From positions 1-64,000 of the forward strand of contig NZ_LIPT01000007.1 of the NCBI RefSeq assembly GCF_001418225.1: a stretch of 64,000 bases of DNA, in the 5' to 3' direction. The notes under the pieces are model-generated. The model was not told where the DNA came from. It was given only the letters and a program-made list of their open reading frames with translations, and did no database searches. The DNA is from Pannonibacter indicus (GTDB lineage: Bacteria; Pseudomonadota; Alphaproteobacteria; Rhizobiales; Stappiaceae). A program made the position numbers and the translations under genes. Positions 1 to 64,000 of the stretch are shown here, piece by piece. Numbering within the stretch: position 1 is the stretch's first letter; each line of letters opens with the position of its first letter.

Positions 1-288
1 GGCCCTGCAACCCCAACCAGCAATGCCGCCCGCGCTGGCGCCACGACCATCATTGCACTAACAATCAAATTGGACCCGTCCGTGGGGGCCGATCATCCAG
101 CCCATGACCCGCAACATCAGCGTAGTGCTTTTCCCGATACCCCCACTGATGGAATTCAGTTAAATCAGTGGGTTATGAGTGTTACGCCGCGTTTGTGAGG
201 TCAGGGGCCTTAAAAAGCAGGCCAAAACCAAGGCGAACCCCCGCAACCAAAAATTCCGACAAGATATCAAAGGCTTACGTCGAAGCAC

Positions 289-310
289 AGCGCCCCACGG
301 GGCGCTTTTT
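289..310 (+). terminator. Rho-independent terminator
   Basis: AGCGCCCC (289-296) pairs with GGGGCGCT (299-306) and is followed by TTTT. The innermost pair must open to give a loop of four. The hairpin lies about 40 bases after the short tRNA-end copy at 238-250, as expected for the original terminator downstream of a tRNA gene. Confidence 0.7.
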
Positions 311-424
311 GCGTTGCAGCACGCCACCACACATTCCCCAAAGATTCCAAACCCTTACGAACATCCCCGATTCCTCCGTGCAACACTCATGCGACACGGG
401 AATGGCTGGGTGTTCGCGGGACGT

Positions 425-457
425 AAGGCCGCAGGTTCAAATCCTGCCCCCGCAACC
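425..457 (+). repeat. 3' end of initiator tRNA (probable attachment-site scar)
   Basis: The 33 bases match the 3' part of alphaproteobacterial tRNA-fMet: the end of the variable region, the T stem GCAGG/CCTGC around TTCAAAT, and the acceptor strand CCCCGCA. The 5' half (D arm, anticodon arm) is absent, and the normal ACCA end reads ACCCA, so this is not a working tRNA. A shorter CCCCCGCAACCA copy sits at 239-250. Truncated tRNA 3' ends are the usual leftovers of tyrosine-recombinase integration into a tRNA gene. The identification of fMet is from memory of the family sequence. Confidence 0.65.
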
Positions 458-644
458 CAAAATAACCGCACTCCCGGGCAAAACCCGCTGGGAGAATTTT
501 TTTGTACATTTTCCAAGCCCAAAAGAACAAAAAAAGTACAAAAACAAACGGGCAAAAGGGAAACTGTTCAGCAGGGCTGCCGAATTGCTGAGGGTTTGGC
601 TGAGCCTGGCCGGCGTTGCCTGTCAGGAATTGCGGGCTGCGGGG

Positions 645-1472
645 CTACTCTTCCACGCGGATCGTGATGGGGTCTTCGTAAAGCATGAACCGATCTTCTC
701 CGGGGCGCGTGGCCGTGAACACGACCGCCCTTGCGGGAGTCGCTCCGCCACATGAGCGGCTGACGCGATAGCCTACCCCTCCATCTGACCAAATGCCCGT
801 GGCGAGTTCCGGCAGATACTCGAATACCTCTTCCCACGATGGCGGCTGCTCGCCGCAGCGCCCGCGCTTGGCGTGGATCACAACCGACTCGCCTACCCTC
901 ACCTCGGAGAGCTCACGCCAGTAAATGCGCTGGTCAGTCATGTCGATCACACGCGGGCCGGGTTCGGGCCGCTTCCTTTGGATGGCCGCGCTTTCCGGCT
1001 CATGCCAACCGCTCAATCCGATCATGCCGCCGCCAGCGGCCAACACCACAAGGGCGACGATTCCGGCAATCTTCCATCGGCGAACGCGGCGGGACGCTGC
1101 AACAGGGTGGGGCGGTGCTATCCCTTCGGGGGTGGCCGTGTGTCCCTTCGCGCCGCCGTTGTCCGGTTCGGTGGCAGGCTTGCGCCGCTGGGCATCTTCA
1201 TAAAGCCGGTGCCAGTACGGCAGCGCATCGGCCATGTCCTCCACGCGAAGCAGCAAGGTCAGGATGCGGAAGTTGCGGCGGCTGGGGGTGTGTAACCCCC
1301 TGCGCCAGTTGTTCAGGCTTTTCAGCGCGCTTTCGTAAGCGCCGTCCGCCTTTTTCTTGGTCAGGTTGCAATATTCGCTGGCAAGCTGGTCGTTATCGAC
1401 ATGGCCACGCTCGATGCACAAGGCATCGAACAGCTTCCACCATTCTGCAAAACTGGCGAACTTGTCCCCCAT
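645..1472 (-). CDS. Unrecognised single-pass membrane protein
   Basis: 275 residues starting at ATG 1472 behind a GGAGGG ribosome site. Residues 1-100 are soluble and helical, with a basic stretch around 55-70 that could be a DNA- or protein-binding domain. Residues 100-132 form a low-complexity linker, and 134-153 are a clear hydrophobic helix preceded by RRVRRWK, so the N-terminal domain should be cytoplasmic. The last 115 residues would lie in the periplasm and contain two cysteines that could pair. I do not recognise a family. The architecture resembles one-piece transmembrane regulators, but that is inference. It sits alone between the tRNA scar and two small secreted proteins. Confidence 0.6.
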   Translation of the reverse strand: MGDKFASFAEWWKLFDALCIERGHVDNDQLASEYCNLTKKKADGAYESALKSLNNWRRGLHTPSRRNFRILTLLLRVEDMADALPYWHRLYEDAQRRKPATEPDNGGAKGHTATPEGIAPPHPVAASRRVRRWKIAGIVALVVLAAGGGMIGLSGWHEPESAAIQRKRPEPGPRVIDMTDQRIYWRELSEVRVGESVVIHAKRGRCGEQPPSWEEVFEYLPELATGIWSDGGVGYRVSRSCGGATPARAVVFTATRPGEDRFMLYEDPITIRVEE

Positions 1473-1637
1473 GCCGTTCCCTCACACGGCTCTTTCCCTC
1501 CTTTCTAGCCAGACCGAGACTCCCGATCAAGCTTTTGAGAAGGATCACCTATTCGACGCGTTTTCCGATTTTTCCATGCCTTCCAACATTTCTGGTTACA
1601 CCAGCCGGCGGCCGTCCTTATAAACATAACCGGGCGG

Positions 1638-1665
1638 CCCGTCGCACGGGTCCCGTCGCACGGGT
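1638..1665. repeat. Perfect 14-bp tandem duplication
   Basis: CCCGTCGCACGGGT occurs twice head to tail (1638-1651 and 1652-1665) in the intergenic region before the 1746 gene. It is the same length as the duplication in the transposase at 2757-2784. Confidence 0.9.
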
Positions 1666-1745
1666 CCTAACGGGTCATAGTCGTGCGCGTGTTGGCATTA
1701 TGAGGCGGGCGGCATGAACAATCTTTGCGGAAGCCGGGGGCACCC

Positions 1746-2039
1746 ATGACCAACCAAATCAAATCGTTCCTGCGGCCTGCCGTACTTCTCTTAGGCGGGC
1801 TTATGTTCACTGTGGCGGGGGCGTCCAGCGTGCTTGCCTGCCGGGGTACGGCGGAATACCCGGACGTAGCGTCCCGGCTTGCCGCCGCCTCGTTGCCCGC
1901 CGACAGGAAAGCCGACCTTACCCGGCAACTCAAAAGGGGCCGCGCCTTGCACGACCGCGCCCATCAACAGAACGATACCGGAGCCATGCGGGAGTCGCTG
2001 ACGATCCTCGACCGCATCAAAGCCGCGCTGCCGAGGTAA
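1746..2039 (+). CDS. Small secreted protein of unknown function
   Basis: 97 residues from ATG 1746; an in-frame TTG at 1725 is possible but places the signal peptide unusually far in. The N-terminus has a hydrophobic segment ending in VLAC, so it is either a Sec-exported protein or a lipoprotein with a poor lipobox (Leu at -2). The mature part is a charged, helix-rich domain of about 70 residues with no motif I recognise. The downstream lipoprotein gene begins three bases after its stop, so the two are probably translated together. Confidence 0.55.
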   Translation: MTNQIKSFLRPAVLLLGGLMFTVAGASSVLACRGTAEYPDVASRLAAASLPADRKADLTRQLKRGRALHDRAHQQNDTGAMRESLTILDRIKAALPR

Positions 2040-2042
2040 GCA

Positions 2043-2414
2043 ATGATGTTCCCGGGCGTGTCACGCTTCGGCGCGGTCTTCGCCGCGCTTTTCATGCTGG
2101 GCCTGATGGCCTGCCAGACAGCAGCGGCCGATAACGGCAACCGTCTGACGGCTGATCAAGTGCGTAGCACTTTTGTTGGGCGGGCATGGAGTCAGGGAAC
2201 AGGAACGTTCATGTTCTCGCGGGATGGCACCTACCGGTATGACGACAGCCATACAAGCGCGCGGGGCACCTATCAAATTGCCAATGACGGCGTGCTGTGT
2301 ACGATCAACAGCAATTCGGGCGTGCAGACTTGCTACACCTTCTACCGCAACGGCAGCGGATACCGATACTGGCACGACCGCGAGCGTCGTTACTGGCCTG
2401 CATACCTTCGTTGA
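2043..2414 (+). CDS. Small lipoprotein of unknown function
   Basis: 123 residues. A hydrophobic N-terminus ends in LMAC, a good lipobox with the lipidated Cys at residue 24. The mature domain has a run of Thr/Gly/Tyr-rich short strands (FMFSRDGTYRY, ARGTYQI) and a Cys pair around residues 85-98, which suggests a small beta-sheet domain like those of other short bacterial lipoproteins that bind or sense surface components. It follows directly on the preceding small exported protein, so they may act together. No function can be assigned. Confidence 0.6.
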   Translation: MMFPGVSRFGAVFAALFMLGLMACQTAAADNGNRLTADQVRSTFVGRAWSQGTGTFMFSRDGTYRYDDSHTSARGTYQIANDGVLCTINSNSGVQTCYTFYRNGSGYRYWHDRERRYWPAYLR

Positions 2415-2495
2415 TCCCGCGTTTTGGTTTCGTAATTGAAGAAACCCCGCCGGGGCGGGGCGCTGCTAGCGTATGTCGCTGTCTGGGCTCAGGAC

Positions 2496-3291
2496 TCATT
2501 GAAGCCACCATATGACAATTGCAGCGATTGTGATTGCGGCCATGAAGACGTCTGCCCGGCGGTCATGGCGGGTGGCGATGCGGCGTCAGCCCTCGAGCCG
2601 CCCGAACATGTTCTCGATCTTATGCCATTGGTTGTATTGTGTTTTGCAGAATGATGCGGAGGCTTTGCGGCCCCTGCGCGGCGGAATGCAGGGTGAGATG
2701 CCTTTTGCCTTGAGAGCGGCGCGGTACTCATCGCAGTCATAGCCCTTGTCAGCTATCATCGTCGCATTGGCATCGTCGCATTGGGATCTTCATGCAGTGC
2801 TGGGTACAGGATCTTGGCACCGGTGTGATCGGATACCTGTCCCGCCGTCAGGCACATCGCGATGGGCTGCCCCTCAGCATCGCACACGGCGCGCAGCTTG
2901 GTGTTCAGCCCACCCTTTGTGCGGCCGGTATGGCGGGGAAATACCCCCCCTTGCAAGAGGCTTGACGCCGTGCGGTGAGCCTTCAGGTGCGCTGCATCGA
3001 TCATCATCGTCTCCGGTGGACCGCCGCACCCTGCCAGGTGACTGAAAATCCTGTCGAACACGCCAAGCTCAGTCCAACGCGGAAGCGGTTGTAAAGCGTC
3101 TTGTGCGGCCCGTAGTCCTTCGGTGCATCTTTCCACTGGAGGCCGTGCTTCAGCACATAGATGATGCCTGAAATCACCCGCCGGTCATCAACACGAGGAA
3201 CACCATGAGAAAGCGGGAAGAACGGTTCGATCTTCGCCATCTGCGCTGGTGAGAGCAAAAACAGATCAGTCGCAGCAAACTCTTTTGCCAT
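2496..3291 (-). pseudogene. IS5-family DDE transposase, inactivated
   Basis: Frame A (3291 to 3004) gives the N-terminal domain with the typical DYGPHKTLYNRF block. Frame B takes over near 3085 and carries MMIDAAHLKAHRTA (first catalytic Asp), then the ADKGYDCDEYR block (second Asp), then FGRLEG (third acidic residue). The A-to-B shift may be the normal programmed frameshift of this group. Two further lesions are not normal. A 14-bp tandem duplication at 2757-2784 shifts the frame; deleting one copy restores DPNATMIADKGYD. A TGA also replaces the expected Trp codon just after FGRLEG. The transposase cannot be made full length. Confidence 0.85.
2757..2784. repeat. 14-bp tandem duplication inside the transposase
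   Basis: CATCGTCGCATTGG is present twice in direct succession (2757-2770, 2771-2784). It causes a frameshift between the first and second catalytic Asp regions of the transposase. Confidence 0.9.
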
Positions 3292-3353
3292 CCTGAATCA
3301 CATCGCCCGGGTCAATGCAAATTGATAGGTCCTGAGCCTAGTCATGCACCAAC

Positions 3354-3535
3354 TCCTCTCCCCTTTGAGGGAAGGGCTATCGCATATGGCGGAAATCTCT
3401 TCCGCCTGCGTAAGGATCGAACGCTCAGTCCTTGGGAAGGGCAATTTGGGAATCCGGAAATGCGTTGCGGCGACAGACCCGAATCCAGAAATTCCATATG
3501 CGACTCCCCTGCCCCTCAAGGGGGGAGAGGGGCGC
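3354..3535. repeat. Composite inverted-repeat element, copy 1
   Basis: The left arm begins CTCCTCTCCCC-TTTGAGGG and includes CGCATATGG. The right arm mirrors it with CCATATGCG and CCCCTCAAGGGGGGAGAGG, followed by GCGCTGCGGCAAAACGAGG. The same arm sequence and GCGGCAA tail recur at 36866-37025, so this is an interspersed intergenic element and not a chance hairpin. No coding capacity is visible. It fills the gap between the IS and the SDR gene. Confidence 0.75.
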
Positions 3536-3694
3536 TGCGGCAAAACGAGGGTCCGATCCTGCTCCGTGCGCCCAATGAAACCTTGCCTGCTTCCGAGGAT
3601 GATGTCGCGTTGGCGAGCGCATCCAAATGGCGATGCGCCCGCCAGGGCCATGAGAGGCGGCCCGCTCATGGCTGCATAGCGGAGATGGGATCGT

Positions 3695-4468
3695 TCAGAT
3701 CCGGGCGCCTCCGGTCGCATCAATCATCTGGCCGGTCGTCCAGTGCGCGTCGTTCGATGCGAGGAAGACGATGACGCCGGCAACGTCCTCTGGCTTGCCG
3801 ATACGTGAGAAGACCGAGAGGGCTTCGGCACCGGCGCGCGCTTCGGGCGATGCCAGCCACTCGGCATTCATGTCCGTCTCCGTCACGCCCGGCAGCACGG
3901 CATTGACCGTAATCCCCCGAGGGGCAAACTCAGGTGCCAGCGCCAGTGTCAATGTCTCCAGCGCTCCCTTGGAGGCTGCATAGGCCGGATGGGTCGGCGC
4001 TGCAATCCGGGTGAACCCGGTGGACACATTGATGATGCGGCCATTGTCACGAATATGGCCGGCCACTGCCTGGATCAGGAAGAAGGGCGCCTTGTAATTG
4101 ATGGTCATAATCTCATCGAAGGCGGCTTCGCTCGTCTGCTTCAAGGGCAGGGCGGGCGCAATGCCGGCGTTGTTCACCAGAATGTCGAGAGTGGAGGACC
4201 CCGTCTCGGCACGTGCGGCCTCGCTGAACTGTGACCAAAGATTATCGGCCGCCTCCTTGCCCTCCCGCAAGTCAGCCTTGACAACAACCGCCTTTACCCC
4301 GAGCGCCTCGATGTCGCGAAGCGTGGCATTGGCCGCATCGGCATTTGCAGTATAGTGCAAGCCGATCAGAGCGGCGCCTTCCTTCGCGAAGGCAAGCGCA
4401 ACCGCCCGGCCGATGCCGCGTGAACTTCCAGTGATGAGGGCTATCTTATTTTCAAGTCTCTTGGTCAT
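3695..4468 (-). CDS. Short-chain dehydrogenase/reductase (SDR)
   Basis: 257 residues, the usual length for a classical SDR, predicted to be an NAD(P)H-dependent cytoplasmic oxidoreductase. Visible motifs are the cofactor site TGSSRGIG (13-20), NNAG (99-102), a catalytic Ser near 149 and the active-site YAASK (Tyr163, Lys167). The C-terminal GRIGKPEDVAG-type block and GQMIDATGG ending are typical of FabG-like members. The substrate cannot be told from sequence. It is divergent from a TetR gene, and two matching palindromes lie between them, so it is very probably repressed by that regulator and induced by a small molecule, perhaps a quinone or carbonyl compound. Confidence 0.88.
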   Translation of the reverse strand: MTKRLENKIALITGSSRGIGRAVALAFAKEGAALIGLHYTANADAANATLRDIEALGVKAVVVKADLREGKEAADNLWSQFSEAARAETGSSTLDILVNNAGIAPALPLKQTSEAAFDEIMTINYKAPFFLIQAVAGHIRDNGRIINVSTGFTRIAAPTHPAYAASKGALETLTLALAPEFAPRGITVNAVLPGVTETDMNAEWLASPEARAGAEALSVFSRIGKPEDVAGVIVFLASNDAHWTTGQMIDATGGARI

Positions 4469-4492
4469 GGACTGCTCCGCTGCTAAATTAAA

Positions 4493-4504
4493 TAGCGATC
4501 GCTA
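4493..4504. promoter_or_regulatory. Predicted TetR operator 1
   Basis: TAGCGATCGCTA is a perfect 12-bp palindrome, 25 bases upstream of the SDR start codon. It shares the TAGNGATCNCTA pattern with the site at 4538-4553. Confidence 0.7.
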
Positions 4505-4537
4505 CAATAATGGTGTGGCGGTTCCTGTCAATGAATT

Positions 4538-4553
4538 AATAGGGATCACTATT
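4538..4553. promoter_or_regulatory. Predicted TetR operator 2
   Basis: AATAGGGATCACTATT is palindromic apart from one symmetric pair. It ends two bases before the TetR start codon, so binding would block the regulator's own transcript. Confidence 0.7.
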
Positions 4554-4555
4554 TA

Positions 4556-5173
4556 ATGTCGAATCCAGTTCGCAAACGGGGCAGACCGCGCGCGCTCGAT
4601 CGCGACGTGGGCCTCGAAATCGCGGCGCGCTTGTTCTGGGAGCGTGGCTATGAAGGGACCTCAACCGCCGATCTGACGAAGGCCATGGGGATCAATCCGC
4701 CGACGCTTTACTCCATGTTCGGCTCAAAGGAGGCGTTGTACCGTCAGGCGCTGGAGTTCAGCATCGCCCGTGAAAGCGGCCGGCGGCTGGAGATCTTGGC
4801 GTCTCCTCTTCCAGCTTACGACGCCCTCAGGCTGTATCTCTATGATATCGCTGATGGAGACACCCAGCCCGGCAAGCCGCGAGGTTGCATGGTCTCGACC
4901 GCCGTTCTGCAGCATGCGGAAGAAAACGCATCCGTTGCGCAGATGACAGCGGCCTTGCGGGAAGCATCGATGCAGATCCTCAAAACCCGCTTTGACCGGG
5001 CCGTCGAGGAACGTGAGCTGCCTGCTGAAACCGACACCGATACGCTGGCGCGCTTCTATGGTGCGATTATCCAGGGCATGTCGGCACAGGCCTGCGACGG
5101 CGCCTGCAATGCGCGGCTGAAGCGGCTGATCGATCTCGCACTCACGGCCTGGCCAGGCAAGCGCGGCACCTGA
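4556..5173 (+). CDS. TetR/AcrR-family repressor
   Basis: 205 residues. An N-terminal RKRGRPR tail is followed by the TetR helix-turn-helix (about residues 12-58, with TADLTKAMGINPPTLYSMFG) and a ligand-binding domain. The C-terminal part resembles TetR_C_16/YxaF-like members that sense small hydrophobic compounds. It is divergent from the SDR gene. The start is forced by the conserved N-terminus, yet no Shine-Dalgarno fits between the operator and ATG, so the mRNA may be leaderless. The operator overlaps the position where such a transcript would begin, which suggests autoregulation. Confidence 0.88.
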   Translation: MSNPVRKRGRPRALDRDVGLEIAARLFWERGYEGTSTADLTKAMGINPPTLYSMFGSKEALYRQALEFSIARESGRRLEILASPLPAYDALRLYLYDIADGDTQPGKPRGCMVSTAVLQHAEENASVAQMTAALREASMQILKTRFDRAVEERELPAETDTDTLARFYGAIIQGMSAQACDGACNARLKRLIDLALTAWPGKRGT

Positions 5174-5184
5174 AGAGGAACTGG

Positions 5185-5401
5185 GCCCGAGATAACTGCC
5201 GAGTTCTATCGCGACCGCGTGCCGCATCAAAGTCAGACCGATGTCTGGATCGAACTTTTTGATGACAATCCCGATGCTTCCCTGGCCCGTCTGGGAAGCC
5301 CGCGGCGTGATGAGCTGGAGCCGTTGACCGGTGTCTCAGGCCATTGGACCTCGGATCCGGCGGGAAGGGTCATCCTGCTGCGTAAAGACGGGACGCCTTG
5401 A
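5185..5401 (+). pseudogene. Short coding-like remnant, unknown
   Basis: A frame with codon use like its neighbours runs from just after the TetR stop to a TGA at 5401. Its only ATG/GTG-type start is GTG 5219, giving 60 residues. The frame stays open and protein-like upstream of that start (AEFYRDRVPHQSQTDVW), which suggests the 3' end of a gene whose front has been lost. I do not recognise it. It could instead be a small intact gene. Confidence 0.35.
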
Positions 5402-5430
5402 GGCCCGAAGATCCGTCACACGCACAAAGC

Positions 5431-6276
5431 TCACGCAGAGCCCTGTCCGCCCAAGTGGTCCGGAATGGCCACCTTTTGCAAGTGGCTGAGCAGATAGGCA
5501 TGGGCGGAGGGAGCGGCGGCGATGAGGATGCCGGAGCGCTCATAGTGTTCGGGCCCACGCCCCCACCAATCGGTTACGATGCCGCCTGCCTCCTGAATGA
5601 GAAGGATGCCGGCGGCCGTGTCGATAAAACCGGTCTGCTCGAAATAGCCGCTGAAACGGCCACTGGCGACATAGGCGCAGCAGTTGGCGGCGCTGCCGAT
5701 GACCCGCACGGCAGCAATTGGCGCGCGGATCGCCTCTATCCGGTCATAGGCTCCCGGATAGAGGCTCAGGCCCGGTGCCGGAAGTCCCGTGCCGATGACC
5801 ATCTGGCCGGTGTCCGCATTGTCGCGGATGGTGAGCTTCTCGCGATTGAGGAAGGCTCCGCCGCCGAGGACGGACGTGAACATTTCACCGGTCACCGGAT
5901 TGTAGACGAGACCGCACAGGGTTCTTGCGCCCTGCCGCAAGGCGATGGTGATTGTATAATCCATGCCATTGAGGAAGTTGGCCGTTCCATCGATCGGGTC
6001 CACCAGGAAGCGGCATGCCGTGCTGGCGCCTTCGACAGAGGGAAACTCCTCACCGGTGAAGCTCCAGTCCGGATATCGGCTCAGCAGGTAATCGCGGATC
6101 TGGATCTCGGATTGCTCGTCGGCAATGCTGACGAAATCCCCCGGCCCCTTCACCCCGATGTGGAGTGTGCCGCGCTTGTGGAAATAGCCGAGGGTCAGAT
6201 CTCCCGCGAGGCGCGCGGCTGCTTCCATGTCTGCGAGCACCTTGCCCGCCTCGATCGTCTGCAAGCCGGTGCTCAT
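5431..6276 (-). CDS. Inositol-monophosphatase-family phosphatase
   Basis: 281 residues, normal length for the Mg-dependent, Li-sensitive IMPase/FIG superfamily. Metal ligands are visible in GEE (75-77) and DPIDGT (93-98). The second signature, normally WDxAAG, reads FIDTAAG, which is acceptable in relatives that act on other sugar phosphates or PAP. It would hydrolyse a phosphomonoester in the cytoplasm. Its ATG overlaps the stop of the upstream phosphodiesterase by four bases, so the two are translationally coupled. With the transporter in front, the likely task is to dephosphorylate the product released from an imported phosphodiester. Confidence 0.85.
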   Translation of the reverse strand: MSTGLQTIEAGKVLADMEAAARLAGDLTLGYFHKRGTLHIGVKGPGDFVSIADEQSEIQIRDYLLSRYPDWSFTGEEFPSVEGASTACRFLVDPIDGTANFLNGMDYTITIALRQGARTLCGLVYNPVTGEMFTSVLGGGAFLNREKLTIRDNADTGQMVIGTGLPAPGLSLYPGAYDRIEAIRAPIAAVRVIGSAANCCAYVASGRFSGYFEQTGFIDTAAGILLIQEAGGIVTDWWGRGPEHYERSGILIAAAPSAHAYLLSHLQKVAIPDHLGGQGSA

Positions 6277-7106
6277 GTCAGGGCCTCGTAAAGTTTTTCG
6301 GGGTCGTCAGTGGTGATCTGATCGGCATTCAATTCGATCAGACGGCGGGCAGCCGCGATTGTCTCTGCCTCGACCGTCCGGATCGTCCAGGCATCAACCT
6401 GGCGGCCGGCGGCTTGTACAGCCGCGATCAGATCCGCACCTGCGGCATCGGCTGCAAGCACCAGCTCATAATCCAGATAGATCATCGCTGCATCCGGTGC
6501 TGCCTGAAGGGCGCGGGTGATGAAGCTCATGAAGTCCTGCACGCTCTTCAGGCCATCAAGCACACCGGGATGGGTCGGGTCGTAGCCGGTCTTCAGTCCC
6601 GGCGTCCGGGCGGCGAGCAGGGCAACGGCGCCGGCATCACCACCGGAGAGGATCAGCCGGGAGGCAACCGGTCCGGCTGCCTGCGCAAAATTTGCGGCGG
6701 TGCGCTCATCCAGGCAAGACAGGTCTTCCTTGAAATCGAGCTGCAGCAGGGCGTCAGGATGGGCGGGCGTGCATGCCAGCAGGCCGCAGAGATCTTCGAG
6801 AAGCATCACGGTCTCGCCAATCGGCGCGCCATTATTTCCTCTGAGTTCCAGGCTGCGCAGGACTGCGGCACTGGTGTCACGCACCAGTCCGGTCCCCGTG
6901 GTGCTGCGTGCCAGATCCAGATCATGCAGGATCGCAAATCCGCGATCAGCATGCACGACGAGATCAACCTCGACGCTGGCGCCAAGCTGCATGGCTTCCA
7001 TGATCCGCGAGGCCGTGAACTCCGCATCCGTTCCCTTGCGGCGGGCCCTGTGCCATTTCAGCCGGGTGCGGTGGCCATTGGTGCCGATGTAAAGCGGGTC
7101 AGCCAT
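6273..7106 (-). CDS. Glycerophosphodiester phosphodiesterase
   Basis: 277 residues from ATG 7106, chosen because it makes an eight-base overlap with the ATPase stop and starts the domain cleanly (MADPLYIGTNGHR). The GDPD TIM-barrel signature is present: an N-terminal His/Arg block, EVDLVVHADRG and ILHDLDLARSTTGTG (canonical E-x-D then HD...R.T). No signal peptide is visible, so it acts in the cytoplasm on imported glycerophosphodiesters, releasing glycerol 3-phosphate and an alcohol. The N-terminal HRTRLKWHRAR replaces the usual AHRG, so the exact chemistry may differ. Sixth gene of the operon. Confidence 0.85.
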   Translation of the reverse strand: MADPLYIGTNGHRTRLKWHRARRKGTDAEFTASRIMEAMQLGASVEVDLVVHADRGFAILHDLDLARSTTGTGLVRDTSAAVLRSLELRGNNGAPIGETVMLLEDLCGLLACTPAHPDALLQLDFKEDLSCLDERTAANFAQAAGPVASRLILSGGDAGAVALLAARTPGLKTGYDPTHPGVLDGLKSVQDFMSFITRALQAAPDAAMIYLDYELVLAADAAGADLIAAVQAAGRQVDAWTIRTVEAETIAAARRLIELNADQITTDDPEKLYEALT

Positions 7107-8145
7107 GGGCCGTTGTCCTGTAGATCTGCCGTTCGTTGCGGAAGGCGGCAAAGGCCGAGGGCCTCAGGCCGACAGTCTGCCCTGCCGCGAAGTAACCGGG
7201 TGCTGGAACCATGGCTTTCAGCCGGGTGCTATCGGCAAGGACCAGATCGGCAAGGCCATGGGTGCCGAAATCGGTGATGCGATGGATCCTCGCCGGCCCA
7301 TTCGCGTCTGCGGCAAGGCCAAGGGCTTCGGGCCGCACGGCGAGGGTCGCAGGACCGTCTGCCACCGGTAGCGGCACGCTGAGATCATCATGCATGAACT
7401 GGCCGTTGGCCACGACGCCCTCGATGAAATTCATGGAACCGATAAAGCCGGCGACAAATGGCGTCTGCGGGTTCCGGTAGACCACGTCCGGCCGGTCCGC
7501 CTGTTCGGTCCGGCCATTGCGCATCACGACAATCCGGTCGGCCATGGACAAGGCCTCGTCCTGCCCGTGAGTGACGAAAAGGGTGGTGATCTTCAGCCGC
7601 AGCTGGATATCGCGGACCTCCTCGCGCAGGCGTTCGCGCAGGTGCTGGTCGAGACTGGCGAAAGGCTCGTCGAGCAGCAGGATCTTGGGCTCCAGCACCA
7701 GGGAACGCGCCAGCGCGACACGCTGCTGCTGCCCGCCTGACAGCTGTGTGGTCATGCGCTTGCCATATCCGGCGAGACCCACCAGTTCGAGCACAGCCTC
7801 GACCCTGTCCCGGATCTCGGCCGCAGGCATATGCCGCAGCTTCAACCCGAAGGCCAGATTGTTGAAGACATTCATATGGGTCCAGAGTGCATGGCTTTGA
7901 AAAACCATCCCCGTGGGGCGCCGCTCGGGGGGAATCCGTGTCACGTCTTCACCGTCGATCGCAATCACGCCCGCGCTCGGCCGCTCAAATCCCCCAACCA
8001 TGCGCAGCACTGTTGACTTGCCGGAACCGGAGGGCCCCAGCAGGCAGACCAGTTCGCCATCGGCGGCTTCAAGCGAGAAACCGTCCACGGCGGTGGTTCC
8101 GCCGGGGAAGACCTTGGAGATGCCGTTTATGCTGAGAACAGACAT
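7099..8145 (-). CDS. ABC transporter ATPase (PotA/FbpC type)
   Basis: 348 residues from ATG 8145; an upstream in-frame start at 8199 would run through the structured repeat and is unlikely. Walker A GPSGSGKST, Q-loop, signature LSGGQQQRVALARS, Walker B ILLLDEP and the H-loop THGQDEA are all intact, followed by a C-terminal TOBE-like domain. This subfamily energises importers of polyamines, iron, phosphonates or hexose phosphates. It is separated from the permease gene by 125 bases holding a two-hairpin repeat, unlike the tight overlaps elsewhere in the operon, so its expression may be tuned separately. Confidence 0.92.
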   Translation of the reverse strand: MSVLSINGISKVFPGGTTAVDGFSLEAADGELVCLLGPSGSGKSTVLRMVGGFERPSAGVIAIDGEDVTRIPPERRPTGMVFQSHALWTHMNVFNNLAFGLKLRHMPAAEIRDRVEAVLELVGLAGYGKRMTTQLSGGQQQRVALARSLVLEPKILLLDEPFASLDQHLRERLREEVRDIQLRLKITTLFVTHGQDEALSMADRIVVMRNGRTEQADRPDVVYRNPQTPFVAGFIGSMNFIEGVVANGQFMHDDLSVPLPVADGPATLAVRPEALGLAADANGPARIHRITDFGTHGLADLVLADSTRLKAMVPAPGYFAAGQTVGLRPSAFAAFRNERQIYRTTAHG

Positions 8146-8172
8146 TGTTTTTTCCCGAAAGAACCATTCATG

Positions 8173-8265
8173 CCAAGTCTTATGATGCTGACGCATCACG
8201 CTTTGAAATTGCTCAAGCGCCGCACGGGCTTGTCCGGCTCCCGGTGAGGCCAGCCCACCGGGAGC
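8173..8265 (-). repeat. Structured intergenic repeat, copy A
   Basis: It begins CCAAG, then GATGC-TGAC-GCATC, then GCTCAAGCGCCGCACGGGCTT, then a second hairpin GCTCCCGGTG (8237-8246) / CACCGGGAGC (8256-8265). It lies six bases after the permease stop and before the ATPase start. Related copies are at 58089, 59391 and 60581. Confidence 0.8.
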
Positions 8266-8270
8266 TGGTA

Positions 8271-9095
8271 TCAGCCGCCGAAGCCGCGGGCGAAGGAGGC
8301 GCCTCCGATCACGCGGCGGGCGAACATCAGGGCAATGAAGGACGGAACCCAGAGCATGACCGAGAGCACGGCGCCGAACTGGATCACCATCTGGTTGTTG
8401 ATGAAGCTGATCATCAGCACCGGCATGGTGCGGATGCCGGGGGCACCGATCAGCCAGGCGCCTTCGGTTTCATAAAAGGTGCTGACAAAGGTGAGGAGCA
8501 GGGCTGCTGCGATCGTCGGAGCGGCCTGGGGCAGGGTAACCGACCAGAACACCCGGAATGGCCCCGCGCCAACATCACGCGCCGCTTCTTCCATGGGGCG
8601 GTCCACTGCCTGGAAAGCCGCAACGGGAATCCAGATCATGAACATCAGCGTGTTGACGAGCTGGATCAGCGCCACGCCCCAGAAGGTTCCGATCAGGTCG
8701 AGCTGCAGGAAGATCGCCGCAATCGCGACCAGCAGGCCGAATTTTGGAAAGGCGTGGCCTGCGAGAAACGAGAAGAACAGGATGTTCCTCAGTGGAAAGC
8801 GCATGCGGGCAAAGGCATAGGCTGCAGGCAGGCAGATCACTGCCGATGCGAGTGTCACGATTGCCGAGAGCGTGAGGCTGAGCCGCAAGGCATTCCAGAC
8901 ATCGGAGCGGTTCAGCGTTTGCTCCCAGAAACGCAGCCCGAATTGCTGAGGCATGACGCTCGGATAGCGCCAGACTTCGGTGAAGGCCCAGACACCGACG
9001 ACGAGCAGCGGCAGGACAACGGCAATCGTCAGAAGGACGGCGAAGAGAAGGCCTGTTCCATCGAAGGGCGCACGCGGGGCGGTCAGCTTGCTCAT
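8271..9095 (-). CDS. ABC transporter permease (PotC/FbpB type)
   Basis: 274 residues from ATG 9095, overlapping the previous stop region closely. It has six hydrophobic helices and the EAA loop (AARDVGAGPFRVFWSVTLPQAAP) that docks with the ATPase. It pairs with the permease immediately upstream to form the membrane channel. Family alone does not give substrate; neighbours suggest a phosphorylated organic compound. The C-terminus VIGGASFARGFGG is short and normal for the family. Confidence 0.9.
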   Translation of the reverse strand: MSKLTAPRAPFDGTGLLFAVLLTIAVVLPLLVVGVWAFTEVWRYPSVMPQQFGLRFWEQTLNRSDVWNALRLSLTLSAIVTLASAVICLPAAYAFARMRFPLRNILFFSFLAGHAFPKFGLLVAIAAIFLQLDLIGTFWGVALIQLVNTLMFMIWIPVAAFQAVDRPMEEAARDVGAGPFRVFWSVTLPQAAPTIAAALLLTFVSTFYETEGAWLIGAPGIRTMPVLMISFINNQMVIQFGAVLSVMLWVPSFIALMFARRVIGGASFARGFGG

Positions 9096-9102
9096 GGCCG
9101 TC

Positions 9103-9978
9103 TCACTTTCCCTGGTTGCGGGCGACGGAGCGCACATAGAAGAGCCCGAAGACGAGGCAGATGCTGAATGTGATGACGGCCTGGGTAATGGCCGCTACCG
9201 GGTCATTCAGGTCACGGAAGGTGCGCTGCATGAAGGGGCCCATCATTTCCGGGGACGCGGGCCCCAGCAGATAAGGCAGGGTGAAGGCGGAGAAGATGCC
9301 GAGGACTGCGAAGGAAAGAGCCACCAGAATGGAATTTCCGATGCGCGGCAGGATGATGTGCCAGAACACGCGCAGGCGGTTTGCCCCCACATCCCGGGCC
9401 GCTTCGATGGCCATGTTGCTGACGGACCCGAGCCCGGACAGAAGGATGAGCACGGTCAGGGGGATGTTGTCCCAGACGAGGCCGATGACCGGTCCCCATG
9501 GAGTCAGGTAGGGCGTGCGGATTTTCGGCAGTCCGGCACTGTTCAGCAGAAGATCCACCATGCCGTTGGGGCCCAGAACACGGATGAAGGCATAGGCCAG
9601 GATGATCGATGGCACGAACATCGGCAGGATAGCGAGCGCCTGCACATAAGCGGCGGTCCGGCTGCTGGCGAAGCGAAGGTACAGGGCGATCGGCAGAGAC
9701 ACGGCCAGAAGCAGTGCCGCGCAGACGCCCGTGGTCCAGAGTGTCAGCGACAGGTTGTTGAGGCTGTAGGCATCGGAGAAGAAAAAGATGTAACTCGACA
9801 GGTCAAAGCCCATCTGCCCATCGGCCTGCGGACGCCAGACGGTCCGCCAAAGGGCGCTGAAGATCGGCCAGATGACGAGCCAGCCTGCGAGGAACACAGG
9901 CACGGCGACGAGCAGGAGGCCGGCTGGCCCCCTGCTTGCCGGATGGATTTGCCGGACGGGCACGGTCTGTCCGCTCAC
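9103..9978 (-). CDS. ABC transporter permease (PotB type)
   Basis: 291 residues, starting at GTG 9978 in a GTGA overlap with the binding-protein stop. Six transmembrane helices are apparent, with the EAA loop reading EAARDVGANRLRVFWHIILP. An extended N-terminus precedes helix 1, as in other PotB-like proteins. It would form the importer channel with the gene downstream. The clean stop/start overlap shows it is co-translated with the binding protein. Confidence 0.9.
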   Translation of the reverse strand: MSGQTVPVRQIHPASRGPAGLLLVAVPVFLAGWLVIWPIFSALWRTVWRPQADGQMGFDLSSYIFFFSDAYSLNNLSLTLWTTGVCAALLLAVSLPIALYLRFASSRTAAYVQALAILPMFVPSIILAYAFIRVLGPNGMVDLLLNSAGLPKIRTPYLTPWGPVIGLVWDNIPLTVLILLSGLGSVSNMAIEAARDVGANRLRVFWHIILPRIGNSILVALSFAVLGIFSAFTLPYLLGPASPEMMGPFMQRTFRDLNDPVAAITQAVITFSICLVFGLFYVRSVARNQGK

Positions 9979-11126
9979 TGCTGGCGGTTGATGTTCGGTG
10001 CCACGTTGCGGTACCAGCCGTCATTGACGGCGGTTTCCCAGGCGCCGGCCGGGAAGGTCGGGATGGAAGCCGGAATGATGTCTGCAAATTTTTCACGCAG
10101 CTCAGGGGAAACATAATCCCAGCTGACACCGGGGAAGCCACCGAGTCCGGTCAGGATGGCGCTCTGGATTTCTTCGGTCAGCACAAAATTGGCAAGCGCG
10201 AGGGCTGCATCGCGGTTGCGCCCATTGGCAAGCACCACGGCGCGCGAGAAGTTGCCGCACAGGGCCAGATCCTGCAGCTGCACGATGCCGGTCGTTTCCG
10301 GCAGCACACCATTGTCAATGGCCTGAAGCACCTGGTCCGACCAGACCGGCGTCATGGTGACCACGCCCTGAGCCAGCAACTGGATCGACTGGGTGTTGCC
10401 CGAGGAATAGGCGCCGTTGTCATAGAGCGAGGGGGCAATGTCCCTGAGCAGGTCCCAGGCCTTGCCCAGAGCTTCGTTGCCGAAGGCTTCCGTGTAATTG
10501 TCCACCCGGAAAGCCTTGGGATCGAGGCCGTTGGCCTGGTGGATGGCGCGGCGGACAAAGTTGCCGCCGGACCCCCCCTTGTCCGGGCGGTTGTAGACGA
10601 ACTGGCCCGGATTGGCCTTGATCCAGGCAACCAGCGCATCCCAGGTCTTTGGAGCGTCGGCCGGGGACAGCTTGGCGGTGTCATAGGCAAGAAGAACCTG
10701 CGAGCCGCGATAGGGCAGGCTGTAATCGCTGTCGATCGCCAGCGGGTTCACCTTCGCATAGTTGGCCAGTCCTGCTTCCTTCATGTTGACATAGAGGCCG
10801 GCCTCGATCGCACCAAGCGGAAGACGCGGATCGGCATGCTCGAAATAGTCAGCCTGCGGGTCGGTCTGTGTCTGCATTGCCGCGATTGCACGCTCGGCAA
10901 TGGCCTGGATCCCCGAATTGTCGCCGGCATCGACGAGGTTCAGCTTCACACCCGCATGCGCGGCCTCGAAGGCCGGCTTCACGATGTTGGTCCAGAAATC
11001 GAGAACGTTGCTGTCGGCAGCGGTGTACCAGTCGATCCGCCCTTCAGCGGCGAAGGACAGTTTCGGCAGCAGCATCATGCCGGCGGCGGAGCCAGCGGAA
11101 GAGATCAGAAAGGCGCGACGGTTCAT
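9975..11126 (-). CDS. Periplasmic substrate-binding protein, Tat-exported
   Basis: 383 residues from ATG 11126; the longer in-frame start near 11405 would place about 90 implausible residues before the signal. The N-terminus MNRRAFLISSAGSAAG has a twin-arginine motif and hydrophobic core, so export by Tat is likely. The mature part is a PotD/AfuA-like class of binding protein (IDWYTAADSNVLDFW near the start, VYNRPDKGGSGGNF mid-way). AfuA relatives bind hexose phosphates, which agrees with the phosphodiesterase and phosphatase in the same operon. First gene of the operon, and the one with the LacI-type operators upstream. Confidence 0.88.
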   Translation of the reverse strand: MNRRAFLISSAGSAAGMMLLPKLSFAAEGRIDWYTAADSNVLDFWTNIVKPAFEAAHAGVKLNLVDAGDNSGIQAIAERAIAAMQTQTDPQADYFEHADPRLPLGAIEAGLYVNMKEAGLANYAKVNPLAIDSDYSLPYRGSQVLLAYDTAKLSPADAPKTWDALVAWIKANPGQFVYNRPDKGGSGGNFVRRAIHQANGLDPKAFRVDNYTEAFGNEALGKAWDLLRDIAPSLYDNGAYSSGNTQSIQLLAQGVVTMTPVWSDQVLQAIDNGVLPETTGIVQLQDLALCGNFSRAVVLANGRNRDAALALANFVLTEEIQSAILTGLGGFPGVSWDYVSPELREKFADIIPASIPTFPAGAWETAVNDGWYRNVAPNINRQQ

Positions 11127-11321
11127 TGTCTTCTCCAATGGCGGCCAGGCAGGAGCACCCGGCACGTGCCGGCGGTCAAACAAACGAGAGGCGGCACAAG
11201 CGCCGTTTACGGCAGCCGGCCGGCGCTGCCGTTCGCTCTCCATGAGCCCCGCCCTTCCGGCCCGGAAAGGAGAAGCACCGGCTGCCATCAGAACGGGTTT
11301 CTGCATGGCAGGACACCTGAC

Positions 11322-11335
11322 TGCACATGAGTGCA
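11322..11335. promoter_or_regulatory. Predicted LacI-family operator 1
   Basis: TGCACATGAGTGCA is an inverted repeat of TGCAC, about 200 bases upstream of the binding-protein start. It matches the second site 78 bases away. Confidence 0.65.
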
Positions 11336-11399
11336 ATATTTCCGGTTCCGGCGGTAACTGCCTATCGCGCCAACGCAACGCTTTCATGACAAGATGGCT

Positions 11400-11415
11400 T
11401 TGCACATGTGTGCAA
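11400..11415. promoter_or_regulatory. Predicted LacI-family operator 2
   Basis: TTGCACATGTGTGCAA is palindromic except for the central pair. Together with the site at 11322-11335 it gives two operators at about 79 bp centre to centre, compatible with looping by a LacI tetramer or with co-operative repression. Confidence 0.7.
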
Positions 11416-11555
11416 GAACTGGTTTGTCCGCCGGTCTTTGACGGGACTGGCGCGTCAGAAACGGGTCAAGCCCGTGCAGCGCCTGAATATTTCAGGGCGT
11501 GATGGGGCAGCGCTGTAAGGCCTGGTGTCCTGCGCGAAGCATGGAAATCCTGGTG

Positions 11556-12605
11556 TCAGGCTGGCTTTGCCCTTACGGAACGGCGCCAGACCGGGAGCGG
11601 TTCAAAGATGGCGGCCCCGGAACTTTGCCTGCCGGGCAATTGCTCAGGCAATTGCTCGGGCAATGGCTCGGTCAAGGTCAGCAGATCCACCACATGAGCC
11701 GCCATGCGGTCGAGCGGCTGTTCAAAGGTCGTAAGCTGATAGGCTTCCCAGCCCGCCTGTTCGATATTGTCGAAGCCGATGACGCACAGGTCTTCCGGGA
11801 TCTTCAATCCGAATTCCTGGCGGGCGCCGTCCATGAAGCCGAGGGCGAGCAAATCCGTGACGCAGAAGACGCCATCGGGCGAGACGGAGCGGGCAAAGAC
11901 GCGGCGGGCCGCCTCATAGCCGGAACGGTAGCCTGTCGGCCCCGCTTCAAAAACGGTGACATCGAGGTTGCAGGCAGAGGCGGCGGCGGTGAAACAGCGC
12001 TCACGGGCCAGCAGGCTTGGCGTGCGCGCCTGCGACGTCAGGAGGCCAATTCTCCGGCAGCCTGCGCGCCGGAGCAGGAAGAGGGCTTCTTTGGCTGCCA
12101 TCCCATTGTCCACGCCGACATTCTGGGCGCCGTGCAAGCCATCGTCGCGGTTGATCAGCACGACCTGTTGGCCGTTGGCGAGTGCCGTATGGACCAGTGA
12201 CGAAGATGGGGTGCCGGACAGAACCACAGTCGCATCGGCTCTGTAATGCAGCGTCAGCTTCAGGGCGCGCCCGACGCTTTCCTCGTTGCTCTCCGTGTTG
12301 ATCACCATGGTGATCTTGCCTGCGGCCTGAAGCTTGCGCGTCAGGCTTTCGAGCATTCCGGCGCGCACGGGCGTCGTCATGTCCGACACGATCAGGCAGA
12401 CGATGTTGCTGCGCTCGCGCAGCTGCCGGGCCAGGTGATTGACGTGATAGCCAAGGGCCTCGGCGGCTTCCATCACCTTCCGGCGGGTTTCCTCCGAAAC
12501 GCTGGCGCCGTCGGTGAAGGTGCGTGAGACCGCTGACCGCGACACTCCGGCCCGCTCGGCAACCATCTTTGCGCTGACAAAGACCTTCGGCTTGACCTCG
12601 CGCAT
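11556..12605 (-). CDS. LacI-family transcriptional regulator
   Basis: 349 residues from ATG 12605. The helix-turn-helix (KMVAERAGVSRSAVSRTFTDGASVS) is followed by the hinge (GYHVNHLARQLRERSN) and a periplasmic-binding-like ligand domain. It lies upstream of, and in the same direction as, the transporter operon, with two matching palindromes in the gap, so it is the obvious local repressor. The inducer would be the imported substrate or a breakdown product. The C-terminus is rich in PEQLPEQLPG repeats: the DNA carries repeats of GGCAATTGCTC around 11635-11665, a small slippage-type expansion. Confidence 0.9.
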   Translation of the reverse strand: MREVKPKVFVSAKMVAERAGVSRSAVSRTFTDGASVSEETRRKVMEAAEALGYHVNHLARQLRERSNIVCLIVSDMTTPVRAGMLESLTRKLQAAGKITMVINTESNEESVGRALKLTLHYRADATVVLSGTPSSSLVHTALANGQQVVLINRDDGLHGAQNVGVDNGMAAKEALFLLRRAGCRRIGLLTSQARTPSLLARERCFTAAASACNLDVTVFEAGPTGYRSGYEAARRVFARSVSPDGVFCVTDLLALGFMDGARQEFGLKIPEDLCVIGFDNIEQAGWEAYQLTTFEQPLDRMAAHVVDLLTLTEPLPEQLPEQLPGRQSSGAAIFEPLPVWRRSVRAKPA

Positions 12606-12731
12606 GGTTGCTCCTGCCCAGAAAATCACCGGTCCTTGCGCCAGGCAATCAAACTTGCGCGCGGCTGGACCTCCCGGCACCTGACCCAAAACCGGCGGTC
12701 TTTGCAAGTGCGATCAAGGGTGCCGGGATAA

Positions 12732-12762
12732 GCGCCGCAACCGTGTGACACGATTGCGGCGC
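12732..12762. terminator. Strong hairpin after prmB
   Basis: GCGCCGCAA-C-CGTG pairs with CACG-A-TTGCGGCGC around a TGA loop: thirteen pairs with one mismatch. It lies 24 bases past the prmB stop and before the LacI gene. There is no T run, so it may end prmB transcripts with Rho or protect the 3' end. Confidence 0.6.
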
Positions 12763-12785
12763 AGCGTCTTGCGGGCGGCTTGCCT

Positions 12786-13757
12786 TCAGCTCCACTGCGA
12801 GGTGGCAGGCAGCCAGAAGACTTCGGAGGCGGAGTCTTCGGAATCGAGCCACAGGAACTCGCAGTCCGGATAATCCTCGTCGAGAATGTCGTGGTCCTCG
12901 CCTATTTCGCAGAGCATGCCGCCCTCCGGGTTGAGGTGAGCGCGGCACTCTTCGATGATCCGGCGCACCAGATCGAGCCCGTCACCGCCGCCGCCGGCCA
13001 GCGCCATCTGCGGCTCATGCAGGAATTCGCCCGGCAGGACCTCCATCACCTCCGGTCCCACATAGGGCGGGTTGGTGATGATGAGGTCATAGGTCTTGCC
13101 CTTGACGGGGGCAAACAGGTCACCCTGCAGCAGGGTGATGCGGTCCTCAAGCCCGTGATCGCGCACGTTCTCTGCCGCAAGGCTCAGGGCCTCCGGCGAC
13201 AGATCCACCGCATCCACCGCGGCATTGGGGAAGGCATAGGCGGCAAAGATGGCGAGCGAGCCGCCGCCGGTGCAAAGATCCAGAACGGACGTCACCTCAT
13301 AAGGATCGCCGATGAGGCTCTGTGCCGGTTCCGAGCCATCGAACAGCGGCGAGCGCAGGAGTTCGGCAATATAGGAACGCGGCACCAGCGCACGGGCGTC
13401 GGAACGGAACGGCAGGCCCAGCAGATAGCTGCGGCCGGTGATATAGGCCGCCGGAAGGCGCTTTTCGATGCGCAGGGCCAGCCGCTCGCCCAGCAGCGTC
13501 TTTTCCCGTTCGGTCAGACGCGCATCGGCAAAGGCGTTGAAGTCATCAACCGGCAGGTTGAGGCTTTCAAGGATCATGAACACCGCCTCATCCACCGCTG
13601 TTGCCGAGCCGTGACCATAATAGAGCCCAGCCTCCTGAAAGGCGCTGACGGCGAGCCTCAGTGCATCGCGCAGGGTGACCATCCCGGCCATCTCGCGGCG
13701 CAGGTCCGGCTTGGTCAGTTCGGCAAAGGGGGCATTCAGTGGGGTGCCTTCGGGCAT
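12786..13757 (-). CDS. prmB: Ribosomal protein L3 glutamine methyltransferase
   Basis: 323 residues from ATG 13757. A class-I SAM-dependent methyltransferase with VLDLCTGGGSLAI as the SAM-binding motif and NPPY as the catalytic motif that holds the glutamine amide, plus the PrmB/HemK N-terminal helical domain. The EAVFMILESLNLP segment and the long spacing before the SAM domain fit PrmB better than PrmC. It methylates Gln of ribosomal protein L3 during 50S assembly. It stands alone, flanked by a terminator hairpin and a repeat-rich gap. Confidence 0.85.
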   Translation of the reverse strand: MPEGTPLNAPFAELTKPDLRREMAGMVTLRDALRLAVSAFQEAGLYYGHGSATAVDEAVFMILESLNLPVDDFNAFADARLTEREKTLLGERLALRIEKRLPAAYITGRSYLLGLPFRSDARALVPRSYIAELLRSPLFDGSEPAQSLIGDPYEVTSVLDLCTGGGSLAIFAAYAFPNAAVDAVDLSPEALSLAAENVRDHGLEDRITLLQGDLFAPVKGKTYDLIITNPPYVGPEVMEVLPGEFLHEPQMALAGGGGDGLDLVRRIIEECRAHLNPEGGMLCEIGEDHDILDEDYPDCEFLWLDSEDSASEVFWLPATSQWS

Positions 13758-14246
13758 CGGGGTATCCTTGAGATGAGGCGGCCAGTACCGGAAGCTGGCC
13801 TTACAAAATGTTGCCATGCTCTAGCGCATTTCGGGGAGGAGGGGGAACCGGATTCAGGTGGGGGCTGTGTTTCTGGTGCATTGGGGTGAGGGACGCACAA
13901 ACACACATCATGTCATCCCGGTTTGGCGCGCAGCGGCAGGACCGGGATCGAGTACGCCCTGCGCGAGGAAGGTGAGCGCCGGGAATACTGTATCCCCGCC
14001 TTCGCGGGGATAACAAGAAGAGAAGCTGCAGCAAAAGGCAATCTGCATCTCCACCCACCGCGCCACCCCGGCTCGAAGGACGGGGTGACGGCCGAGGGGG
14101 CGGAAAGGCTGCACGTGCCTGACAGGTCCCGGCACAAGGCCGGGACGGTGCGGAGAGTGGGGCAGGGAAAGCCGAGAAGTCGTAATGAATGAAATTTTTT
14201 CATTTCTAATTCTGCGGCGGAATTTCTTCTTCTGCATCTCCCGCCC
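13758..14246. repeat. Repeat-rich intergenic region
   Basis: About 490 bases with several short palindromes and no gene I can support: TCCCCGCCTTCGCGGGGA around 13993-14010, CACCCCGG-CTCGAAGGA-CGGGGTG, and GTCCCGG-CACAAGG-CCGGGAC. Similar hairpins occur at 54.99, 57.9 and 58.05 kb, so these are an intergenic palindrome family. The last 60 bases are AT-rich and likely hold the promoter of the glycan cluster. Confidence 0.6.
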
Positions 14247-15689
14247 TTGATTGCCGCAAAAAACCGTTTAATCCTTTTGCAAATTTCGCTGCTGGAGGGC
14301 GGCGGGTGGGAGGGTGCTTTGCGTCCAGATGAAAAATTATTTACACCCGTAGAAGGTGACGCAACGGCTGCGCTGCAGGCGGCGATGGAGGCGGCTGCAG
14401 CAAAGGGTGAGGCGCTGCGGCTGGCTGCGGGGCGTTATACTTGCGCCGGGTTGAAGCTGCCGTCCGGGCTTGATCTGCGTTTCAGCGCCGGGGCCGTGCT
14501 TGTCTTTGCTGAAAGCTATGAGGCCTATGCGGCCAATGAGGTCGGCATTGAGGCGGAGAAATCCGGCCGGGCAATGATCACGGCGAAGGATGCCACGAAT
14601 ATCTCCATTACCGGCCCTGGCCTCATCAGCGCGCCGGGGCCTGCCTATGTGACGGGCCGTCTGGAGGATATGGGCACGCTCGTTCCGGCCGCCGCCCGGC
14701 CACGAGTGATGGTGCTGGAGAACTGCAAGGGCGTGACGCTCGCAGATTTTTCCGTCGAAGCTTCGCCCATGTGGACGCTGCATTTCGTTGAATGCGAGGG
14801 TCTGCGCGTCTCCGGCCTGTCGGTGACCAATGATCTGGAAATGCCGAACACCGATGGCGTGGTGCTGGATGCCTGCCGGGATGTACGGGTGGAACGCTGC
14901 CGTATTTCCACCGCCGATGACGGCATCGTGCTGAAGACCAGCGCCCGCCTTGATGGCGCCCCTGCCGGTGCCTGCCGCAATATTGTCGTGGCAGATTGCG
15001 ACATCGAAAGCCGCAGCTGCGCGCTGAAGCTGGGCACGGAAAGCCACGGCGATTTCGAGAACATCGAGTTCCGCGACTGCCGCATCCTCGGCTCCAACCG
15101 GGCGCTTGGCATCTTCTCGCGCGATGGCGGCAAGGTGCGCAACATTGCCTTCCGCCGCATTGGCCTGTCCTGCGAGGAAACGCCGGAGGGCTTCTGGGGC
15201 TCGGGCGAGGCGGTCACCATAACCGTGCTGGACCGCCGCCCGCTGGGCACGCCCGGCGGCAAGGCTGCGGGCGGTGTGCGCGATGTGGTGTTTGAAGATA
15301 TCTCCGGGCGCATGGAAGGGGCGGTGAACCTCATCGCCGACAAACCCGGTGCCATCTCGGGCCTGCGGCTGTCGCGCATCCGTCTGGTTCAGGCCGACGG
15401 GGTCTGGCGCGGTCACTATTATGATGTGCGCCCCACCGCAGCCGATCTGGCTCCCTCGCCCGATGCTGCCGGGCGCGCCAATGCCTGGGTGAAGGGTGCC
15501 GATGGCAAGGTCATTGGCCTTGTGCCCTATCCGGGCGGCATGCCCGGTCTTTATGCCCATAATGTGGAAGGGCTGGTGCTGGAGGATGTGGTGATCGAGC
15601 GCCCCTTGCCGCTGCCGCAGGGATGGCATGCGCAGGAGCAGGTTGTTGTCTCCGGTATGCCCGCCGTCTGGTCTGTCTACGGTCTTTGA
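14247..15689 (+). CDS. GH28-family (polygalacturonase-like) glycosidase
   Basis: About 480 residues; a right-handed beta-helix hydrolase. GH28 signatures are present: NTDGVVLDA, TADDGIVLKT (the Asp pair), ESHGDFEN (His) and the SRDGGK segment in place of RIK. There is no ATG ahead of the conserved domain; the frame offers only TTG at 14247, 14277 or 14319, so the start is uncertain. No signal peptide is visible, so it acts in the cytoplasm on imported oligosaccharides, probably releasing galacturonate or a related residue. First gene of the glycan cluster; the mannosidase starts ten bases downstream. Confidence 0.85.
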   Translation: MIAAKNRLILLQISLLEGGGWEGALRPDEKLFTPVEGDATAALQAAMEAAAAKGEALRLAAGRYTCAGLKLPSGLDLRFSAGAVLVFAESYEAYAANEVGIEAEKSGRAMITAKDATNISITGPGLISAPGPAYVTGRLEDMGTLVPAAARPRVMVLENCKGVTLADFSVEASPMWTLHFVECEGLRVSGLSVTNDLEMPNTDGVVLDACRDVRVERCRISTADDGIVLKTSARLDGAPAGACRNIVVADCDIESRSCALKLGTESHGDFENIEFRDCRILGSNRALGIFSRDGGKVRNIAFRRIGLSCEETPEGFWGSGEAVTITVLDRRPLGTPGGKAAGGVRDVVFEDISGRMEGAVNLIADKPGAISGLRLSRIRLVQADGVWRGHYYDVRPTAADLAPSPDAAGRANAWVKGADGKVIGLVPYPGGMPGLYAHNVEGLVLEDVVIERPLPLPQGWHAQEQVVVSGMPAVWSVYGL

Positions 15690-15698
15690 GGAGCTCTC

Positions 15699-18600
15699 GT
15701 GAGCAAGCTGATCCGCAAGCTGGAGCATCTGCTGTCGCGTTTGCAGCAGAGGATCTACACCCGCACCGGCCATGAGGTGGCCTTGCGCTATTGCGCCGGG
15801 TCCTCTGAAACCCGTGCCGCCCTCGTTGCCTCCTCGCGCGAAGACTGGACGCCGGTCAGCCGCGATCTCGTCTGGGGCGGGCCGGATGGCTATTACTGGT
15901 TCGGCGGCAGCATCACGCTGCCCGACGAGCTGATCGGCCAGCGTCTTGCCGTGCATGTGGAAGCGGCCTTTGGCAGCGTCATGGGCCGCTCCGATCCGCA
16001 GTGCCTCGTGCGGGTCAACGGCCGCATCGTGCAGGGCGTGGATGGCAACCACCGGGAGTTCCCGCTGACCGAGGAGGCCCGTCCCGGCGAGGCCTTCGAT
16101 ATCCTCATCGAGGCTGGAACCATCGAAGACCGGCGCCAGCTCGGGTTTGCCTGCCATGTGGTCCGCCATGACCTTGATGTTGAGGAAACCTATTACGATC
16201 TGCGGGTGCCGCTCGATGTGGCGCGGCTTCTGGCGGAGGATGATCCGCGCCGCTCCTTTATCCTGCGTCAGCTGGATGCGGCGGTGGATGCCATTGATCT
16301 GCGCCCCGGCAACGGCGCCCGCTTCCGCGCTTCGCTGGCGTTGGCCCGTTATCATGCGGGCGAAATTTATGCGGCTCAGGATTTCGGGCAAAAGCCCGTC
16401 ATCACCGCCACCGGCCACACCCATATCGACGTGGCCTGGCTGTGGCGGGTGCGCGAGACGCGGCAGAAGATGGCCCGCTCCATGGCCACGGCCATGACGC
16501 TGATGGACGAGTTTCCCGACTATCAGTTCATGTACAATCAGTGCGTCCTGCTCGACTATCTGGCGCAGGATTATCCCGAACTGGCGCAGCGCATTGCGTC
16601 GCGCGTTCAGGATGGGCGCTTCGAGATCGAGGGTGCGCTCTGGCTGGAGCCGGATGTGAACATTTCCAGCGGCGAGTCGCTGGTGCGGCATATCCTTTAT
16701 GGCGTGCGCTATCACGAAGAGACCTATGGCGTGCGCCCGCGCATGGTGTGGCTGCCGGACACCTTCGGTTATTCCGCCGCCCTGCCGCAGATCATGCAGC
16801 GGGCGGGGCTGGACACTTTCGTCACGCACAAGCTGTCGTGGAACGACACCAACCGCATGCCGGAGGAGAGCCTGTTCTGGCAGGGCATCGACGGCACAAA
16901 GGTGGCCGCCTATTTCCTGACGACGCAGCCGTATGACTCCAAGAGCATCGGCACGACCTACTGTCCCAACCTGAAGCCCACCCATGTGATGGGCGCCTGG
17001 CGGCGGCATGGGCAGCAGCATCTCAGCAAGGAGCTGTTCCTCGTCTATGGCCATGGTGATGGCGGCGGCGGGCCGACGCGGGAGATGCTGCACAACATCC
17101 GCCGCATGGAACGCGGCATCCCCGGCTGCCCGAAGGTAGAACATGCGCCCATGCGCCCCTTCTTCGAGCGGTTGCTGAAGCGCATGGCGGAAAATCCGGA
17201 GAACTACCCCACCTGGGTGGGCGAGCTCTATCTGGAGTTTCACCGCGGTACCCTGACTTCCGTTGCCCGCAACAAGCGCAGCAACCGGCTGGCGGAAGCC
17301 GCGCTGCGGGAACTGGAGCTGCTGGCTGTTCTGGCGGCGCAGCATGGCGTGGCCTATCCGGCGGCAGAGCTGCGCCGCCTTTGGGACATCGTGATGCTGA
17401 ACCAGTTCCACGACATCCTGCCCGGCTCTTCCATCGGCGCGGTCTATGAGGACAGCGATGCAGACTATGCCCGCCTGTTCTCGGCTGCGGATGAGCTGAG
17501 AGCCCGTCTGCTGGCGGCGCTGCCGGGTGAGGGGGCGCAGGTGTTCAATCCGTCGGGCACGGCGCGCAGCGGGCTGGTGATGATGCCGGATGCCGGCGGC
17601 CTCATTTCAGGTCAGGCTATTGTGCGGGCCGATGGCTCGGCGGCCCATGCAGTGCGCGTCGAGGCCCTGCCGCCGCTGGCGCTTGTCAGCCTGGAGGCCC
17701 ACACGGCTCCAGCGCCGCTGGACGGGCTGGAAGTCTCGCCGGTGCGGCTTGCCAATGAGCATGTCGAGGTGCTGTTCGATGAGGCTGGCCGCATGGTCTC
17801 GCTCCTCGACCGCAAGACCGGGCGGCAGGTTCTGAAAGCGGACGCGAAAGCCAACCGGCTTCAGGCCTTCCGCGACATGCCCGCCGAATATGATGCCTGG
17901 GACATTGATGCGGATTTCGAGGATCAGGTCTTCGAGATCGACGATCTTGTCTCGGCAGAGGTGGTGGAGCGCGGCCCCCTGCGGGCGGCCATCCGCTTTG
18001 AATGGCGGTATGAAACCTCGCGCCTTGTGCAGGTCATCTCGCTGGAGGCAGGTGCCCGGCAGGTGGAGGTGGACTGCTTCATTGACTGGCACGAGCACAA
18101 CACGCTGGTGAAGGCAGCCTTCCCGCTGGCGCTCAACACGGCGGCCATCAATGCGGAGATTCAGTTCGGCCATGTGCGCCGCGCCACCCACCGCAACACC
18201 TCCTGGGACAAGGCCCGTTTCGAGTGCTCCATGCAGCGCTGGATCGATGTCAGCGAGCCGGACTTCGGGGCCGCTTTCCTCAATGATTGCAAATATGGCT
18301 ATGACGCGATCGGCAGCGATGTGCGGCTGACGCTGCTGCGCTCGCCCACCTGGCCCTGGGCAGATGCCGATCAGGGCGCGCATCACCTGCGCTATGCGGT
18401 GATGCTGCATGACGGGGACAAGGTGGCGGTGCATCAGGCGGCGGAGGCTTTCAATCTGCCGCTGCGCTTCGTTGCTGCTGCGGATAATGCCGCCAGCGGC
18501 TCTGCTGCCATGCCCTTCACGCTGGAGGGTGAGGGCGTCTGCATCGAGGCGGTGAAACAGGCCGAAGAGGGGGATGCCATCATCCTGCGCCTGTGGGAGG

Positions 18601-18803
18601 TTTCCGGCACCCGCCGCAAGGCGCGGCTGCGGCTGGATCCGGCCATCACCGCCGTGTCGCGTACGGACCTTCTGGAGCGCGAGCCTGAAGCCCTGACGGT
18701 GGAGGAGGGCGCTGTCAGTCTCTCCCTTGCGCCGTTTGAAATCCTGACGCTCAGCCTGTCGCGGAGCGCTCTTGCCACTTCTTCAATGCCGAGCCTGACA
18801 TGA
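15699..18803 (+). CDS. GH38-family alpha-mannosidase
   Basis: 1034 residues from GTG 15699, after a GAGGAG ribosome site. The catalytic N-terminal domain has GHTHIDVAWLWRVRETR (zinc His and Asp), WLPDTFGYSAALPQ (catalytic Asp) and NQFHDILPGSS (zinc His), all intact. An N-terminal beta domain and long C-terminal beta domains match bacterial class II alpha-mannosidases. No signal peptide, so cytoplasmic. It would remove alpha-mannosyl residues. Its presence next to GH28 and GH105-type enzymes is unusual, as mannose is not a regular pectin component. The stop overlaps the next start by four bases. Confidence 0.92.
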   Translation: MSKLIRKLEHLLSRLQQRIYTRTGHEVALRYCAGSSETRAALVASSREDWTPVSRDLVWGGPDGYYWFGGSITLPDELIGQRLAVHVEAAFGSVMGRSDPQCLVRVNGRIVQGVDGNHREFPLTEEARPGEAFDILIEAGTIEDRRQLGFACHVVRHDLDVEETYYDLRVPLDVARLLAEDDPRRSFILRQLDAAVDAIDLRPGNGARFRASLALARYHAGEIYAAQDFGQKPVITATGHTHIDVAWLWRVRETRQKMARSMATAMTLMDEFPDYQFMYNQCVLLDYLAQDYPELAQRIASRVQDGRFEIEGALWLEPDVNISSGESLVRHILYGVRYHEETYGVRPRMVWLPDTFGYSAALPQIMQRAGLDTFVTHKLSWNDTNRMPEESLFWQGIDGTKVAAYFLTTQPYDSKSIGTTYCPNLKPTHVMGAWRRHGQQHLSKELFLVYGHGDGGGGPTREMLHNIRRMERGIPGCPKVEHAPMRPFFERLLKRMAENPENYPTWVGELYLEFHRGTLTSVARNKRSNRLAEAALRELELLAVLAAQHGVAYPAAELRRLWDIVMLNQFHDILPGSSIGAVYEDSDADYARLFSAADELRARLLAALPGEGAQVFNPSGTARSGLVMMPDAGGLISGQAIVRADGSAAHAVRVEALPPLALVSLEAHTAPAPLDGLEVSPVRLANEHVEVLFDEAGRMVSLLDRKTGRQVLKADAKANRLQAFRDMPAEYDAWDIDADFEDQVFEIDDLVSAEVVERGPLRAAIRFEWRYETSRLVQVISLEAGARQVEVDCFIDWHEHNTLVKAAFPLALNTAAINAEIQFGHVRRATHRNTSWDKARFECSMQRWIDVSEPDFGAAFLNDCKYGYDAIGSDVRLTLLRSPTWPWADADQGAHHLRYAVMLHDGDKVAVHQAAEAFNLPLRFVAAADNAASGSAAMPFTLEGEGVCIEAVKQAEEGDAIILRLWEVSGTRRKARLRLDPAITAVSRTDLLEREPEALTVEEGAVSLSLAPFEILTLSLSRSALATSSMPSLT

Positions 18804-20035
18804 CCCAGCCGCTGTACGAATTCACCCGCCGCATCACCGAGTTTCCGGAAGGCGAGAAGTCCTTCATCGAGATCCCCTTTACCGTCGATGACAGTATCGA
18901 GCGGATCGAGGTCAGCTATATGTTTCCGGCCGGCAGCGGCGGCAGTGTCATCGACATTGGCCTTGCCCAGAACGGGCGCATGCGCGGCTGGTCCGGCTCC
19001 GAGCGGGGCCATGTGCATGTGGCGGCAGACCGGGCGACCCCGGGCTATGATCTTGGGGCCTTGCCGGGCCGCTGGGATGTGGTGCTGGGCATCGTGAAGA
19101 TCGGCCTCAACTGCTACACGGACTTGCGCGTTCGCCTCGTGCCCAAGCGCAGGACGTGGCTGGTGGGCGACATTCACAGCCATTCGGAACATTCCGACGG
19201 TGGCGTCACTGTGCTGGATGCCATCCACCGCGCCCGTGCCTCGCGGCTCGATTTCGTCGCCATCACCGACCACAACACCGTGTCGCAGAACATCATCCGC
19301 CCGGATGATCCGGACATTCTGGTGATCCCGGCGATGGAACTCACCTCTTTCTACGGCCACACCAACTTCTTCGGGCTGGAGCGTCCGGTGGAGGACTGGC
19401 GCTGCCGCTCGCCGCAGGATGTGGCGGACAAGATGGCGGAGGCCCGCTCAAAGGGCGCAACGGTGGTGATCAACCATCCCTTCCAGAACTCCGATGGCGG
19501 GCGCTGGCAGGCCGGTTTTGATGTGGCCTTTGATGCCATGGAAATCTGGAACGGCAACTGGACGCCGATGAACCAGCAGGCCATCGATTTCTGGCAGGAG
19601 CTGCTTTGTGCAGGACGCCGGATTCCGGTGACGGCGGGCAGCGACTTCCACCTCAAGAACCGCCGCCGTCATGGCCACCCCTCCAACCGGCTGCTGGCGG
19701 AAAGCTACACGATGGCGGGCATTCTGGAGGCCATCCGCGCCGGGCGCAACGTGGTGGCTGCAGGGCCTGATGACCGCATGGCAAAGCCGGCCAATGAAGC
19801 AGGGCCGCAATTTGGCGAAGAGGCGCGGGCAGGGCAGAAACTGGCCACAACCTTCACCGGCCTTGCAGCCGGAGACGAGCTGCGCGTGATCACGGACAAG
19901 GGCGTCGTGGAGGCTTTGTCCCCGGCGGGGTCTGCATTGACCCATGAGGCAGCTTTCGCCAGCCGGTTCCTGCGTTATGAGATCTGGAACGGCGGCGAGC
20001 CAAGGCTCTTCACCAATCCCTATTACGCAGGCTGA
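18800..20035 (+). CDS. CehA/McbA-family PHP metallohydrolase
   Basis: 411 residues. An N-terminal beta domain (about 1-120) precedes a PHP fold with metal-binding motifs HSHSEHSDG, ITDHN and GSDFH. Family members hydrolyse esters or act as phosphoesterases using a trinuclear metal centre. The N-terminal domain and the position in a glycan operon point to removal of an ester or phosphodiester decoration from the sugar, which is inference. ATG overlaps the mannosidase stop (ATGA), so translation is coupled. Soluble, no signal peptide. Confidence 0.85.
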   Translation: MTQPLYEFTRRITEFPEGEKSFIEIPFTVDDSIERIEVSYMFPAGSGGSVIDIGLAQNGRMRGWSGSERGHVHVAADRATPGYDLGALPGRWDVVLGIVKIGLNCYTDLRVRLVPKRRTWLVGDIHSHSEHSDGGVTVLDAIHRARASRLDFVAITDHNTVSQNIIRPDDPDILVIPAMELTSFYGHTNFFGLERPVEDWRCRSPQDVADKMAEARSKGATVVINHPFQNSDGGRWQAGFDVAFDAMEIWNGNWTPMNQQAIDFWQELLCAGRRIPVTAGSDFHLKNRRRHGHPSNRLLAESYTMAGILEAIRAGRNVVAAGPDDRMAKPANEAGPQFGEEARAGQKLATTFTGLAAGDELRVITDKGVVEALSPAGSALTHEAAFASRFLRYEIWNGGEPRLFTNPYYAG

Positions 20036-20074
20036 AAGCCGCACGCGCTGCTGTGTGCTCAGGGAGGGGCTTAC

Positions 20075-21127
20075 ATGAAGAAGAAAACGCCGGGCAAGGT
20101 CGGCATCAAGGATGTGTCGCAGGAGGCGGGTGTTGCGCTCAGCACTGTCTCGCATGTGCTCAACGGCACGGCGCCGATCAGCGCCGAGGTGCGCGCCCGG
20201 GTGCTGGATGCAGCCCGCAGACTGGGGTATCTGGCCAAACGCCAGCAGAAGGGGGCGATTGCCTCACTCTCGACGCTCTATCTCGCGGTGCCCAACGGCA
20301 ATCTGCCGCATGTGAATACCAATCTCTTCTCCTGGACGATGCTTTCTGCCCTGACGCGGGAGTGCGAGCGCCGGGCCATCAAGCTGGTGCCGCATGCCAG
20401 CGAAGGAGACCTGAGCGCGCCGGAGATCATTGCCGGAGCACAGACCTGCGGGGCCGATGGCATCATTCTGGTGCATGATCACACGCCACGCCTGATCAAG
20501 GGGCTAGCCGCGTCCGGCATCGCCACGGTGCTGCTCAATGGCGATGATCCCTCCATGTCCATCGACACGGTGGTGCCGTCCAACCGCTATGGCGCGCGGC
20601 TTGCGGCGGAGTGGCTGTTGTCGCGCGGGCATCAGTGCATCCTGCATCTCACCTGGCGTGGCCGCAGCACCATACGCCGCCGTCTGGACGGAGTGCGTGA
20701 CGCCCTGCTGGCCCGGGACCTTTCGCCCGATGCCTGCGAGGTGCTCTATGCCGATGGTTATGAACCCGGTCACGGGGAGGCGGCGCTGTCACGCTACATC
20801 GCAGCCCGGGGTGGCTTGGGCGGCAACACGGCCATCTTCTGCGCAGCCGACAATCTTGCCATCGGTGCGCTCAATGCACTGCGCGCTGCCGGGATCAGCG
20901 TCCCGGGGGAGGTCAGTGTCATCGGCTTTGACGGCGTGACCATCGGCGAGCTGACCACGCCGCCGCTGGCAACCGTCCGGGTGCCGCTGGACCATCTGGC
21001 CGCGGCCGCCGTTCAGACGCTCGAGAACCGTCTTGCCGTGCACGCACCCGATTTCCCGCCCGTCCGGATCGAACTGGCCTGCCAGCTCATTATCCGTGAA
21101 AGTGCGAGGGAAGTCTCAAGTAAATGA
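20075..21127 (+). CDS. LacI-family regulator of the glycan cluster
   Basis: 350 residues, with a good GGAGGGG site before ATG 20075. The HTH reads IKDVSQEAGVALSTVSHVLNG, then a hinge GYLAKRQQKG and a sugar-binding-like effector domain. It sits inside the operon, between the enzyme genes and the transporter genes. The 117 bases after it are AT-rich and could carry a second promoter for the transporter. I could not identify a clear operator palindrome there. The effector is presumably an oligosaccharide or a monosaccharide released from it. Confidence 0.9.
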   Translation: MKKKTPGKVGIKDVSQEAGVALSTVSHVLNGTAPISAEVRARVLDAARRLGYLAKRQQKGAIASLSTLYLAVPNGNLPHVNTNLFSWTMLSALTRECERRAIKLVPHASEGDLSAPEIIAGAQTCGADGIILVHDHTPRLIKGLAASGIATVLLNGDDPSMSIDTVVPSNRYGARLAAEWLLSRGHQCILHLTWRGRSTIRRRLDGVRDALLARDLSPDACEVLYADGYEPGHGEAALSRYIAARGGLGGNTAIFCAADNLAIGALNALRAAGISVPGEVSVIGFDGVTIGELTTPPLATVRVPLDHLAAAAVQTLENRLAVHAPDFPPVRIELACQLIIRESAREVSSK

Positions 21128-21244
21128 AAATATTTTTGTTCTTGAAATTGTACTTGCAATGCGGGATCGTCTCCTTCGTCAAGCTTATCAGAAGCTAATC
21201 TGCTGTGTTTATGGTTGTGCTTCTGGCTCTGGGAGGAGGTTGAT

Positions 21245-23149
21245 ATGGGGATTTGTAAAAATATTTTCACTTCACTTGCGATGATCTTACTGGCAGGCTC
21301 TGCCATCAGTTCCGCCCATGCTTTCCAGGAAGCGCCGATGCTGGAAGCACTTGTGAAGGAGGGCAAGCTGCCGCCAGTGGATCAGCGCCTGCCGGAGACG
21401 CCGGCGGTGATCGAAGCTGCTGAGGTTGGCCAGTATGGCGGCAACTGGCAGCGCGCCTACAAGGGGCCGGGCGACCGCTGGGGCCCGACCAAGCTCATGG
21501 AAGAGCGCGTGGTGAAGTGGAGCCAGAAGACCGGCGGCCCGCTGGAACTGGTGCCGGGTTATATCTCGTCCTATTCGGTCAGCGAGGATTCGCGCGAGTT
21601 CACCTTCTCCCTGCTGAAGGGGCTGAAGTGGTCGGATGGCGAGCCGGTGACCACGGAAGACGTGCGCTTCTGGTATGAGGATGTCTATCTCAACAAGGAC
21701 ATTCTGGCCGAGATTGACCAGACGCTCGCCCCCGGCGGCAAGCCGATGAAGCTGGAGATCATCGACGAGCAGACCTTCAAGGTCAGCTTCGAGGATCCTT
21801 ATGTCTATTTCCTTGAAATCCTCGCCAAGGATTCCACCGGCAACCCGAGCCTTGACCGCCCGAGCTTCCTGTTTCCGAAGCACTATCTGAAGCAGTTCAA
21901 CAACAAATATGCTTCGGAAGAGGAGCTGAAGGCGGCGGCTGCGAAGTTCGGCGTCGAAAAGTGGAGCGACCTGTGGGGCTCGCGCGGGGCGGCAACCGCC
22001 TGGTGGCAGAACCCGGACCTGCCGGTGATCACCGCCTGGAAGATCGAGACCCCGGCACCCGCCGAGATCGTGACCATGGTGCGCAATCCCTATTATTATG
22101 CGGTTGATCAGGCCGGTAACCAGCTGCCCTATATCGACCGCATCACCCACAAGCTGTTCAACGATCAGGAAGCCTTCAACCTGATGATCGTGCAGGGCCA
22201 GATCGACATGCAGATGCGCTATGTCGAGCCGCAGGACTTCACTTTTTACAAGGAGAACGAGGCCAAGGGGAATTATACGGTCCGCCGGTGGACGCAGGCC
22301 CAGACCTGGGCGCTGGTGCCGAACCTCACCGTCAAGGATGAAGTGCTGCGCGGGCTGTTCGAAACGCCGGAGTTCCGGCAGGCGCTCAGCGTTTCCATCG
22401 ACCGCGAGACGGTGAACGAGCTGATCTTCTCCGGCCTTGCCGAGCCCCGTCAGGCCTCTCCTGTGACCGGATCGCCGAATTTCGATCCGGAGCTGGAAAC
22501 GCACTGGGCCGAGTATGATCCCGATCTGGCCAACGAGCTGCTGGACAAGGCCGGTCTCGACAAGCGCGATGCCCAGGGCTTCCGCCTGCGCCCGGATGGC
22601 AAGCGCCTGTCCATCGTTGTCGAAATGCAGCATGCCAATGGTCCCAAGACCATGGAAATCATCGCGGCCAATTTCAAGGATATCGGTGTCGAGCTGCTGC
22701 CGCGCATCATCGACCGGACCCAGTGGGACGCGAACCGCGACAACAATGACTTCCAGATGCAGTGGTATCCCTTCGACCGCCTGTCGGTCGTGGCGGCTGA
22801 CCCGCGCATCATGATGGGCAATGATTCCTACGCCAACCAGTATTACATCTGGTACTCGACCAAGGGTGCTTCGGGCATCGAGCCGCCTGCAGATCACGCG
22901 ATCCGCAAGCTTTTCGAGGATTGGGACAAGGCGGCCAAGGCTGCAAGCCGCGCCGAAGCCGATGGTGCACTCAACGACCTGATCAAGACCTTCGTCACGC
23001 AGGGCTGGGTCATTGGCGTTGTCGGGGAGCTGCCTGCCATCACCATCGTGAAGAACAATTTCATGAACTTCCCCGATGACCTGATCGAGGATGACATCAC
23101 CCGCGGCATTGGTCTGGGCGTGACCCAGCAGATGTGGATGAAGCAGTAG
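21245..23149 (+). CDS. Substrate-binding protein, oligopeptide/oligosaccharide class
   Basis: 634 residues from ATG 21245, with a strong GGAGGAGG site; the in-frame upstream start at 21215 lacks one. A signal peptide is followed by a cluster-C binding protein (SBP_bac_5). The mature N-terminus (VKEGKLPPVDQRLPETP) is that of the long subgroup often found with glycosidases, where it binds oligosaccharides and not peptides. Expected to deliver the glycan to the permease pair downstream. The 139-base gap to the permease has a strong hairpin, so this gene probably gives more transcript than the rest. Confidence 0.88.
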   Translation: MGICKNIFTSLAMILLAGSAISSAHAFQEAPMLEALVKEGKLPPVDQRLPETPAVIEAAEVGQYGGNWQRAYKGPGDRWGPTKLMEERVVKWSQKTGGPLELVPGYISSYSVSEDSREFTFSLLKGLKWSDGEPVTTEDVRFWYEDVYLNKDILAEIDQTLAPGGKPMKLEIIDEQTFKVSFEDPYVYFLEILAKDSTGNPSLDRPSFLFPKHYLKQFNNKYASEEELKAAAAKFGVEKWSDLWGSRGAATAWWQNPDLPVITAWKIETPAPAEIVTMVRNPYYYAVDQAGNQLPYIDRITHKLFNDQEAFNLMIVQGQIDMQMRYVEPQDFTFYKENEAKGNYTVRRWTQAQTWALVPNLTVKDEVLRGLFETPEFRQALSVSIDRETVNELIFSGLAEPRQASPVTGSPNFDPELETHWAEYDPDLANELLDKAGLDKRDAQGFRLRPDGKRLSIVVEMQHANGPKTMEIIAANFKDIGVELLPRIIDRTQWDANRDNNDFQMQWYPFDRLSVVAADPRIMMGNDSYANQYYIWYSTKGASGIEPPADHAIRKLFEDWDKAAKAASRAEADGALNDLIKTFVTQGWVIGVVGELPAITIVKNNFMNFPDDLIEDDITRGIGLGVTQQMWMKQ

Positions 23150-23166
23150 CGGCTGCAACGTTCCGA

Positions 23167-23201
23167 CCGGCGCCCCGATGCCGAAGGGCTGGGGGTGCCG
23201 G
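23167..23201 (+). terminator. Partial terminator or mRNA-stabilising hairpin
   Basis: CCGGCGCCCC (23167-23176) pairs with GGGGTGCCGG (23192-23201), ten pairs including one G-U. It sits 17 bases past the binding-protein stop with no T run. A hairpin at this place commonly protects the binding-protein message and lowers read-through to the permeases. Confidence 0.55.
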
Positions 23202-23288
23202 ATCCGGTCAATCTGAAATCCTGTTCCCGCCCGCGCGGCGCACCGCCGGCCTTTACCCCAAGGCTGCGTGCGGAACTGGAGGGTGTTC

Positions 23289-24275
23289 ATGCTTGGTTAC
23301 ATCTTGCGGCGTCTGGCCTGGGCCGTGCCCACGCTGATCTTCGTCTCCTTCATCTCTTTCCTCATCATCCAGCTGCCGCCGGGCGATTTCGTCACCGCCT
23401 ATGCGGCGCAGCTGCGCAATGGCGGGGAGTACATCACCGAAGCGGAAGAGGCGATGATGCGCGCCCAGTTCGGGCTCAATGATCCGCTGCTGGTGCAATA
23501 CTGGCGCTGGATCTCCAACATCGTCTTCTACGGTGACTTTGGCCGGTCGCTGGAGTGGAACGCACCGGTCAGCGACCTGATCTGGGACCGCCTCGGGCTG
23601 ACGCTGCTCATCTCCACCCTCAGCATGATCTTCACCTGGCTCATCGCCATTCCGGTCGGCGTCTATTCCGCCACCCGGCAATATTCCATCTTCGACTATG
23701 TGTTCACGGTCTTCGGCTTTCTCGGCAAGGGCGTCCCGGATTTCCTGCTGGCGCTGATCCTGATGTGGACCGCCTTTGTCTGGCTCAACATGGATGTGGG
23801 CGGGCTGATCTCGCCGCAGTTCGAAGGAAAGCCCTGGGATCTGGCCAAGATCATCAACCTGCTGGAGCACCTCTGGATTCCGCTGGTGGTGCTGGCTACG
23901 GGCGGTGCGGCGGGACTGATCCGCGTCATGCGCGCCAACATGCTGGACGAGTTGCGCAAGCCTTATGTGGAAACGGCTTACGCACAGGGCTTCACCGAGC
24001 GCACCGTTGTCTGGCGCTATCCTGTACGTGTGGCGCTCAACCCCTTCATCTCGACGGTCGGCTGGGCCCTGCCCGCGCTCTTTTCCGGCGACGTGATCAC
24101 CGCCGTGGTGCTGAACCTGCCCACCACCGGCCCGCTGCTGCTGCAGGCGCTGAAGATGCAGGACATGTATCTGGCCGGCAGTTTCATTCTCATTCTCAGC
24201 GTCTTCACCGTCATCGGCACGGTGGTGTCCGACATCCTGCTCGCGCTGTCCGATCCGCGCATCCGGTTTGCATGA
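23289..24275 (+). CDS. ABC permease, DppB/OppB type
   Basis: 328 residues from ATG 23289. The N-terminus MLGYILRRLAWAVPTLIFVSFISF is the conserved first helix of OppB-like permeases. Six helices and the EAA-type loop (ETAYAQGFTERTVVWRY) are visible. Between helices 1 and 2 is a periplasmic loop of usual length. Forms the translocation channel with the following permease, and with the binding protein makes a peptide-class importer likely adapted for oligosaccharides. The next start lies 13 bases beyond its stop. Confidence 0.92.
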   Translation: MLGYILRRLAWAVPTLIFVSFISFLIIQLPPGDFVTAYAAQLRNGGEYITEAEEAMMRAQFGLNDPLLVQYWRWISNIVFYGDFGRSLEWNAPVSDLIWDRLGLTLLISTLSMIFTWLIAIPVGVYSATRQYSIFDYVFTVFGFLGKGVPDFLLALILMWTAFVWLNMDVGGLISPQFEGKPWDLAKIINLLEHLWIPLVVLATGGAAGLIRVMRANMLDELRKPYVETAYAQGFTERTVVWRYPVRVALNPFISTVGWALPALFSGDVITAVVLNLPTTGPLLLQALKMQDMYLAGSFILILSVFTVIGTVVSDILLALSDPRIRFA

Positions 24276-24288
24276 GGAGCAAGGCCGT

Positions 24289-25461
24289 ATGACCCAGACC
24301 CTCGATCAGACATTGTCCACCACGCCCGCTGAAATGCCGGTCCTGCCGCCGCTTGCCCCGCGCGAGGAGGTGATGGGCGGAGAGCTTTCGACCGCGAAGC
24401 AATGGACGCTCATCTGGTGGCGTTTCCGCAAGCACAGGCTGGCGGTGGCCTCGCTCGTCTTCATGGCAGTTCTTGGCGTTCTGGCGCTCTTCGCCGATTT
24501 CGTTTCGCCCTACCGGCCGGAGACGATCAGCCGCCTCAACACCTTTGCCCCGCCCAACATGGTGCACATCTTCCATGAAGGCAGCCTGCACCGGCCCTTT
24601 ATCTACCCGCTGGAGCGCAAGCGCGATCCGGAAACTGCGCGGGTGATCTATCAGCCCAACACGGAAAAGCCGCTGCCCATCCGCTTCTTCGTGGAAGGGG
24701 AAAGCTATCACCTGCTCGGGCTTTACGAGACGCGTGTGCATCTCTTCGGCATCGATGACCGCAAGCAGCAGATCAACCTGCTGGGCACCGATTCCCTTGG
24801 CCGCGATCTCTTCACCCGGCTTCTTTACGGCGCCCGCGTCACCCTGTCGGCCGGCCTTGTCGGCGTTGCCTTTGCCTTCATCCTCGGCCTCGCGCTGGGC
24901 TCGATCTCGGGCTACTACGGCGGCTGGCTTGACGCCGGCATCCAGCGGCTCATGGAGTTCATCCGCTCCATTCCGACGATCCCGCTGTGGATGGGCCTGG
25001 CTGCGGCGCTGCCCATCGCCTGGGACCCGCTGTTCGTCTATGTGCTCATCACCATCATCCTGTCGCTGATCGGATGGACGCATCTTGCCCGTGTCGTGCG
25101 TGGCCGCTTCTTCTCGCTGAAAACGGAGGACTATGTGCTGGCGGCAAGGCTCGCGGGCGCTTCGGAATACCGGATCGTCACCCGCCACATGCTGCCGGCC
25201 ATGACCAGCTACATCATCGCCGCCGTCACGCTGGCGATCCCGGAGATGATCCTGGGCGAAACCGCACTCAGCTTCCTGGGGCTGGGCCTGCGCCCGCCGG
25301 TCGTCAGCTGGGGCGTGCTGCTGCAGGACGCCCAGAACCTTCGCACCATTTCCCTGGCCCCCTGGCTTCTGGCCCCGGGCATTGCGGTCGTGCTCGTTGT
25401 TCTCGCCTTCAACTTCATTGGTGATGGCCTGCGCGATGCCGCCGACCCCTACGGCCACTGA
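24289..25461 (+). CDS. ABC permease, DppC/OppC type
   Basis: 390 residues from ATG 24289. An N-terminal cytoplasmic segment leads into the first helix (RFRKHRLAVASLVFMAVLGVL region). It then has a large insertion of about 100 residues (PETISRLNTFAP to LGTDSLGRDLFTR) before the remaining five helices. That insertion is typical of OppC-like proteins in long-binding-protein systems and is longer than in plain DppC. The EAA loop is AARLAGASEYRIVTRHMLPA. Partner of the preceding permease. Confidence 0.92.
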   Translation: MTQTLDQTLSTTPAEMPVLPPLAPREEVMGGELSTAKQWTLIWWRFRKHRLAVASLVFMAVLGVLALFADFVSPYRPETISRLNTFAPPNMVHIFHEGSLHRPFIYPLERKRDPETARVIYQPNTEKPLPIRFFVEGESYHLLGLYETRVHLFGIDDRKQQINLLGTDSLGRDLFTRLLYGARVTLSAGLVGVAFAFILGLALGSISGYYGGWLDAGIQRLMEFIRSIPTIPLWMGLAAALPIAWDPLFVYVLITIILSLIGWTHLARVVRGRFFSLKTEDYVLAARLAGASEYRIVTRHMLPAMTSYIIAAVTLAIPEMILGETALSFLGLGLRPPVVSWGVLLQDAQNLRTISLAPWLLAPGIAVVLVVLAFNFIGDGLRDAADPYGH

Positions 25462-25476
25462 GGGGGAGGAGCCATC

Positions 25477-26537
25477 ATGTTTTTCAAGCAGAAAGCCCCG
25501 AGGCCCGATCTTGCCCCCATGCCGCCCGAGCGGCTGCTGGAACTGGACAATGTCGGCGTGCATTTCCCCACCCGCGACGGGCTGGTGCGGGCGGTCAACG
25601 GCGTCTCCTACCATGTCAACCGGGGGGAGGTTCTGGGCATCGTTGGCGAAAGCGGTTCGGGCAAGTCGGTGACGGCCCGCTCGATCATGCGGCTGCAGCC
25701 GCGCAATGCGCTCAATGCCAGCGGCACCATCCGCTTCCGCCGTTCATCGGGTGACGAGGTGCTGATTTCCTCCGAAGACCGGCAGAGCCGCACCATGCGC
25801 TCCCTGCGCGGCGGGGAAATCGGCATGGTGTTTCAGGAGCCGATGACGGCCCTGTCGCCGGTTCACACCATCGGCACGCAGATCATGCGCACGGTGATGC
25901 TGCACAAGGGGGTGTCCAAGGCCGAAGCGCGCAATCAGGCCATCGAACTGCTGAAGCGCGTGCAGATGCCCCGGCCGGCCGACATCGCCGGCCGCTATCC
26001 GCATCACCTGTCCGGCGGCATGCGCCAGCGGGCGATGATCGCGCTGGCGCTGGCCTGTGATCCGGCGCTGCTGATCGCCGACGAGCCGACCACGGCACTG
26101 GATGTGACCACGGAAGCCCAGATCCTGGAGCTGCTGAAGCGGCTGCAGGAGGAGCTGAACATGGCCATCGTCTTCATCACCCACAATTTCGGCGTGGTGG
26201 CCGATATCGCCGACCGGGTGGCGGTGATGTATCTGGGCCGCGTGGTGGAAACCGGCACCGTGGATGAAATCTTCTACGAGCCCAAGCACCCCTACACCCA
26301 GGCGCTGCTGCAATCGATCCCGCGCCTTGGCAAGAGCCATGGCCGCCGCCTGCGCACCATTTCCGGCATGGTGCCCGACCCCTACAACGTGCCCGGCGGC
26401 TGCGCCTTCCATCCGCGCTGCATGCATGGGGTGGCCGGCACCTGCGACGTTACCGTGCCGGAGGATGCCGTTTTCCCCAGCGGTCAGCGCGCCCGCTGCC
26501 ATTTCGCCGGAACCGCCGGCATTGCGGAGGCTGCCGA

Positions 26538-26541
<4 letters not shown>
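25477..26541 (+). CDS. ABC ATPase, OppD type
   Basis: 354 residues, with a GGGGGAGGAG site before ATG 25477. Walker [14 protein letters not shown]-loop [16 protein letters not shown], signature [16 protein letters not shown], Walker [15 protein letters not shown] and H-loop ITHNFG are all present. The C-terminal oligopeptide-transporter extension with three cysteines ([16 protein letters not shown]) can hold an iron-sulfur cluster as in other OppD/F proteins. It dimerises with the next ATPase. Stop/start overlap of four bases with the next gene. Confidence 0.95.
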
Positions 26542-27580
<1,039 letters not shown>

Positions 27581-27581
<1 letters not shown>

Positions 27582-28858
27582 TGCGCGCCCTTCTTGCAGA
27601 CCTGCCGCTCTCCGGCCTGCCGGAGGATGCGGATCAGGCGCCCGATTTTGCTCTTGCCGCCCGTTATCTGCCGGTGCTGCGCATGGATGATGCAGAGCCT
27701 TTCCGCCCGCTGGCCGCAGGCTATGTGGTCTACCGGGAGGAGGGGCCTTCGCTGTCCTCGAAATTCATCATCCGTCCACGCGGGCGCACGGTGATCGAAT
27801 ATGCGATCTGGTACGACTGGGATATCCAGCACCTCTATGACCTTGAGCATGTCTGGGTGCATGTCGAGCCGGACGGCAGCATCGCCAGGGTCGAGGCTTC
27901 GCGCCATGGCGCGCGCCGCCTTATGCGATGTCCAGATGGCGCATTGCCGGTGGAGGCAGGGCGCCCGGTTCTCTATCTGGAGCCGGGCAAACATGCCCAT
28001 TGGGCCGATGACGGCGAGATGCGCCGCAACGCAGGTCCCCTGATCGCCGCCATGTGCGGTGCCTTCGCCGGGGATGGGGGCGTGCACCTCTCCAACCGGT
28101 TCTCCGATGCCGGACGCATCTCGGCCTCCCCGCTGAGCTGCCGTCTGGCGCGCCTTGCCCTGAAGCGTATGGCGTTTTCCCCGTCCTGGCAGTTCTCCCG
28201 CTGCAGCGATGAGGAAGGCGGTGTGTGCCTCATGCCCTGGCCCATGCTTGATGCCTGGGTGCCGCGGCGGGTGGAGGCGCTCGTTGCCAGTCTGGAAACC
28301 CGCGTGCCCCATCTGGCCGCGGTGTTTCTGGACTGCGGCGACACCCTGGTGGACGAGCGCACCGAGGTGAAGATCCCCGGCACGGAAGTGGTCACCAGCG
28401 CCGATCTCATCCCCGGTGCAGGCGATATGCTCCACGAACTGGTCCGCAGCGGCTACCGGCTGGCGCTTGTCGCTGATGGCCCGCGCGCGACCTTCGAGAA
28501 CATCCTCAAGCATCATGGCCTGTGGGACTGCTTCGAGGCTCATATCATTTCCGGCGACATCGGCGAGCTGAAGCCCTCGCCGAAGATGTTCGCTGCCGCC
28601 TGTGAAGCACTGGGGCTTGCCGAGGGCGACCGGGCACGCACGGTGATGGTGGGTAACAATCTGGAGCGGGACATTCTGGGCGCCAACCGCTTCGGCCTCA
28701 TCTCCATCTTCCTCAACTGGTCCACCCGGCGCAGCCACAAGCCCGGCACCCGGGCAGAGCGCCCGATGCTGACCTTCAACCAGATCGGCCGCCTGCCGGA
28801 TCTCTTGGAGAAGATCGAACTCAGCCTGCCGCTGCCCGGCGAAGGAGAGGATGAATGA
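27581..28858 (+). CDS. HAD-like protein fused to an unknown N-terminal domain
   Basis: 425 residues, about twice the size of a normal HAD hydrolase. Residues 1-240 form a separate domain I cannot assign: it has a Trp/Asp/His-rich core (YDWDIQHLYDLEHVWVHV) and an SRHGARR segment, which look like a metal- or sugar-binding fold. Residues 245-400 are a HAD domain with motif I DCGDTLVDE, motif III GELKPSPKMF and motif IV VGNNLERDILGANRFG. In motif I the usual second Asp is Gly, and the motif II Ser/Thr is not obvious, so classical phosphatase activity is doubtful. Placed between transporter and enzymes of the cluster. Confidence 0.7.
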
Positions 28859-31365
28859 CCGCGCCCCTTACCGCATCTGCTGCTGCCGGCTTCCCTGTCA
28901 TGCGGGGTAGCAGTATCACCGCCTGGGCCATGGGGCCGGTGCATCAGACCTATTATCCTGGCACGCCGGCGCTGGCCGAGGACCGGGTGCAATACCGTTT
29001 CATCAACGGTTTCGTGGATGTGGGCGATCTGCCCTGCCGTGTCGCCCTGTGGGAAGAGATCAAGACCCGAGAAGTTCCGCTGGAGCCTTTCGAGGTGGAG
29101 GCGCTGAACCTGCCGGGCTTCAACCGCCGGGTGGAGTTTTCCAGCTTCTGGCACCGGCCAACCCGGCTGAAGCGCTGGCTGAAGACCCGTCTGGTGCCTT
29201 CGCCGGCCGGGCCCTTCTGCTTCCGCCTGTCTACCTGCGGCGGTGTTACCATCTGGGTGGATGGGGAAAAGGCCGTCTCCTTCGAGCCTTTCCAGCGCAA
29301 CAGGGAAAGCAGCACGGAAATTGAATTGAGCCTCAAGCCGGAAGGCAGTGAAGTGACCGTGCTGACCGAAGAGCTGGCCGAGCGCGATGCCATCTGGTTC
29401 TTTGAACTGACGCTGCTTTCCGATGCCGCGATCACGGCGGTGCTGCCGGTGGATGTGGCGCCTGCCGGCATTGCAGCGCTGATGGAGCTGGCCACCTCCG
29501 TGCGCCCGGATCCGTTCCACAGCACCACCGGCGAGCTGGCGCTTGTCTTCGCTCATGCGCCGGATGTGGACGTCAGCGTGACCGCCCTGATCCAGCCCAG
29601 CGTTCACATGCGCGACAAGCCGCCGCTGCTGCAATCCTCTGCGGTGCTGCGCAAGGGGGAAACACGGGTGAGCCTGCCGGGGGCGCAAGCGCTGCCCGAT
29701 GCCTATCACCCGCTGGACCTGACCTTCTCCATCGGCACGGCGCGGGTGGAACGGCACATTGCCTTTGCCACGCACCGGCTGGAAAAGCTCGACTGGCACG
29801 CCCTGCCGCTTGCTGACCGCAAGCCGAAGGTGCTGGAGTTTCTGGCAGACCACGGCGAAATGCGCGCCGGGCGGGCCATCGCCATGCAGGCGGCCGGAAA
29901 GCCCGTGGATGCCACCTTCCGCGAGATCATCGCCAACACGCTGGAAGCCATCGACGAGCGGCGCGATTGCTCCGACTTCGTGATGGTGCCGCTGCTCTGG
30001 CTGGCGGCGGATTATGGCGCGGGCCTGCCGCAGGATCTGCGCGGCGCCATTGATGCCTCGGTGCTGGGCTACCGCTATTGGGTGGATGAACCGGGCAATG
30101 ACGTGATGTGGTTCTGGAGCGAGAACCACGTGCTGTGCTTCCACGTCTCGCAATATCTCGCCGGACGCCTTTATCCAGGTGCCAGTTTCACCTGTTCCGG
30201 CCGCAAGGGTGCGGAGCAGGCAAGGCTTGGCGAAGAGCGGCTGATGCGCTGGTTCGACAGCGTCGAGGCCCATGGCCTCGCCGAATGGAATTCTGCCGCC
30301 TATTACCCGATCGACTTCATCGGTCTTCTGGCGCTGGAGCATCTGGGTGACGGCCGCATCCGCGAGCGGGCGGCGCAACTGCTGGACCGGCTGTTCCTGA
30401 TGATCGGCCTGCATACGCTGGGCGGTGTTCCGGCCGGCACGATGGGCCGGGCCTATGACAAGGAGCTGCGCGCCGGGCCGCTGACCGAGCTTGCCCCCTT
30501 CGCCACTCTCGGCTTTGGCGAGGGCTGGCTGAATGACGGTGTGGCCGCGCTGCCGATGCTGGCGGCAGGCTCCTACGCTCCGCCGCAGCGCGCGCTTGAC
30601 GTGGTAAGTCCCGCTCCGGGTACGGCGCTGACGGCCCATTACGTGCAGGGCCATGACGAGGCGGCCCGGCTGGCGCTCTACAAATCCGCCCATGTGCAGC
30701 TCTCCTCGATGGTGGATGGCGAGCCGGGCAAAAAGGGCCACCAGCAGCATCAGGTGGATCTGCGCTTTGCCGCCCATCCCTTTGCCCGTGCCTGGGTCAA
30801 TCATCCCGGTGCCGATGATCCCTGGGGCGGCCAGCGCCCGTCCTATTGGGCGGGCAACGGCGTCATGCCCCGCGTTGGCCAGCACGGCAACGCGGCGCTG
30901 CTGGTGTTCGATCTGGGCGAGGGTCCGCGTATCGGTTTCACTCACGCCTATGTGGAAGCTTCCGCCTTTGACGAGGTGCAGCAGGAGGGCAACTGGCTGT
31001 TCCTGCGTTCCGGTGCCGGTTTTGCCGCTCTCTCGGCCAGCGCCCCGCTTGAACCTGTGACGGAAGGGCCGGGTGCGGGTATCGAGTTCCGCGCTCATGC
31101 CAGCCGCTGTGGCTGGGCGGCTCTGATGGGAGAGGCTGCTGATGATGCTGATCCCGCCGCTGCCTTCGCCCGCTTCCGCTCGAGCGTTCAGGCCCTCAGC
31201 CTCGCCTTTGATGCGCAGGTTCTCACCCTGACGCTTTCGGGGGCGGGCCATCCGTCCCTCGCGCTTTCCTGGGGCTCCGGCCTTGTTGTGGATGGCACGG
31301 CAATGCCTTTCCCCAACCGCAGCCTCGACCCGCTCATCCGGCAGTTTCCTGCCGTCTCCCATTGA
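28855..31365 (+). CDS. Large unassigned enzyme of the glycan cluster
   Basis: 836 residues, ATGA overlap with the preceding gene. No signal peptide. The first 300 residues look like beta-sandwich domains. Residues of about 330-620 are helical, with aromatic and His-rich stretches such as WFWSENHVLCFHVSQYLAG and AEWNSAAYYPIDFIGLLALEHL, which recall the (alpha/alpha)n toroid of polysaccharide lyases and related hydrolases. A further beta-rich C-terminal part (about 640-836) would complete a lyase-like layout. I do not recognise a named family, so I make no claim of reaction. Co-transcription with a GH88/105-type gene, which acts on unsaturated uronides, makes a lyase plausible. Confidence 0.7.
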   Translation: MTAPLTASAAAGFPVMRGSSITAWAMGPVHQTYYPGTPALAEDRVQYRFINGFVDVGDLPCRVALWEEIKTREVPLEPFEVEALNLPGFNRRVEFSSFWHRPTRLKRWLKTRLVPSPAGPFCFRLSTCGGVTIWVDGEKAVSFEPFQRNRESSTEIELSLKPEGSEVTVLTEELAERDAIWFFELTLLSDAAITAVLPVDVAPAGIAALMELATSVRPDPFHSTTGELALVFAHAPDVDVSVTALIQPSVHMRDKPPLLQSSAVLRKGETRVSLPGAQALPDAYHPLDLTFSIGTARVERHIAFATHRLEKLDWHALPLADRKPKVLEFLADHGEMRAGRAIAMQAAGKPVDATFREIIANTLEAIDERRDCSDFVMVPLLWLAADYGAGLPQDLRGAIDASVLGYRYWVDEPGNDVMWFWSENHVLCFHVSQYLAGRLYPGASFTCSGRKGAEQARLGEERLMRWFDSVEAHGLAEWNSAAYYPIDFIGLLALEHLGDGRIRERAAQLLDRLFLMIGLHTLGGVPAGTMGRAYDKELRAGPLTELAPFATLGFGEGWLNDGVAALPMLAAGSYAPPQRALDVVSPAPGTALTAHYVQGHDEAARLALYKSAHVQLSSMVDGEPGKKGHQQHQVDLRFAAHPFARAWVNHPGADDPWGGQRPSYWAGNGVMPRVGQHGNAALLVFDLGEGPRIGFTHAYVEASAFDEVQQEGNWLFLRSGAGFAALSASAPLEPVTEGPGAGIEFRAHASRCGWAALMGEAADDADPAAAFARFRSSVQALSLAFDAQVLTLTLSGAGHPSLALSWGSGLVVDGTAMPFPNRSLDPLIRQFPAVSH

Positions 31366-31394
31366 TCTGATCCGCCGATTGACAGGACCCCGCC

Positions 31395-32477
31395 ATGTTG
31401 ATGATCAATCCTGACACCTTGTCCGCGACGCTGTCCCGCGTGGCGGTCGGCCTCGCCCGCCTCAAGGGCATGAACGAAACCGCGGCCATTTCCGAAGATG
31501 CCTATGACCTGCAGTTTGAGGAATGGGACTGGGAAGTGGGCGTTGGCATCTATGGGCTTATCCGCCATGCGGAAGCGGTAGGCGACCGGTCGCTGATCGA
31601 GGCGATTGCCCGCTGGTATGATTGGCAGATCTCCAAAGGCATCCCGCCGCGTCAGGTCAATTCCTCCTCGCCCATGCTGCCGTTGTCGGTGCTGATCGAC
31701 CATGTGGACCGCCCGGATTTCGAGGCGCTGGTGAAGGACTGGGCGGACTGGCTGATGACCAGCCTTGCCCGCACCCGCGACGGCGGTTTCCAGCATGTGG
31801 TGAAGGAGCGGATGAACGACGGCGAGCTGTGGGACGACACGCTGTTCATGACGTGTCTGTTCCTTGCCCGCGCCGGGCAGCGTTTCGGCCGGCAGGACTG
31901 GATCGAGGAAGCCTTCTACCAGTTCCTCGTGCATGAACGGTTCCTCGCCGATCCGGTCACCGGGCTTTGGTATCATGGCTGGACTTTCAACGGGAACCAC
32001 AACTTCGCCAAGGCATTCTGGGCGCGGGGCAATGCCTGGATCACCGTGGCAATTCCGGAGCTGTTCGGCCTCGTCAAGGATATCCCCGGCCATCTGAAGG
32101 CGCATCTCACCTTCATTCTGGACGCGCAGGTGCGCACGCTGGCCGCCAACCAGCGCGGCAACGGCATGTTCTGCACGCTGGTGCTGGACCCGCAGTCACC
32201 GGAGGAAACCTCCGCCACTGCCGCCATCGCTTATGGTATCCTGCGCGGCATCGACCTAGGTCTGCTGCCGCAGGATTACCGCCCGGTGGCCGACCGGGCG
32301 CTGGCGGCGGTGCTGGAGCGGATCGATGACAGCGGCATCGTGCTGCAGGTGTCGGACGGTACGCCCATGGGCCACACGCTGGACTTCTACCGTCAGATCC
32401 CCAACGTGCCCGCCCCCTACGGTCAGGCCCTCGTCATGCTGCTGCTCGTCCGGGCTCTGGCCGAGGGAAGAGGCTGA
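31395..32477 (+). CDS. GH88/GH105-like unsaturated uronyl hydrolase
   Basis: 360 residues, usual for GH105 (YteR-like). An (alpha/alpha)6 barrel is suggested by repeated helical pairs. Segments matching the family are the WDDTLFMTCLFLARAG block (catalytic Asp), the HGWTF block, and NFAKAFWARGNAW. These enzymes hydrate the double bond of unsaturated glucuronyl or galacturonyl ends made by lyases. No signal peptide, so cytoplasmic. Last structural gene of the glycan cluster, 29 bases after the preceding stop. GH88 versus GH105 cannot be settled by eye. Confidence 0.85.
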   Translation: MLMINPDTLSATLSRVAVGLARLKGMNETAAISEDAYDLQFEEWDWEVGVGIYGLIRHAEAVGDRSLIEAIARWYDWQISKGIPPRQVNSSSPMLPLSVLIDHVDRPDFEALVKDWADWLMTSLARTRDGGFQHVVKERMNDGELWDDTLFMTCLFLARAGQRFGRQDWIEEAFYQFLVHERFLADPVTGLWYHGWTFNGNHNFAKAFWARGNAWITVAIPELFGLVKDIPGHLKAHLTFILDAQVRTLAANQRGNGMFCTLVLDPQSPEETSATAAIAYGILRGIDLGLLPQDYRPVADRALAAVLERIDDSGIVLQVSDGTPMGHTLDFYRQIPNVPAPYGQALVMLLLVRALAEGRG

Positions 32478-32576
32478 CAGCTTCGGGAAAGGGGCCGCCG
32501 TTTCAGCGGGGCTTGTGTGGGCGGGACGGGTGCAGTACCGCTTGTCCGGTGCACGCCAGCTGACCGGAGATGCCCC

Positions 32577-33533
32577 ATGACCGAAGCCCCGCTTGTTGCG
32601 CTGACCGGTGCCACCGGCTTCGTTGGCCAGTATCTGGCTGCCGATCTCATCCGCCGGGGGTACCGTCTGCGGCTGCTGCTGCGCCGTCCGGTGGAGGATG
32701 CGGTGAGCGCGGATCAGGAATTCATCGGTGACCTCGCCCGTCCGCGCAATCTCGATCAGGCGATGCGGGACGTGGATTTCGTGGTCCATTCCGCCGGTAT
32801 CGCCCATGCCATGTCGGGCCGTCCGGAGGATGACTACCGGGCTGTGAACCGGGATGCGACGGCGGCACTGGCGCAGGCCGCGCGCAAGGCCGGGGTGAAG
32901 CGTTTCGTGTTCCTGTCCTCCATCCGGGCCCAGTCCGGCCCTTCGGCCGATCACGTGCTGACGGAAGCAGACGCGGCACAGCCCACCGATGCCTATGGCC
33001 GCTCGAAGCTGGAGGCCGAGGCCGCGATTGCCGAAACCGGCATGCCCTACGCCGCGCTGCGGCCGGTGCTGGTGTATGGGCCGGGCGCGAGGGGCAATCT
33101 GGAGGCGCTGTTCGCGCTGGCCCGCAAGCCCGTGCCGCTGCCTTTCGGACTTTTCACCGGCAAGCGCTCACTGATCTCGCTCGCCAATCTGGCGGGTGCG
33201 GTGGACTGCGTGCTGAGGCTGCCGGAAGCCCCCAACCGGGCGCTGATCGTGGCCGATCCGGAGCCGGTGACGCTGGCCGGGATCATCGCGGCCTACCGGC
33301 GCGGCCTTGGCCGCAGGCCGGGCCTTCTGCCGGTGCCGCCCGCCCTGCTGGAGCTGGGGTTGAAACTGGCAGGCAAGGGCGAAATGGCCGAACGGCTGGG
33401 CGGCTCGCTCGCCGCCAGCCCGGCCGCGCTGATGGCGCTGGGCTGGGTGCCTGCCGAAACGACGCTGGAAGCACTTGAGGCGCTGGGCGCTCAGGACCGG
33501 CGCATTGCCGAGGTTGGCAAGAAGGTCTCCTGA
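32577..33533 (+). CDS. NAD-dependent epimerase/dehydratase-like protein (extended SDR)
   Basis: 318 residues from ATG 32577. A Rossmann fold with GATGFVGQYLA as the NAD(P)-binding motif and YGRSKLEAE as the catalytic Tyr-Lys block. It is similar in look to the NDUFA9-like and dTDP-sugar-epimerase-like branch, often called NAD-dependent epimerases in annotations. It lies about 100 bases after the GH105-like gene and in the same direction, so may be the last member of the glycan operon or independent. The 3' end overlaps the convergent nikE coding end by 43 bases, which is unusual. Confidence 0.8.
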   Translation: MTEAPLVALTGATGFVGQYLAADLIRRGYRLRLLLRRPVEDAVSADQEFIGDLARPRNLDQAMRDVDFVVHSAGIAHAMSGRPEDDYRAVNRDATAALAQAARKAGVKRFVFLSSIRAQSGPSADHVLTEADAAQPTDAYGRSKLEAEAAIAETGMPYAALRPVLVYGPGARGNLEALFALARKPVPLPFGLFTGKRSLISLANLAGAVDCVLRLPEAPNRALIVADPEPVTLAGIIAAYRRGLGRRPGLLPVPPALLELGLKLAGKGEMAERLGGSLAASPAALMALGWVPAETTLEALEALGAQDRRIAEVGKKVS

Positions 33534-34144
33534 ATCAGCTTGCCATTCGCCAGAATGTAGCTGGTGCTGCACAGATGCTGGCGCAGGCCCTGCTTGTGGC
33601 TGATGATCAGGAGGGTCAGACTTCGCTGTCTCGCCAGAGGCAAAAGCGCCTGCCACAGGGCATCCTCCGACAGCGCGTCAAGCCGGGCCGTCACCTCGTC
33701 CAGGATCAGCACCCGGGTGGAAGGCAGGATCAGCCGCGCCAGCGACACACGGGTCAGTTCGCCGCCCGAAACCTCGCCCGCGTGGCGAGTCTCCCAGGCC
33801 GGATCAATCCCGAGGGCGGACAGTACCTCCTGATCCGGCGTGCCGCCGTTGCGCAGGATATCGCCGATGCGCCAGCGTGGATCGGCGGCAAGCTCCGCCA
33901 TCTGCGGCACATATTGCACCGGGTGCGGGCGTCCCGCGCGCAAGGGGGGCAGGGCACCGCCATTGAGACGCACAGAGCCTGAGGCGGGCGCAATAAATCC
34001 GGAAAGGCAGCGGCCAAGGCTTGTCTTGCCTGCCCCCGATGGCCCGCCAAGGCCGGTCACGCTGCCCGGCTCAAGCGTCAGGCTCACCCCATCCAGCACC
34101 TGCTTTTGCCCCAGCTTCAGGTTCAGCCTTTCCACGCTCAGCAT
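33491..34144 (-). CDS. nikE: Nickel ABC transporter ATPase
   Basis: 217 residues from ATG 34144, which overlaps the nikD stop by seven bases. Walker A GPSGAGKTSLGR, signature VSGGELTRVSLARL, Walker B VLILDEVTARLD (Val in place of Pro after Glu) and ISHKQG are visible. It lacks the C-terminal Cys-rich extension of OppF. Last gene of the nik operon. Its coding end runs through the end of the convergent epimerase gene. Confidence 0.85.
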   Translation of the reverse strand: MLSVERLNLKLGQKQVLDGVSLTLEPGSVTGLGGPSGAGKTSLGRCLSGFIAPASGSVRLNGGALPPLRAGRPHPVQYVPQMAELAADPRWRIGDILRNGGTPDQEVLSALGIDPAWETRHAGEVSGGELTRVSLARLILPSTRVLILDEVTARLDALSEDALWQALLPLARQRSLTLLIISHKQGLRQHLCSTSYILANGKLIQETFLPTSAMRRS

Positions 34145-34872
34145 GTGCCGTAGATCTCCTGCGCCTGCCAAAGGGCGCGTGTGTAGGGGGCGGAAAGGGC
34201 TGATCCTTCGCTGGCAAAGCATCTTGCATCTGCCGTCTCCACGATGGCGCCATCCTGCATCACAGTGATGCGCCGGGAGATAGCGGCAAGGCGCTTCAGG
34301 TCGTGGCTGATCACCAGCAGGCCGTGGCCCTTTCGGGCGAGACTTGCGATCAGCGCGATGATGCGGTCTGCATTATCCGGGTCGAGCCCGCTGGTGGGCT
34401 CGTCTGCGATGATGAAGTCAGCGCCTGAAGCCAGCGCACTGGCCAGCAGCACGCGCTTGGCCATGCCGCCGGACAGCTCATGCGGGAAGGCATGGGCCAC
34501 GTCCGGTTCAAGCCCCACATCTCCCAGAAGTTTCGCGGCATCCACCGCCCGGCCAAATGGCTTGCCGAAGCGGGCAAGCTGCGGGCCGGTGCGGGCGAGC
34601 GGATCCAGGGCATCAATGGTCTGGGGCGCAAGGGCGAGCGATCCGGGGTGCGGCTTCTGGCCGTCCACCGTCACATGGCCGCCTGTGATGGCATTGCCCG
34701 GCAGCAGGCTCATCAGCGCCTCGGCCACCAGGCTCTTGCCTGCACCGGAGGCGCCCGCAAGCCCGGCCACTTCGCCGCGTTCGACAGTGAGGCTCAGGCC
34801 CTTGAGCGCCTGCACGGACTGGCCAGCCGCACTGGGGAAGCTGACCGTCAGGTTGATGACCGAAAGGCTCAT
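34138..34872 (-). CDS. nikD: Nickel ABC transporter ATPase
   Basis: 244 residues from ATG 34872, four-base overlap with nikC. Walker A GASGAGKSLVAE, signature LSGGMAKRVLLASAL, Walker B FIIADEPTSGLDPD and ISHDLKR are intact. It lacks the long C-terminal extension of typical OppD, as NikD does. Works with nikE to drive nickel uptake through the NikB/NikC channel. Assignment as nickel-specific rests on the NikR site and gene next to the operon. Confidence 0.87.
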   Translation of the reverse strand: MSLSVINLTVSFPSAAGQSVQALKGLSLTVERGEVAGLAGASGAGKSLVAEALMSLLPGNAITGGHVTVDGQKPHPGSLALAPQTIDALDPLARTGPQLARFGKPFGRAVDAAKLLGDVGLEPDVAHAFPHELSGGMAKRVLLASALASGADFIIADEPTSGLDPDNADRIIALIASLARKGHGLLVISHDLKRLAAISRRITVMQDGAIVETADARCFASEGSALSAPYTRALWQAQEIYGTC

Positions 34873-35744
34873 GCGATATCCGCCGCCCGCGGGTCTGCCG
34901 CCTTGCGCAGGCGCTCGCCCAGAAGCTCAAAACACAGCGCCACCAGCATCAGGGCCAGACCGGGACCGGCGGCGATCCACCATTTCCCGGCCATCAGCCC
35001 GCGCAGGGATTCCGACAGCATCATGCCGATGGACGGCAGATGCGGTTCGATGCCAAGGCCGATGAAGCTGAGACCCGCCTCATGCAGGATGGCATGCGGG
35101 AAGATGAGAACGAAACCGGCGGCGAGCTGCGGCAGCAGATGCGGCACGAGATGCCGGCGGGCAATCCAGCCGGGAGAGCGGCCAAGGGCGCGGGAGATCA
35201 TCACATAATCCGAGGTCAGCACCGTCTGCGCCTCATGCCGCAGCACGCGGGACAGACGCGGCCAGTGTGTGAGGGAAACCGCAATGATCACACCCGTGGT
35301 ACCGCCGCCTGCGGCATAGCAGATGAGGATCAGCAGCACGAAATGCGGCAGCCCGAGGGCCAGTTCCGTCACCCCGCCCAGCAGCCGGTCGGCGCGCCGG
35401 TCGAGACTTGCGGCAAGACCGATGGCGAGGGCAATCAGTGTTGAAAGGGCCGCAGAAAAGAAGCCCACCCAGATGCTGCGGCCAAGGGCGGAGAGCGTGC
35501 GGGCGGCCATGTCCCGGCCCAGAAGATCGGTGCCCATGGGATGGGCGAGTGAGGGCGCCAGGCCGCGTGCCACTGGGTTCACCGCATACCAGCTTTCCGG
35601 AACCAGCGGCGCAGCAAGGCCGATGGCAGCGATGAGCCCAAGCGCGGCAAGGCCCAGCAGGGCAACGCGCTTCTGCGGATTGCTGCGCGGGCGGGCTGGG
35701 AGCACCTTCGCGGGGGCGGCGCCACTTGTATGGACAAGGCTCAT
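34869..35744 (-). CDS. nikC: Nickel ABC transporter permease
   Basis: 291 residues from ATG 35744, in an ATGA overlap with nikB; a longer frame starting at 36161 is spurious because it runs through nikB. A DppC-like permease with six helices, the conserved HPMGTDLLGRDMAARTL block and an EAA loop (SRALGRSPGWIARRHLVPH). Forms the membrane channel with NikB. Confidence 0.9.
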   Translation of the reverse strand: MSLVHTSGAAPAKVLPARPRSNPQKRVALLGLAALGLIAAIGLAAPLVPESWYAVNPVARGLAPSLAHPMGTDLLGRDMAARTLSALGRSIWVGFFSAALSTLIALAIGLAASLDRRADRLLGGVTELALGLPHFVLLILICYAAGGGTTGVIIAVSLTHWPRLSRVLRHEAQTVLTSDYVMISRALGRSPGWIARRHLVPHLLPQLAAGFVLIFPHAILHEAGLSFIGLGIEPHLPSIGMMLSESLRGLMAGKWWIAAGPGLALMLVALCFELLGERLRKAADPRAADIA

Positions 35745-36730
35745 GCCGGATTCCTCCTTGCAAGGCGCGGGTCGAGCAGTCTTGCGGCAATGTCGGCGGC
35801 AAGGTTTCCGGCAAAGACGAACAGCAGCGTGGCCAGGCCGATGCCGATCAGCAGCGGCGCATCCGCGCCTGTAGCTGCCCGGACGGTTGCCTGCCCGAGA
35901 CCCGGCCATGCGAAGACGGTTTCGGCCAGAACCGAACCGCCGAACAATTCGCCCGCACCGGCCAGATGTACGGTCAGGGCGCAGCCGAGTGCGTGGCGCA
36001 GGCCCGGCCCGAAGGCCAGCGGCAGGCTCGCCCAGCCATGGGCGGCCAGATGCCGTCCGGCGGGGCTGTCGAGAAAGGCAATCATGCTCTGGCGCGTGTG
36101 CAGGATCAGCGGCGCAATGCCGGCGATGGAGAGCGAGATAGCCGGCAAAATCATGTGCCACAGGCGCTGGCCAAGGGGGGCTTCATCGGCCTGCAGCCCC
36201 GGCGGGGCGGCGCAGCAGGCAGGCAGCCAGTTGAGGCCCACGGCAAACATGGCGACCAGCAGCAGCGCCACCCAGAAGCCGGGGCTGGAGGCGAGCATCA
36301 CCGAAAAGCCCCGGATGATCCGGTCCGGCCAGCGCCCGCGCGTGGCCGCGGACACCGTGCCAAGGCCAAGACCGAGCACGAAGGAAAAGGCAAAGGCCGC
36401 CGCAATCAGCGCCAGCGAGGCGGGAAACCGGTCGCGGATGATGTCGAGCACGGGCGCGTTGTAGGTGATGGAATTGCCGAAGTCGCCGGAGAGTGCGTTG
36501 CCGGCCCAGCGGAGAAACCGCTCGCCGAATGGATCGTTCAAGCCCCAGGCCGCCGCAATCGCCTCGCGCTGCTCCGGCCCCACCTGCATCATCTTCGCGC
36601 CGACAAAACTCTGGACCGGGTCGATGGGCGCCAGCGAGACCAGCGCAAACAGCCCAAAGGCCCCCACCGGCACCATCCAAGCTAGCCGGATCAAGCGGTC
36701 ACGCAGCAAAGGCCGCAGCCAGTCAGTCAT
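35741..36730 (-). CDS. nikB: Nickel ABC transporter permease
   Basis: 329 residues, a DppB-like permease. The first helix and the LAPIDPVQSFVG segment after it are typical. A Cys-Cys pair (LPACCAAPPG) sits in a periplasmic or loop segment in mid-protein, which is uncommon in DppB-like permeases and might touch metal; this is speculation. The gene is 350 bases from nikA, with an inverted-repeat element in the gap. Confidence 0.88.
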   Translation of the reverse strand: MTDWLRPLLRDRLIRLAWMVPVGAFGLFALVSLAPIDPVQSFVGAKMMQVGPEQREAIAAAWGLNDPFGERFLRWAGNALSGDFGNSITYNAPVLDIIRDRFPASLALIAAAFAFSFVLGLGLGTVSAATRGRWPDRIIRGFSVMLASSPGFWVALLLVAMFAVGLNWLPACCAAPPGLQADEAPLGQRLWHMILPAISLSIAGIAPLILHTRQSMIAFLDSPAGRHLAAHGWASLPLAFGPGLRHALGCALTVHLAGAGELFGGSVLAETVFAWPGLGQATVRAATGADAPLLIGIGLATLLFVFAGNLAADIAARLLDPRLARRNPA

Positions 36731-37081
36731 GATGGCTGCCTTCCTTTGCCGGGTGTGCGGGGGCGCGTCCGTTGCGGACAGCTAACCGCAGTGATGCATC
36801 AGTATGGCGGCGGCGGCTCTTTGCCGGGGCAGTGTTTACATCGGACTTCCGGTCAGGCCCCAGCTCCTCTCCCCCCTTGAGGGGGAGATGCCTCCGGCAG
36901 GGGGCAGAGGGGGGTAACTGACTGTCCGTTTGTAAGAGAGTCTCTGCCTTGCTGAAGCGCTGCCCCCCCCCTCTGTCTGCTGGCGCAGACATCTCCCCCT
37001 CAAGGGGGGAGAGGGGCACCGCGGCAAGAGGAGAGGGCTCTTTTTCTCTCAAGTGGCCCATCAGACCTGAACGTTCAGCCC
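36731..37081. repeat. Composite inverted-repeat element, copy 2
   Basis: The gap between nikA and nikB contains a 25-bp perfect inverted repeat: an arm at 36866-36890 (CCTCTCCCCCC then TTGAGGGGGAGATG) and its exact complement at 36990-37014, with partly matching flanks that extend the arms to about 50 bp. A GCGGCAAGAGGAG tail follows. This is the same family as 3354-3535. Inside an operon it could form a large RNA hairpin that separates nikA expression from nikBCDE. Confidence 0.85.
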
Positions 37082-38674
37082 TCACTGGCATGTCCAGCGC
37101 CACTCTTCGAGATTGCGGGTGATGGGGAAGCCGTGGCCGTGGGGCTGGATCTGCTGGCGGCCGGTATCGAGGCAGTCCGACACCCAGTAGGAATGCTCCA
37201 GATTGACGAGCCAGGCCCAGGCCGCATCGCCTTTGGAGCCGAAGCCGGTGGCGCCGTCCCATTGCGCGGCCTGCCAGAAGGGCAGGGAAGCTTCGAAGCT
37301 TTCTGCAGCTTCAGCCTTGGCAAAGGCGGCATCTACGGCCGGGTTGTTGTAATAGCCCGGATTGTAATAGCCCGCGCCCGCATAGCGGCTGCCGTTCAGC
37401 CGGACCATTTCCGCCGGGCTGTGCGAGCCGAAACCGAAGAGCACGGCGTTGGCATGCATCATGGTGCGGATTTCGGTCCAGCTCTTGCCTTGCGGGGTGA
37501 TGCGGATGCCGATCGTCTTCGCCTGTTCCACGACGCCAAGCGTCAGTGCCTGCCGGGTGGAATCGGAAGCCGGATAAAGCAGGGTGAAGGCCGCGTCTCT
37601 GCCGTCTTTTTCGAGAACACCATCGCCGTTGCTGTCGCGCCAGCCGCCTGCGGCCAATGTGGCGCGGGCCGCTTCACTATCGCCGCCCTTCACATTCGCA
37701 TCCGCATTGTCCCAGGGCAGGCCGTCAGCCGGGCCATAGGCGGGCCGTCCATGACCGGACAGAGCGAGATCCACCAGCGCCTGCCGGTCCAGCGCCTCGT
37801 TCAGCGCCACGCGGATGGCCTTGTCCGAGGTCACGCTGTTGCCGATCGGATAGCCTTCGCCGGTCTTTGCGCCCGTGTCAGGAACCATGGGGAACATGAC
37901 GCCTCGATTGTCGACGGTCTTCACATGCAGGCTCTTCATGCCTTGCGGTGTCTCGTCCACCAGCGAGGAAGGCACGGCCACGAGTTGGGCGGCACCAGTG
38001 CGGGCGAGGCTGACGGCAGCATCTTCCGAGCCGAAGACGAAGCTGACGCGGGAGAAGCCGGGCTTCGTGCCATACCAATGCGGGTTCGGTTCCACGACAA
38101 GCTGCTCGCCCTCGCGCCATTCCACCAGCTGGAAGGGTCCGGAGCCGATGGGCTTGCGGGCATAGTCCGGGCCATAGGCGGCTTTCGGCACGATGCCGAG
38201 GCTGGCAAGGCGGCTGGTGAAGGTGATCTCCGGTTCCTTCAGTTCGATTTCCAGCGTGTAGGGTCCGGTGGCGCGCGCCTCGTGCAGATTGGTGAGGTCC
38301 ACCACGCCGCCTGCATCACGCGCCGTGTTGTAGGTGAAGGCAGCATCCTCCGCCGTCAAAACGGTGCCATCCGGCAGCCTTGCATCTTCGCGCAGTGTCA
38401 GCGTCCAGGTTTTGCGGTCTGCCGAGAGTGTCCAGCCGGTGGCAAGGTCTCCCACCAGATTGAGATCCGTGTCGAGCTTCAGCAAGGTGGACTGGAACAG
38501 CGGATTGCCGTAGGAGCCCCAGCCGGTGATAGGGTCAAAGCCGGTTTCCGGCTCGCCGCCCACCGCCAGCACCAGAGCCGGGGGGGCGGGCTGCGCCGTC
38601 ACGCTGGCGGGGCTCAGAAGCAGGCCAAAAGCGAAGACAGAGGCGGTGGCAAATAGACAGTTACGCAGGCGCAT
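37082..38674 (-). CDS. nikA: Nickel-binding periplasmic protein
   Basis: 530 residues from ATG 38674; a longer frame to 38815 reads through the NikR site. A signal peptide (LFATASVFAFGLLLSPASVTA) is followed by a cluster-C binding protein (GGEPETGFDPITGWG at the mature N-terminus). Paired His near the C-terminus (IQPHGHGFP) are candidate metal or chelate contacts. It lies directly downstream of an exact NikR operator and divergent from nikR, which is the strongest evidence for nickel as substrate. First gene of the operon. Confidence 0.9.
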   Translation of the reverse strand: MRLRNCLFATASVFAFGLLLSPASVTAQPAPPALVLAVGGEPETGFDPITGWGSYGNPLFQSTLLKLDTDLNLVGDLATGWTLSADRKTWTLTLREDARLPDGTVLTAEDAAFTYNTARDAGGVVDLTNLHEARATGPYTLEIELKEPEITFTSRLASLGIVPKAAYGPDYARKPIGSGPFQLVEWREGEQLVVEPNPHWYGTKPGFSRVSFVFGSEDAAVSLARTGAAQLVAVPSSLVDETPQGMKSLHVKTVDNRGVMFPMVPDTGAKTGEGYPIGNSVTSDKAIRVALNEALDRQALVDLALSGHGRPAYGPADGLPWDNADANVKGGDSEAARATLAAGGWRDSNGDGVLEKDGRDAAFTLLYPASDSTRQALTLGVVEQAKTIGIRITPQGKSWTEIRTMMHANAVLFGFGSHSPAEMVRLNGSRYAGAGYYNPGYYNNPAVDAAFAKAEAAESFEASLPFWQAAQWDGATGFGSKGDAAWAWLVNLEHSYWVSDCLDTGRQQIQPHGHGFPITRNLEEWRWTCQ

Positions 38675-38693
38675 TCGGAAGGGATCCTGATGA

Positions 38694-38721
38694 GTATGAA
38701 TTTCGTTTCTTTTTTTCATAC
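38694..38721. promoter_or_regulatory. NikR operator
   Basis: GTATGA (38694-38699) and TCATAC (38716-38721) are separated by exactly 16 bases, identical to the E. coli consensus GTATGA-N16-TCATAC. It lies 20 bases upstream of nikA and about 95 bases upstream of nikR. Nickel-loaded NikR tetramer binding here would shut off nikABCDE. Confidence 0.95.
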
Positions 38722-38814
38722 TGCATCTGGCCGCAAACCGGTGCAAGTCTGTTCCGTGAGCTGCCTTGCCTAAATTGGCGGCATGAATGATCGATAGGCG
38801 GAGGCGGAAATCCA

Positions 38815-39282
38815 ATGCAGCGGATCACGATCAGTATCGAGGATGATCTTCTGGACGAGCTGGATGCCTTCATGGCGCGTTCGGGGGCCACGAACCGCTC
38901 CGAAGCCCTGCGTGATCTTCTGCGGCGCGGACTGGCGCGCAAGGCTGCAGGCGATGCGCAATGCGTCGGCGTGCTCAGCTATACGGTGGATCTGTCGATG
39001 CGCGACCTTGGCCGCCGGGTACCCCAGTCCCGGCACGAGCATCACCACATGGCCGTTGCCGCGCTGTCCGTGCCGCTGGACCACACGGTGGCGGTGGAAG
39101 TGGCGGTGATGCGCGGACCGGTGGAGACGGTGGAGAACTACGCCAATGGCCTCTTCACCGAGCGGGGGGTGCGCCATGGTGCTCTGTCGCTGGTGCCGGT
39201 CAGCGAGGAAGCAGAGGTGCATCAGCATGGCGATGGCGCCAGCCACAGCCACATCCACCTCAAGGTGCGCGACAGTTTCTGA
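38815..39282 (+). CDS. nikR: Nickel-responsive repressor
   Basis: 155 residues. An N-terminal ribbon-helix-helix (MQRITISIEDDLLDELDAFM) gives DNA binding. The C-terminal ACT-like domain has the high-affinity Ni site residues: His in HEHHHMAVAALSVP, His/Cys in the first half, and a His-rich tail (HQHGDGASHSHIHLKV) which is longer in His than E. coli NikR. Divergent from nikA and sharing its operator, so it represses the transporter under nickel sufficiency and likely itself. Two bases separate it from the convergent LysR gene. Confidence 0.95.
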   Translation: MQRITISIEDDLLDELDAFMARSGATNRSEALRDLLRRGLARKAAGDAQCVGVLSYTVDLSMRDLGRRVPQSRHEHHHMAVAALSVPLDHTVAVEVAVMRGPVETVENYANGLFTERGVRHGALSLVPVSEEAEVHQHGDGASHSHIHLKVRDSF

Positions 39283-39284
39283 AG

Positions 39285-40190
39285 TCAGTCTGCGTCATTC
39301 CCGGCGGCAAAGTCAGCTGGCCGCGCGGCGATGAGGTCGCGCAGCAGCGGATTGGGGAAGCGGCGCGACAGGGTGACTGCATAGAAGCTTTCTGTCAGTC
39401 CCTCAAGCCGGTCGATTTCCCGCAGGAGGCCACTGGCCAGTTCGTCCCGCACCACGATGGGCGGCATGATGGCAAGGCCAAGCCCCTCGCGGGCGAGAAG
39501 ACGCATCATCGCCATGTCATCCACCTCGGCGGCGATCTGCGGGCGGACATCAAGCCTTGCGGCCAATGCATCAAAACTTGTCCGCACGCTGCTGTCCCGT
39601 GTCGGCAGGATCAGCGGCGAGCGGGAAAGATGTTCGCCAAGGCTCAGGCCCGCCGTTTCCGCATCTGCCTTGCCAATCAGGCTGACGGGCTGTTCGGCCA
39701 GCTTGTGGGCGACGAAGGGCAGGTCCGCCTTGTTCTCCGGCGGGCGGGTCAGCAGAACCACATCAAGGTTCAGCGTTTCCAGCTGATGCAGCAATTCCGC
39801 CGGCGAGCCGGAGCGCAGCACCACTTCCACATCCGCCCGCCCCAGTACGGGGCGCAGGAAGGCAATCTGGAAGTTGCGTGACAGTGTCGCCATGCCGCCC
39901 ACCCGCAGTATCCGCCGGGTGGTGCCGGTGTGACGCAGGGTGGCGATCAGCTCCTCCCCAGCGGCAAAGATGGCATCGGCATGATCCAGCGCGATCCGCC
40001 CGGCCTCGGTCAGATGCAGCTGGCGGCCCCGCCGCTCGAACAGGGCATGGCCCAGCCGCTCCTCCAGCTGGCGGATCTGTACGGACAGGGCCGACTGCGA
40101 CAGGTTCAGCCGTTCCGCCGTGCGGGTCAGATTGCCATCATTGGCCACGGCCCGGAAATACCGCAGGTGATGATAATTCAGGTCAGGCAT
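39285..40190 (-). CDS. LysR-family regulator next to dabBA
   Basis: 301 residues. A winged HTH (NLTRTAERLNLSQSALSVQIRQLEERLG) and a LysR substrate domain. The N-terminus MPDLNYHHLRYF is typical of the NhaR-like branch. It is divergent from dabB, with a palindrome two bases upstream of its own start codon and another farther on. It is the likely activator of the DAB operon in response to low inorganic carbon or a metabolite. I have no direct evidence for the inducer. Confidence 0.9.
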   Translation of the reverse strand: MPDLNYHHLRYFRAVANDGNLTRTAERLNLSQSALSVQIRQLEERLGHALFERRGRQLHLTEAGRIALDHADAIFAAGEELIATLRHTGTTRRILRVGGMATLSRNFQIAFLRPVLGRADVEVVLRSGSPAELLHQLETLNLDVVLLTRPPENKADLPFVAHKLAEQPVSLIGKADAETAGLSLGEHLSRSPLILPTRDSSVRTSFDALAARLDVRPQIAAEVDDMAMMRLLAREGLGLAIMPPIVVRDELASGLLREIDRLEGLTESFYAVTLSRRFPNPLLRDLIAARPADFAAGNDAD

Positions 40191-40192
40191 AG

Positions 40193-40207
40193 TTCTATTT
40201 TATAGAA
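40193..40207. promoter_or_regulatory. Predicted LysR box
   Basis: TTCTAT-TTT-ATAGAA is a perfect 15-bp palindrome of the T-N11-A type, two bases before the LysR start codon. An imperfect second palindrome, CAAT-N8-ATTG, lies at 40222-40237. Both lie between the divergent genes. Confidence 0.75.
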
Positions 40208-40288
40208 TGAAAACACATAAACAATGTATTTTTATTGAGTTTTGCGGACTGATACCAGTTTCGGCATCCGAGTAACCCGGAGGTTCCG

Positions 40289-41905
40289 ATGCCTGAAATG
40301 TCCGCCGCGCTTCTGCCTGCAGCACTTCTCTTTGCCGCGCCTCATGCCGTGATGGCCGTGGCAGCTGCTGCCAGTCTGCTGGCCCTTGCTGCCGCCGCCG
40401 CTGCCCTCAGGCCTGGCCGCCGTCCTCATCCGCTGCCGCGCCTGGCTGAGCTTTCCGGTCTTGCGGCCTTTCTTCTGGCGCTTGCGTCTCTGGCCGGTTT
40501 CCTGACGACGGGTCCGCAGCAGGTTATCGTGCAGACGGGGCATCCGCTGGCGGATCTTTTCATGCCGGGCCTGCGGCTGGATGCGGTGTCGGCCACCATG
40601 CTGGTGCTGGTCAGTTTCATCGGCTGGATCGTGCTGCGCTACTCGCGGACCTATCTCGACGGCGAAGCGCGGCAAGGGGCCTTCATGGGCTGGCTGTGCC
40701 TGACACTGGCGGCCGTGATCCTGCTCGTCTCTGCCGCGACGCTGGCGCAGATCTGGCTTGCCTGGGTGCTGGCCAGCCAGTCGCTGATGCAGCTGCTGCG
40801 GTTCTATCCGGAACGGCCGGGTGTCACCAAGGTGCTGGCCAAGAAGCGGCTGAGCGCCTGGACGGGTGATGTGGTGCTGCTGGCCGGTGTGCTCGCGCTG
40901 GGCTTCAGTTATGGCACAGGTGATATTGCGGCCATTCTGGCTGAGGCCCGGATGGGCGAAGGTGGCACGCTTGTGGTTGCGGCGGCTGCACTCATTGCTC
41001 TGGCCGCCTGCCTCAAGTCGGCGCAGTTCCCGCTGCACGGCTGGCTGACGGAAGTGATGGAGGCCCCGACCCCGGTGTCGGCCCTGCTGCATGCAGGCGT
41101 CATCAATGCGGGCGGTTTCCTGCTGGTGCGCTTTGCCGATGTGATGCTGCTCAGCCCCGGTGTGCTGGCACTGATGGTGGTGATCGGTGGCTTCACGGCG
41201 CTCTTCGGTGCGCTGGTGATGCTGACCCAGCCTCTGGTGAAGACGGCGCTCGCCTGGTCCACCGTGGCTCAGATGGGCTTCATGGTCCTGCAGTGCGGTT
41301 TCGGCCTGTTCCATCTGGCGCTGCTGCACATTGTGGCTCATTCGCTCTACAAGGCCCACGCCTTCCTCTCCTCGGGCACGGCGGTGGAAGCGGTGACCGC
41401 AGCCTCCCGGCCGGGGCCGGTGGCGGTGCCGGAAGCCAAAGCCGTGGCGCGGGCCTTTGCGCTGGCGGTGGGTGTCTATGCGCTCGCTGCTGCGGCCTTC
41501 GGCTGGGCGGACAAGCCGCCGCAGGCGCTGGCGCTCGGTGTCATCCTCATCTTCGGCGTCGCCTATCTGATGGCGCAGGGGTTGGCCGGGGCCGCGCCGC
41601 GCGGTCTGATGCTGCGCACGATTGCCGCCTCGCTGGCAACCGCAGCTGCCTACTTCGCCTTCCATGGTGCAGCCGCAGCCATCTACGGCGGCACGCTGCC
41701 GCCGGTGCCGGAGCCCGGCCCGCTGGAAACGGCTCTGCTGCTGCTGTCACTGGCAACCTTCGGTGTGATCGCGGTGACGCAGGCGATGTTCCCGCTCTGG
41801 GCGGCACATCCGGCTGCAGCTGGCCTCAGGGTGCATCTCGCCAATGGGCTCTACGTCAATGCGCTGCTGGACCGCTGGCTGGCACGGCCCGCCCTGCGCT
41901 CCTGA
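40289..41905 (+). CDS. dabB: DabB, NuoL/MrpA-like membrane subunit
   Basis: 538 residues with about fourteen helices. A proton-translocating antiporter-like protein of the NuoL/Mrp class (central PLHGWLTEVMEAPTPVSALLHAGVINAGG is the family signature; the conserved Lys and His for proton movement are in that region). In the DAB complex it couples cation flow to carbon dioxide hydration by DabA. Adjacent to dabA, 45 bases upstream, no other complex I genes nearby. Confidence 0.92.
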   Translation: MPEMSAALLPAALLFAAPHAVMAVAAAASLLALAAAAAALRPGRRPHPLPRLAELSGLAAFLLALASLAGFLTTGPQQVIVQTGHPLADLFMPGLRLDAVSATMLVLVSFIGWIVLRYSRTYLDGEARQGAFMGWLCLTLAAVILLVSAATLAQIWLAWVLASQSLMQLLRFYPERPGVTKVLAKKRLSAWTGDVVLLAGVLALGFSYGTGDIAAILAEARMGEGGTLVVAAAALIALAACLKSAQFPLHGWLTEVMEAPTPVSALLHAGVINAGGFLLVRFADVMLLSPGVLALMVVIGGFTALFGALVMLTQPLVKTALAWSTVAQMGFMVLQCGFGLFHLALLHIVAHSLYKAHAFLSSGTAVEAVTAASRPGPVAVPEAKAVARAFALAVGVYALAAAAFGWADKPPQALALGVILIFGVAYLMAQGLAGAAPRGLMLRTIAASLATAAAYFAFHGAAAAIYGGTLPPVPEPGPLETALLLLSLATFGVIAVTQAMFPLWAAHPAAAGLRVHLANGLYVNALLDRWLARPALRS

Positions 41906-41950
41906 CCTGCCGGCCTCTTCCTGTCTTTTTCTCCGAACGGGAGACCTGAA

Positions 41951-44386
41951 ATGACCCTGCACATGCACCCGGCTGAAGCCGCCTCTCTTGGTGATACGCT
42001 TCCCGCCCTGCCGCTCGCCACTGTGATGGAGGCGGCGCTCGCCGCCCAGCGGCAGATCCCGCCCGCCTTCCCGCTGGCGGCAACCGTCGCCGTCAATCCC
42101 TTTCTCGGCCAGACGGGCATGACCCTTGCCCGGACGGCTGCAAAGCTGGCCCGGCTGGCCGGTGTTCGCATCACGCCGCCCCGCTGCGTCTTTGCCGCGA
42201 AGCTGGCAGAGGGGGACCTGACCCGGGAAGACATCGCACAGGCTCTTGCGGCAAGTCCGGAGCCGCTGGCTCTTGATGCCGGGGCGGTCATCGCCCGGCT
42301 GAATGCCGAGCCGTCCGCACCCCAGGCTCTGCCCACCGTCGCGGCACTTGCCACGGAGCTTGGGGACTGGGATTTCGAGGCGCTGGTGACCGACCGGATG
42401 GGCGCATTCTGCGCCGCGCTGTTTGATGAGGGCCAGGCACTCTGGCCGCTGGCGAAGAGCCGTTCCGTCTATGCCGGCTGGCAGATGAACGGCTCGCATG
42501 ACCTGACGCCCGAAATCATGGGGCTGACCGGCTTTGGCGCCTTCGTGGCCGCCGCACCGGATACGGCGCAGGGCGCACTCCTGCGGGCCGTGACGACGCT
42601 GGGGCTGACGGTTGAGGCGCTGGAAAGCTATTTCCATCAGCTGCTGCTTGGCCTTGGCGGCTGGGCTCAGGCAGCCCGCTACCGGCTGTGGGAGGCAGAG
42701 CTTTCCGGCGGCACGGATGCAACGCTTCTCGACCTCTTGGCCATCCGGCTCGTGTGGGAAGAGGCACTGTTCCTGCATCTGGCCGGACAGGGCACCAAGG
42801 GAGAAGCTGCTTTGCTGAAGTGGCGGCAGACGGCCGCTGCCCATGCCCAGCCTGCCGTGCCCACCGAAGACATGATCATCGATGCTGTGCTGCAGGAAGC
42901 GTCTGAGCGGGCCGCGCAGCGCAAGCTTTCTGACAAGTTGGCCGCCCGCAAAACGTCCCTTGCCGCTTGCGCCGTGCAACGGCCCGCCGTGCAGGCGGCC
43001 TTCTGCATCGACGTGCGTTCGGAAGTGTTCCGGCGGGCGCTGGAGTCGCTTGACCCTGCCATCCGGACCCTTGGCTTTGCCGGTTTCTTCGGCATCGGTA
43101 CCAGCCACCGGGGCTTTGCCTCAAGCCGGGCGGAAAAGCGGCTGCCCGTGCTGCTGCAGCCGGCCCGGTTCTCCTGCTCGACACCGGTTGGACAGGAAGA
43201 TGCAGACAGGAACAGCCGGATTGCGGCGCGCGCAAAGCGGGCCTTTGGCCGGTTCCGGCAGGCGGCGGTGTCGTCCTTCGCCTTTGTCGAGGCAGCAGGC
43301 CCGCTTTATGCGGCCAAATTGGTCAAGGATGCGCTGTTGCCGGCAAAGGCTGCGGCTGACGCCACACCCGCTCCCCGGTTCGATCCGCCGCTGGCACCGG
43401 ATCAGGCGGCCGCCACGGCGGCCACCGTGCTGCGGGCCATGTCGCTGACGCAGGGCTTTGCCCGGATCGTGCTGCTCACCGGCCATGGTTCGGATGTGCG
43501 CAACAACCTGCATTCCAGCGCCCTGCAATGCGGCGCCTGCGGCGGCCATTCCGGCGAGGTCAACGCCCGGCTTCTGGTATCTCTGCTGAATGATCCGGCA
43601 GTGCGGGCAGGGCTGACCGCTGAGGGCATCGCCGTTCCTGAGGACACCCTGTTCCTCGCCGGACTGCATGACACCGCCTCCGATGGCGTTACTCTCTATG
43701 AGGGCGATGTTGATACCTCAACCCATCTGCACGATCTGGCGCAGCTGAAGGACTGGCTGGCATCGGCTGGCGCTCTGGCGCGGGCGGAGCGGGCAGAGAA
43801 GCTGCCGGGGGCTGAACGGCAGCAGGCGATGGGCGCAAGGGCGCGGGACTGGTCGCAGACCCGGCCCGAATGGGGCCTTGCAGGCTGCGCCGCCTTCATC
43901 GCCGCTCCGCGCCAGCACAGCGCCGGGGCCGATCTCGGCGGCCGGGTGTTTCTGCACGACTATGTGGCGGCCAAGGATGAAGGCTTCCGCGTGCTGGAGT
44001 TGATCCTCACCGCGCCGGTCGTCGTCGCCAGCTGGATCAGCCTGCAATATTACGGCTCGGCCGTGGTGCCGCAGCTTTTCGGCGCGGGCAACAAGCTGCT
44101 GCACAATGCGGCCGGCGGCATGGGCGTGGTGGAGGGCAACGGCGGCCTGCTGCGCACCGGCCTCACCTGGCAGTCGGTGCATGACGGGGAAAAGCTGATG
44201 CACGAGCCGCTGCGGCTGACCGTGATGGTGGAGGCACCGGAGCACGCCGTGCTGGACATCCTCTCCCGCCATCCCGGCGTGCGGGCCCTGTTCGACCAGC
44301 GCTGGCTGCATCTGCTGCTGCTGGATGGCGAGGGCAAGCCGGTTAGCCGCTATACCGGCGGGCTGAGCTTTTCGCCGCTGGGGTGA
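41951..44386 (+). CDS. dabA: DabA, inorganic carbon transporter subunit
   Basis: 811 residues, formerly DUF2309. A beta-carbonic-anhydrase-like active site is spread over the protein. AAFCIDVRSEVFRR (about 349-362) supplies the Cys and Asp; LTGHGSDVRNNLHSSALQCG-ACGG (about 510-532) supplies the His and Cys. All four positions look intact. It hydrates CO2 to bicarbonate vectorially with DabB. Known in autotrophs and also in heterotrophs, where it supplies bicarbonate for anaplerosis under low CO2. No carbon-fixation genes are present in this window. Confidence 0.93.
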   Translation: MTLHMHPAEAASLGDTLPALPLATVMEAALAAQRQIPPAFPLAATVAVNPFLGQTGMTLARTAAKLARLAGVRITPPRCVFAAKLAEGDLTREDIAQALAASPEPLALDAGAVIARLNAEPSAPQALPTVAALATELGDWDFEALVTDRMGAFCAALFDEGQALWPLAKSRSVYAGWQMNGSHDLTPEIMGLTGFGAFVAAAPDTAQGALLRAVTTLGLTVEALESYFHQLLLGLGGWAQAARYRLWEAELSGGTDATLLDLLAIRLVWEEALFLHLAGQGTKGEAALLKWRQTAAAHAQPAVPTEDMIIDAVLQEASERAAQRKLSDKLAARKTSLAACAVQRPAVQAAFCIDVRSEVFRRALESLDPAIRTLGFAGFFGIGTSHRGFASSRAEKRLPVLLQPARFSCSTPVGQEDADRNSRIAARAKRAFGRFRQAAVSSFAFVEAAGPLYAAKLVKDALLPAKAAADATPAPRFDPPLAPDQAAATAATVLRAMSLTQGFARIVLLTGHGSDVRNNLHSSALQCGACGGHSGEVNARLLVSLLNDPAVRAGLTAEGIAVPEDTLFLAGLHDTASDGVTLYEGDVDTSTHLHDLAQLKDWLASAGALARAERAEKLPGAERQQAMGARARDWSQTRPEWGLAGCAAFIAAPRQHSAGADLGGRVFLHDYVAAKDEGFRVLELILTAPVVVASWISLQYYGSAVVPQLFGAGNKLLHNAAGGMGVVEGNGGLLRTGLTWQSVHDGEKLMHEPLRLTVMVEAPEHAVLDILSRHPGVRALFDQRWLHLLLLDGEGKPVSRYTGGLSFSPLG

Positions 44387-44412
44387 GGGGAGATGTGAAC
44401 CACAAGCTTCCC

Positions 44413-44459
44413 CCGTAGTCATCCCGGATCTCCGCTTTGCTGCGTCCGGATGACTACGG
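44413..44459. terminator. Hairpin between convergent dabA and selO
   Basis: CCGTAGTCATCC (44413-44424) pairs perfectly with GGATGACTACGG (44448-44459). No clear T run. Works in both directions, so it may end both transcripts; similar GTCATCC/GGATGAC hairpins occur in other gaps here. Confidence 0.6.
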
Positions 44460-44491
44460 AGAGGTGAACGTTATTGCCTGCTGCCTTCCCA

Positions 44492-45997
44492 TCACGTCCC
44501 GCAGAACGTGCGGTAGGAGCCGAAGCTGGAGGGGGCGGGTTCGGCGTAGGCTTCAAGGCCCGGGCGCTCGGTGAAGGGCTGGGAGATAACATCCACCAGC
44601 CTGTCGAAGGGCTCAAGGTCGCCCGCTGTGGCGGCGGCGAGGGCCTCCTCCACCTTGTGATTGCGCGGAATGTAAATGGGGTTCACCGCTTCCATCGCAG
44701 TCCGGCGCTGTGCGGGTGCCATGCCGTCGCGGGCAAGGCGCGCCGTGTAGGCTTGCGTGAAGTCTGCGATACGTTCCGTGCCACCGAAGAACGGGGCGAG
44801 GGCGGCTTCGCCCTCATCCCCGAAGCGGCAGAGGGCGCGGAAGGTGCCGGTGAAATCCGCCGCGTGCTGACCCGGCGCACCCTGCGGCGTGCTCATGGCG
44901 GCAAGCAGCGACTTCACCAGGGCATCGTCGCCCTCTTCGCTGGAGGCAAGGCCAAGCTTCGCCCGGGCGCCATTGATCCAGGCGGCCTGGAAATGCTCCG
45001 CATAGCCGTTGACGCAGGCACCGGCCTTCTCGATGGCTGCGTCTTCATCATTGCCCATCAGCGGCAGCAGCGCTTCTGCCAGCCGGGCAAGGTTCCACTG
45101 GGCGATGGCCGGCTGGTTGCCATAGGCATAGCGGCCATGGGTGTCGATGGAGCTGAACACGGTCCTGAGGTCATAGCCTTCCATGAAGGCGCAAGGGCCG
45201 TAGTCGATGGTTTCGCCGGAAATGGTCATGTTGTCGGTGTTCATCACACCGTGGATGAAGCCAACGAGCATCCATTGCGCCACCAGAAAGGCCTGCCGCC
45301 GGACCACGCGGTCCAGCAGGCCAAGCGCAGCCTTGGGCGTCACCTTGCCATCCGGGGCAAGGTCGGGGTCATGGCGGGCAATGGTATAGGCGGCAAGCTT
45401 CGTCAGCCGGGCAATATCACCGCGTGCGGCAAAGAACTGGAACGTGCCCACCCGGATGTGGCTTGAAGCCACCCGCGCCAGCACGGCGCCGGGCAGAACG
45501 CTGTCGCGCAGCACCTGTGCCCCGGTCGCGACGGCCGCCAGCGCCCGCGTCGTCGGGATGCCGAGGGCATGCATGGCTTCGCCGATGACATATTCCCGCA
45601 GCACCGGCCCCACGGCAGCCTTGCCGTCCCCGCCGCGGGAAAAAGGCGTCTGGCCTGAGCCTTTCAGATGCAGGTCAAAGCGCCTGCCATCCGGGTCGAG
45701 GATTTCCCCCAGCAGCAGCGCCCGGCCATCGCCCAGCTGAGGCGAGAAGCCGCCGAACTGATGCCCGGCATAGGCCTGTGCCAATGGAGACGCTCCTTCC
45801 GGGGCCACGGAGCCGGAGAAGATCTGCGCCCCTTCGTCACCGGCCAGCCGCACCGCATCCAGCCCCATCGCTCTGGCCAGATCCCTGTTGAATTTCAGCA
45901 TCCGGGGCGCAGGCGCAGGCGCGCCGTTCCAGGCCACATAGAGGCCTTCAAGCTCGCGGGCGTAGCTGTTGTCGAAACGGAAAAGCGGCTCGGTCAT
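44492..45997 (-). CDS. selO: SelO/YdiU protein adenylyltransferase
   Basis: 501 residues, close to the usual 480-500. A pseudokinase-fold enzyme that transfers AMP to proteins under oxidative stress. Family segments include YAGHQFGGFSPQLGDGRA, LKGSGQTPFSRGGDG and GVMNTDNMTISGETIDYGP (metal-binding Asn and Asp). Ends FGSYRTFCGT: bacterial and mitochondrial SelO share a C-terminal Cys pair or Sec, while here a single Cys remains near the end. It neighbours msrA-msrB, which fits an oxidative-stress group. Confidence 0.92.
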   Translation of the reverse strand: MTEPLFRFDNSYARELEGLYVAWNGAPAPAPRMLKFNRDLARAMGLDAVRLAGDEGAQIFSGSVAPEGASPLAQAYAGHQFGGFSPQLGDGRALLLGEILDPDGRRFDLHLKGSGQTPFSRGGDGKAAVGPVLREYVIGEAMHALGIPTTRALAAVATGAQVLRDSVLPGAVLARVASSHIRVGTFQFFAARGDIARLTKLAAYTIARHDPDLAPDGKVTPKAALGLLDRVVRRQAFLVAQWMLVGFIHGVMNTDNMTISGETIDYGPCAFMEGYDLRTVFSSIDTHGRYAYGNQPAIAQWNLARLAEALLPLMGNDEDAAIEKAGACVNGYAEHFQAAWINGARAKLGLASSEEGDDALVKSLLAAMSTPQGAPGQHAADFTGTFRALCRFGDEGEAALAPFFGGTERIADFTQAYTARLARDGMAPAQRRTAMEAVNPIYIPRNHKVEEALAAATAGDLEPFDRLVDVISQPFTERPGLEAYAEPAPSSFGSYRTFCGT

Positions 45998-46078
45998 CGG
46001 TATTCCGGCAATGCGGCCCGGCGGGCGTGGAGAAACAGTCTGGAGCGGGGGCGCCGAAGCGGCGCCCGCCGCGGAAAA

Positions 46079-46585
46079 TCAGTCCACCGCCGGGCGGCGG
46101 GGCAAGACCCAGTTGGGCCGGGGATAATGGCAAGTATATCCATTCGGATAACGTAAAAGATAGTCCTGATGTTCCGGCTCGGCTTCCCAAAAGTCACCGG
46201 CAGGTTCGATCTCCGTTACCACCTTACCCGGCCAGATGCCCGATGCATTGACATCTTTGACAGTGTCAATCGCCGTCTGCTTCTGCTCTTCACTCAGATA
46301 ATAGATGGCCGAACGGTAGGACATGCCCACGTCATTGCCCTGCCGGTTGGGTGTGGTCGGGTCGTGGATCTGGAAAAAGAACTCCAGAATCCGCCGGTAG
46401 CTGATCTGCTTCGGATCGAAAACGATCTCGATGCCTTCCGCATGGGTGCCGTGATTGCGGTAGGTGGCGTTGGGCACATCACCGCCCGTGTAGCCGACAC
46501 GGGTGGAGATGACGCCCGGGAGCTTGCGGATCAGATCCTGCATGCCCCAGAAGCAGCCGCCGGCGAGAATGGCTGTCTCTGTCAT
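46079..46585 (-). CDS. msrA: Methionine sulfoxide reductase A
   Basis: 168 residues, single MsrA domain. Catalytic Cys11 in GGCFWGMQ. The conserved GYTGG and EVDPKQI-like segment ([11 protein letters not shown]) are present. Reduces S-epimers of methionine sulfoxide. Ends right after a Tyr-containing segment, no second resolving Cys is obvious. Two bases separate it from the msrB stop, so both are in one transcript. Confidence 0.95.
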
Positions 46586-46587
46586 CG

Positions 46588-47034
46588 TCAGATCTCCTTC
46601 ACCTGGTCGAGATAGGCGCCATAGCCCTCCCGCTCCATGTCATCCCTGTGCACGAAGCGCAGGGAGGCCGAGTTGATGCAATAGCGCAGGCCGCCCCGGT
46701 CACGCGGGCCATCGGGGAACACGTGCCCCAGATGGCTGTCGCCATGGGCGGAGCGGACCTCGGTGCGGATCATGCCGTGCGATGTGTCAAGCAACTCCGC
46801 CACGTTGGCCGGTTCGATCGGCTTGGTGAAGCTCGGCCAGCCGCAGCCGGATTCATACTTGTCCGAGGAGGCAAACAGCGGCTCGCCGGAGACGATGTCC
46901 ACGTAGATGCCCGGCTCCTTGTTGTAGAGATATTCGCCCGTGCCCGGCCGCTCGGTGCCGTTCTGCTGAGTCACGCGGTATTGCTCGGGCGTCAGCTTCG
47001 AAATGGCATCTGCCGACTTCTCGTATCGTGTCAT
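46588..47034 (-). CDS. msrB: Methionine sulfoxide reductase B, zinc-less type
   Basis: 148 residues from ATG 47034. The core has [10 protein letters not shown] and [11 protein letters not shown] with the catalytic Cys. The two CxxC zinc motifs of typical MsrB are missing (the first reads [13 protein letters not shown]), so this is a zinc-free member and should rely on a different resolving Cys. Reduces R-epimers of methionine sulfoxide. Partner of msrA in one operon. Confidence 0.93.
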
Positions 47035-47240
47035 GAATGAACTCCTGAATGTCAGGCGGGAAAGGGGGGTGCCTTCGCAAGGCCTCGGATGCAATATGGA
47101 GCGTCCTCCCCCTCTTGCCCAGTCCGTGGCCTGCCGTGCACCGGAATGTGAGGGGGCAGCCAGCCTGCCCGGTGGGGCTGCTGCGGGAGAAGCGCAGCTT
47201 TCCGCTTGCCAAAGCGGCGGGCGGTTTGCAGGGTGGCGGG

Positions 47241-47657
47241 ATGATGCAAGATGATCCTTCCGCCACCGTTTCCGATACCTCCCTGGCTCCAGCGGGCGAA
47301 CCCTGGCCGCGCCTCAGGTTGCGGCTTGTCTTCGGTAATGACGCGATGCTGGGGCCGGGCAAGGCCGAACTTCTGGAATTGATCCGTGAGGAAGGCTCCA
47401 TTGCAGGGGCCGGCCGGCGCATGGGCATGAGCTACAAGCGCGCCTGGCAGCTGGTAGAGCATCTCAATGCGGCCTTCCGCGAGCCGCTGGTGGACAGTGC
47501 GCGCGGCGGGGCAAAGGGCGGCGGCGCGCGGCTGACGGAGGCCGGCGAGCTGGTTCTGGCGAATTATCACCGGCTGGTGGACCGGCTCGCACAGGAAGGC
47601 GCGCCAGAGATCGACGCCATCTGCGCCCTGCTGAGGGATATTCCCGGTGAGAAATAA
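47241..47657 (+). CDS. Short ModE-like regulator (DNA-binding domain only)
   Basis: 138 residues from ATG 47241 (or 47244). A LysR-like winged helix typical of ModE N-termini ([23 protein letters not shown]). The C-terminal molbindin domains of full ModE are lacking, so it cannot sense molybdate in the E. coli manner. Short ModE-like proteins are common beside mod genes in alphaproteobacteria. It lies 90 bases upstream of modA, same direction. It is divergent from msrB. Confidence 0.85.
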
Positions 47658-47682
47658 CGCTTGCCTCTCTGGGTAGGCTTTG

Positions 47683-47706
47683 CGATATTTCCTTTCGAAT
47701 ATAACG
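47683..47706. promoter_or_regulatory. Candidate ModE box
   Basis: CGATAT on the left and ATATAACG on the right lie in an arrangement similar to known ModE sites (CGNTATAT...ATATAACG), in the gap between the regulator and modA. Left arm is only a partial match. Confidence 0.5.
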
Positions 47707-47747
47707 AGGCAGCTGATGGTTGCCTTTTGCCTCTCAGGGAGAGACGC

Positions 47748-48548
47748 ATGACCATCCATCTTTGCCGCAGCACGGCGGGGCGCCTGCGCGGTGCCGCACT
47801 CGCGGTGGCTGCGGTTGCGGCCCTGTGCCTGTCCAGCCTTGCCGCACAGGCACAGGAGGTGACGGTGTTTGCGGCGGCAGCGCTTCAGACGGCGCTGCAG
47901 CGGATTGTGGCGGACTATCAGGCCAGTGGAGGCGGGGCTGTTGTGGTGTCCTATGCCGGCAGTGCGGCACTCGCCCGGCAGATCGAGCAGGGAGCGCCGG
48001 CAGATATCTTCATCTCGGCCAGCACGGACTGGATGGACAAGCTGGACGAGGCTGGTCTGATCAGGTCCGGGACCCGGGTTAATCTTCTGGGCAATACGCT
48101 GGTGCTTGTCGCCCATGGCGGTGATGCGCCAAAGGTGGAAATCACTTCCGAGCTGGACCTCTCCGGCATGATCGGCGATGGCAAGCTGGCCATGGGGCTG
48201 GTGGACAGCGTTCCGGCGGGTGTCTATGGCAAGGAGGCGCTCTCCTCGCTGGGACTTTGGGAATCTGTTGCGCCCAAGGTGGCGCAGGCGGACAATGTGC
48301 GCGTGGCGCTGGCTCTCGTTTCCGTTGGCGGCGCTTCTTACGGCATTGTCTATGGCAGCGATGCGGCGGCGGACGGCAAGGTAAGCATTGTTGGCACCTT
48401 CCCGGCGCAAAGCCATGCTCCTATTGTATTTCCCGCAGCGCTCACTGCTTCGGCACGGGATGGGGCGGAAGCGTTTCTGGATTATCTCAAGGGTGAAAAG
48501 GCCGCTGCCGTGTTCCAGGCGGAAGGCTTTACGGTTCTGAAGCAGTGA
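47748..48548 (+). CDS. modA: Molybdate-binding periplasmic protein
   Basis: 266 residues from ATG 47748, with AGGGAGAG upstream. Signal peptide ends around SLAAQAQE. The mature start EVTVFAAAALQTALQRI is the family motif with oxyanion-binding residues; SYAGSAALARQIEQGAPADIFISAS follows as expected. Binds molybdate or tungstate and hands it to ModB. First gene of modABC. Confidence 0.95.
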   Translation: MTIHLCRSTAGRLRGAALAVAAVAALCLSSLAAQAQEVTVFAAAALQTALQRIVADYQASGGGAVVVSYAGSAALARQIEQGAPADIFISASTDWMDKLDEAGLIRSGTRVNLLGNTLVLVAHGGDAPKVEITSELDLSGMIGDGKLAMGLVDSVPAGVYGKEALSSLGLWESVAPKVAQADNVRVALALVSVGGASYGIVYGSDAAADGKVSIVGTFPAQSHAPIVFPAALTASARDGAEAFLDYLKGEKAAAVFQAEGFTVLKQ

Positions 48549-48584
48549 TGGGCCTGAAGCATCGGCAGGTTTGGCGGGGTGGCA

Positions 48585-49283
48585 ATGACGGAATGGCTCA
48601 GTCCTGAAGAGTGGCGCGCCGTGGCGCTCTCCCTCAAGGTTGCCTTCTGGGCCACGCTGATCAGCCTGCCTTTGGGTCTTGCCACCGCCTTTGCGCTGGC
48701 GCGGGGGCGGTTTTACGGGCGGCAGTTGCTCAATGGCCTCGTGCATCTGCCGTTGATCATGCCGCCGGTCGTCACCGGTTATCTGCTGCTCATCACCTTT
48801 GGCCGCAGGGCCCCGGTGGGAAGCCTTCTGGAGGAAACCTTCGGCATCGTCTTCGCCTTCCGCTGGACCGGTGCGGCGCTCGCGGCAGCCGTCATGGCCT
48901 TTCCGTTGATGGTGCGGGCCATGCGGCTCTCCATCGAGGCGGTGGATGTGAAGCTGGAGGAAGCGGCCTCGACGCTGGGGGCCTCGCGCCTCTGGGTGTT
49001 CCTCACCGTTACCCTGCCGCTGATCCTGCCGGGCATCATCGCCGGGGCGATCCTCGCCTTTGCCAAGGCGATGGGCGAGTTTGGTGCCACCATTACCTTT
49101 GTCTCCAACATTCCCGGCCAGACGCAGACGCTGCCCTCCGCCATCTATGCCTTTTTGCAGGTGCCGGGCGGCGAGCCGGCCGCTTTCCGGCTGGTACTGA
49201 TTGCGATTGCCATTGCCATGGCGGCGCTGCTTCTGTCCGAATTCGTCTCCGCACGGGTCGCCCGCAGGATTTCCGGCCGATGA
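48585..49283 (+). CDS. modB: Molybdate ABC transporter permease
   Basis: 232 residues from ATG 48585 (an in-frame GTG six bases upstream is possible). Five to six helices, with the PPVVTGYLLL and EEAASTLGASRLWVFLTVTLP (EAA loop) segments expected for ModB. Homodimer channel. Stop overlaps modC start (ATGA). Confidence 0.95.
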   Translation: MTEWLSPEEWRAVALSLKVAFWATLISLPLGLATAFALARGRFYGRQLLNGLVHLPLIMPPVVTGYLLLITFGRRAPVGSLLEETFGIVFAFRWTGAALAAAVMAFPLMVRAMRLSIEAVDVKLEEAASTLGASRLWVFLTVTLPLILPGIIAGAILAFAKAMGEFGATITFVSNIPGQTQTLPSAIYAFLQVPGGEPAAFRLVLIAIAIAMAALLLSEFVSARVARRISGR

Positions 49284-50398
49284 CGCTTGATGTTTCCATC
49301 CGTCATGCCTTTCCGGGCTTTTCGCTGGACGCGGCCTTCACCGGCAGCGCCGGGGTGACGGCGCTTTTTGGCCGTTCCGGCTCGGGAAAGACGACGCTTG
49401 TGCAGGCTGTGGCTGGTTTGCTGTGCCCGGATGCGGGCCATGTGCGGCTGAATGGCGAGGTTCTGTGGGACAGTGCTTCGGGCATCTTCATCCCGCCGCA
49501 CCGGCGCCGTATCGGCTATGTGTTTCAGGAAGGCCGCCTGTTTCCACATCTCACCGTCCGGCAGAACCTGCTCTATGGCCATGCCTTCAACGGGGGCGGC
49601 AGGCCGGTGGATCTGGAGCGGATCGTTGATCTGCTTGGGCTCGCACCACTGCTCGCCCGCCGTCCGGCGGCGCTTTCGGGCGGTGAAAAGCAGCGGGTGG
49701 CGATTGGCCGGGCGCTGCTCTCCCGTCCGCGTCTCCTGCTGATGGACGAGCCGCTGGCCGCTCTGGACGAGGCACGCAAGGCCGAGATCCTGCCCTATCT
49801 GGAGCGGCTGACCCGGACCAGCGATGTGCCGGTGCTTTATGTCAGTCATTCGCTGGCGGAAGTCACCCGCCTTGCCTCCCATGTGGTGCTGCTGGAGGCA
49901 GGCCGTGTGCGCCACGCCGGGGCGCCCGGCGCAGTTCTGGCCGATCCGCAGTCCCTCGCCGCCCTCGGGCCTTCCGGCGCTGGCGCTTTGCTGGAAGGAA
50001 CCGTCCGCGCCCATACGGACGATGGCCTGACGGAGGTTAGCCTGCCTGACGGAGGCGGGGCGGATCACCGCCTGTTGCTGCCGCGCCTCTCTGCCCATCC
50101 GGGTAAGCCTGTGCGGCTGCGCATTGAGGCGGAGGATATCCTCATCTCCCGCCACGTGCCGCAGGGCCTGTCGGCTCTCAACGTGCTGCCGGCCAAGGTG
50201 ACTGGTCTGACACCGGCCCAGACCGGCAGCCTGCTGGTGAAACTGGTCTGCGGCCCGCATCTGTTCCTCGCCCGGATCACCGCCCGCTCCGCTACCAGCC
50301 TGCAACTGGCGCCGGATGTGCCCTGCTTCATGGTGCTGAAATCTGTCGCGGTGATTGCGGGCGGACAGATGGGCAGGCTTGCGGATGACGGCCGGTAG
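49280..50398 (+). CDS. modC: Molybdate ABC transporter ATPase
   Basis: 372 residues from ATG 49280; a much longer open frame upstream is the shadow of modB. Walker A GRSGSGKT, Q-loop VFQEGRLFPHL, signature ALSGGEKQRVAIGRAL, Walker B LLMDEPLAALDE and VSHSLAE. The C-terminal MOP domain (about 300-372) can bind molybdate and regulate activity. Ends five bases from the convergent DeoR gene. Confidence 0.95.
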   Translation: MTLDVSIRHAFPGFSLDAAFTGSAGVTALFGRSGSGKTTLVQAVAGLLCPDAGHVRLNGEVLWDSASGIFIPPHRRRIGYVFQEGRLFPHLTVRQNLLYGHAFNGGGRPVDLERIVDLLGLAPLLARRPAALSGGEKQRVAIGRALLSRPRLLLMDEPLAALDEARKAEILPYLERLTRTSDVPVLYVSHSLAEVTRLASHVVLLEAGRVRHAGAPGAVLADPQSLAALGPSGAGALLEGTVRAHTDDGLTEVSLPDGGGADHRLLLPRLSAHPGKPVRLRIEAEDILISRHVPQGLSALNVLPAKVTGLTPAQTGSLLVKLVCGPHLFLARITARSATSLQLAPDVPCFMVLKSVAVIAGGQMGRLADDGR

Positions 50399-50403
50399 GC
50401 CGG

Positions 50404-51189
50404 TCAGTCTTCTTCCGGCGGGCAGATGACCAGCTGTGTTCCCGAGGCTTCCAGCACGGGAACCAGCGCTTCCGGGATGGGGCCATCGCAGACCACATGG
50501 CTGAGGTGGCTGAGGTGCCCGCCGCGCACATGGGCAACGCGGCCGAATTTGCTCTGGTCCAGCACCAGCAGGGAATTGCGGCAGTTGGCAAGGATCGCCT
50601 GCCGTGCCGCCACTTCCTCTTCGGTGAAGTCCAGCAGCGTGCCGTCTTCATCCACGCCGCCGACACCGAAGATGCCGTAGTCCACCTTGTAGCTGGCGAA
50701 GAAGTCCTGCGTCACCGTGCCCAGCACGTCCCTGTCGCCCGAACGCAGGCGCCCACCGGCGATGGTGACATGAAAGCCGGGGTTCTCCGAGGCTGTCACC
50801 GCAACATAGAGATTGTTGGTGAAGATGCGCAAGCCTTCGTGGCGCACCAGTTCCTGCATGACGAGTTCCGGCGTGGTGCCGATGGAGAAGGCAAGCGATG
50901 CCCCGTCAGGGATCATGCTGGCGACCCTGCGGGCGATGCGGCGCTTCTGCGGCAGGTTCATGATGCGGCGGGTGCTGTAATGCACGTTGCCGCCTGGCAC
51001 CGGAGGTTCCACCCCGCCGTGGGTGCGCCGCAGGATGCCCATTTCGCACAGCCGGTTCACATCGCGCCGGATGGTCTGGGTCGTCACGTCAAAGCGTTCG
51101 GCAAGGCTTTCCACCGACATGAAGCCATGGCTCTGTACCAGATCGGCAATCTCCGATTGCCTGTTGCTTAAGTCCTGCTGACCGAGCAT
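50404..51189 (-). CDS. DeoR/GlpR-family regulator
   Basis: 261 residues from ATG 51189. N-terminal DeoR HTH (FMSVESLAERFDVTTQTIRRDVNRL) and DeoR sugar-phosphate sensor domain (GGVDEDGTLLDFTEEE near the end). Most like GlpR, which senses glycerol 3-phosphate. No glp genes are near, so the target is not local or is the gene to its left or right; tandem TCATATGAAC repeats lie upstream of its start. Confidence 0.88.
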   Translation of the reverse strand: MLGQQDLSNRQSEIADLVQSHGFMSVESLAERFDVTTQTIRRDVNRLCEMGILRRTHGGVEPPVPGGNVHYSTRRIMNLPQKRRIARRVASMIPDGASLAFSIGTTPELVMQELVRHEGLRIFTNNLYVAVTASENPGFHVTIAGGRLRSGDRDVLGTVTQDFFASYKVDYGIFGVGGVDEDGTLLDFTEEEVAARQAILANCRNSLLVLDQSKFGRVAHVRGGHLSHLSHVVCDGPIPEALVPVLEASGTQLVICPPEED

Positions 51190-51296
51190 ATTCGCACCAC
51201 TACTCTGGTTGCCGCCCGCTCTTCCGGGGTCAGGCCTCAAGCCATTGCCGTCTTTCGGCTGACTATGCACCGGGCGGTTCCTCTCCCATAGTCCGC

Positions 51297-51328
51297 TCAT
51301 ATGAACCGCTAGCGACGTTCATATGAAC
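51297..51328. promoter_or_regulatory. Repeated TCATATGAAC sites (likely DeoR operators)
   Basis: TCATATGAAC occurs at 51297-51306 and again at 51319-51328, 22 bases apart or two helical turns. The second copy is part of the perfect palindrome GTTCATATGAAC (51317-51328). Upstream of the DeoR gene; autoregulation is likely. Confidence 0.6.
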
Positions 51329-51460
51329 ATAAGATGACAGCTGCCTGCCTGCAATCCATCCAATTGCGGAGGCGGAAACCCTTTGACCCGGCCCCGAAAG
51401 CCGCGCACTCTTGACCTTGCGTCTGGTTACAAAATAGCCGCCGCTGCGTAAATAATCACC

Positions 51461-51490
51461 TTGACCTTAGGGCCGCAGGTTCCCTAGGCT
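51461..51490 (+). promoter_or_regulatory. Candidate sigma-70 promoter
   Basis: TTGACC (51461-51466), 18-base spacer, TAGGCT (51485-51490). Immediately upstream of the RutR-like operator and 190 bases from the NMT1-like gene. Confidence 0.45.
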
Positions 51491-51493
51491 TTT

Positions 51494-51509
51494 TTGACCA
51501 AATGGTCAG
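51494..51509. promoter_or_regulatory. RutR-like operator
   Basis: TTGACCAAATGGTCAG matches TTGACCA-NN-TGGTCAA, the E. coli RutR consensus, at all but the last base. It overlaps the expected start of transcription of the promoter at 51461-51490, so binding would repress. Confidence 0.75.
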
Positions 51510-51679
51510 GTGACGACAAGAAGATGGCCCGGCAAACGGGCCCGGAGGGGGGAGGCGAAGGATATGGGGAGACCCGCCACCGGAAACCGGCTGGCAGTCT
51601 TCACGCCGCCACGCCTGCTCCCGCATGACACTTCCAGAGACCGGGGCCTCAGCTCCGGGGATGCAAGAGGAGAAGGGGA

Positions 51680-52675
51680 ATGGCGTATTTCGCAGTAAAG
51701 GCCCTCGCCGCCGCCACCATGCTGGCAGGAGCCCTCACCACGGGCCCGGCCCATGCGGCGGATCAGCTGACGCTGCAGCTCAAGTGGGTGACGCAGGGGC
51801 AGTTCGCGGGCTACTACGTGGCCAAGGACAAGGGTTTCTACGAGGCTGAAGGCCTTGATGTCACCATCAAGCCGGGCGGCCCGGACATTGCCCCGCCGCA
51901 GGTGATCGCCGGTGGCGGTGCCGACGTCATCATCGACTGGATGCCGTCCGCCCTCGCCTCCCGCGAGAAGGGCGTGCCGCTCGTCAATATCGCCCAGCCG
52001 TTCAAGAAGTCCGGCATGATGCTGACCTGCCGCAAGGAAACCGGCATCACCTCTCCGGAGGATTTCAAGGGCCGTACGCTGGGCGTCTGGTTCTTCGGCA
52101 ACGAATATCCGTTCCTGTCGTGGATGAGCCAGCTGAACATACCCACGGCAGGCGGGGCCGATGGCGTCACTGTGCTGAAGCAGGGCTTCAACGTGGATCC
52201 GCTGCTGCAGAAGCAGGCCGACTGCATCTCCACCATGACCTACAATGAATACTGGCAGGTGATCGATGCCGGCATTCCGGCAGATGATCTGGTGGTCTTC
52301 AAATATGAGGATCAGGGCGTCGCCACGCTGGAAGACGGGCTCTATGTGCTGGAAGCCAGCCTGAACGATCCGGCCATGGTGGACAAATACGCCCGCTTCG
52401 TGCGCGCTTCCATGAAGGGCTGGGCCTATGCGGCCGAGAATCCGGATGAAGCCGCCGAGATCGTGCTGGAAAACGATGCGACCGGTGCCCAGACCGAAAA
52501 GCACCAGAAGCGCATGGTCGGCGAAGTGGTGAAGCTGGTGGATGGATCCGACGGCAAGCTCGACATGGAGGCTTACGAGCGCACCGTGAAGTCGCTGCTC
52601 TCCGGCGGCTCCGACCCTGTGATCACCAAGGAGCCTTCCGGCGCCACCACCACGGTCGTGACCGACAAGCTCTGA
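51680..52675 (+). CDS. NMT1/THI5-like periplasmic binding protein
   Basis: 331 residues, AGGAGAAGGGGA ribosome site. Signal peptide ending AHAAD, then LTLQLKWVTQGQFAGYYVAKDKGFYEAEGLDVTIKPGG, the family N-terminal motif written here in pieces: LQLKWVTQGQFAGYY, then GFYEAEGLDVTI. Family members bind pyrimidines, thiamine precursors, taurine or riboflavin. A RutR-like operator suggests a pyrimidine. No permease or ATPase is adjacent, so it must use components elsewhere. A clear terminator follows. Confidence 0.88.
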   Translation: MAYFAVKALAAATMLAGALTTGPAHAADQLTLQLKWVTQGQFAGYYVAKDKGFYEAEGLDVTIKPGGPDIAPPQVIAGGGADVIIDWMPSALASREKGVPLVNIAQPFKKSGMMLTCRKETGITSPEDFKGRTLGVWFFGNEYPFLSWMSQLNIPTAGGADGVTVLKQGFNVDPLLQKQADCISTMTYNEYWQVIDAGIPADDLVVFKYEDQGVATLEDGLYVLEASLNDPAMVDKYARFVRASMKGWAYAAENPDEAAEIVLENDATGAQTEKHQKRMVGEVVKLVDGSDGKLDMEAYERTVKSLLSGGSDPVITKEPSGATTTVVTDKL

Positions 52676-52701
52676 TCCGGCAACCGTTTCACAAAGACAG
52701 A

Positions 52702-52728
52702 ACGGGCGGCGCTTTGCCGCCCGTTTTC
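52702..52728 (+). terminator. Rho-independent terminator
   Basis: ACGGGCGGC (52702-52710) pairs with GCCGCCCGT (52716-52724) around GCTTT, followed by TTTTC. Ends the NMT1-like transcript. Confidence 0.9.
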
Positions 52729-52861
52729 GTTCCCGGTTCCCTTCCCGGCTGGCGCGAAAATCCCCACATCAGGCCGGGACCTTCGGCAATCTGTCGCAAT
52801 CGGCGTGTAGTTTGCCGGCATCAAGGGCGGCGCAGCCGCCGGATCTGGAGACGGGACGGTC

Positions 52862-53782
52862 ATGGACGACAATCGGGATATCAGCTGGGCGCAGGCGGAG
52901 TGGCTGGACAGCCTGGACGAAGAGCTGGAAATGGAGATCGACGACCAGCTCATGTCGCCGGAACTGGCCCGTGAACTCGCCTTCATCTCCGATCTGAAGC
53001 ACAAGTCAACGGTGGAGCGGCAGGTTTATTTCCACGAGCTGCTGCGCCTTCAGGCCGAGCTGGTGAAGATGCAGGACTGGGTGCAGCACACCGGCTACAA
53101 ACTGGTCGTCATTTTCGAGGGCCGTGATGCGGCCGGCAAGGGCGGCGTGATCAAGCGCATCACCCAGCGGCTGAACCCGCGCGTCGCCCGTGTCGTGGCG
53201 CTGCCTGCCCCGACCGAACGCGAAAAGAGCCAGTGGTATTTCCAGCGCTATGTGCCGCACCTGCCGGCTGCCGGCGAAATGGTGATGTTCGACCGCTCCT
53301 GGTACAACCGCTCCGGCGTCGAGCGCGTCATGGGCTTTGCCAGCCATGATCAGGTGGAGGAGTTCTACCACGACGTGCCCGAGTTCGAGCGTATGCTGGT
53401 GCGCTCCGGCATCAAGCTGGTGAAATACTGGTTTTCCATCACCGATCAGGAACAGCAGCTGCGCTTCCTCATGCGCATCCATGATCCGCTGAAGCAGTGG
53501 AAGCTGTCGCCCATGGACCTGCAGTCGCGGGTGCGGTGGGAGGCCTACACCAAGGCCAAGGAAGAGACCTTCGCCCGCACCAACATTCCCGAGGCGCCCT
53601 GGTTCATCGTCGAAGGCAATGACAAGAAGGCGGCGCGGCTCAACTGCATCTCGCACCTTCTGTCCATGGTGCCTTACGAGGAGATCCCGCATGATCCGGT
53701 GACGCTGCCGGACCGCGTGTTCAACCCGGATTACGAGCGCATGACGCTGCCGGAAGAGCTTTACGTGCCCAAGCGTTACTGA
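52862..53782 (+). CDS. ppk2: Polyphosphate kinase 2
   Basis: 306 residues, usual single-domain PPK2 length. Walker A GRDAAGKGG (87-95), lid and Walker B region FDRSWYNRSGVERVMGF, and KYWFSI with DPLKQWKLSPMD. Uses polyphosphate to phosphorylate GDP or ADP, or the reverse. Acts in the cytoplasm; own transcript, terminator-like hairpin beyond it. Confidence 0.95.
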   Translation: MDDNRDISWAQAEWLDSLDEELEMEIDDQLMSPELARELAFISDLKHKSTVERQVYFHELLRLQAELVKMQDWVQHTGYKLVVIFEGRDAAGKGGVIKRITQRLNPRVARVVALPAPTEREKSQWYFQRYVPHLPAAGEMVMFDRSWYNRSGVERVMGFASHDQVEEFYHDVPEFERMLVRSGIKLVKYWFSITDQEQQLRFLMRIHDPLKQWKLSPMDLQSRVRWEAYTKAKEETFARTNIPEAPWFIVEGNDKKAARLNCISHLLSMVPYEEIPHDPVTLPDRVFNPDYERMTLPEELYVPKRY

Positions 53783-53867
53783 GAGTGTGACGCAGTCTGG
53801 GCAGGTTTTTCAGCTCATGACTCTGGCCTTCTGCGGCAAAGCCTGACAATCTGCGGCTCCCGTCTTT

Positions 53868-53895
53868 CCGTTCCTCCGACCTGCCGGAGGAACGG
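53868..53895. terminator. Hairpin after ppk2
   Basis: CCGTTCCTCCG (53868-53878) pairs with CGGAGGAACGG (53885-53895), eleven perfect pairs with a six-base loop. CTTTCC follows, a weak T tract. Also 27 bases upstream of the next start codon. Confidence 0.65.
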
Positions 53896-53922
53896 CTTTC
53901 CATACGTTGAGGAGCGTAACTC

Positions 53923-54936
53923 ATGTCTCTGGTTTCACGGCCCATCCGCTGGGGTGTCCTGTCCACTGCCAAGATTGCCCGTGAAAAGGTGATCCCCGGC
54001 ATCCGCGCTTCGCGCACCGGCTCGCTGGTCGCCATTGCCTCGCGCGATGCGGCCAAGGCGCAGGAGACTGCAGACCAGCTCGGCATTCAGGTGGCGCATG
54101 GCAGCTATGAGGCGCTGCTGGCGGACCCGAACATCGACGCCATCTACAATCCGCTGCCGAACCATCTGCATGTGCCGCTGACCCTTGCGGCCGCCCGGGC
54201 GGGCAAGCACGTCCTGTGCGAAAAGCCGATGGCGCTCAATGCCGAAGAGGCGCGCCAGCTGCTCACCCTGCCGAAGTCCGGCCCGCTGGTGGCCGAAGGC
54301 TTCATGGTGCGCTGGCATCCGCAGTGGCTGAGGGCGCGAGAAATCGTCCGCTCGGGCGAGCTGGGCGAGCTGCGGGCCATCCAGTCCTTCTTCAGTTATT
54401 TCAACGCCGACCCTGCCAACATCCGCAACCGGGCGGACATCGGCGGCGGTGCGCTGCTGGATATCGGCTGCTATCCGATGGTGGCCGGCCGCTTTTTCTT
54501 CGAGGCAGAGCCCGTCCGCGTCATGTCGATGATCGACCGGGACCCGGCCTTCGGCACGGACCGTCTTTCCAGCGGCATTCTGGATTTTGGCGGTGGCCGC
54601 CGTCTTGATTTCACCGTCGCCACCCAGCTTGCGCCCTATCAGCGCCTGCAGCTCGTGGGCACGAAGAAGCGGCTGGAAATCACTATCCCCTACAACGCCC
54701 CGCAGGGCGGGTCCGTCCCGCTGCTGCTGGATGATGGCGCGCAGTTCGCCGATGCCGGTGCGCAGCGCATCGAGGTTGAGCCTGCCGATCAATACGCCGA
54801 ACTCATCGACGCCTTCGGCCGCGCCGTCCTCGGCGAAGCCCCGTTCCCCTACGGCCCCGAAGACGCCATCCAGAACATGGTCATCCTCGATGCCCTGTTT
54901 GCATCGGACAAGGCGGGGGCCTGGGTGAGGGTGTGA
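53923..54936 (+). CDS. Gfo/Idh/MocA-family oxidoreductase
   Basis: 337 residues, TTGAGGAGCG ribosome site. N-terminal Rossmann fold (WGVLSTAKIAREKVIPGI), AIYNPLPNHLHVPLTLAAA and HVLCEKPMALN with the catalytic Lys, C-terminal domain with DIGGGALLDIGCYP (His position of the classic motif replaced by Cys or Tyr area). An NAD(P)-dependent sugar or polyol dehydrogenase. No operon partner, so substrate unknown. Confidence 0.9.
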   Translation: MSLVSRPIRWGVLSTAKIAREKVIPGIRASRTGSLVAIASRDAAKAQETADQLGIQVAHGSYEALLADPNIDAIYNPLPNHLHVPLTLAAARAGKHVLCEKPMALNAEEARQLLTLPKSGPLVAEGFMVRWHPQWLRAREIVRSGELGELRAIQSFFSYFNADPANIRNRADIGGGALLDIGCYPMVAGRFFFEAEPVRVMSMIDRDPAFGTDRLSSGILDFGGGRRLDFTVATQLAPYQRLQLVGTKKRLEITIPYNAPQGGSVPLLLDDGAQFADAGAQRIEVEPADQYAELIDAFGRAVLGEAPFPYGPEDAIQNMVILDALFASDKAGAWVRV

Positions 54937-55149
54937 GGTTGAACGGTCCGGGTGGGCATGAGGCCGCCTGCAAACCTGTAGCCCCTCCATCGTCATCCTC
55001 GGCCTTGTGCCGAGGATCTAAACAAATCAATGGTTTGCAGATGGCCGGGACAAGCCCGGCCATGACCGAAGAGAAGGAAGGATGTGTTGCCGGAGATTCC
55101 GCTGCACTGAGTGCAGAACGGCAATGGCGGTTTGACTGGGCTGAAAAAA
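54937..55149. repeat. Intergenic palindromes before tRNA-Arg
   Basis: ATCCTCGGC-CTTGT-GCCGAGGAT (54995-55017) and a GCCGGGACAAGCCCGGC hairpin (55042-55058). They belong to the short palindrome family seen at 13.9-14.2 and 57.9-58.1 kb. No gene is visible. Confidence 0.65.
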
Positions 55150-55226
55150 TGGTGATCCCGACAGGATTCGAACCTGTGACCCTCAGATTAGGAATCTGAT
55201 GCTCTATCCTGCTGAGCTACGGGACC
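55150..55226 (-). tRNA. tRNA-Arg (anticodon CCT)
   Basis: 77 bases. Acceptor stem GGTCCCG/CGGGATC (one G-U), encoded CCA, D arm AGCTCAGCAGGATAGAGC, anticodon stem TCAGA/TCTGA around loop TTCCTAA (anticodon CCT, reads AGG), T arm with TTCGAAT. All arms close. Confidence 0.95.
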
Positions 55227-55527
55227 AGCCGGGAATGCGCATAGCATGATTTGCGGACGAGGGCGAGAGTGTGTGTGGCGGGAAATGTGTTGGCAGGGGG
55301 GTGTTGACAATCCATTGTCAGGGGCAGGGTGCCGCCGCGGTGGGTGTGAATTGCGGGTGAAGCCGCAATGCGCACAAATCTTGTGCCTTTTCCGCCATTT
55401 ATGAGCCGCAATCATCCCCTATGCGGCAGGGGTGCCAGACCGGGATATTCCTCACCTGGCTGTGGCTTTCCGGGCCTGCAGGGCTTTGGGCGGTTCGGGG
55501 CAGGTGGTTTCCACGGGCGGAGGGTGG

Positions 55528-56400
55528 ATGCAGGCAAGTTCTGTGATGCGCAGGGCAAGAGGCCTTTGGGGCAGGGCGGGAAGCGCTGCCTTTGTGTGCG
55601 GGCTCGGATTGGTCCTCCCGCTCTTTGCCATGTCCGCCGCGCGGGCGCAGGCCGCCGGCCTTCCCTCCGAACTGGCTTGCCATGGCAGTGCAGGCAGGGC
55701 CGAAGCCGTTCGCCTCGCCTCCATATCGGATGGCGGCGAACTGACCCTTGAGGATGGCCGCCGCATCGTGCTGGCGGGCGTCTGGCTGGCTCAGCCGGGC
55801 CGCGATGCCTTGCGGGACATGCTGGCGCCCGGCACCGGGCTGACAGTGCGCGACCTGGGGCCGGAAGACCGCTGGGGCCGCCGGTCCGCCCAGGTGGTGG
55901 CACCGGGCGGATGGCTGCAGGGGCGGCTTCTTTCCGATGGCTTTGCCTTCGTTCTGCCGCCCGTGAAGGCCCGTGGCAATGCGGCGCCGGCCATTTCCTC
56001 TGAGTGCCTGAGGGAACTCCAGCTTCGCGAAAGCGTTGCACGAAAGAAGCTTGGGGCAGACTGGGGCGAAGGGGTGCGGTTGCGCTCGGGTGATCTGGCC
56101 GGGCTTTCGGAGCGCACAGGGCTCTTCACGATAGTTGAAGGACCTGTTGTATCTCTTGGAAAAAGCGGCCAGACTCGCTATCTGAATTTCGGCCGTCACT
56201 GGTCTTCGGATTTCACAGTCACAATTGATGCCCGGCTGGATGCCGAACTGGCCGCCAAAGGGGTGCCGCCGGAGGCGCTTGAAGGGCGCTGGGTCCGGGT
56301 GAGGGGAATTTTGCAGGACAGGAACGGGCCTTTGCTGGAGGTGACCGATCCGGTCCAGATTGAAGCTTTTGCCAGGGATAGAGTGTCGGGCGGTGAATGA
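55528..56400 (+). CDS. Exported thermonuclease-like (SNase-fold) protein
   Basis: 290 residues from ATG 55528 or 272 from ATG 55546 (MRRARGLWG, better signal peptide start). A hydrophobic stretch ends at SAARAQA, so it is exported. The domain of about 60-160 (DGGELTLEDGRRIVLAGVWLAQPG) is like staphylococcal nuclease, though the classical catalytic Arg-Glu-Arg set is not complete by eye. The C-terminal half resembles OB-like sequence. Function unclear; next to an M48 peptidase lipoprotein, common in this order. Confidence 0.75.
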   Translation: MQASSVMRRARGLWGRAGSAAFVCGLGLVLPLFAMSAARAQAAGLPSELACHGSAGRAEAVRLASISDGGELTLEDGRRIVLAGVWLAQPGRDALRDMLAPGTGLTVRDLGPEDRWGRRSAQVVAPGGWLQGRLLSDGFAFVLPPVKARGNAAPAISSECLRELQLRESVARKKLGADWGEGVRLRSGDLAGLSERTGLFTIVEGPVVSLGKSGQTRYLNFGRHWSSDFTVTIDARLDAELAAKGVPPEALEGRWVRVRGILQDRNGPLLEVTDPVQIEAFARDRVSGGE

Positions 56401-56422
56401 ATTGCCGGTTGGAACAGTGCCA

Positions 56423-57892
56423 GTGAAGAACCAGTCTAGTCCGGTGCGCAAGGCGCTCCGCACCCTGCTGACGGCAGGTCTGATGGCCAGTCTCGCGGGC
56501 TGCCAGATGCTGGGCGGCAATTCGGCTTCTGTGGGTGTTGTGGCGCCGGGCACGCTGCGGCCGGGCCTTGCGGCGGATATCGGCGCGCGCGAGCATCCAC
56601 GTGTGGTGGCGACCTACGGCGGCGTCTATCAGAACCCCGGTGCGGAGCGGGCGATTGCGGCTGTTGTTGGCCGCCTCGTGGCTGCTTCCGATGATCCGAG
56701 CCAGAGCTACCGCATCACCATCCTCAATTCTCCGGCGGTGAATGCCTTCGCCCTGCCGGGTGGCTATCTCTACATCACCCGCGGGCTGCTGGCGCTGGCC
56801 AATGACACGTCCGAGGCTGCGGCGGTGCTGGCCCATGAAATGGCGCATGTGACGGCGAATCACGCCATCCAGCGCCAGCAGAAGGCCGAGGCTACGGAGC
56901 TCGCCAACCGCGTTGTCAGCAATGTGGTGAAGGATCCGGAGAAGGTGAAAGAGGCGGTCATCTCCTCGCAGCTCTCCTTTGCCCGCTTCTCGCAGGCACA
57001 GGAGCTGGAGGCGGACAAGATCGGCGTGCGCACGCTGGCCCGCGCCGGGTTTGATCCCTTCGCCGCCGCCCGCTTCCTCAATTCCATGTCGTCCTTTGCC
57101 GCCCTGCAGAGCGCCCGCAAGGAAGGCTCCTCCGCGCCGGACTTCATTTCCTCGCATCCGAGCACGCCGGAGCGGATGAACCTTGCCATTCAGGAGGCCC
57201 GCGCCATCAGCGCGCCGGGCATCGGCGAGCGTGACCGCACGGCCTATCTGTCGAATATCGACGGCATGCTGTTTGGCGATGATCCGCTGGAGGGCTTCGT
57301 GCGCGGGCGTGACTTCCTGCACAAGGCGCTTGGCATCGGTTTCTCGGTGCCGGCCGGCTATGTGCTGGAAAACTCGCCGGAGGCTGTGCTGGCCAGCAAT
57401 GGCTCGGGCACGGCCATGCGCTTTGATGGTGCCGATCTGACCGGCTATGACAGCCTGCGCAGCTACATGAATGCGGGCTGGATCAACGGCCTCATTCCCG
57501 ACAGCGTCAAGGAAACAACCATCAACGGCCTGCCGGCGGTTGTCGGCTCCGCGATCACGCAGGGCTGGTCCTTCCGCATCGCCGTGGTGCGCATCGGCCG
57601 CAATGGCTACCGCTTCATCTTTGCCAGCCGGGATCCGGGCGCGGCTTTCACCCGTGACTATGACCAGACGATCCAGAGCTTCCGCCAGCTGTCTCCGACA
57701 GAGCGGGCGCGGCTGCAGTCGCTGCGCATCAAGGTGGTGCAGAGCCGCGACGGCGATACGCCGCGCAGCCTCGCCATCGGCATGAGCGGCATCGAACCGT
57801 CCCGCCGGCTGGAGTTCTTCTCCGTGCTGAATGGCTTCCGCCCGGATGACGAGATCCCGGCAGGAACGTCGGTGAAGCTGGTGGTGGATTGA
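56423..57892 (+). CDS. M48-family metalloprotease lipoprotein
   Basis: 489 residues if started at GTG 56423, giving a normal lipoprotein signal (SLAGC); GTG 56393, overlapping the previous stop, is an alternative. HEMAHVTANH is the zinc-binding HExxH and ELEADKIG supplies the third ligand. C-terminal part (about 300-489) includes a LysM-like or SH3-like end (PDDEIPAGTSVKLVVD). Periplasmic, outer-membrane anchored; BepA/LoiP-like quality control of outer-membrane proteins is the likely task. Confidence 0.88.
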   Translation: MKNQSSPVRKALRTLLTAGLMASLAGCQMLGGNSASVGVVAPGTLRPGLAADIGAREHPRVVATYGGVYQNPGAERAIAAVVGRLVAASDDPSQSYRITILNSPAVNAFALPGGYLYITRGLLALANDTSEAAAVLAHEMAHVTANHAIQRQQKAEATELANRVVSNVVKDPEKVKEAVISSQLSFARFSQAQELEADKIGVRTLARAGFDPFAAARFLNSMSSFAALQSARKEGSSAPDFISSHPSTPERMNLAIQEARAISAPGIGERDRTAYLSNIDGMLFGDDPLEGFVRGRDFLHKALGIGFSVPAGYVLENSPEAVLASNGSGTAMRFDGADLTGYDSLRSYMNAGWINGLIPDSVKETTINGLPAVVGSAITQGWSFRIAVVRIGRNGYRFIFASRDPGAAFTRDYDQTIQSFRQLSPTERARLQSLRIKVVQSRDGDTPRSLAIGMSGIEPSRRLEFFSVLNGFRPDDEIPAGTSVKLVVD

Positions 57893-58088
57893 AGCGGGGG
57901 TGAGCTGAGCCTGAAACCGTGCCTGGGAGTCGTCCCGGACGGAGCGAGGCTGAGATCCGGGACCACTCGTTCGCAAAGCGGTGAGTGGTGCTTCCGGCGG
58001 TGACCCGTTGCCAAAGTTCAGGATGACAGAGGCGCTTTGCAAGCGGGTAGACCCCGGCTCGCGCTACGCTTGGCCGGGGTGACCCATA
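57893..58088. repeat. Intergenic palindrome repeats
   Basis: Hairpins such as GTCCCGGA...TCCGGGAC near 57932-57963 and ACCCCGG...CCGGGGT near 58050-58081. No coding region is apparent. Followed by copy B of the structured repeat. Confidence 0.6.
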
Positions 58089-58183
58089 CCAAGGCTCTGA
58101 GATGCTGACGCATCACGCCTTGAAAATGCTCAAGCGCCGCACGGGCTTAACCAGCGCTCGATGAGTTCAGGATCATCGAGCGC
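58089..58183 (-). repeat. Structured intergenic repeat, copy B
   Basis: CCAAGGC-TCTGA-GATGC-TGAC-GCATC-AC-GCCTTG forms a nested hairpin with two perfect stems. GCTCAAGCGCCGCACGGGCTT follows, then GCGCTCGATG (58154-58163) / CATCGAGCGC (58174-58183). The second stem differs in sequence from copy A but pairs fully. It lies 65 bases after the rpoH stop. Confidence 0.85.
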
Positions 58184-58247
58184 CGGTATCAATGCCCTGG
58201 CAGGGATCGCCGGTTAAAAGCACTCCTCCCCTGGGAGCATGCCCCTC

Positions 58248-59117
58248 TCACGGCATCAGGGCAAGACGGTCCGGCTGGGCCTTGAGCAGGGCTTCTTTCA
58301 GCTTTTCCAAAGCCCGGTTCTCGATCTGGCGGACACGCTCCTTGGAGATGCCCATGGTCTGGCCAATGGCCTCCAGCGTGGCGCTTTCTTCCTTCAGGCG
58401 CCGATCGCGCACGATCTGCCGTTCGCGCTCGGTCAGCACATTCATGGCGGAGCGCAGCCACTTGCGCTGGCGTTCGCCATCGATCTCGCCGCTCACCACT
58501 TCATCGGGAAGCGGTGCATCGGAGATGAGGAAGTCCTGCCGGTCGGCGCTGCTGCCTTCCGTGTCGGACAGGGGCGCGTTGAGCGAGGTGTCGGGACTGG
58601 ACAGCCGGGCGCTCATCATGTCCACGTCGGCAATCTTCACGCCGATGGTCTCGGCGATCTGCCGGTGCATCTCGCTTTCGTTGATGCCCTGTTGCCCGGC
58701 GCTGATCTTGGCGCGCAGACGGCGCAGGTTGAAGAAGAGCGACTTCTGCGCCGAGGAGGTGCCCCCGCGCACGATCGACCAGTTGCGCAGAATATAGTCC
58801 TGGATGGAGGCGCGGATCCACCATGTGGCATAGGTGGAGAAGCGGACCTCGCGCTCCGGCTCGAACCGGCCTGCGGCTTCCAGCAAGCCGACATGGCCTT
58901 CCTGGATCAGGTCGTTCATCGGCAGGCCGAAGTTGCGGAATCGGGCGGCCACGGCGATGACGAGACGCATGTGTGAGAGGGACAGGCGGTCCAATGCGGC
59001 CTGATCCTGTTCATCCCGCCATTTGATGGCGAGCTGCTGTTCTTCCTCACGGCTAAGGTACGGCGCGTTGATGGCGGCCTTGACGATCTGACGCCGGGTG
59101 CTCATCGATGTACTCAT
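58248..59117 (-). CDS. rpoH: RNA polymerase sigma-32 factor
   Basis: 289 residues from ATG 59117, with GGGAGCC upstream; an in-frame start at 59186 lacks a ribosome site. Region 2 has LIQEGHVGLLEAAGRFEPE and FSTYATWWIRASIQDYILRNW; the RpoH box is QKSLFFNLRRLR; region 4 ends with MGISKERVRQIENRALEKL. Heat-shock or oxidative-stress sigma factor; the order often has two rpoH genes, and the short N-terminus looks more like RpoH2, which is a guess. Own transcript. Confidence 0.95.
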   Translation of the reverse strand: MSTSMSTRRQIVKAAINAPYLSREEEQQLAIKWRDEQDQAALDRLSLSHMRLVIAVAARFRNFGLPMNDLIQEGHVGLLEAAGRFEPEREVRFSTYATWWIRASIQDYILRNWSIVRGGTSSAQKSLFFNLRRLRAKISAGQQGINESEMHRQIAETIGVKIADVDMMSARLSSPDTSLNAPLSDTEGSSADRQDFLISDAPLPDEVVSGEIDGERQRKWLRSAMNVLTERERQIVRDRRLKEESATLEAIGQTMGISKERVRQIENRALEKLKEALLKAQPDRLALMP

Positions 59118-59390
59118 GATGGCAGGCTCCCTGTTGCTTGTCGGATATGTTACGCCACTTGCGGCGGTCCAGATCAGCGTTTTCACCCGGTTTGGAAGGT
59201 GGCGTGGCAGTTAGGGAATGCAGTGCCCGTCAGCGCGCCTCAGGCACGCAAAGCTGCGGGGGAGGGCAACTTCTTGCCCAGAATAGGCTTTTCGTTTGAG
59301 GGCTGCCTTTCGGCCTGCCCGCCGGGCCAAGTTTCTGGCACATTCTGACGCAGGCGCATCACGAAAATGTGGCTGCAGCGTCTCATCATA

Positions 59391-59480
59391 CCAAGGCATC
59401 CGAGATGCTGACGCATCACGCCCTGGGGCTGTCAAACCCCGCACGGGCCTGATCGGTTCCCGGTTAAGCCAGGTTCATCG
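59391..59480 (-). repeat. Structured intergenic repeat, copy C
   Basis: CCAAGGC-ATCCGA-GATGC-TGAC-GCATC-AC-GCCCTG, then CCGCACGGGCCT and a partly decayed second hairpin (TTCCCGGTTAAGCC). The inner stem is identical to the other copies; the outer stem has one mismatch. About 100 bases after the carD stop. Confidence 0.75.
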
Positions 59481-59522
59481 GAAGTTAGTATGAGACAATG
59501 GCCTCAGTGAGGGCAAAGAACG

Positions 59523-59554
59523 AAAAGGGCGCTCAGCTTACGCCGGACGCCCTT
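59523..59554 (-). terminator. Terminator of carD
   Basis: On the minus strand AAGGGCG (59554-59548) pairs with CGCCCTT (59531-59525) followed by TTCG. 26 bases after the carD stop. Confidence 0.75.
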
Positions 59555-59579
59555 CCTGATCGTAGAAGATGCGGCCTGA

Positions 59580-60152
59580 TCAGGCGGCTTCTTCTTCCTG
59601 TTCGTCTTCTTCCTCGGCGCTCTTGACCCGGGCCGGGGTTTTGGCGAGGTTCTGCTCAATCTGCTTGACGGCTTCCGTCTCGGAGCACTTGTTTACGGCA
59701 GCGATTTCACGCGCCATCCGGTCCAGTGCAGCTTCATAGAGCTGGCGCTCGGAATAGGACTGTTCCGGCTGGGCGTCGGAGCGGTAGAGATCGCGCACGA
59801 CTTCGGAAATGGCCAGCAGGTCGCCGGAGTTGATCTTGGCTTCGTATTCCTGGGCGCGGCGGCTCCACATGGTGCGCTTGACGCGCGGACGGCCGCGAAC
59901 GGTCTCCAGAGCCTTCTTCACAGCAGCGGCATCCGCCAGCTTGCGCATGCCGACCGAGGCGATCTTGGCGACGGGGACACGCAGGGTCATCTTGTCCTTC
60001 TCGAAGCTGATGACCAGCAGTTCCAGCGCATAACCTGCAACGCTCTGTTCTTCGATGGCCGTGATCTGGCCGACGCCGTGAGCGGGATAAACGATATGTT
60101 CGCCAGTCTTGAAGCCCTGACGCTGCGCGGTCTTCTTGGTGGGGGTTGCCAT
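59580..60152 (-). CDS. carD: CarD-family transcription factor
   Basis: 190 residues from ATG 60152; the frame extends to 60320 but that part is non-conserved. The N-terminal RNA-polymerase-interacting Tudor-like domain has FKTGEHIVYPAHGVGQITAIEEQ, here split: FKTGEHIVYPAHGVGQ then ITAIEEQ. The C-terminal helical DNA-binding domain has the conserved RPRVKRTMWSRRAQEYEAKI (part). Ends in an acidic tail (EEEDEQEEEAA). Stabilises open complexes at rRNA and other promoters. Confidence 0.95.
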   Translation of the reverse strand: MATPTKKTAQRQGFKTGEHIVYPAHGVGQITAIEEQSVAGYALELLVISFEKDKMTLRVPVAKIASVGMRKLADAAAVKKALETVRGRPRVKRTMWSRRAQEYEAKINSGDLLAISEVVRDLYRSDAQPEQSYSERQLYEAALDRMAREIAAVNKCSETEAVKQIEQNLAKTPARVKSAEEEDEQEEEAA

Positions 60153-60621
60153 ACGCTTCGTAACTCCTGCGCAGTTACGGCTGAATGAGCCGTACCGGGC
60201 CGCCACGGGGCGGACCGTTGTTCCTGTGATAACGCAAACCGGACCGGAACCTGCTCGCGCATGAGCTCCGGACCTGTCTGTACGTCTTGGGTGGTCAGCC
60301 GCCGGTGCTCGCCGGTTCAAACGGGCCGCATTTCACATGTGCGTGGCTGCGGAGAAACTTGATCTCGCGCACGATCCAGCGGTGGACTGCGACCATAAAA
60401 AAACCTCCAGGGGGAGGGGTGAACCAAGACTGCGACGACTACTTGAACAACCTATCACAAAAACTCAAAAAACCAAAGCAGAAAGCGACCGGGTGTTATC
60501 CCGGCCGCTCTGGCAACTTGCTTCCGTATCGTAACCTGCAGGCTTCCGCCATGCGTCAAGTCAAGGATTTCCCGCTTTTGCCAAGGCTGCGGGATGCTGA
60601 CGCATCAAGCCTTGCGATGGC
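60153..60621. other. carD upstream region
   Basis: About 470 bases between fdxA and carD. Contains the 33-codon candidate ORF, an A-rich/T-rich block at 60455-60480, a GACCGGG-type hairpin at 60488-60506, and copy D of the structured repeat at the fdxA end. The carD promoter is expected in the A/T-rich block. Confidence 0.5.
60295..60396 (-). CDS. Possible 33-residue leader ORF upstream of carD
   Basis: ATG 60396 follows a strong CTGGAGG site at seven-base spacing, ending TGA at 60295. The product begins MVAVHRWIVREIKFLRS and is basic. It lies 140 bases upstream of carD on the same strand, so it could be a leader peptide or a small protein. No homolog is known to me; a chance ORF is possible. 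Confidence 0.4.
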   Translation of the reverse strand: MVAVHRWIVREIKFLRSHAHVKCGPFEPASTGG

Positions 60622-60631
60622 TCAGGCGCCG
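60581..60631 (-). repeat. Structured intergenic repeat, copy D (truncated)
   Basis: CCAAGGC-TGCGG-GATGC-TGAC-GCATC-AA-GCCTTG, both stems perfect. It runs right up to and into the fdxA stop region (CTCAGGCGCCGTCC). The second hairpin is missing. It sits 3' of fdxA. Confidence 0.8.
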
Positions 60632-60960
60632 TCCGGACCGTTGGGCGAGAAGTGGGTTTCCAGCTTGTTCTTGATGCCGTCAAACTCGGGTGCCTCGGGA
60701 AGGGCATCCTTCTTCTCGGTGATGTTGGGCCACTTTGCCGCATATTCGGCGTTGAGCTCGATCCACTTCTCAAGGCCGGGTTCGGTATCCGGCAGAATGG
60801 CTTCGGCCGGGCACTCGGGCTCGCACACGCCGCAGTCGATGCATTCGTCCGGATTGATGACGAGCATGTTCTCGCCTTCATAGAAACAATCGACCGGGCA
60901 AACTTCGACACAGTCGGTGTACTTGCACATGATGCAGTTGTCAGTGACGACGTAGGTCAT
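60622..60960 (-). CDS. fdxA: 7Fe-8S ferredoxin
   Basis: 112 residues. Cys at 9, 12, 17 and 21 ([18 protein letters not shown]) and [12 protein letters not shown] give a [3Fe-4S] and a [4Fe-4S] cluster as in FdxA of the order. The C-terminal extension of about 50 residues is normal. Essential housekeeping electron carrier. Start ATG 60960; the S4 gene is 200 bases upstream on the same strand. Confidence 0.95.
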
Positions 60961-61158
60961 CGCGTTCCTCTTGATGGCGCTGGCGGTATCAGCCGGTCCT
61001 CGTGCCGTCTCCCTCAGCTACGGCGGACCTGCAGAGCCTGCTTCCCGTTTCAGGGCCGTTGCCTACCGCTTTTGCCCCTTTGTGGCAAGCACAGTAAGGG
61101 CAGGAATGGCGTGCGAAAAGAAAAGGGCATGCGTCCTTTTGCCTGTCAGGGGATCAAC

Positions 61159-61587
61159 TTACTCCGGATCATCGAGGCCGGAGTGAAAAGCGTCCATGCG
61201 GCGCCGGTCGCGTTTGGTGGGGCGGCCCGATCCGGGATCCCGCTGCGCCGGGGCAGAGGGCACATCCGCGCGCGGGGCGGGTGGCGGGGTCAGGTCCTTG
61301 TAGAGCAGCTGTGCTTCCGGGGCCGGGCCGCGCCGGGTGCCGAGACCGGCGACTTCCAGCACGACAACCCGCCGTTCCAGCGTGATGGTCAGCACATCGC
61401 CGGTGCGGATGGCCTTGCTGGCGCTGCCGATCTTTTCGCGGTTGACACGCACATGCCCGCCGGCGGCCAGTTTCTGAGCCAGCGTGCGGGATTTCGTTAC
61501 CCTGGCAAACCAGAGCCACTTGTCGATCCGCTGCGAGGCGGACGGCCCCGCGTGCGGGGCCGCGTCTGATGTGCCTTTGGCGCTCAG
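61159..61587 (-). CDS. S4-domain RNA-binding protein (Hsp15-like), CTG start
   Basis: About 142 residues. The S4 fold begins SASQRIDKWLWFARVTKSRT and continues AQKLAAGGHVRVN; a shorter start at the GTG of VRVN (61452) would delete half the S4 domain. No ATG, GTG or TTG exists upstream before the in-frame stop at 61680. A CTG at 61587 overlaps the helicase stop in the pattern CTGA, exactly where ATGA overlaps occur elsewhere. I therefore infer a CTG start. Hsp15 relatives bind stalled 50S-peptidyl-tRNA. The tail is basic, with SGRPTKRDRRRMD. Confidence 0.8.
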   Translation of the reverse strand: MSAKGTSDAAPHAGPSASQRIDKWLWFARVTKSRTLAQKLAAGGHVRVNREKIGSASKAIRTGDVLTITLERRVVVLEVAGLGTRRGPAPEAQLLYKDLTPPPAPRADVPSAPAQRDPGSGRPTKRDRRRMDAFHSGLDDPE

Positions 61588-64000
61588 GACTTGCCTTTCT
61601 CCATGTTGGCCTTCAGAGCCAGCAGGGCTGCGAAGGGCGAGTTCGGATCCATCGGCTTTTCCGGACGCGGCGCACGGTCACGCTGGCCGGCATGGCCCTG
61701 ACCCTGCTTCTGGCCCTGATGATGCGGCTTGCCGCCCTTGCCGCCTTCGCGCCGGTCATCACGGCGTCCTTCGCGGTTGCCGTCACGGTTTCCACGGTGT
61801 TCGCCGCCGGAGCGGTTGCGGCCGCCTTCTGCGCCTTCGCTTTCGCCGCGCTTGCCCTGCTGCGCACGGCCACGGCCGCCCTTGTTGCGGTCACCGCGCT
61901 CAGCTCCGCCACGGCGCTCGCCAGCTTCACCGCCCTGACGCGAACGCCCGCCGGTGCGGCCCGGACGCCAGATGTCGATGGTGATGGTTTCGGTGGCAAC
62001 GGCTGCGGCAGCTTCACCGGCGTCAGCCGTTTCTGCCTCAGTCTCGGTTGCGGTTTTTTCCGCTGCAACTTCCGCTTCCGCCGGGGCGGTTTCGGCCGCG
62101 GCAGTATCGGCAGGTGCGGCCTCAACCGTCACGCTGGCCACGGGAGCAACTGCGACCGGGCGCTCGATCTCGCGTTTCTCGTTGCGGTAGCCGAGGGACT
62201 TCAGGATTTCCGTGAAGTCGTCACCGGCGCAGCCCAGCAGCGAGGTCATGGCCACGGTGACGGTGAAGCCGCCGCCCTGCGCAATGGCACCGTCGGGCGG
62301 GGTGACGCTGGCATCAAGCGGTTTCCAGGCGATCAGCGGGCGGATAAGATCCGCCAGACGCTCCAGAATGTCGACGCGCACGGCGCGCGGGCCGCAGACG
62401 CGGAAGCCGACAACCTTGTACAGCGCCTTGTCGATCTGCGGATCGACGGAGATCGAGGTGCGGCCCGAGGCGGACAGCTGCGGCAGCTCCACGAGGCCGG
62501 GCATGTCCGGCGTGCCGTGCTTCAGCGCCCAGAGCTGGGCCAGAAGCTGGCTCGGAGCCGGCTTCAGCAGGGCCGGGACATAGATGTTGTAGGCGCCAAA
62601 GCGGACACCCAGCTTGCGCAGCGAGGCGCGCATGTCCTGATCGAGCTGGCGCACATCATTGGCCACATCCTGGCGTTCCAGAATGCCGAGCGCCTCATAG
62701 ATGCGGTAAGCGATGCCACGGGCAAGGCCTTCCAGCCCTTCGGCGTCCTTCAGGTCGATCAGCGGCTTCAGCAGCGTGCCGACATGGGCTTTCACCCACA
62801 GGTCAACGCGGGCCTGCACCCGGTCACGGGCGGGGCCGGTCAGATGCTCGTCGGCCAGCAGCACGAAGCCGGGCACCAGCGCGTCGTCACCGGCGGTGAG
62901 ACGGGCGACAGGTTCGCCCTGCCAGCGGATGGTGCCGTCCGTGCTCAGGACGAAATCTTCATTGGGCGCGCGCGACAGCCGGTCGGAACGGGCTTCGATC
63001 TCGCTGGCCAGTGCCTTCTGGGCTGCTGCGCGTACGGCCTTCCCTTCCGGGCTGTCCGCAACCGCATCCGGCGCGAACCGGAACCCTTGCAGGCGGCCGA
63101 TATGCTGGCCCTCCACAAGGACGTCCCCAGTCTGCGTGATTTCCGCTTCCAACATGGCGTTCTCTCTCAAACGTCTCATCAATACGCTTGTCCGCCTGTC
63201 CACGAACCGTTGGGTCAAACGGTCATGCAGGGCGTCCGACAGTCTGTCTTCAATGCCTCTGGTGACACCCTGCCAGTGAACAGGGTCCTTCAGCCATTCG
63301 GCACGGTTTGCCACGAAAGTCCAGGTGCGGATGTGCGCAATCCGGTTCGCAAGAGTGTCGATATCACCATCCACCCTGTCTGCGAAAGCCACTTGACGCT
63401 GAAACCAGTCTTCATCGACCACCCCGTTGCGCACGAGCAACGTGTATAGGTGGATAAGCAGGTCTCCGTGGTTAGCCGGAGCAATCTTGCGATAGTCCGG
63501 CACCTGGCAGACATCCCAGAGCAGCGCCACCCGCGAGGGGGAGGACGCCATGTCGCGGATGCCGTGATCCTTTGCGGCATATTCGAGGGCCTGCGCGTCG
63601 TCGGCGGGTGGTGCGCGCACCAGCCCGTCTTCGCGCGGAGGCAGATCCAGTGTGTCACGCAGGCTGGAAACCGACGTGAAATCGAGCTGCGTGTTGCGCC
63701 ACTGGAAAACTTTCAGTGCATCGAACCGGTGGCTTTCGATCATCTCCACGAGATCATCGGACAAGGGATCGGCACGGCCCGTCACGCCGAAGGAGCCATC
63801 GCGCATGTGGCGCCCGGCGCGCCCGGCGATCTGGCCCATCTCGGCGGGGCTGAGATTGCGGTATTGATAGCCGTCGAACTTGCGGTTCCCGGCAAAAGCG
63901 ATGTGGTCCACATCCAGATTGAGGCCCATGCCGATCGCGTCGGTGGCGATCAGGTAGTCCACGTCGCCGTTCTGGAACAGCTCTACCTGTGCGTTGCGGG
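61584..64000 (-). CDS. Suv3-type RNA/DNA helicase, C-terminal part
   Basis: Open to the window edge, so the N-terminal ATPase half is missing. Visible are helicase C motifs ATDAIGMGLNLDVDHIAF (motif V) and QIAGRAGRH (motif VI), then a long Suv3-like region, then about 200 residues of low-complexity Glu/Ala-rich and Arg/Gly-rich tail (GGEHRGNRDGNREGRRD, GQKQGQGHAGQRD). Mitochondrial Suv3 works in RNA degradation; alphaproteobacterial members have a similar layout. The tail is a probable RNA-binding part. Confidence 0.88.
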   Translation of the reverse strand, partial: RNAQVELFQNGDVDYLIATDAIGMGLNLDVDHIAFAGNRKFDGYQYRNLSPAEMGQIAGRAGRHMRDGSFGVTGRADPLSDDLVEMIESHRFDALKVFQWRNTQLDFTSVSSLRDTLDLPPREDGLVRAPPADDAQALEYAAKDHGIRDMASSPSRVALLWDVCQVPDYRKIAPANHGDLLIHLYTLLVRNGVVDEDWFQRQVAFADRVDGDIDTLANRIAHIRTWTFVANRAEWLKDPVHWQGVTRGIEDRLSDALHDRLTQRFVDRRTSVLMRRLRENAMLEAEITQTGDVLVEGQHIGRLQGFRFAPDAVADSPEGKAVRAAAQKALASEIEARSDRLSRAPNEDFVLSTDGTIRWQGEPVARLTAGDDALVPGFVLLADEHLTGPARDRVQARVDLWVKAHVGTLLKPLIDLKDAEGLEGLARGIAYRIYEALGILERQDVANDVRQLDQDMRASLRKLGVRFGAYNIYVPALLKPAPSQLLAQLWALKHGTPDMPGLVELPQLSASGRTSISVDPQIDKALYKVVGFRVCGPRAVRVDILERLADLIRPLIAWKPLDASVTPPDGAIAQGGGFTVTVAMTSLLGCAGDDFTEILKSLGYRNEKREIERPVAVAPVASVTVEAAPADTAAAETAPAEAEVAAEKTATETEAETADAGEAAAAVATETITIDIWRPGRTGGRSRQGGEAGERRGGAERGDRNKGGRGRAQQGKRGESEGAEGGRNRSGGEHRGNRDGNREGRRDDRREGGKGGKPHHQGQKQGQGHAGQRDRAPRPEKPMDPNSPFAALLALKANMEKGKS

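Follow-up and report, generated by a model that had tools for sequence, protein, structure and literature searches.

An abundant palindromic repeat of Pannonibacter is probably a MITE-like element that duplicates a TNA target, often at stop codons

Small palindromic repeats are common in the intergenic DNA of alphaproteobacteria, and RIME (reportedly described by Osteras in 1995) and the other rhizobial intergenic mosaic repeats are all small, palindromic and intergenic. Passages of PMC2573895 likewise mention palindromic intergenic repeats in rhizobia. The Caulobacter CcrM-associated intergenic repeats (CIR; Chen and Shapiro 2003, as cited in the review PMC2229807) are given in the relevant part of that review as about 110 bp long, with two arms joined by a linker, a conserved GANTC at a terminal loop and a question mark for the target-site duplication (TSD), and the same part asks for more information on their mobility. 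Br-REP1 of Bradyrhizobium has its central palindrome at about 200 sites (PMC5082802, relevant sections), and the term TSD is absent from the main text of that paper. Among insertion sequences, the IS1031 group makes a 3-bp TNA target duplication (PMC12016507, section on this group). In the searchable text of the open-licence literature we found no account of the repeat described here in Pannonibacter, and no description of a TNA duplication for CIR or RIME.

The Pannonibacter repeat resembles RIME in being a small palindromic intergenic repeat, a comparison by description only. It shares with CIR, as summarised in the review and compared by description only, a length of about 110 bp, an intergenic location in an alphaproteobacterium, two inverted-repeat arms with a linker, and TA ends, and it differs from the review's entry for CIR in that a TNA duplication is visible where the review has a question mark. 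The 3-bp TNA duplication is shared with the IS1031 group (IS5 family) and its derived MITEs, as these are set out in PMC12016507. Like Br-REP1 it has three palindromes and lies in overlapping 3′ UTRs of convergent genes, but the central palindrome as printed for Br-REP1 is not the Pannonibacter linker core (PMC5082802, relevant sections). The Methylobacterium MITE MiniMdi3, which passages of PMC2680597 give as about 400 bp, is a different element.

We conclude that this repeat of about 107 nt is very probably a non-autonomous, MITE-like transposable element, a better reading than that of an RNA regulator. The signs of mobility are its TACC…GGTA ends, a 3-bp duplication of TNA, presence or absence between sister species, and the lack of a gene of its own. 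The general kind (MITE- or CIR-like) is already known, to which this element adds a visible target-site duplication and an explanation for the location at stop codons. The window, which is the whole stretch of 64,000 nt analysed here (contig C7:1-64000), is part of a 4.17-Mb Pannonibacter genome. The sigma-32 proteins of the window and of Pannonibacter phragmitetus DSM 14782 share 97% identity, and the DNA of the neighbourhood, where aligned, is mostly 93–95% identical. The copies in the window, with the parts of one copy and its neighbouring gene, are as follows.

8168-8274, plus strand: full-length copy (109.8 bits), flanking triplets TCA/TCA
11425-11530, minus strand: fifth, decayed copy (42.9 bits) in the opposite orientation, overlooked in the initial annotation
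58084-58192, plus strand: full-length copy (109.8 bits), the one singled out in the initial annotation, with triplets CCA (left) and TCA (right)
58090-58122, plus strand: H1 of copy 58084, CAAGGC/GCCTTG around GATGC-TGAC-GCATC
58128-58148, plus strand: linker core of copy 58084, containing hairpin H2, GCTCAAGCGCCGCACGGGCTT
58151-58186, plus strand: H3 of copy 58084, CCAGCGCTCGATGA...TCATCGAGCGCCGG
58248-59105, minus strand: gene for the sigma-32 factor of RNA polymerase (NF005693, 449.7 bits), a neighbour outside the element
59386-59494, plus strand: full-length, diverged copy (64.7 bits), triplets TCA/TGA
60576-60640, plus strand: truncated copy (H1 and the start of the linker), overlapping the end of the FdxA ferredoxin gene

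The initial annotation of the window had recognised four copies in a single orientation, always 3′ of minus-strand genes. Its count agrees with GATGCTGACGCATC, of which there are four exact copies (at 8184, 58101, 59404 and 60593); allowing up to two mismatches gives five matches, where 1.34 would be expected. The unit which it had placed at 58089-58183 is indeed a repeat, but a longer one of about 107 nt (58084-58192). The common sequence CCAAGGC…GCCTTG was given too strictly, as the copy at 8173 reads CCAAGTC…GCTTTG, and the copy at 60581 has no H3. Both second hairpins that had been quoted are present and fully paired. The location of the four copies 3′ of minus-strand genes was also correct: at the stop (copy 8168), 55 nt past that of the sigma-32 gene (58084), 85 nt past that of gene 59580-60152 (59386), and overlapping the gene end (60576). 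The right TCA of copy 8168 (8271-8273) serves as the TGA stop of an ABC-permease-like gene on the minus strand (8271-9095), and the decayed copy lies 25 nt beyond the stop codon of a LacI-family-like gene on the same strand as that gene (minus, 11556-12605). The stop codon of the FdxA gene (60622-60624) lies inside linker-like sequence of the truncated copy, which may have supplied it; this copy is common to the window's genome and DSM 14782, with the FdxA end included. Comparison of the other sites showed no element in the corresponding, altered spacer of DSM 14782 for copy 58084, while copy 59386 is absent from DSM 14782, where the site has no TNA triplet today. No site matching that of copy 8168 was found in DSM 14782, and in three more distant sister genomes (G001, G003 and G004) the matching site has no element. 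Past gene 59580-60152 and before the repeat is reached, the minus strand has a terminator-like hairpin followed by a T-rich tail (59528-59544), which by its sequence pattern may be that gene's own terminator. The window also contains an unrelated 41-nt repeat at 3509-3549 and 36993-37033 (88% identity), which includes CCCCTCAAGGGGGGAGAGGGG.

The full unit is organised as TNA|TACC, the first hairpin H1, a linker with hairpin H2, the third hairpin H3 and GGTA|TNA. Aligned copies read TNA|TACCAAGGC, followed by H1 (CAAGGC…GATGC-TGAC-GCATC…GCCTTG), a linker with H2 (TGCTCAAGCGCCGCACGGGCTTG), H3 with the consensus CCAACTCTCGATGAG...CTCATCGAGAGTTGG, and TA|TNA. The TACC…GGTA ends thus form short terminal inverted repeats as in MITEs, and the outer three pairs of the element are formed in 78% and 82% of the alignment cells; some copies lack H1, H2 or H3, entirely or partly. 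In two sets of Pannonibacter copies GANTC was found in 22/88 and 32/82, with 29.9 and 27.2 in shuffles, and 16/23 and 26/34 of the GANTC sites are at copy positions 70–79, which is approximately the H3 arm and loop. Part of the copies carry GANTC at the H3 arm and loop, a place that may correspond to the one given for CIR in the review, and overall it is about as frequent as in shuffles.

The initial annotation had proposed a genome-wide search with a covariance model, and such a model, built from 24 copies, matched the window's genome at least 145 times (E up to 0.1). We kept 136 of these, leaving out six antisense self-matches of H3 and the three weakest matches, and the kept copies are divided over the strands as 73 and 63. 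A search with the 22-nt core and at most three mismatches located 105 places in the same genome, and none with the reversed core as control. Short (about 107 nt), present in 136 kept copies and non-coding, the repeat has the general properties of a MITE. The five genomes of the genus, searched at a threshold of E 0.001, gave at least 139, 143, 15, 11 and 10 matches (a few antisense self-matches included), the first two numbers being for two species. A set of 24 Hyphomicrobiales genomes searched at E up to 0.01 contained at least 145 matches in DSM 14782 and five weak ones in Methylobacterium platani (again including a few antisense self-matches), with no model match in the remaining genomes of the set. 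There are Roseibium and Stappia genomes that likewise gave no match. Searching a plasmid collection with the typed consensus identified 31 places in two records, both from Pannonibacter. Rfam gave no match to the repeat, whether the window was searched at the gathering score or 57990-58290 at E up to 1. Nearest-neighbour identity among the copies reaches 98% in DSM 14782 and at most 92% in the window's genome, which suggests that the repeat has spread more recently in DSM 14782.

Insertion is accompanied by a 3-bp TNA target-site duplication. The flanking triplets are equal rather than complementary. The ends could be read in 98 copies; 38 of these are flanked by TNA left and right, with the two triplets equal in 27 of the 38 (10,000 shuffles: mean 10.4, maximum 22). 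Restricting the analysis to copies of at least 75 bits left 57 in the window's genome and 70 in DSM 14782, with TNA on both flanks in 34 and 52 and equal triplets in 25 and 41 of these, respectively (maxima of 20 and 26 in 5,000 shuffles each). The triplets are unequal in the remaining 9/34 and 11/52, as they also are in the window copies 58084 and 59386. Of the ten full-length copies on plasmid p.p-1 (P. phragmitetus 31801), eight are flanked by identical triplets, which are TNA in seven cases and TTC in one.

Both flanks of a copy could be found in the DNA of the other species for 51/136 copies of the window's genome and 33/74 of DSM 14782, where 60 of the 64 planned stretches were covered and 74 of the 78 listed copies were testable; shared sites are over-represented here, since the DSM 14782 stretches were picked around its own copies. 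A later step of the analysis took in 64 of 86 stretches of the window's genome. Nine sites have only a short gap in the other species, and four of these are clean, with the triplet present once, as listed below.

C3:410820: empty site CCC-TTA-CGGG; filled allele TTA/TTA
C1:181141: empty site GTC-TCA-CCC; filled allele GCA/TCA
DSM C10:142329: empty site CCC-TTA-CTGC; filled allele TTA/TTA
DSM C12:11447: empty site CTT-TAA-GTCC; filled allele TAA/TCA

The filled alleles thus have the duplication intact at two of the clean sites and altered on one side at the other two. The five other gap sites are less clean because their flanks are altered, and four further sites retain part of the element. A duplication of fixed length with matching empty sites is what MITEs display. 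At each of the four clean sites, a called gene of the element-free species has the single triplet as its stop codon, so the element was inserted at pre-existing stops.

Of the gene ends nearest to the 136 copies, as given by our own gene calls, 119 are stops and 17 are starts, so that the rule of always lying 3′ of a gene applies to the four copies in the window but not genome-wide. The same is true of the common orientation, which is contradicted by the decayed copy at 11425-11530 and by the genome as a whole, where the stop is reached via the H3 end in 77 and via the H1 end in 42 copies: orientation relative to genes is biased, not fixed. With gene ends taken from our own gene calls, the terminal TNA is exactly the stop codon for 30/57 full-length copies in the window's genome (31/57 with one base of slack) and 36/70 in DSM 14782, where the TNA sites of non-coding DNA and stops would lead to an expected share of 11.4% and 10.3%, respectively. 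The NCBI gene ends of plasmid p.p-1 place 5/10 copies exactly at a stop. By our own gene calls no copy is inside a gene (0/136; 0/57 and 0/70 for full-length copies), and according to the plasmid's annotation eight of its ten full-length copies are outside a CDS, with one read through by a CDS and one inside a hypothetical CDS. The copy that is read through (NZ_CP013069, 21872-21978) lies inside an annotated hemagglutinin-repeat CDS ending with the copy's last triplet.

Since TAA and TGA both fit TNA, insertion at a stop codon retains the stop, and the location after stops is therefore largely explained by the target-site duplication. A test restricted by spacer type and weighted for the favoured flanking bases (a C preceding, a G following), in which 69/70 of the DSM 14782 copies are in a spacer, reduced the excess at stops once compactness and flanking-base preference were counted. 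In convergent spacers, 19/35 copies are at stops in the window's genome (expected 40%, P=0.06) and 22/39 in DSM 14782 (expected 35%, P=0.006), compared to 11/18 (expected 21%) and 14/26 (expected 20%) in tandem spacers, with P about 1e-4; divergent spacers contain four copies per genome. Compactness and flank preference account for much, and we do not claim that stop targeting is a pure preference of the enzyme. TNA duplication combined with purifying selection explains much of the stop-codon pattern, and a residual preference for stops, or a benefit there, is possible. It is mostly the H3 end and not the H1 end that coincides with the stop (21:9 in the window's genome, 26:10 in DSM 14782), which counts against insertion alone, as symmetric insertion predicts no such bias.

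That bias, together with the 119/136 copies nearest a stop, speaks for a structured 3′-UTR RNA (a terminator, mRNA stabiliser or processing site) held by selection on its folding, as the initial annotation had suggested. The folding itself is stable, with z-scores of −2.9 to −7.7 in seven folds of four copies, and covariation is real at the level of the family: in 77 distinct copies of DSM 14782, 113 cells of the whole structure differ on both sides yet keep their pairing, versus 35.7 in shuffles, with H3 contributing 10 of the 15 pairs that have such changes. This alignment leans towards the structure because it was fitted to it, and an unfitted alignment of 24 copies also has 35 paired double-change cells versus 14.5 in shuffles. 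In the 29 copies common to the two species, H3 has 68 changes limited to one side, 47 of them breaking or restoring a pair, against 13 double changes, of which 11 are still paired; seven of these 11 come from only two sites, and we do not accept them as proof of structural selection. At the first site (C2:293367) different H1 subtypes lie between identical TAA triplets in the two species, a sign of independent insertions or of conversion, and at the second (C2:116232) three adjacent H3 pairs have changed together next to a nearly identical linker, which could be explained by a single conversion event, a single template switch or selection. Shared copies being altered mostly on one side argues against a 3′-UTR RNA, as do both orientations with folds that are stable on either strand, the 17 copies nearest a start, and the lack of an Rfam match. 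Scanning 57800-60800 for terminator-like sites showed none overlapping the three copies in that region, with one located between gene 59580-60152 and the element. Target-site duplication and empty sites weigh further against it, and we regard selection for a regulatory 3′-UTR RNA as improbable.

The covariation may instead have arisen without selection, in a mobile element whose arms are kept paired by template switching or conversion, which is a variant of the transposable-element reading and not its opposite. The losses of H1 or H3, whole or largely, are as hairpin slippage would produce, the paired changes are concentrated in H3 as the longest palindrome, and the block of three pairs at C2:116232 is in line with such copying, but inheritance from a few source lineages or selection would explain the covariation equally well, and we put this variant forward only tentatively. 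A REP/REPIN-like origin, with movement by a Y1 (RAYT) transposase, is suggested by resemblance, as REPINs also have two arms and a linker, high copy numbers and an intergenic location. Against it stand the element's terminal inverted repeats and its 3-bp duplication of the target, since known IS200/IS605 members are stated in the relevant part of PMC2817692 to have no terminal inverted repeats and no larger target duplications. We have set this origin aside, on the duplication, as highly improbable.

For the MITE-like element, we propose that a DDE transposase with a 3-nt stagger at TNA targets, as in the IS1031 group (IS5 family), would move it in trans, and that this candidate enzyme would recognise the element either by its ends or by the conserved linker core. 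An insertion that hits a stop codon would leave a stop on the gene side and so be nearly harmless and be kept, insertions in genes or promoters would mostly be lost, and old copies would mostly decay. The paired arms H1 and H3 would belong to the active element, either because they are needed for transposition or because they become paired via arm-to-arm copying. The ends and the core of the element are absent from 30 loci of 1.9–3.6 kb each with DDE_Tnp_1 (PF01609), the one family searched (37 matches, 10 genomes), and none of these loci held an autonomous insertion sequence with TACC…GGTA ends, which is a difference from the IS1031 group. The TNA duplication and the empty sites at stop codons offer a testable mechanism for the movement of such repeats, and data on mobility are wanted for the CIR type according to the review cited above. 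The coincidence of target and stop codon also explains much of their location at 3′ ends, and serves as a warning that a mobile palindrome can show covariation and a 3′-UTR position without being a regulatory RNA.

Similar elements with the linker core GCTCAAGCGCCGCRCGGGCTT, or one near it, are present in Methylobacterium and in three genomes of other families. Four of the five M. platani copies have a core near GCTCAAGCGCCGCRCGGGCTT with other arms, and the fifth has the ends without the core, while GCTCAAGCGCCGCRCGGGCTT itself is present in six viral contigs. With up to one mismatch, the linker core GCTCAAGCGCCGCRCGGGCTTG was found in 4/289 sampled alphaproteobacterial genomes, the window's included (28, 24, 9 and 4 copies), the other three belonging to three different other families; the reversed GCTCAAGCGCCGCRCGGGCTTG gave no match in the 289 genomes. 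Conservation of the core is partly by construction, because the core was the search key, which the ends were not. Of 30 loci given to a script (three contig-end loci of G140 were left out), 29 gave 30 core matches, and the ends could be read for 18 of these matches. The flanking triplets are equal in 14 of these 18 non-Pannonibacter elements, versus 6.3 in shuffles (0/10,000 reach 14), although five or more of the end calls look doubtful by eye (L208, L243, L257, L259 and L262), with three of them counted as equal. A single old, class-wide non-autonomous family might unite the CIR-like repeats of alphaproteobacteria, defined by TNA-duplicating ends and the conserved linker GCTCAAGCGCCGCRCGGGCTT, with arms that are freely replaced yet paired, and moved by a conserved, perhaps domesticated enzyme favouring stop codons and a preferred orientation; we regard this as a speculative and rather doubtful extension, in which case the element would supply genes with new 3′ ends. 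In some relatives (loci L264, L267 and L276) the linker core is doubled in tandem with part of the adjoining arm. In G038 (1.8 Mb), seven copies near contig ends (L243, L247, L251, L255, L262, L265 and L268) adjoin CAGGACTTACGCAGTT or a near-match, resembling the terminus of a repeated insertion sequence that carries the element.
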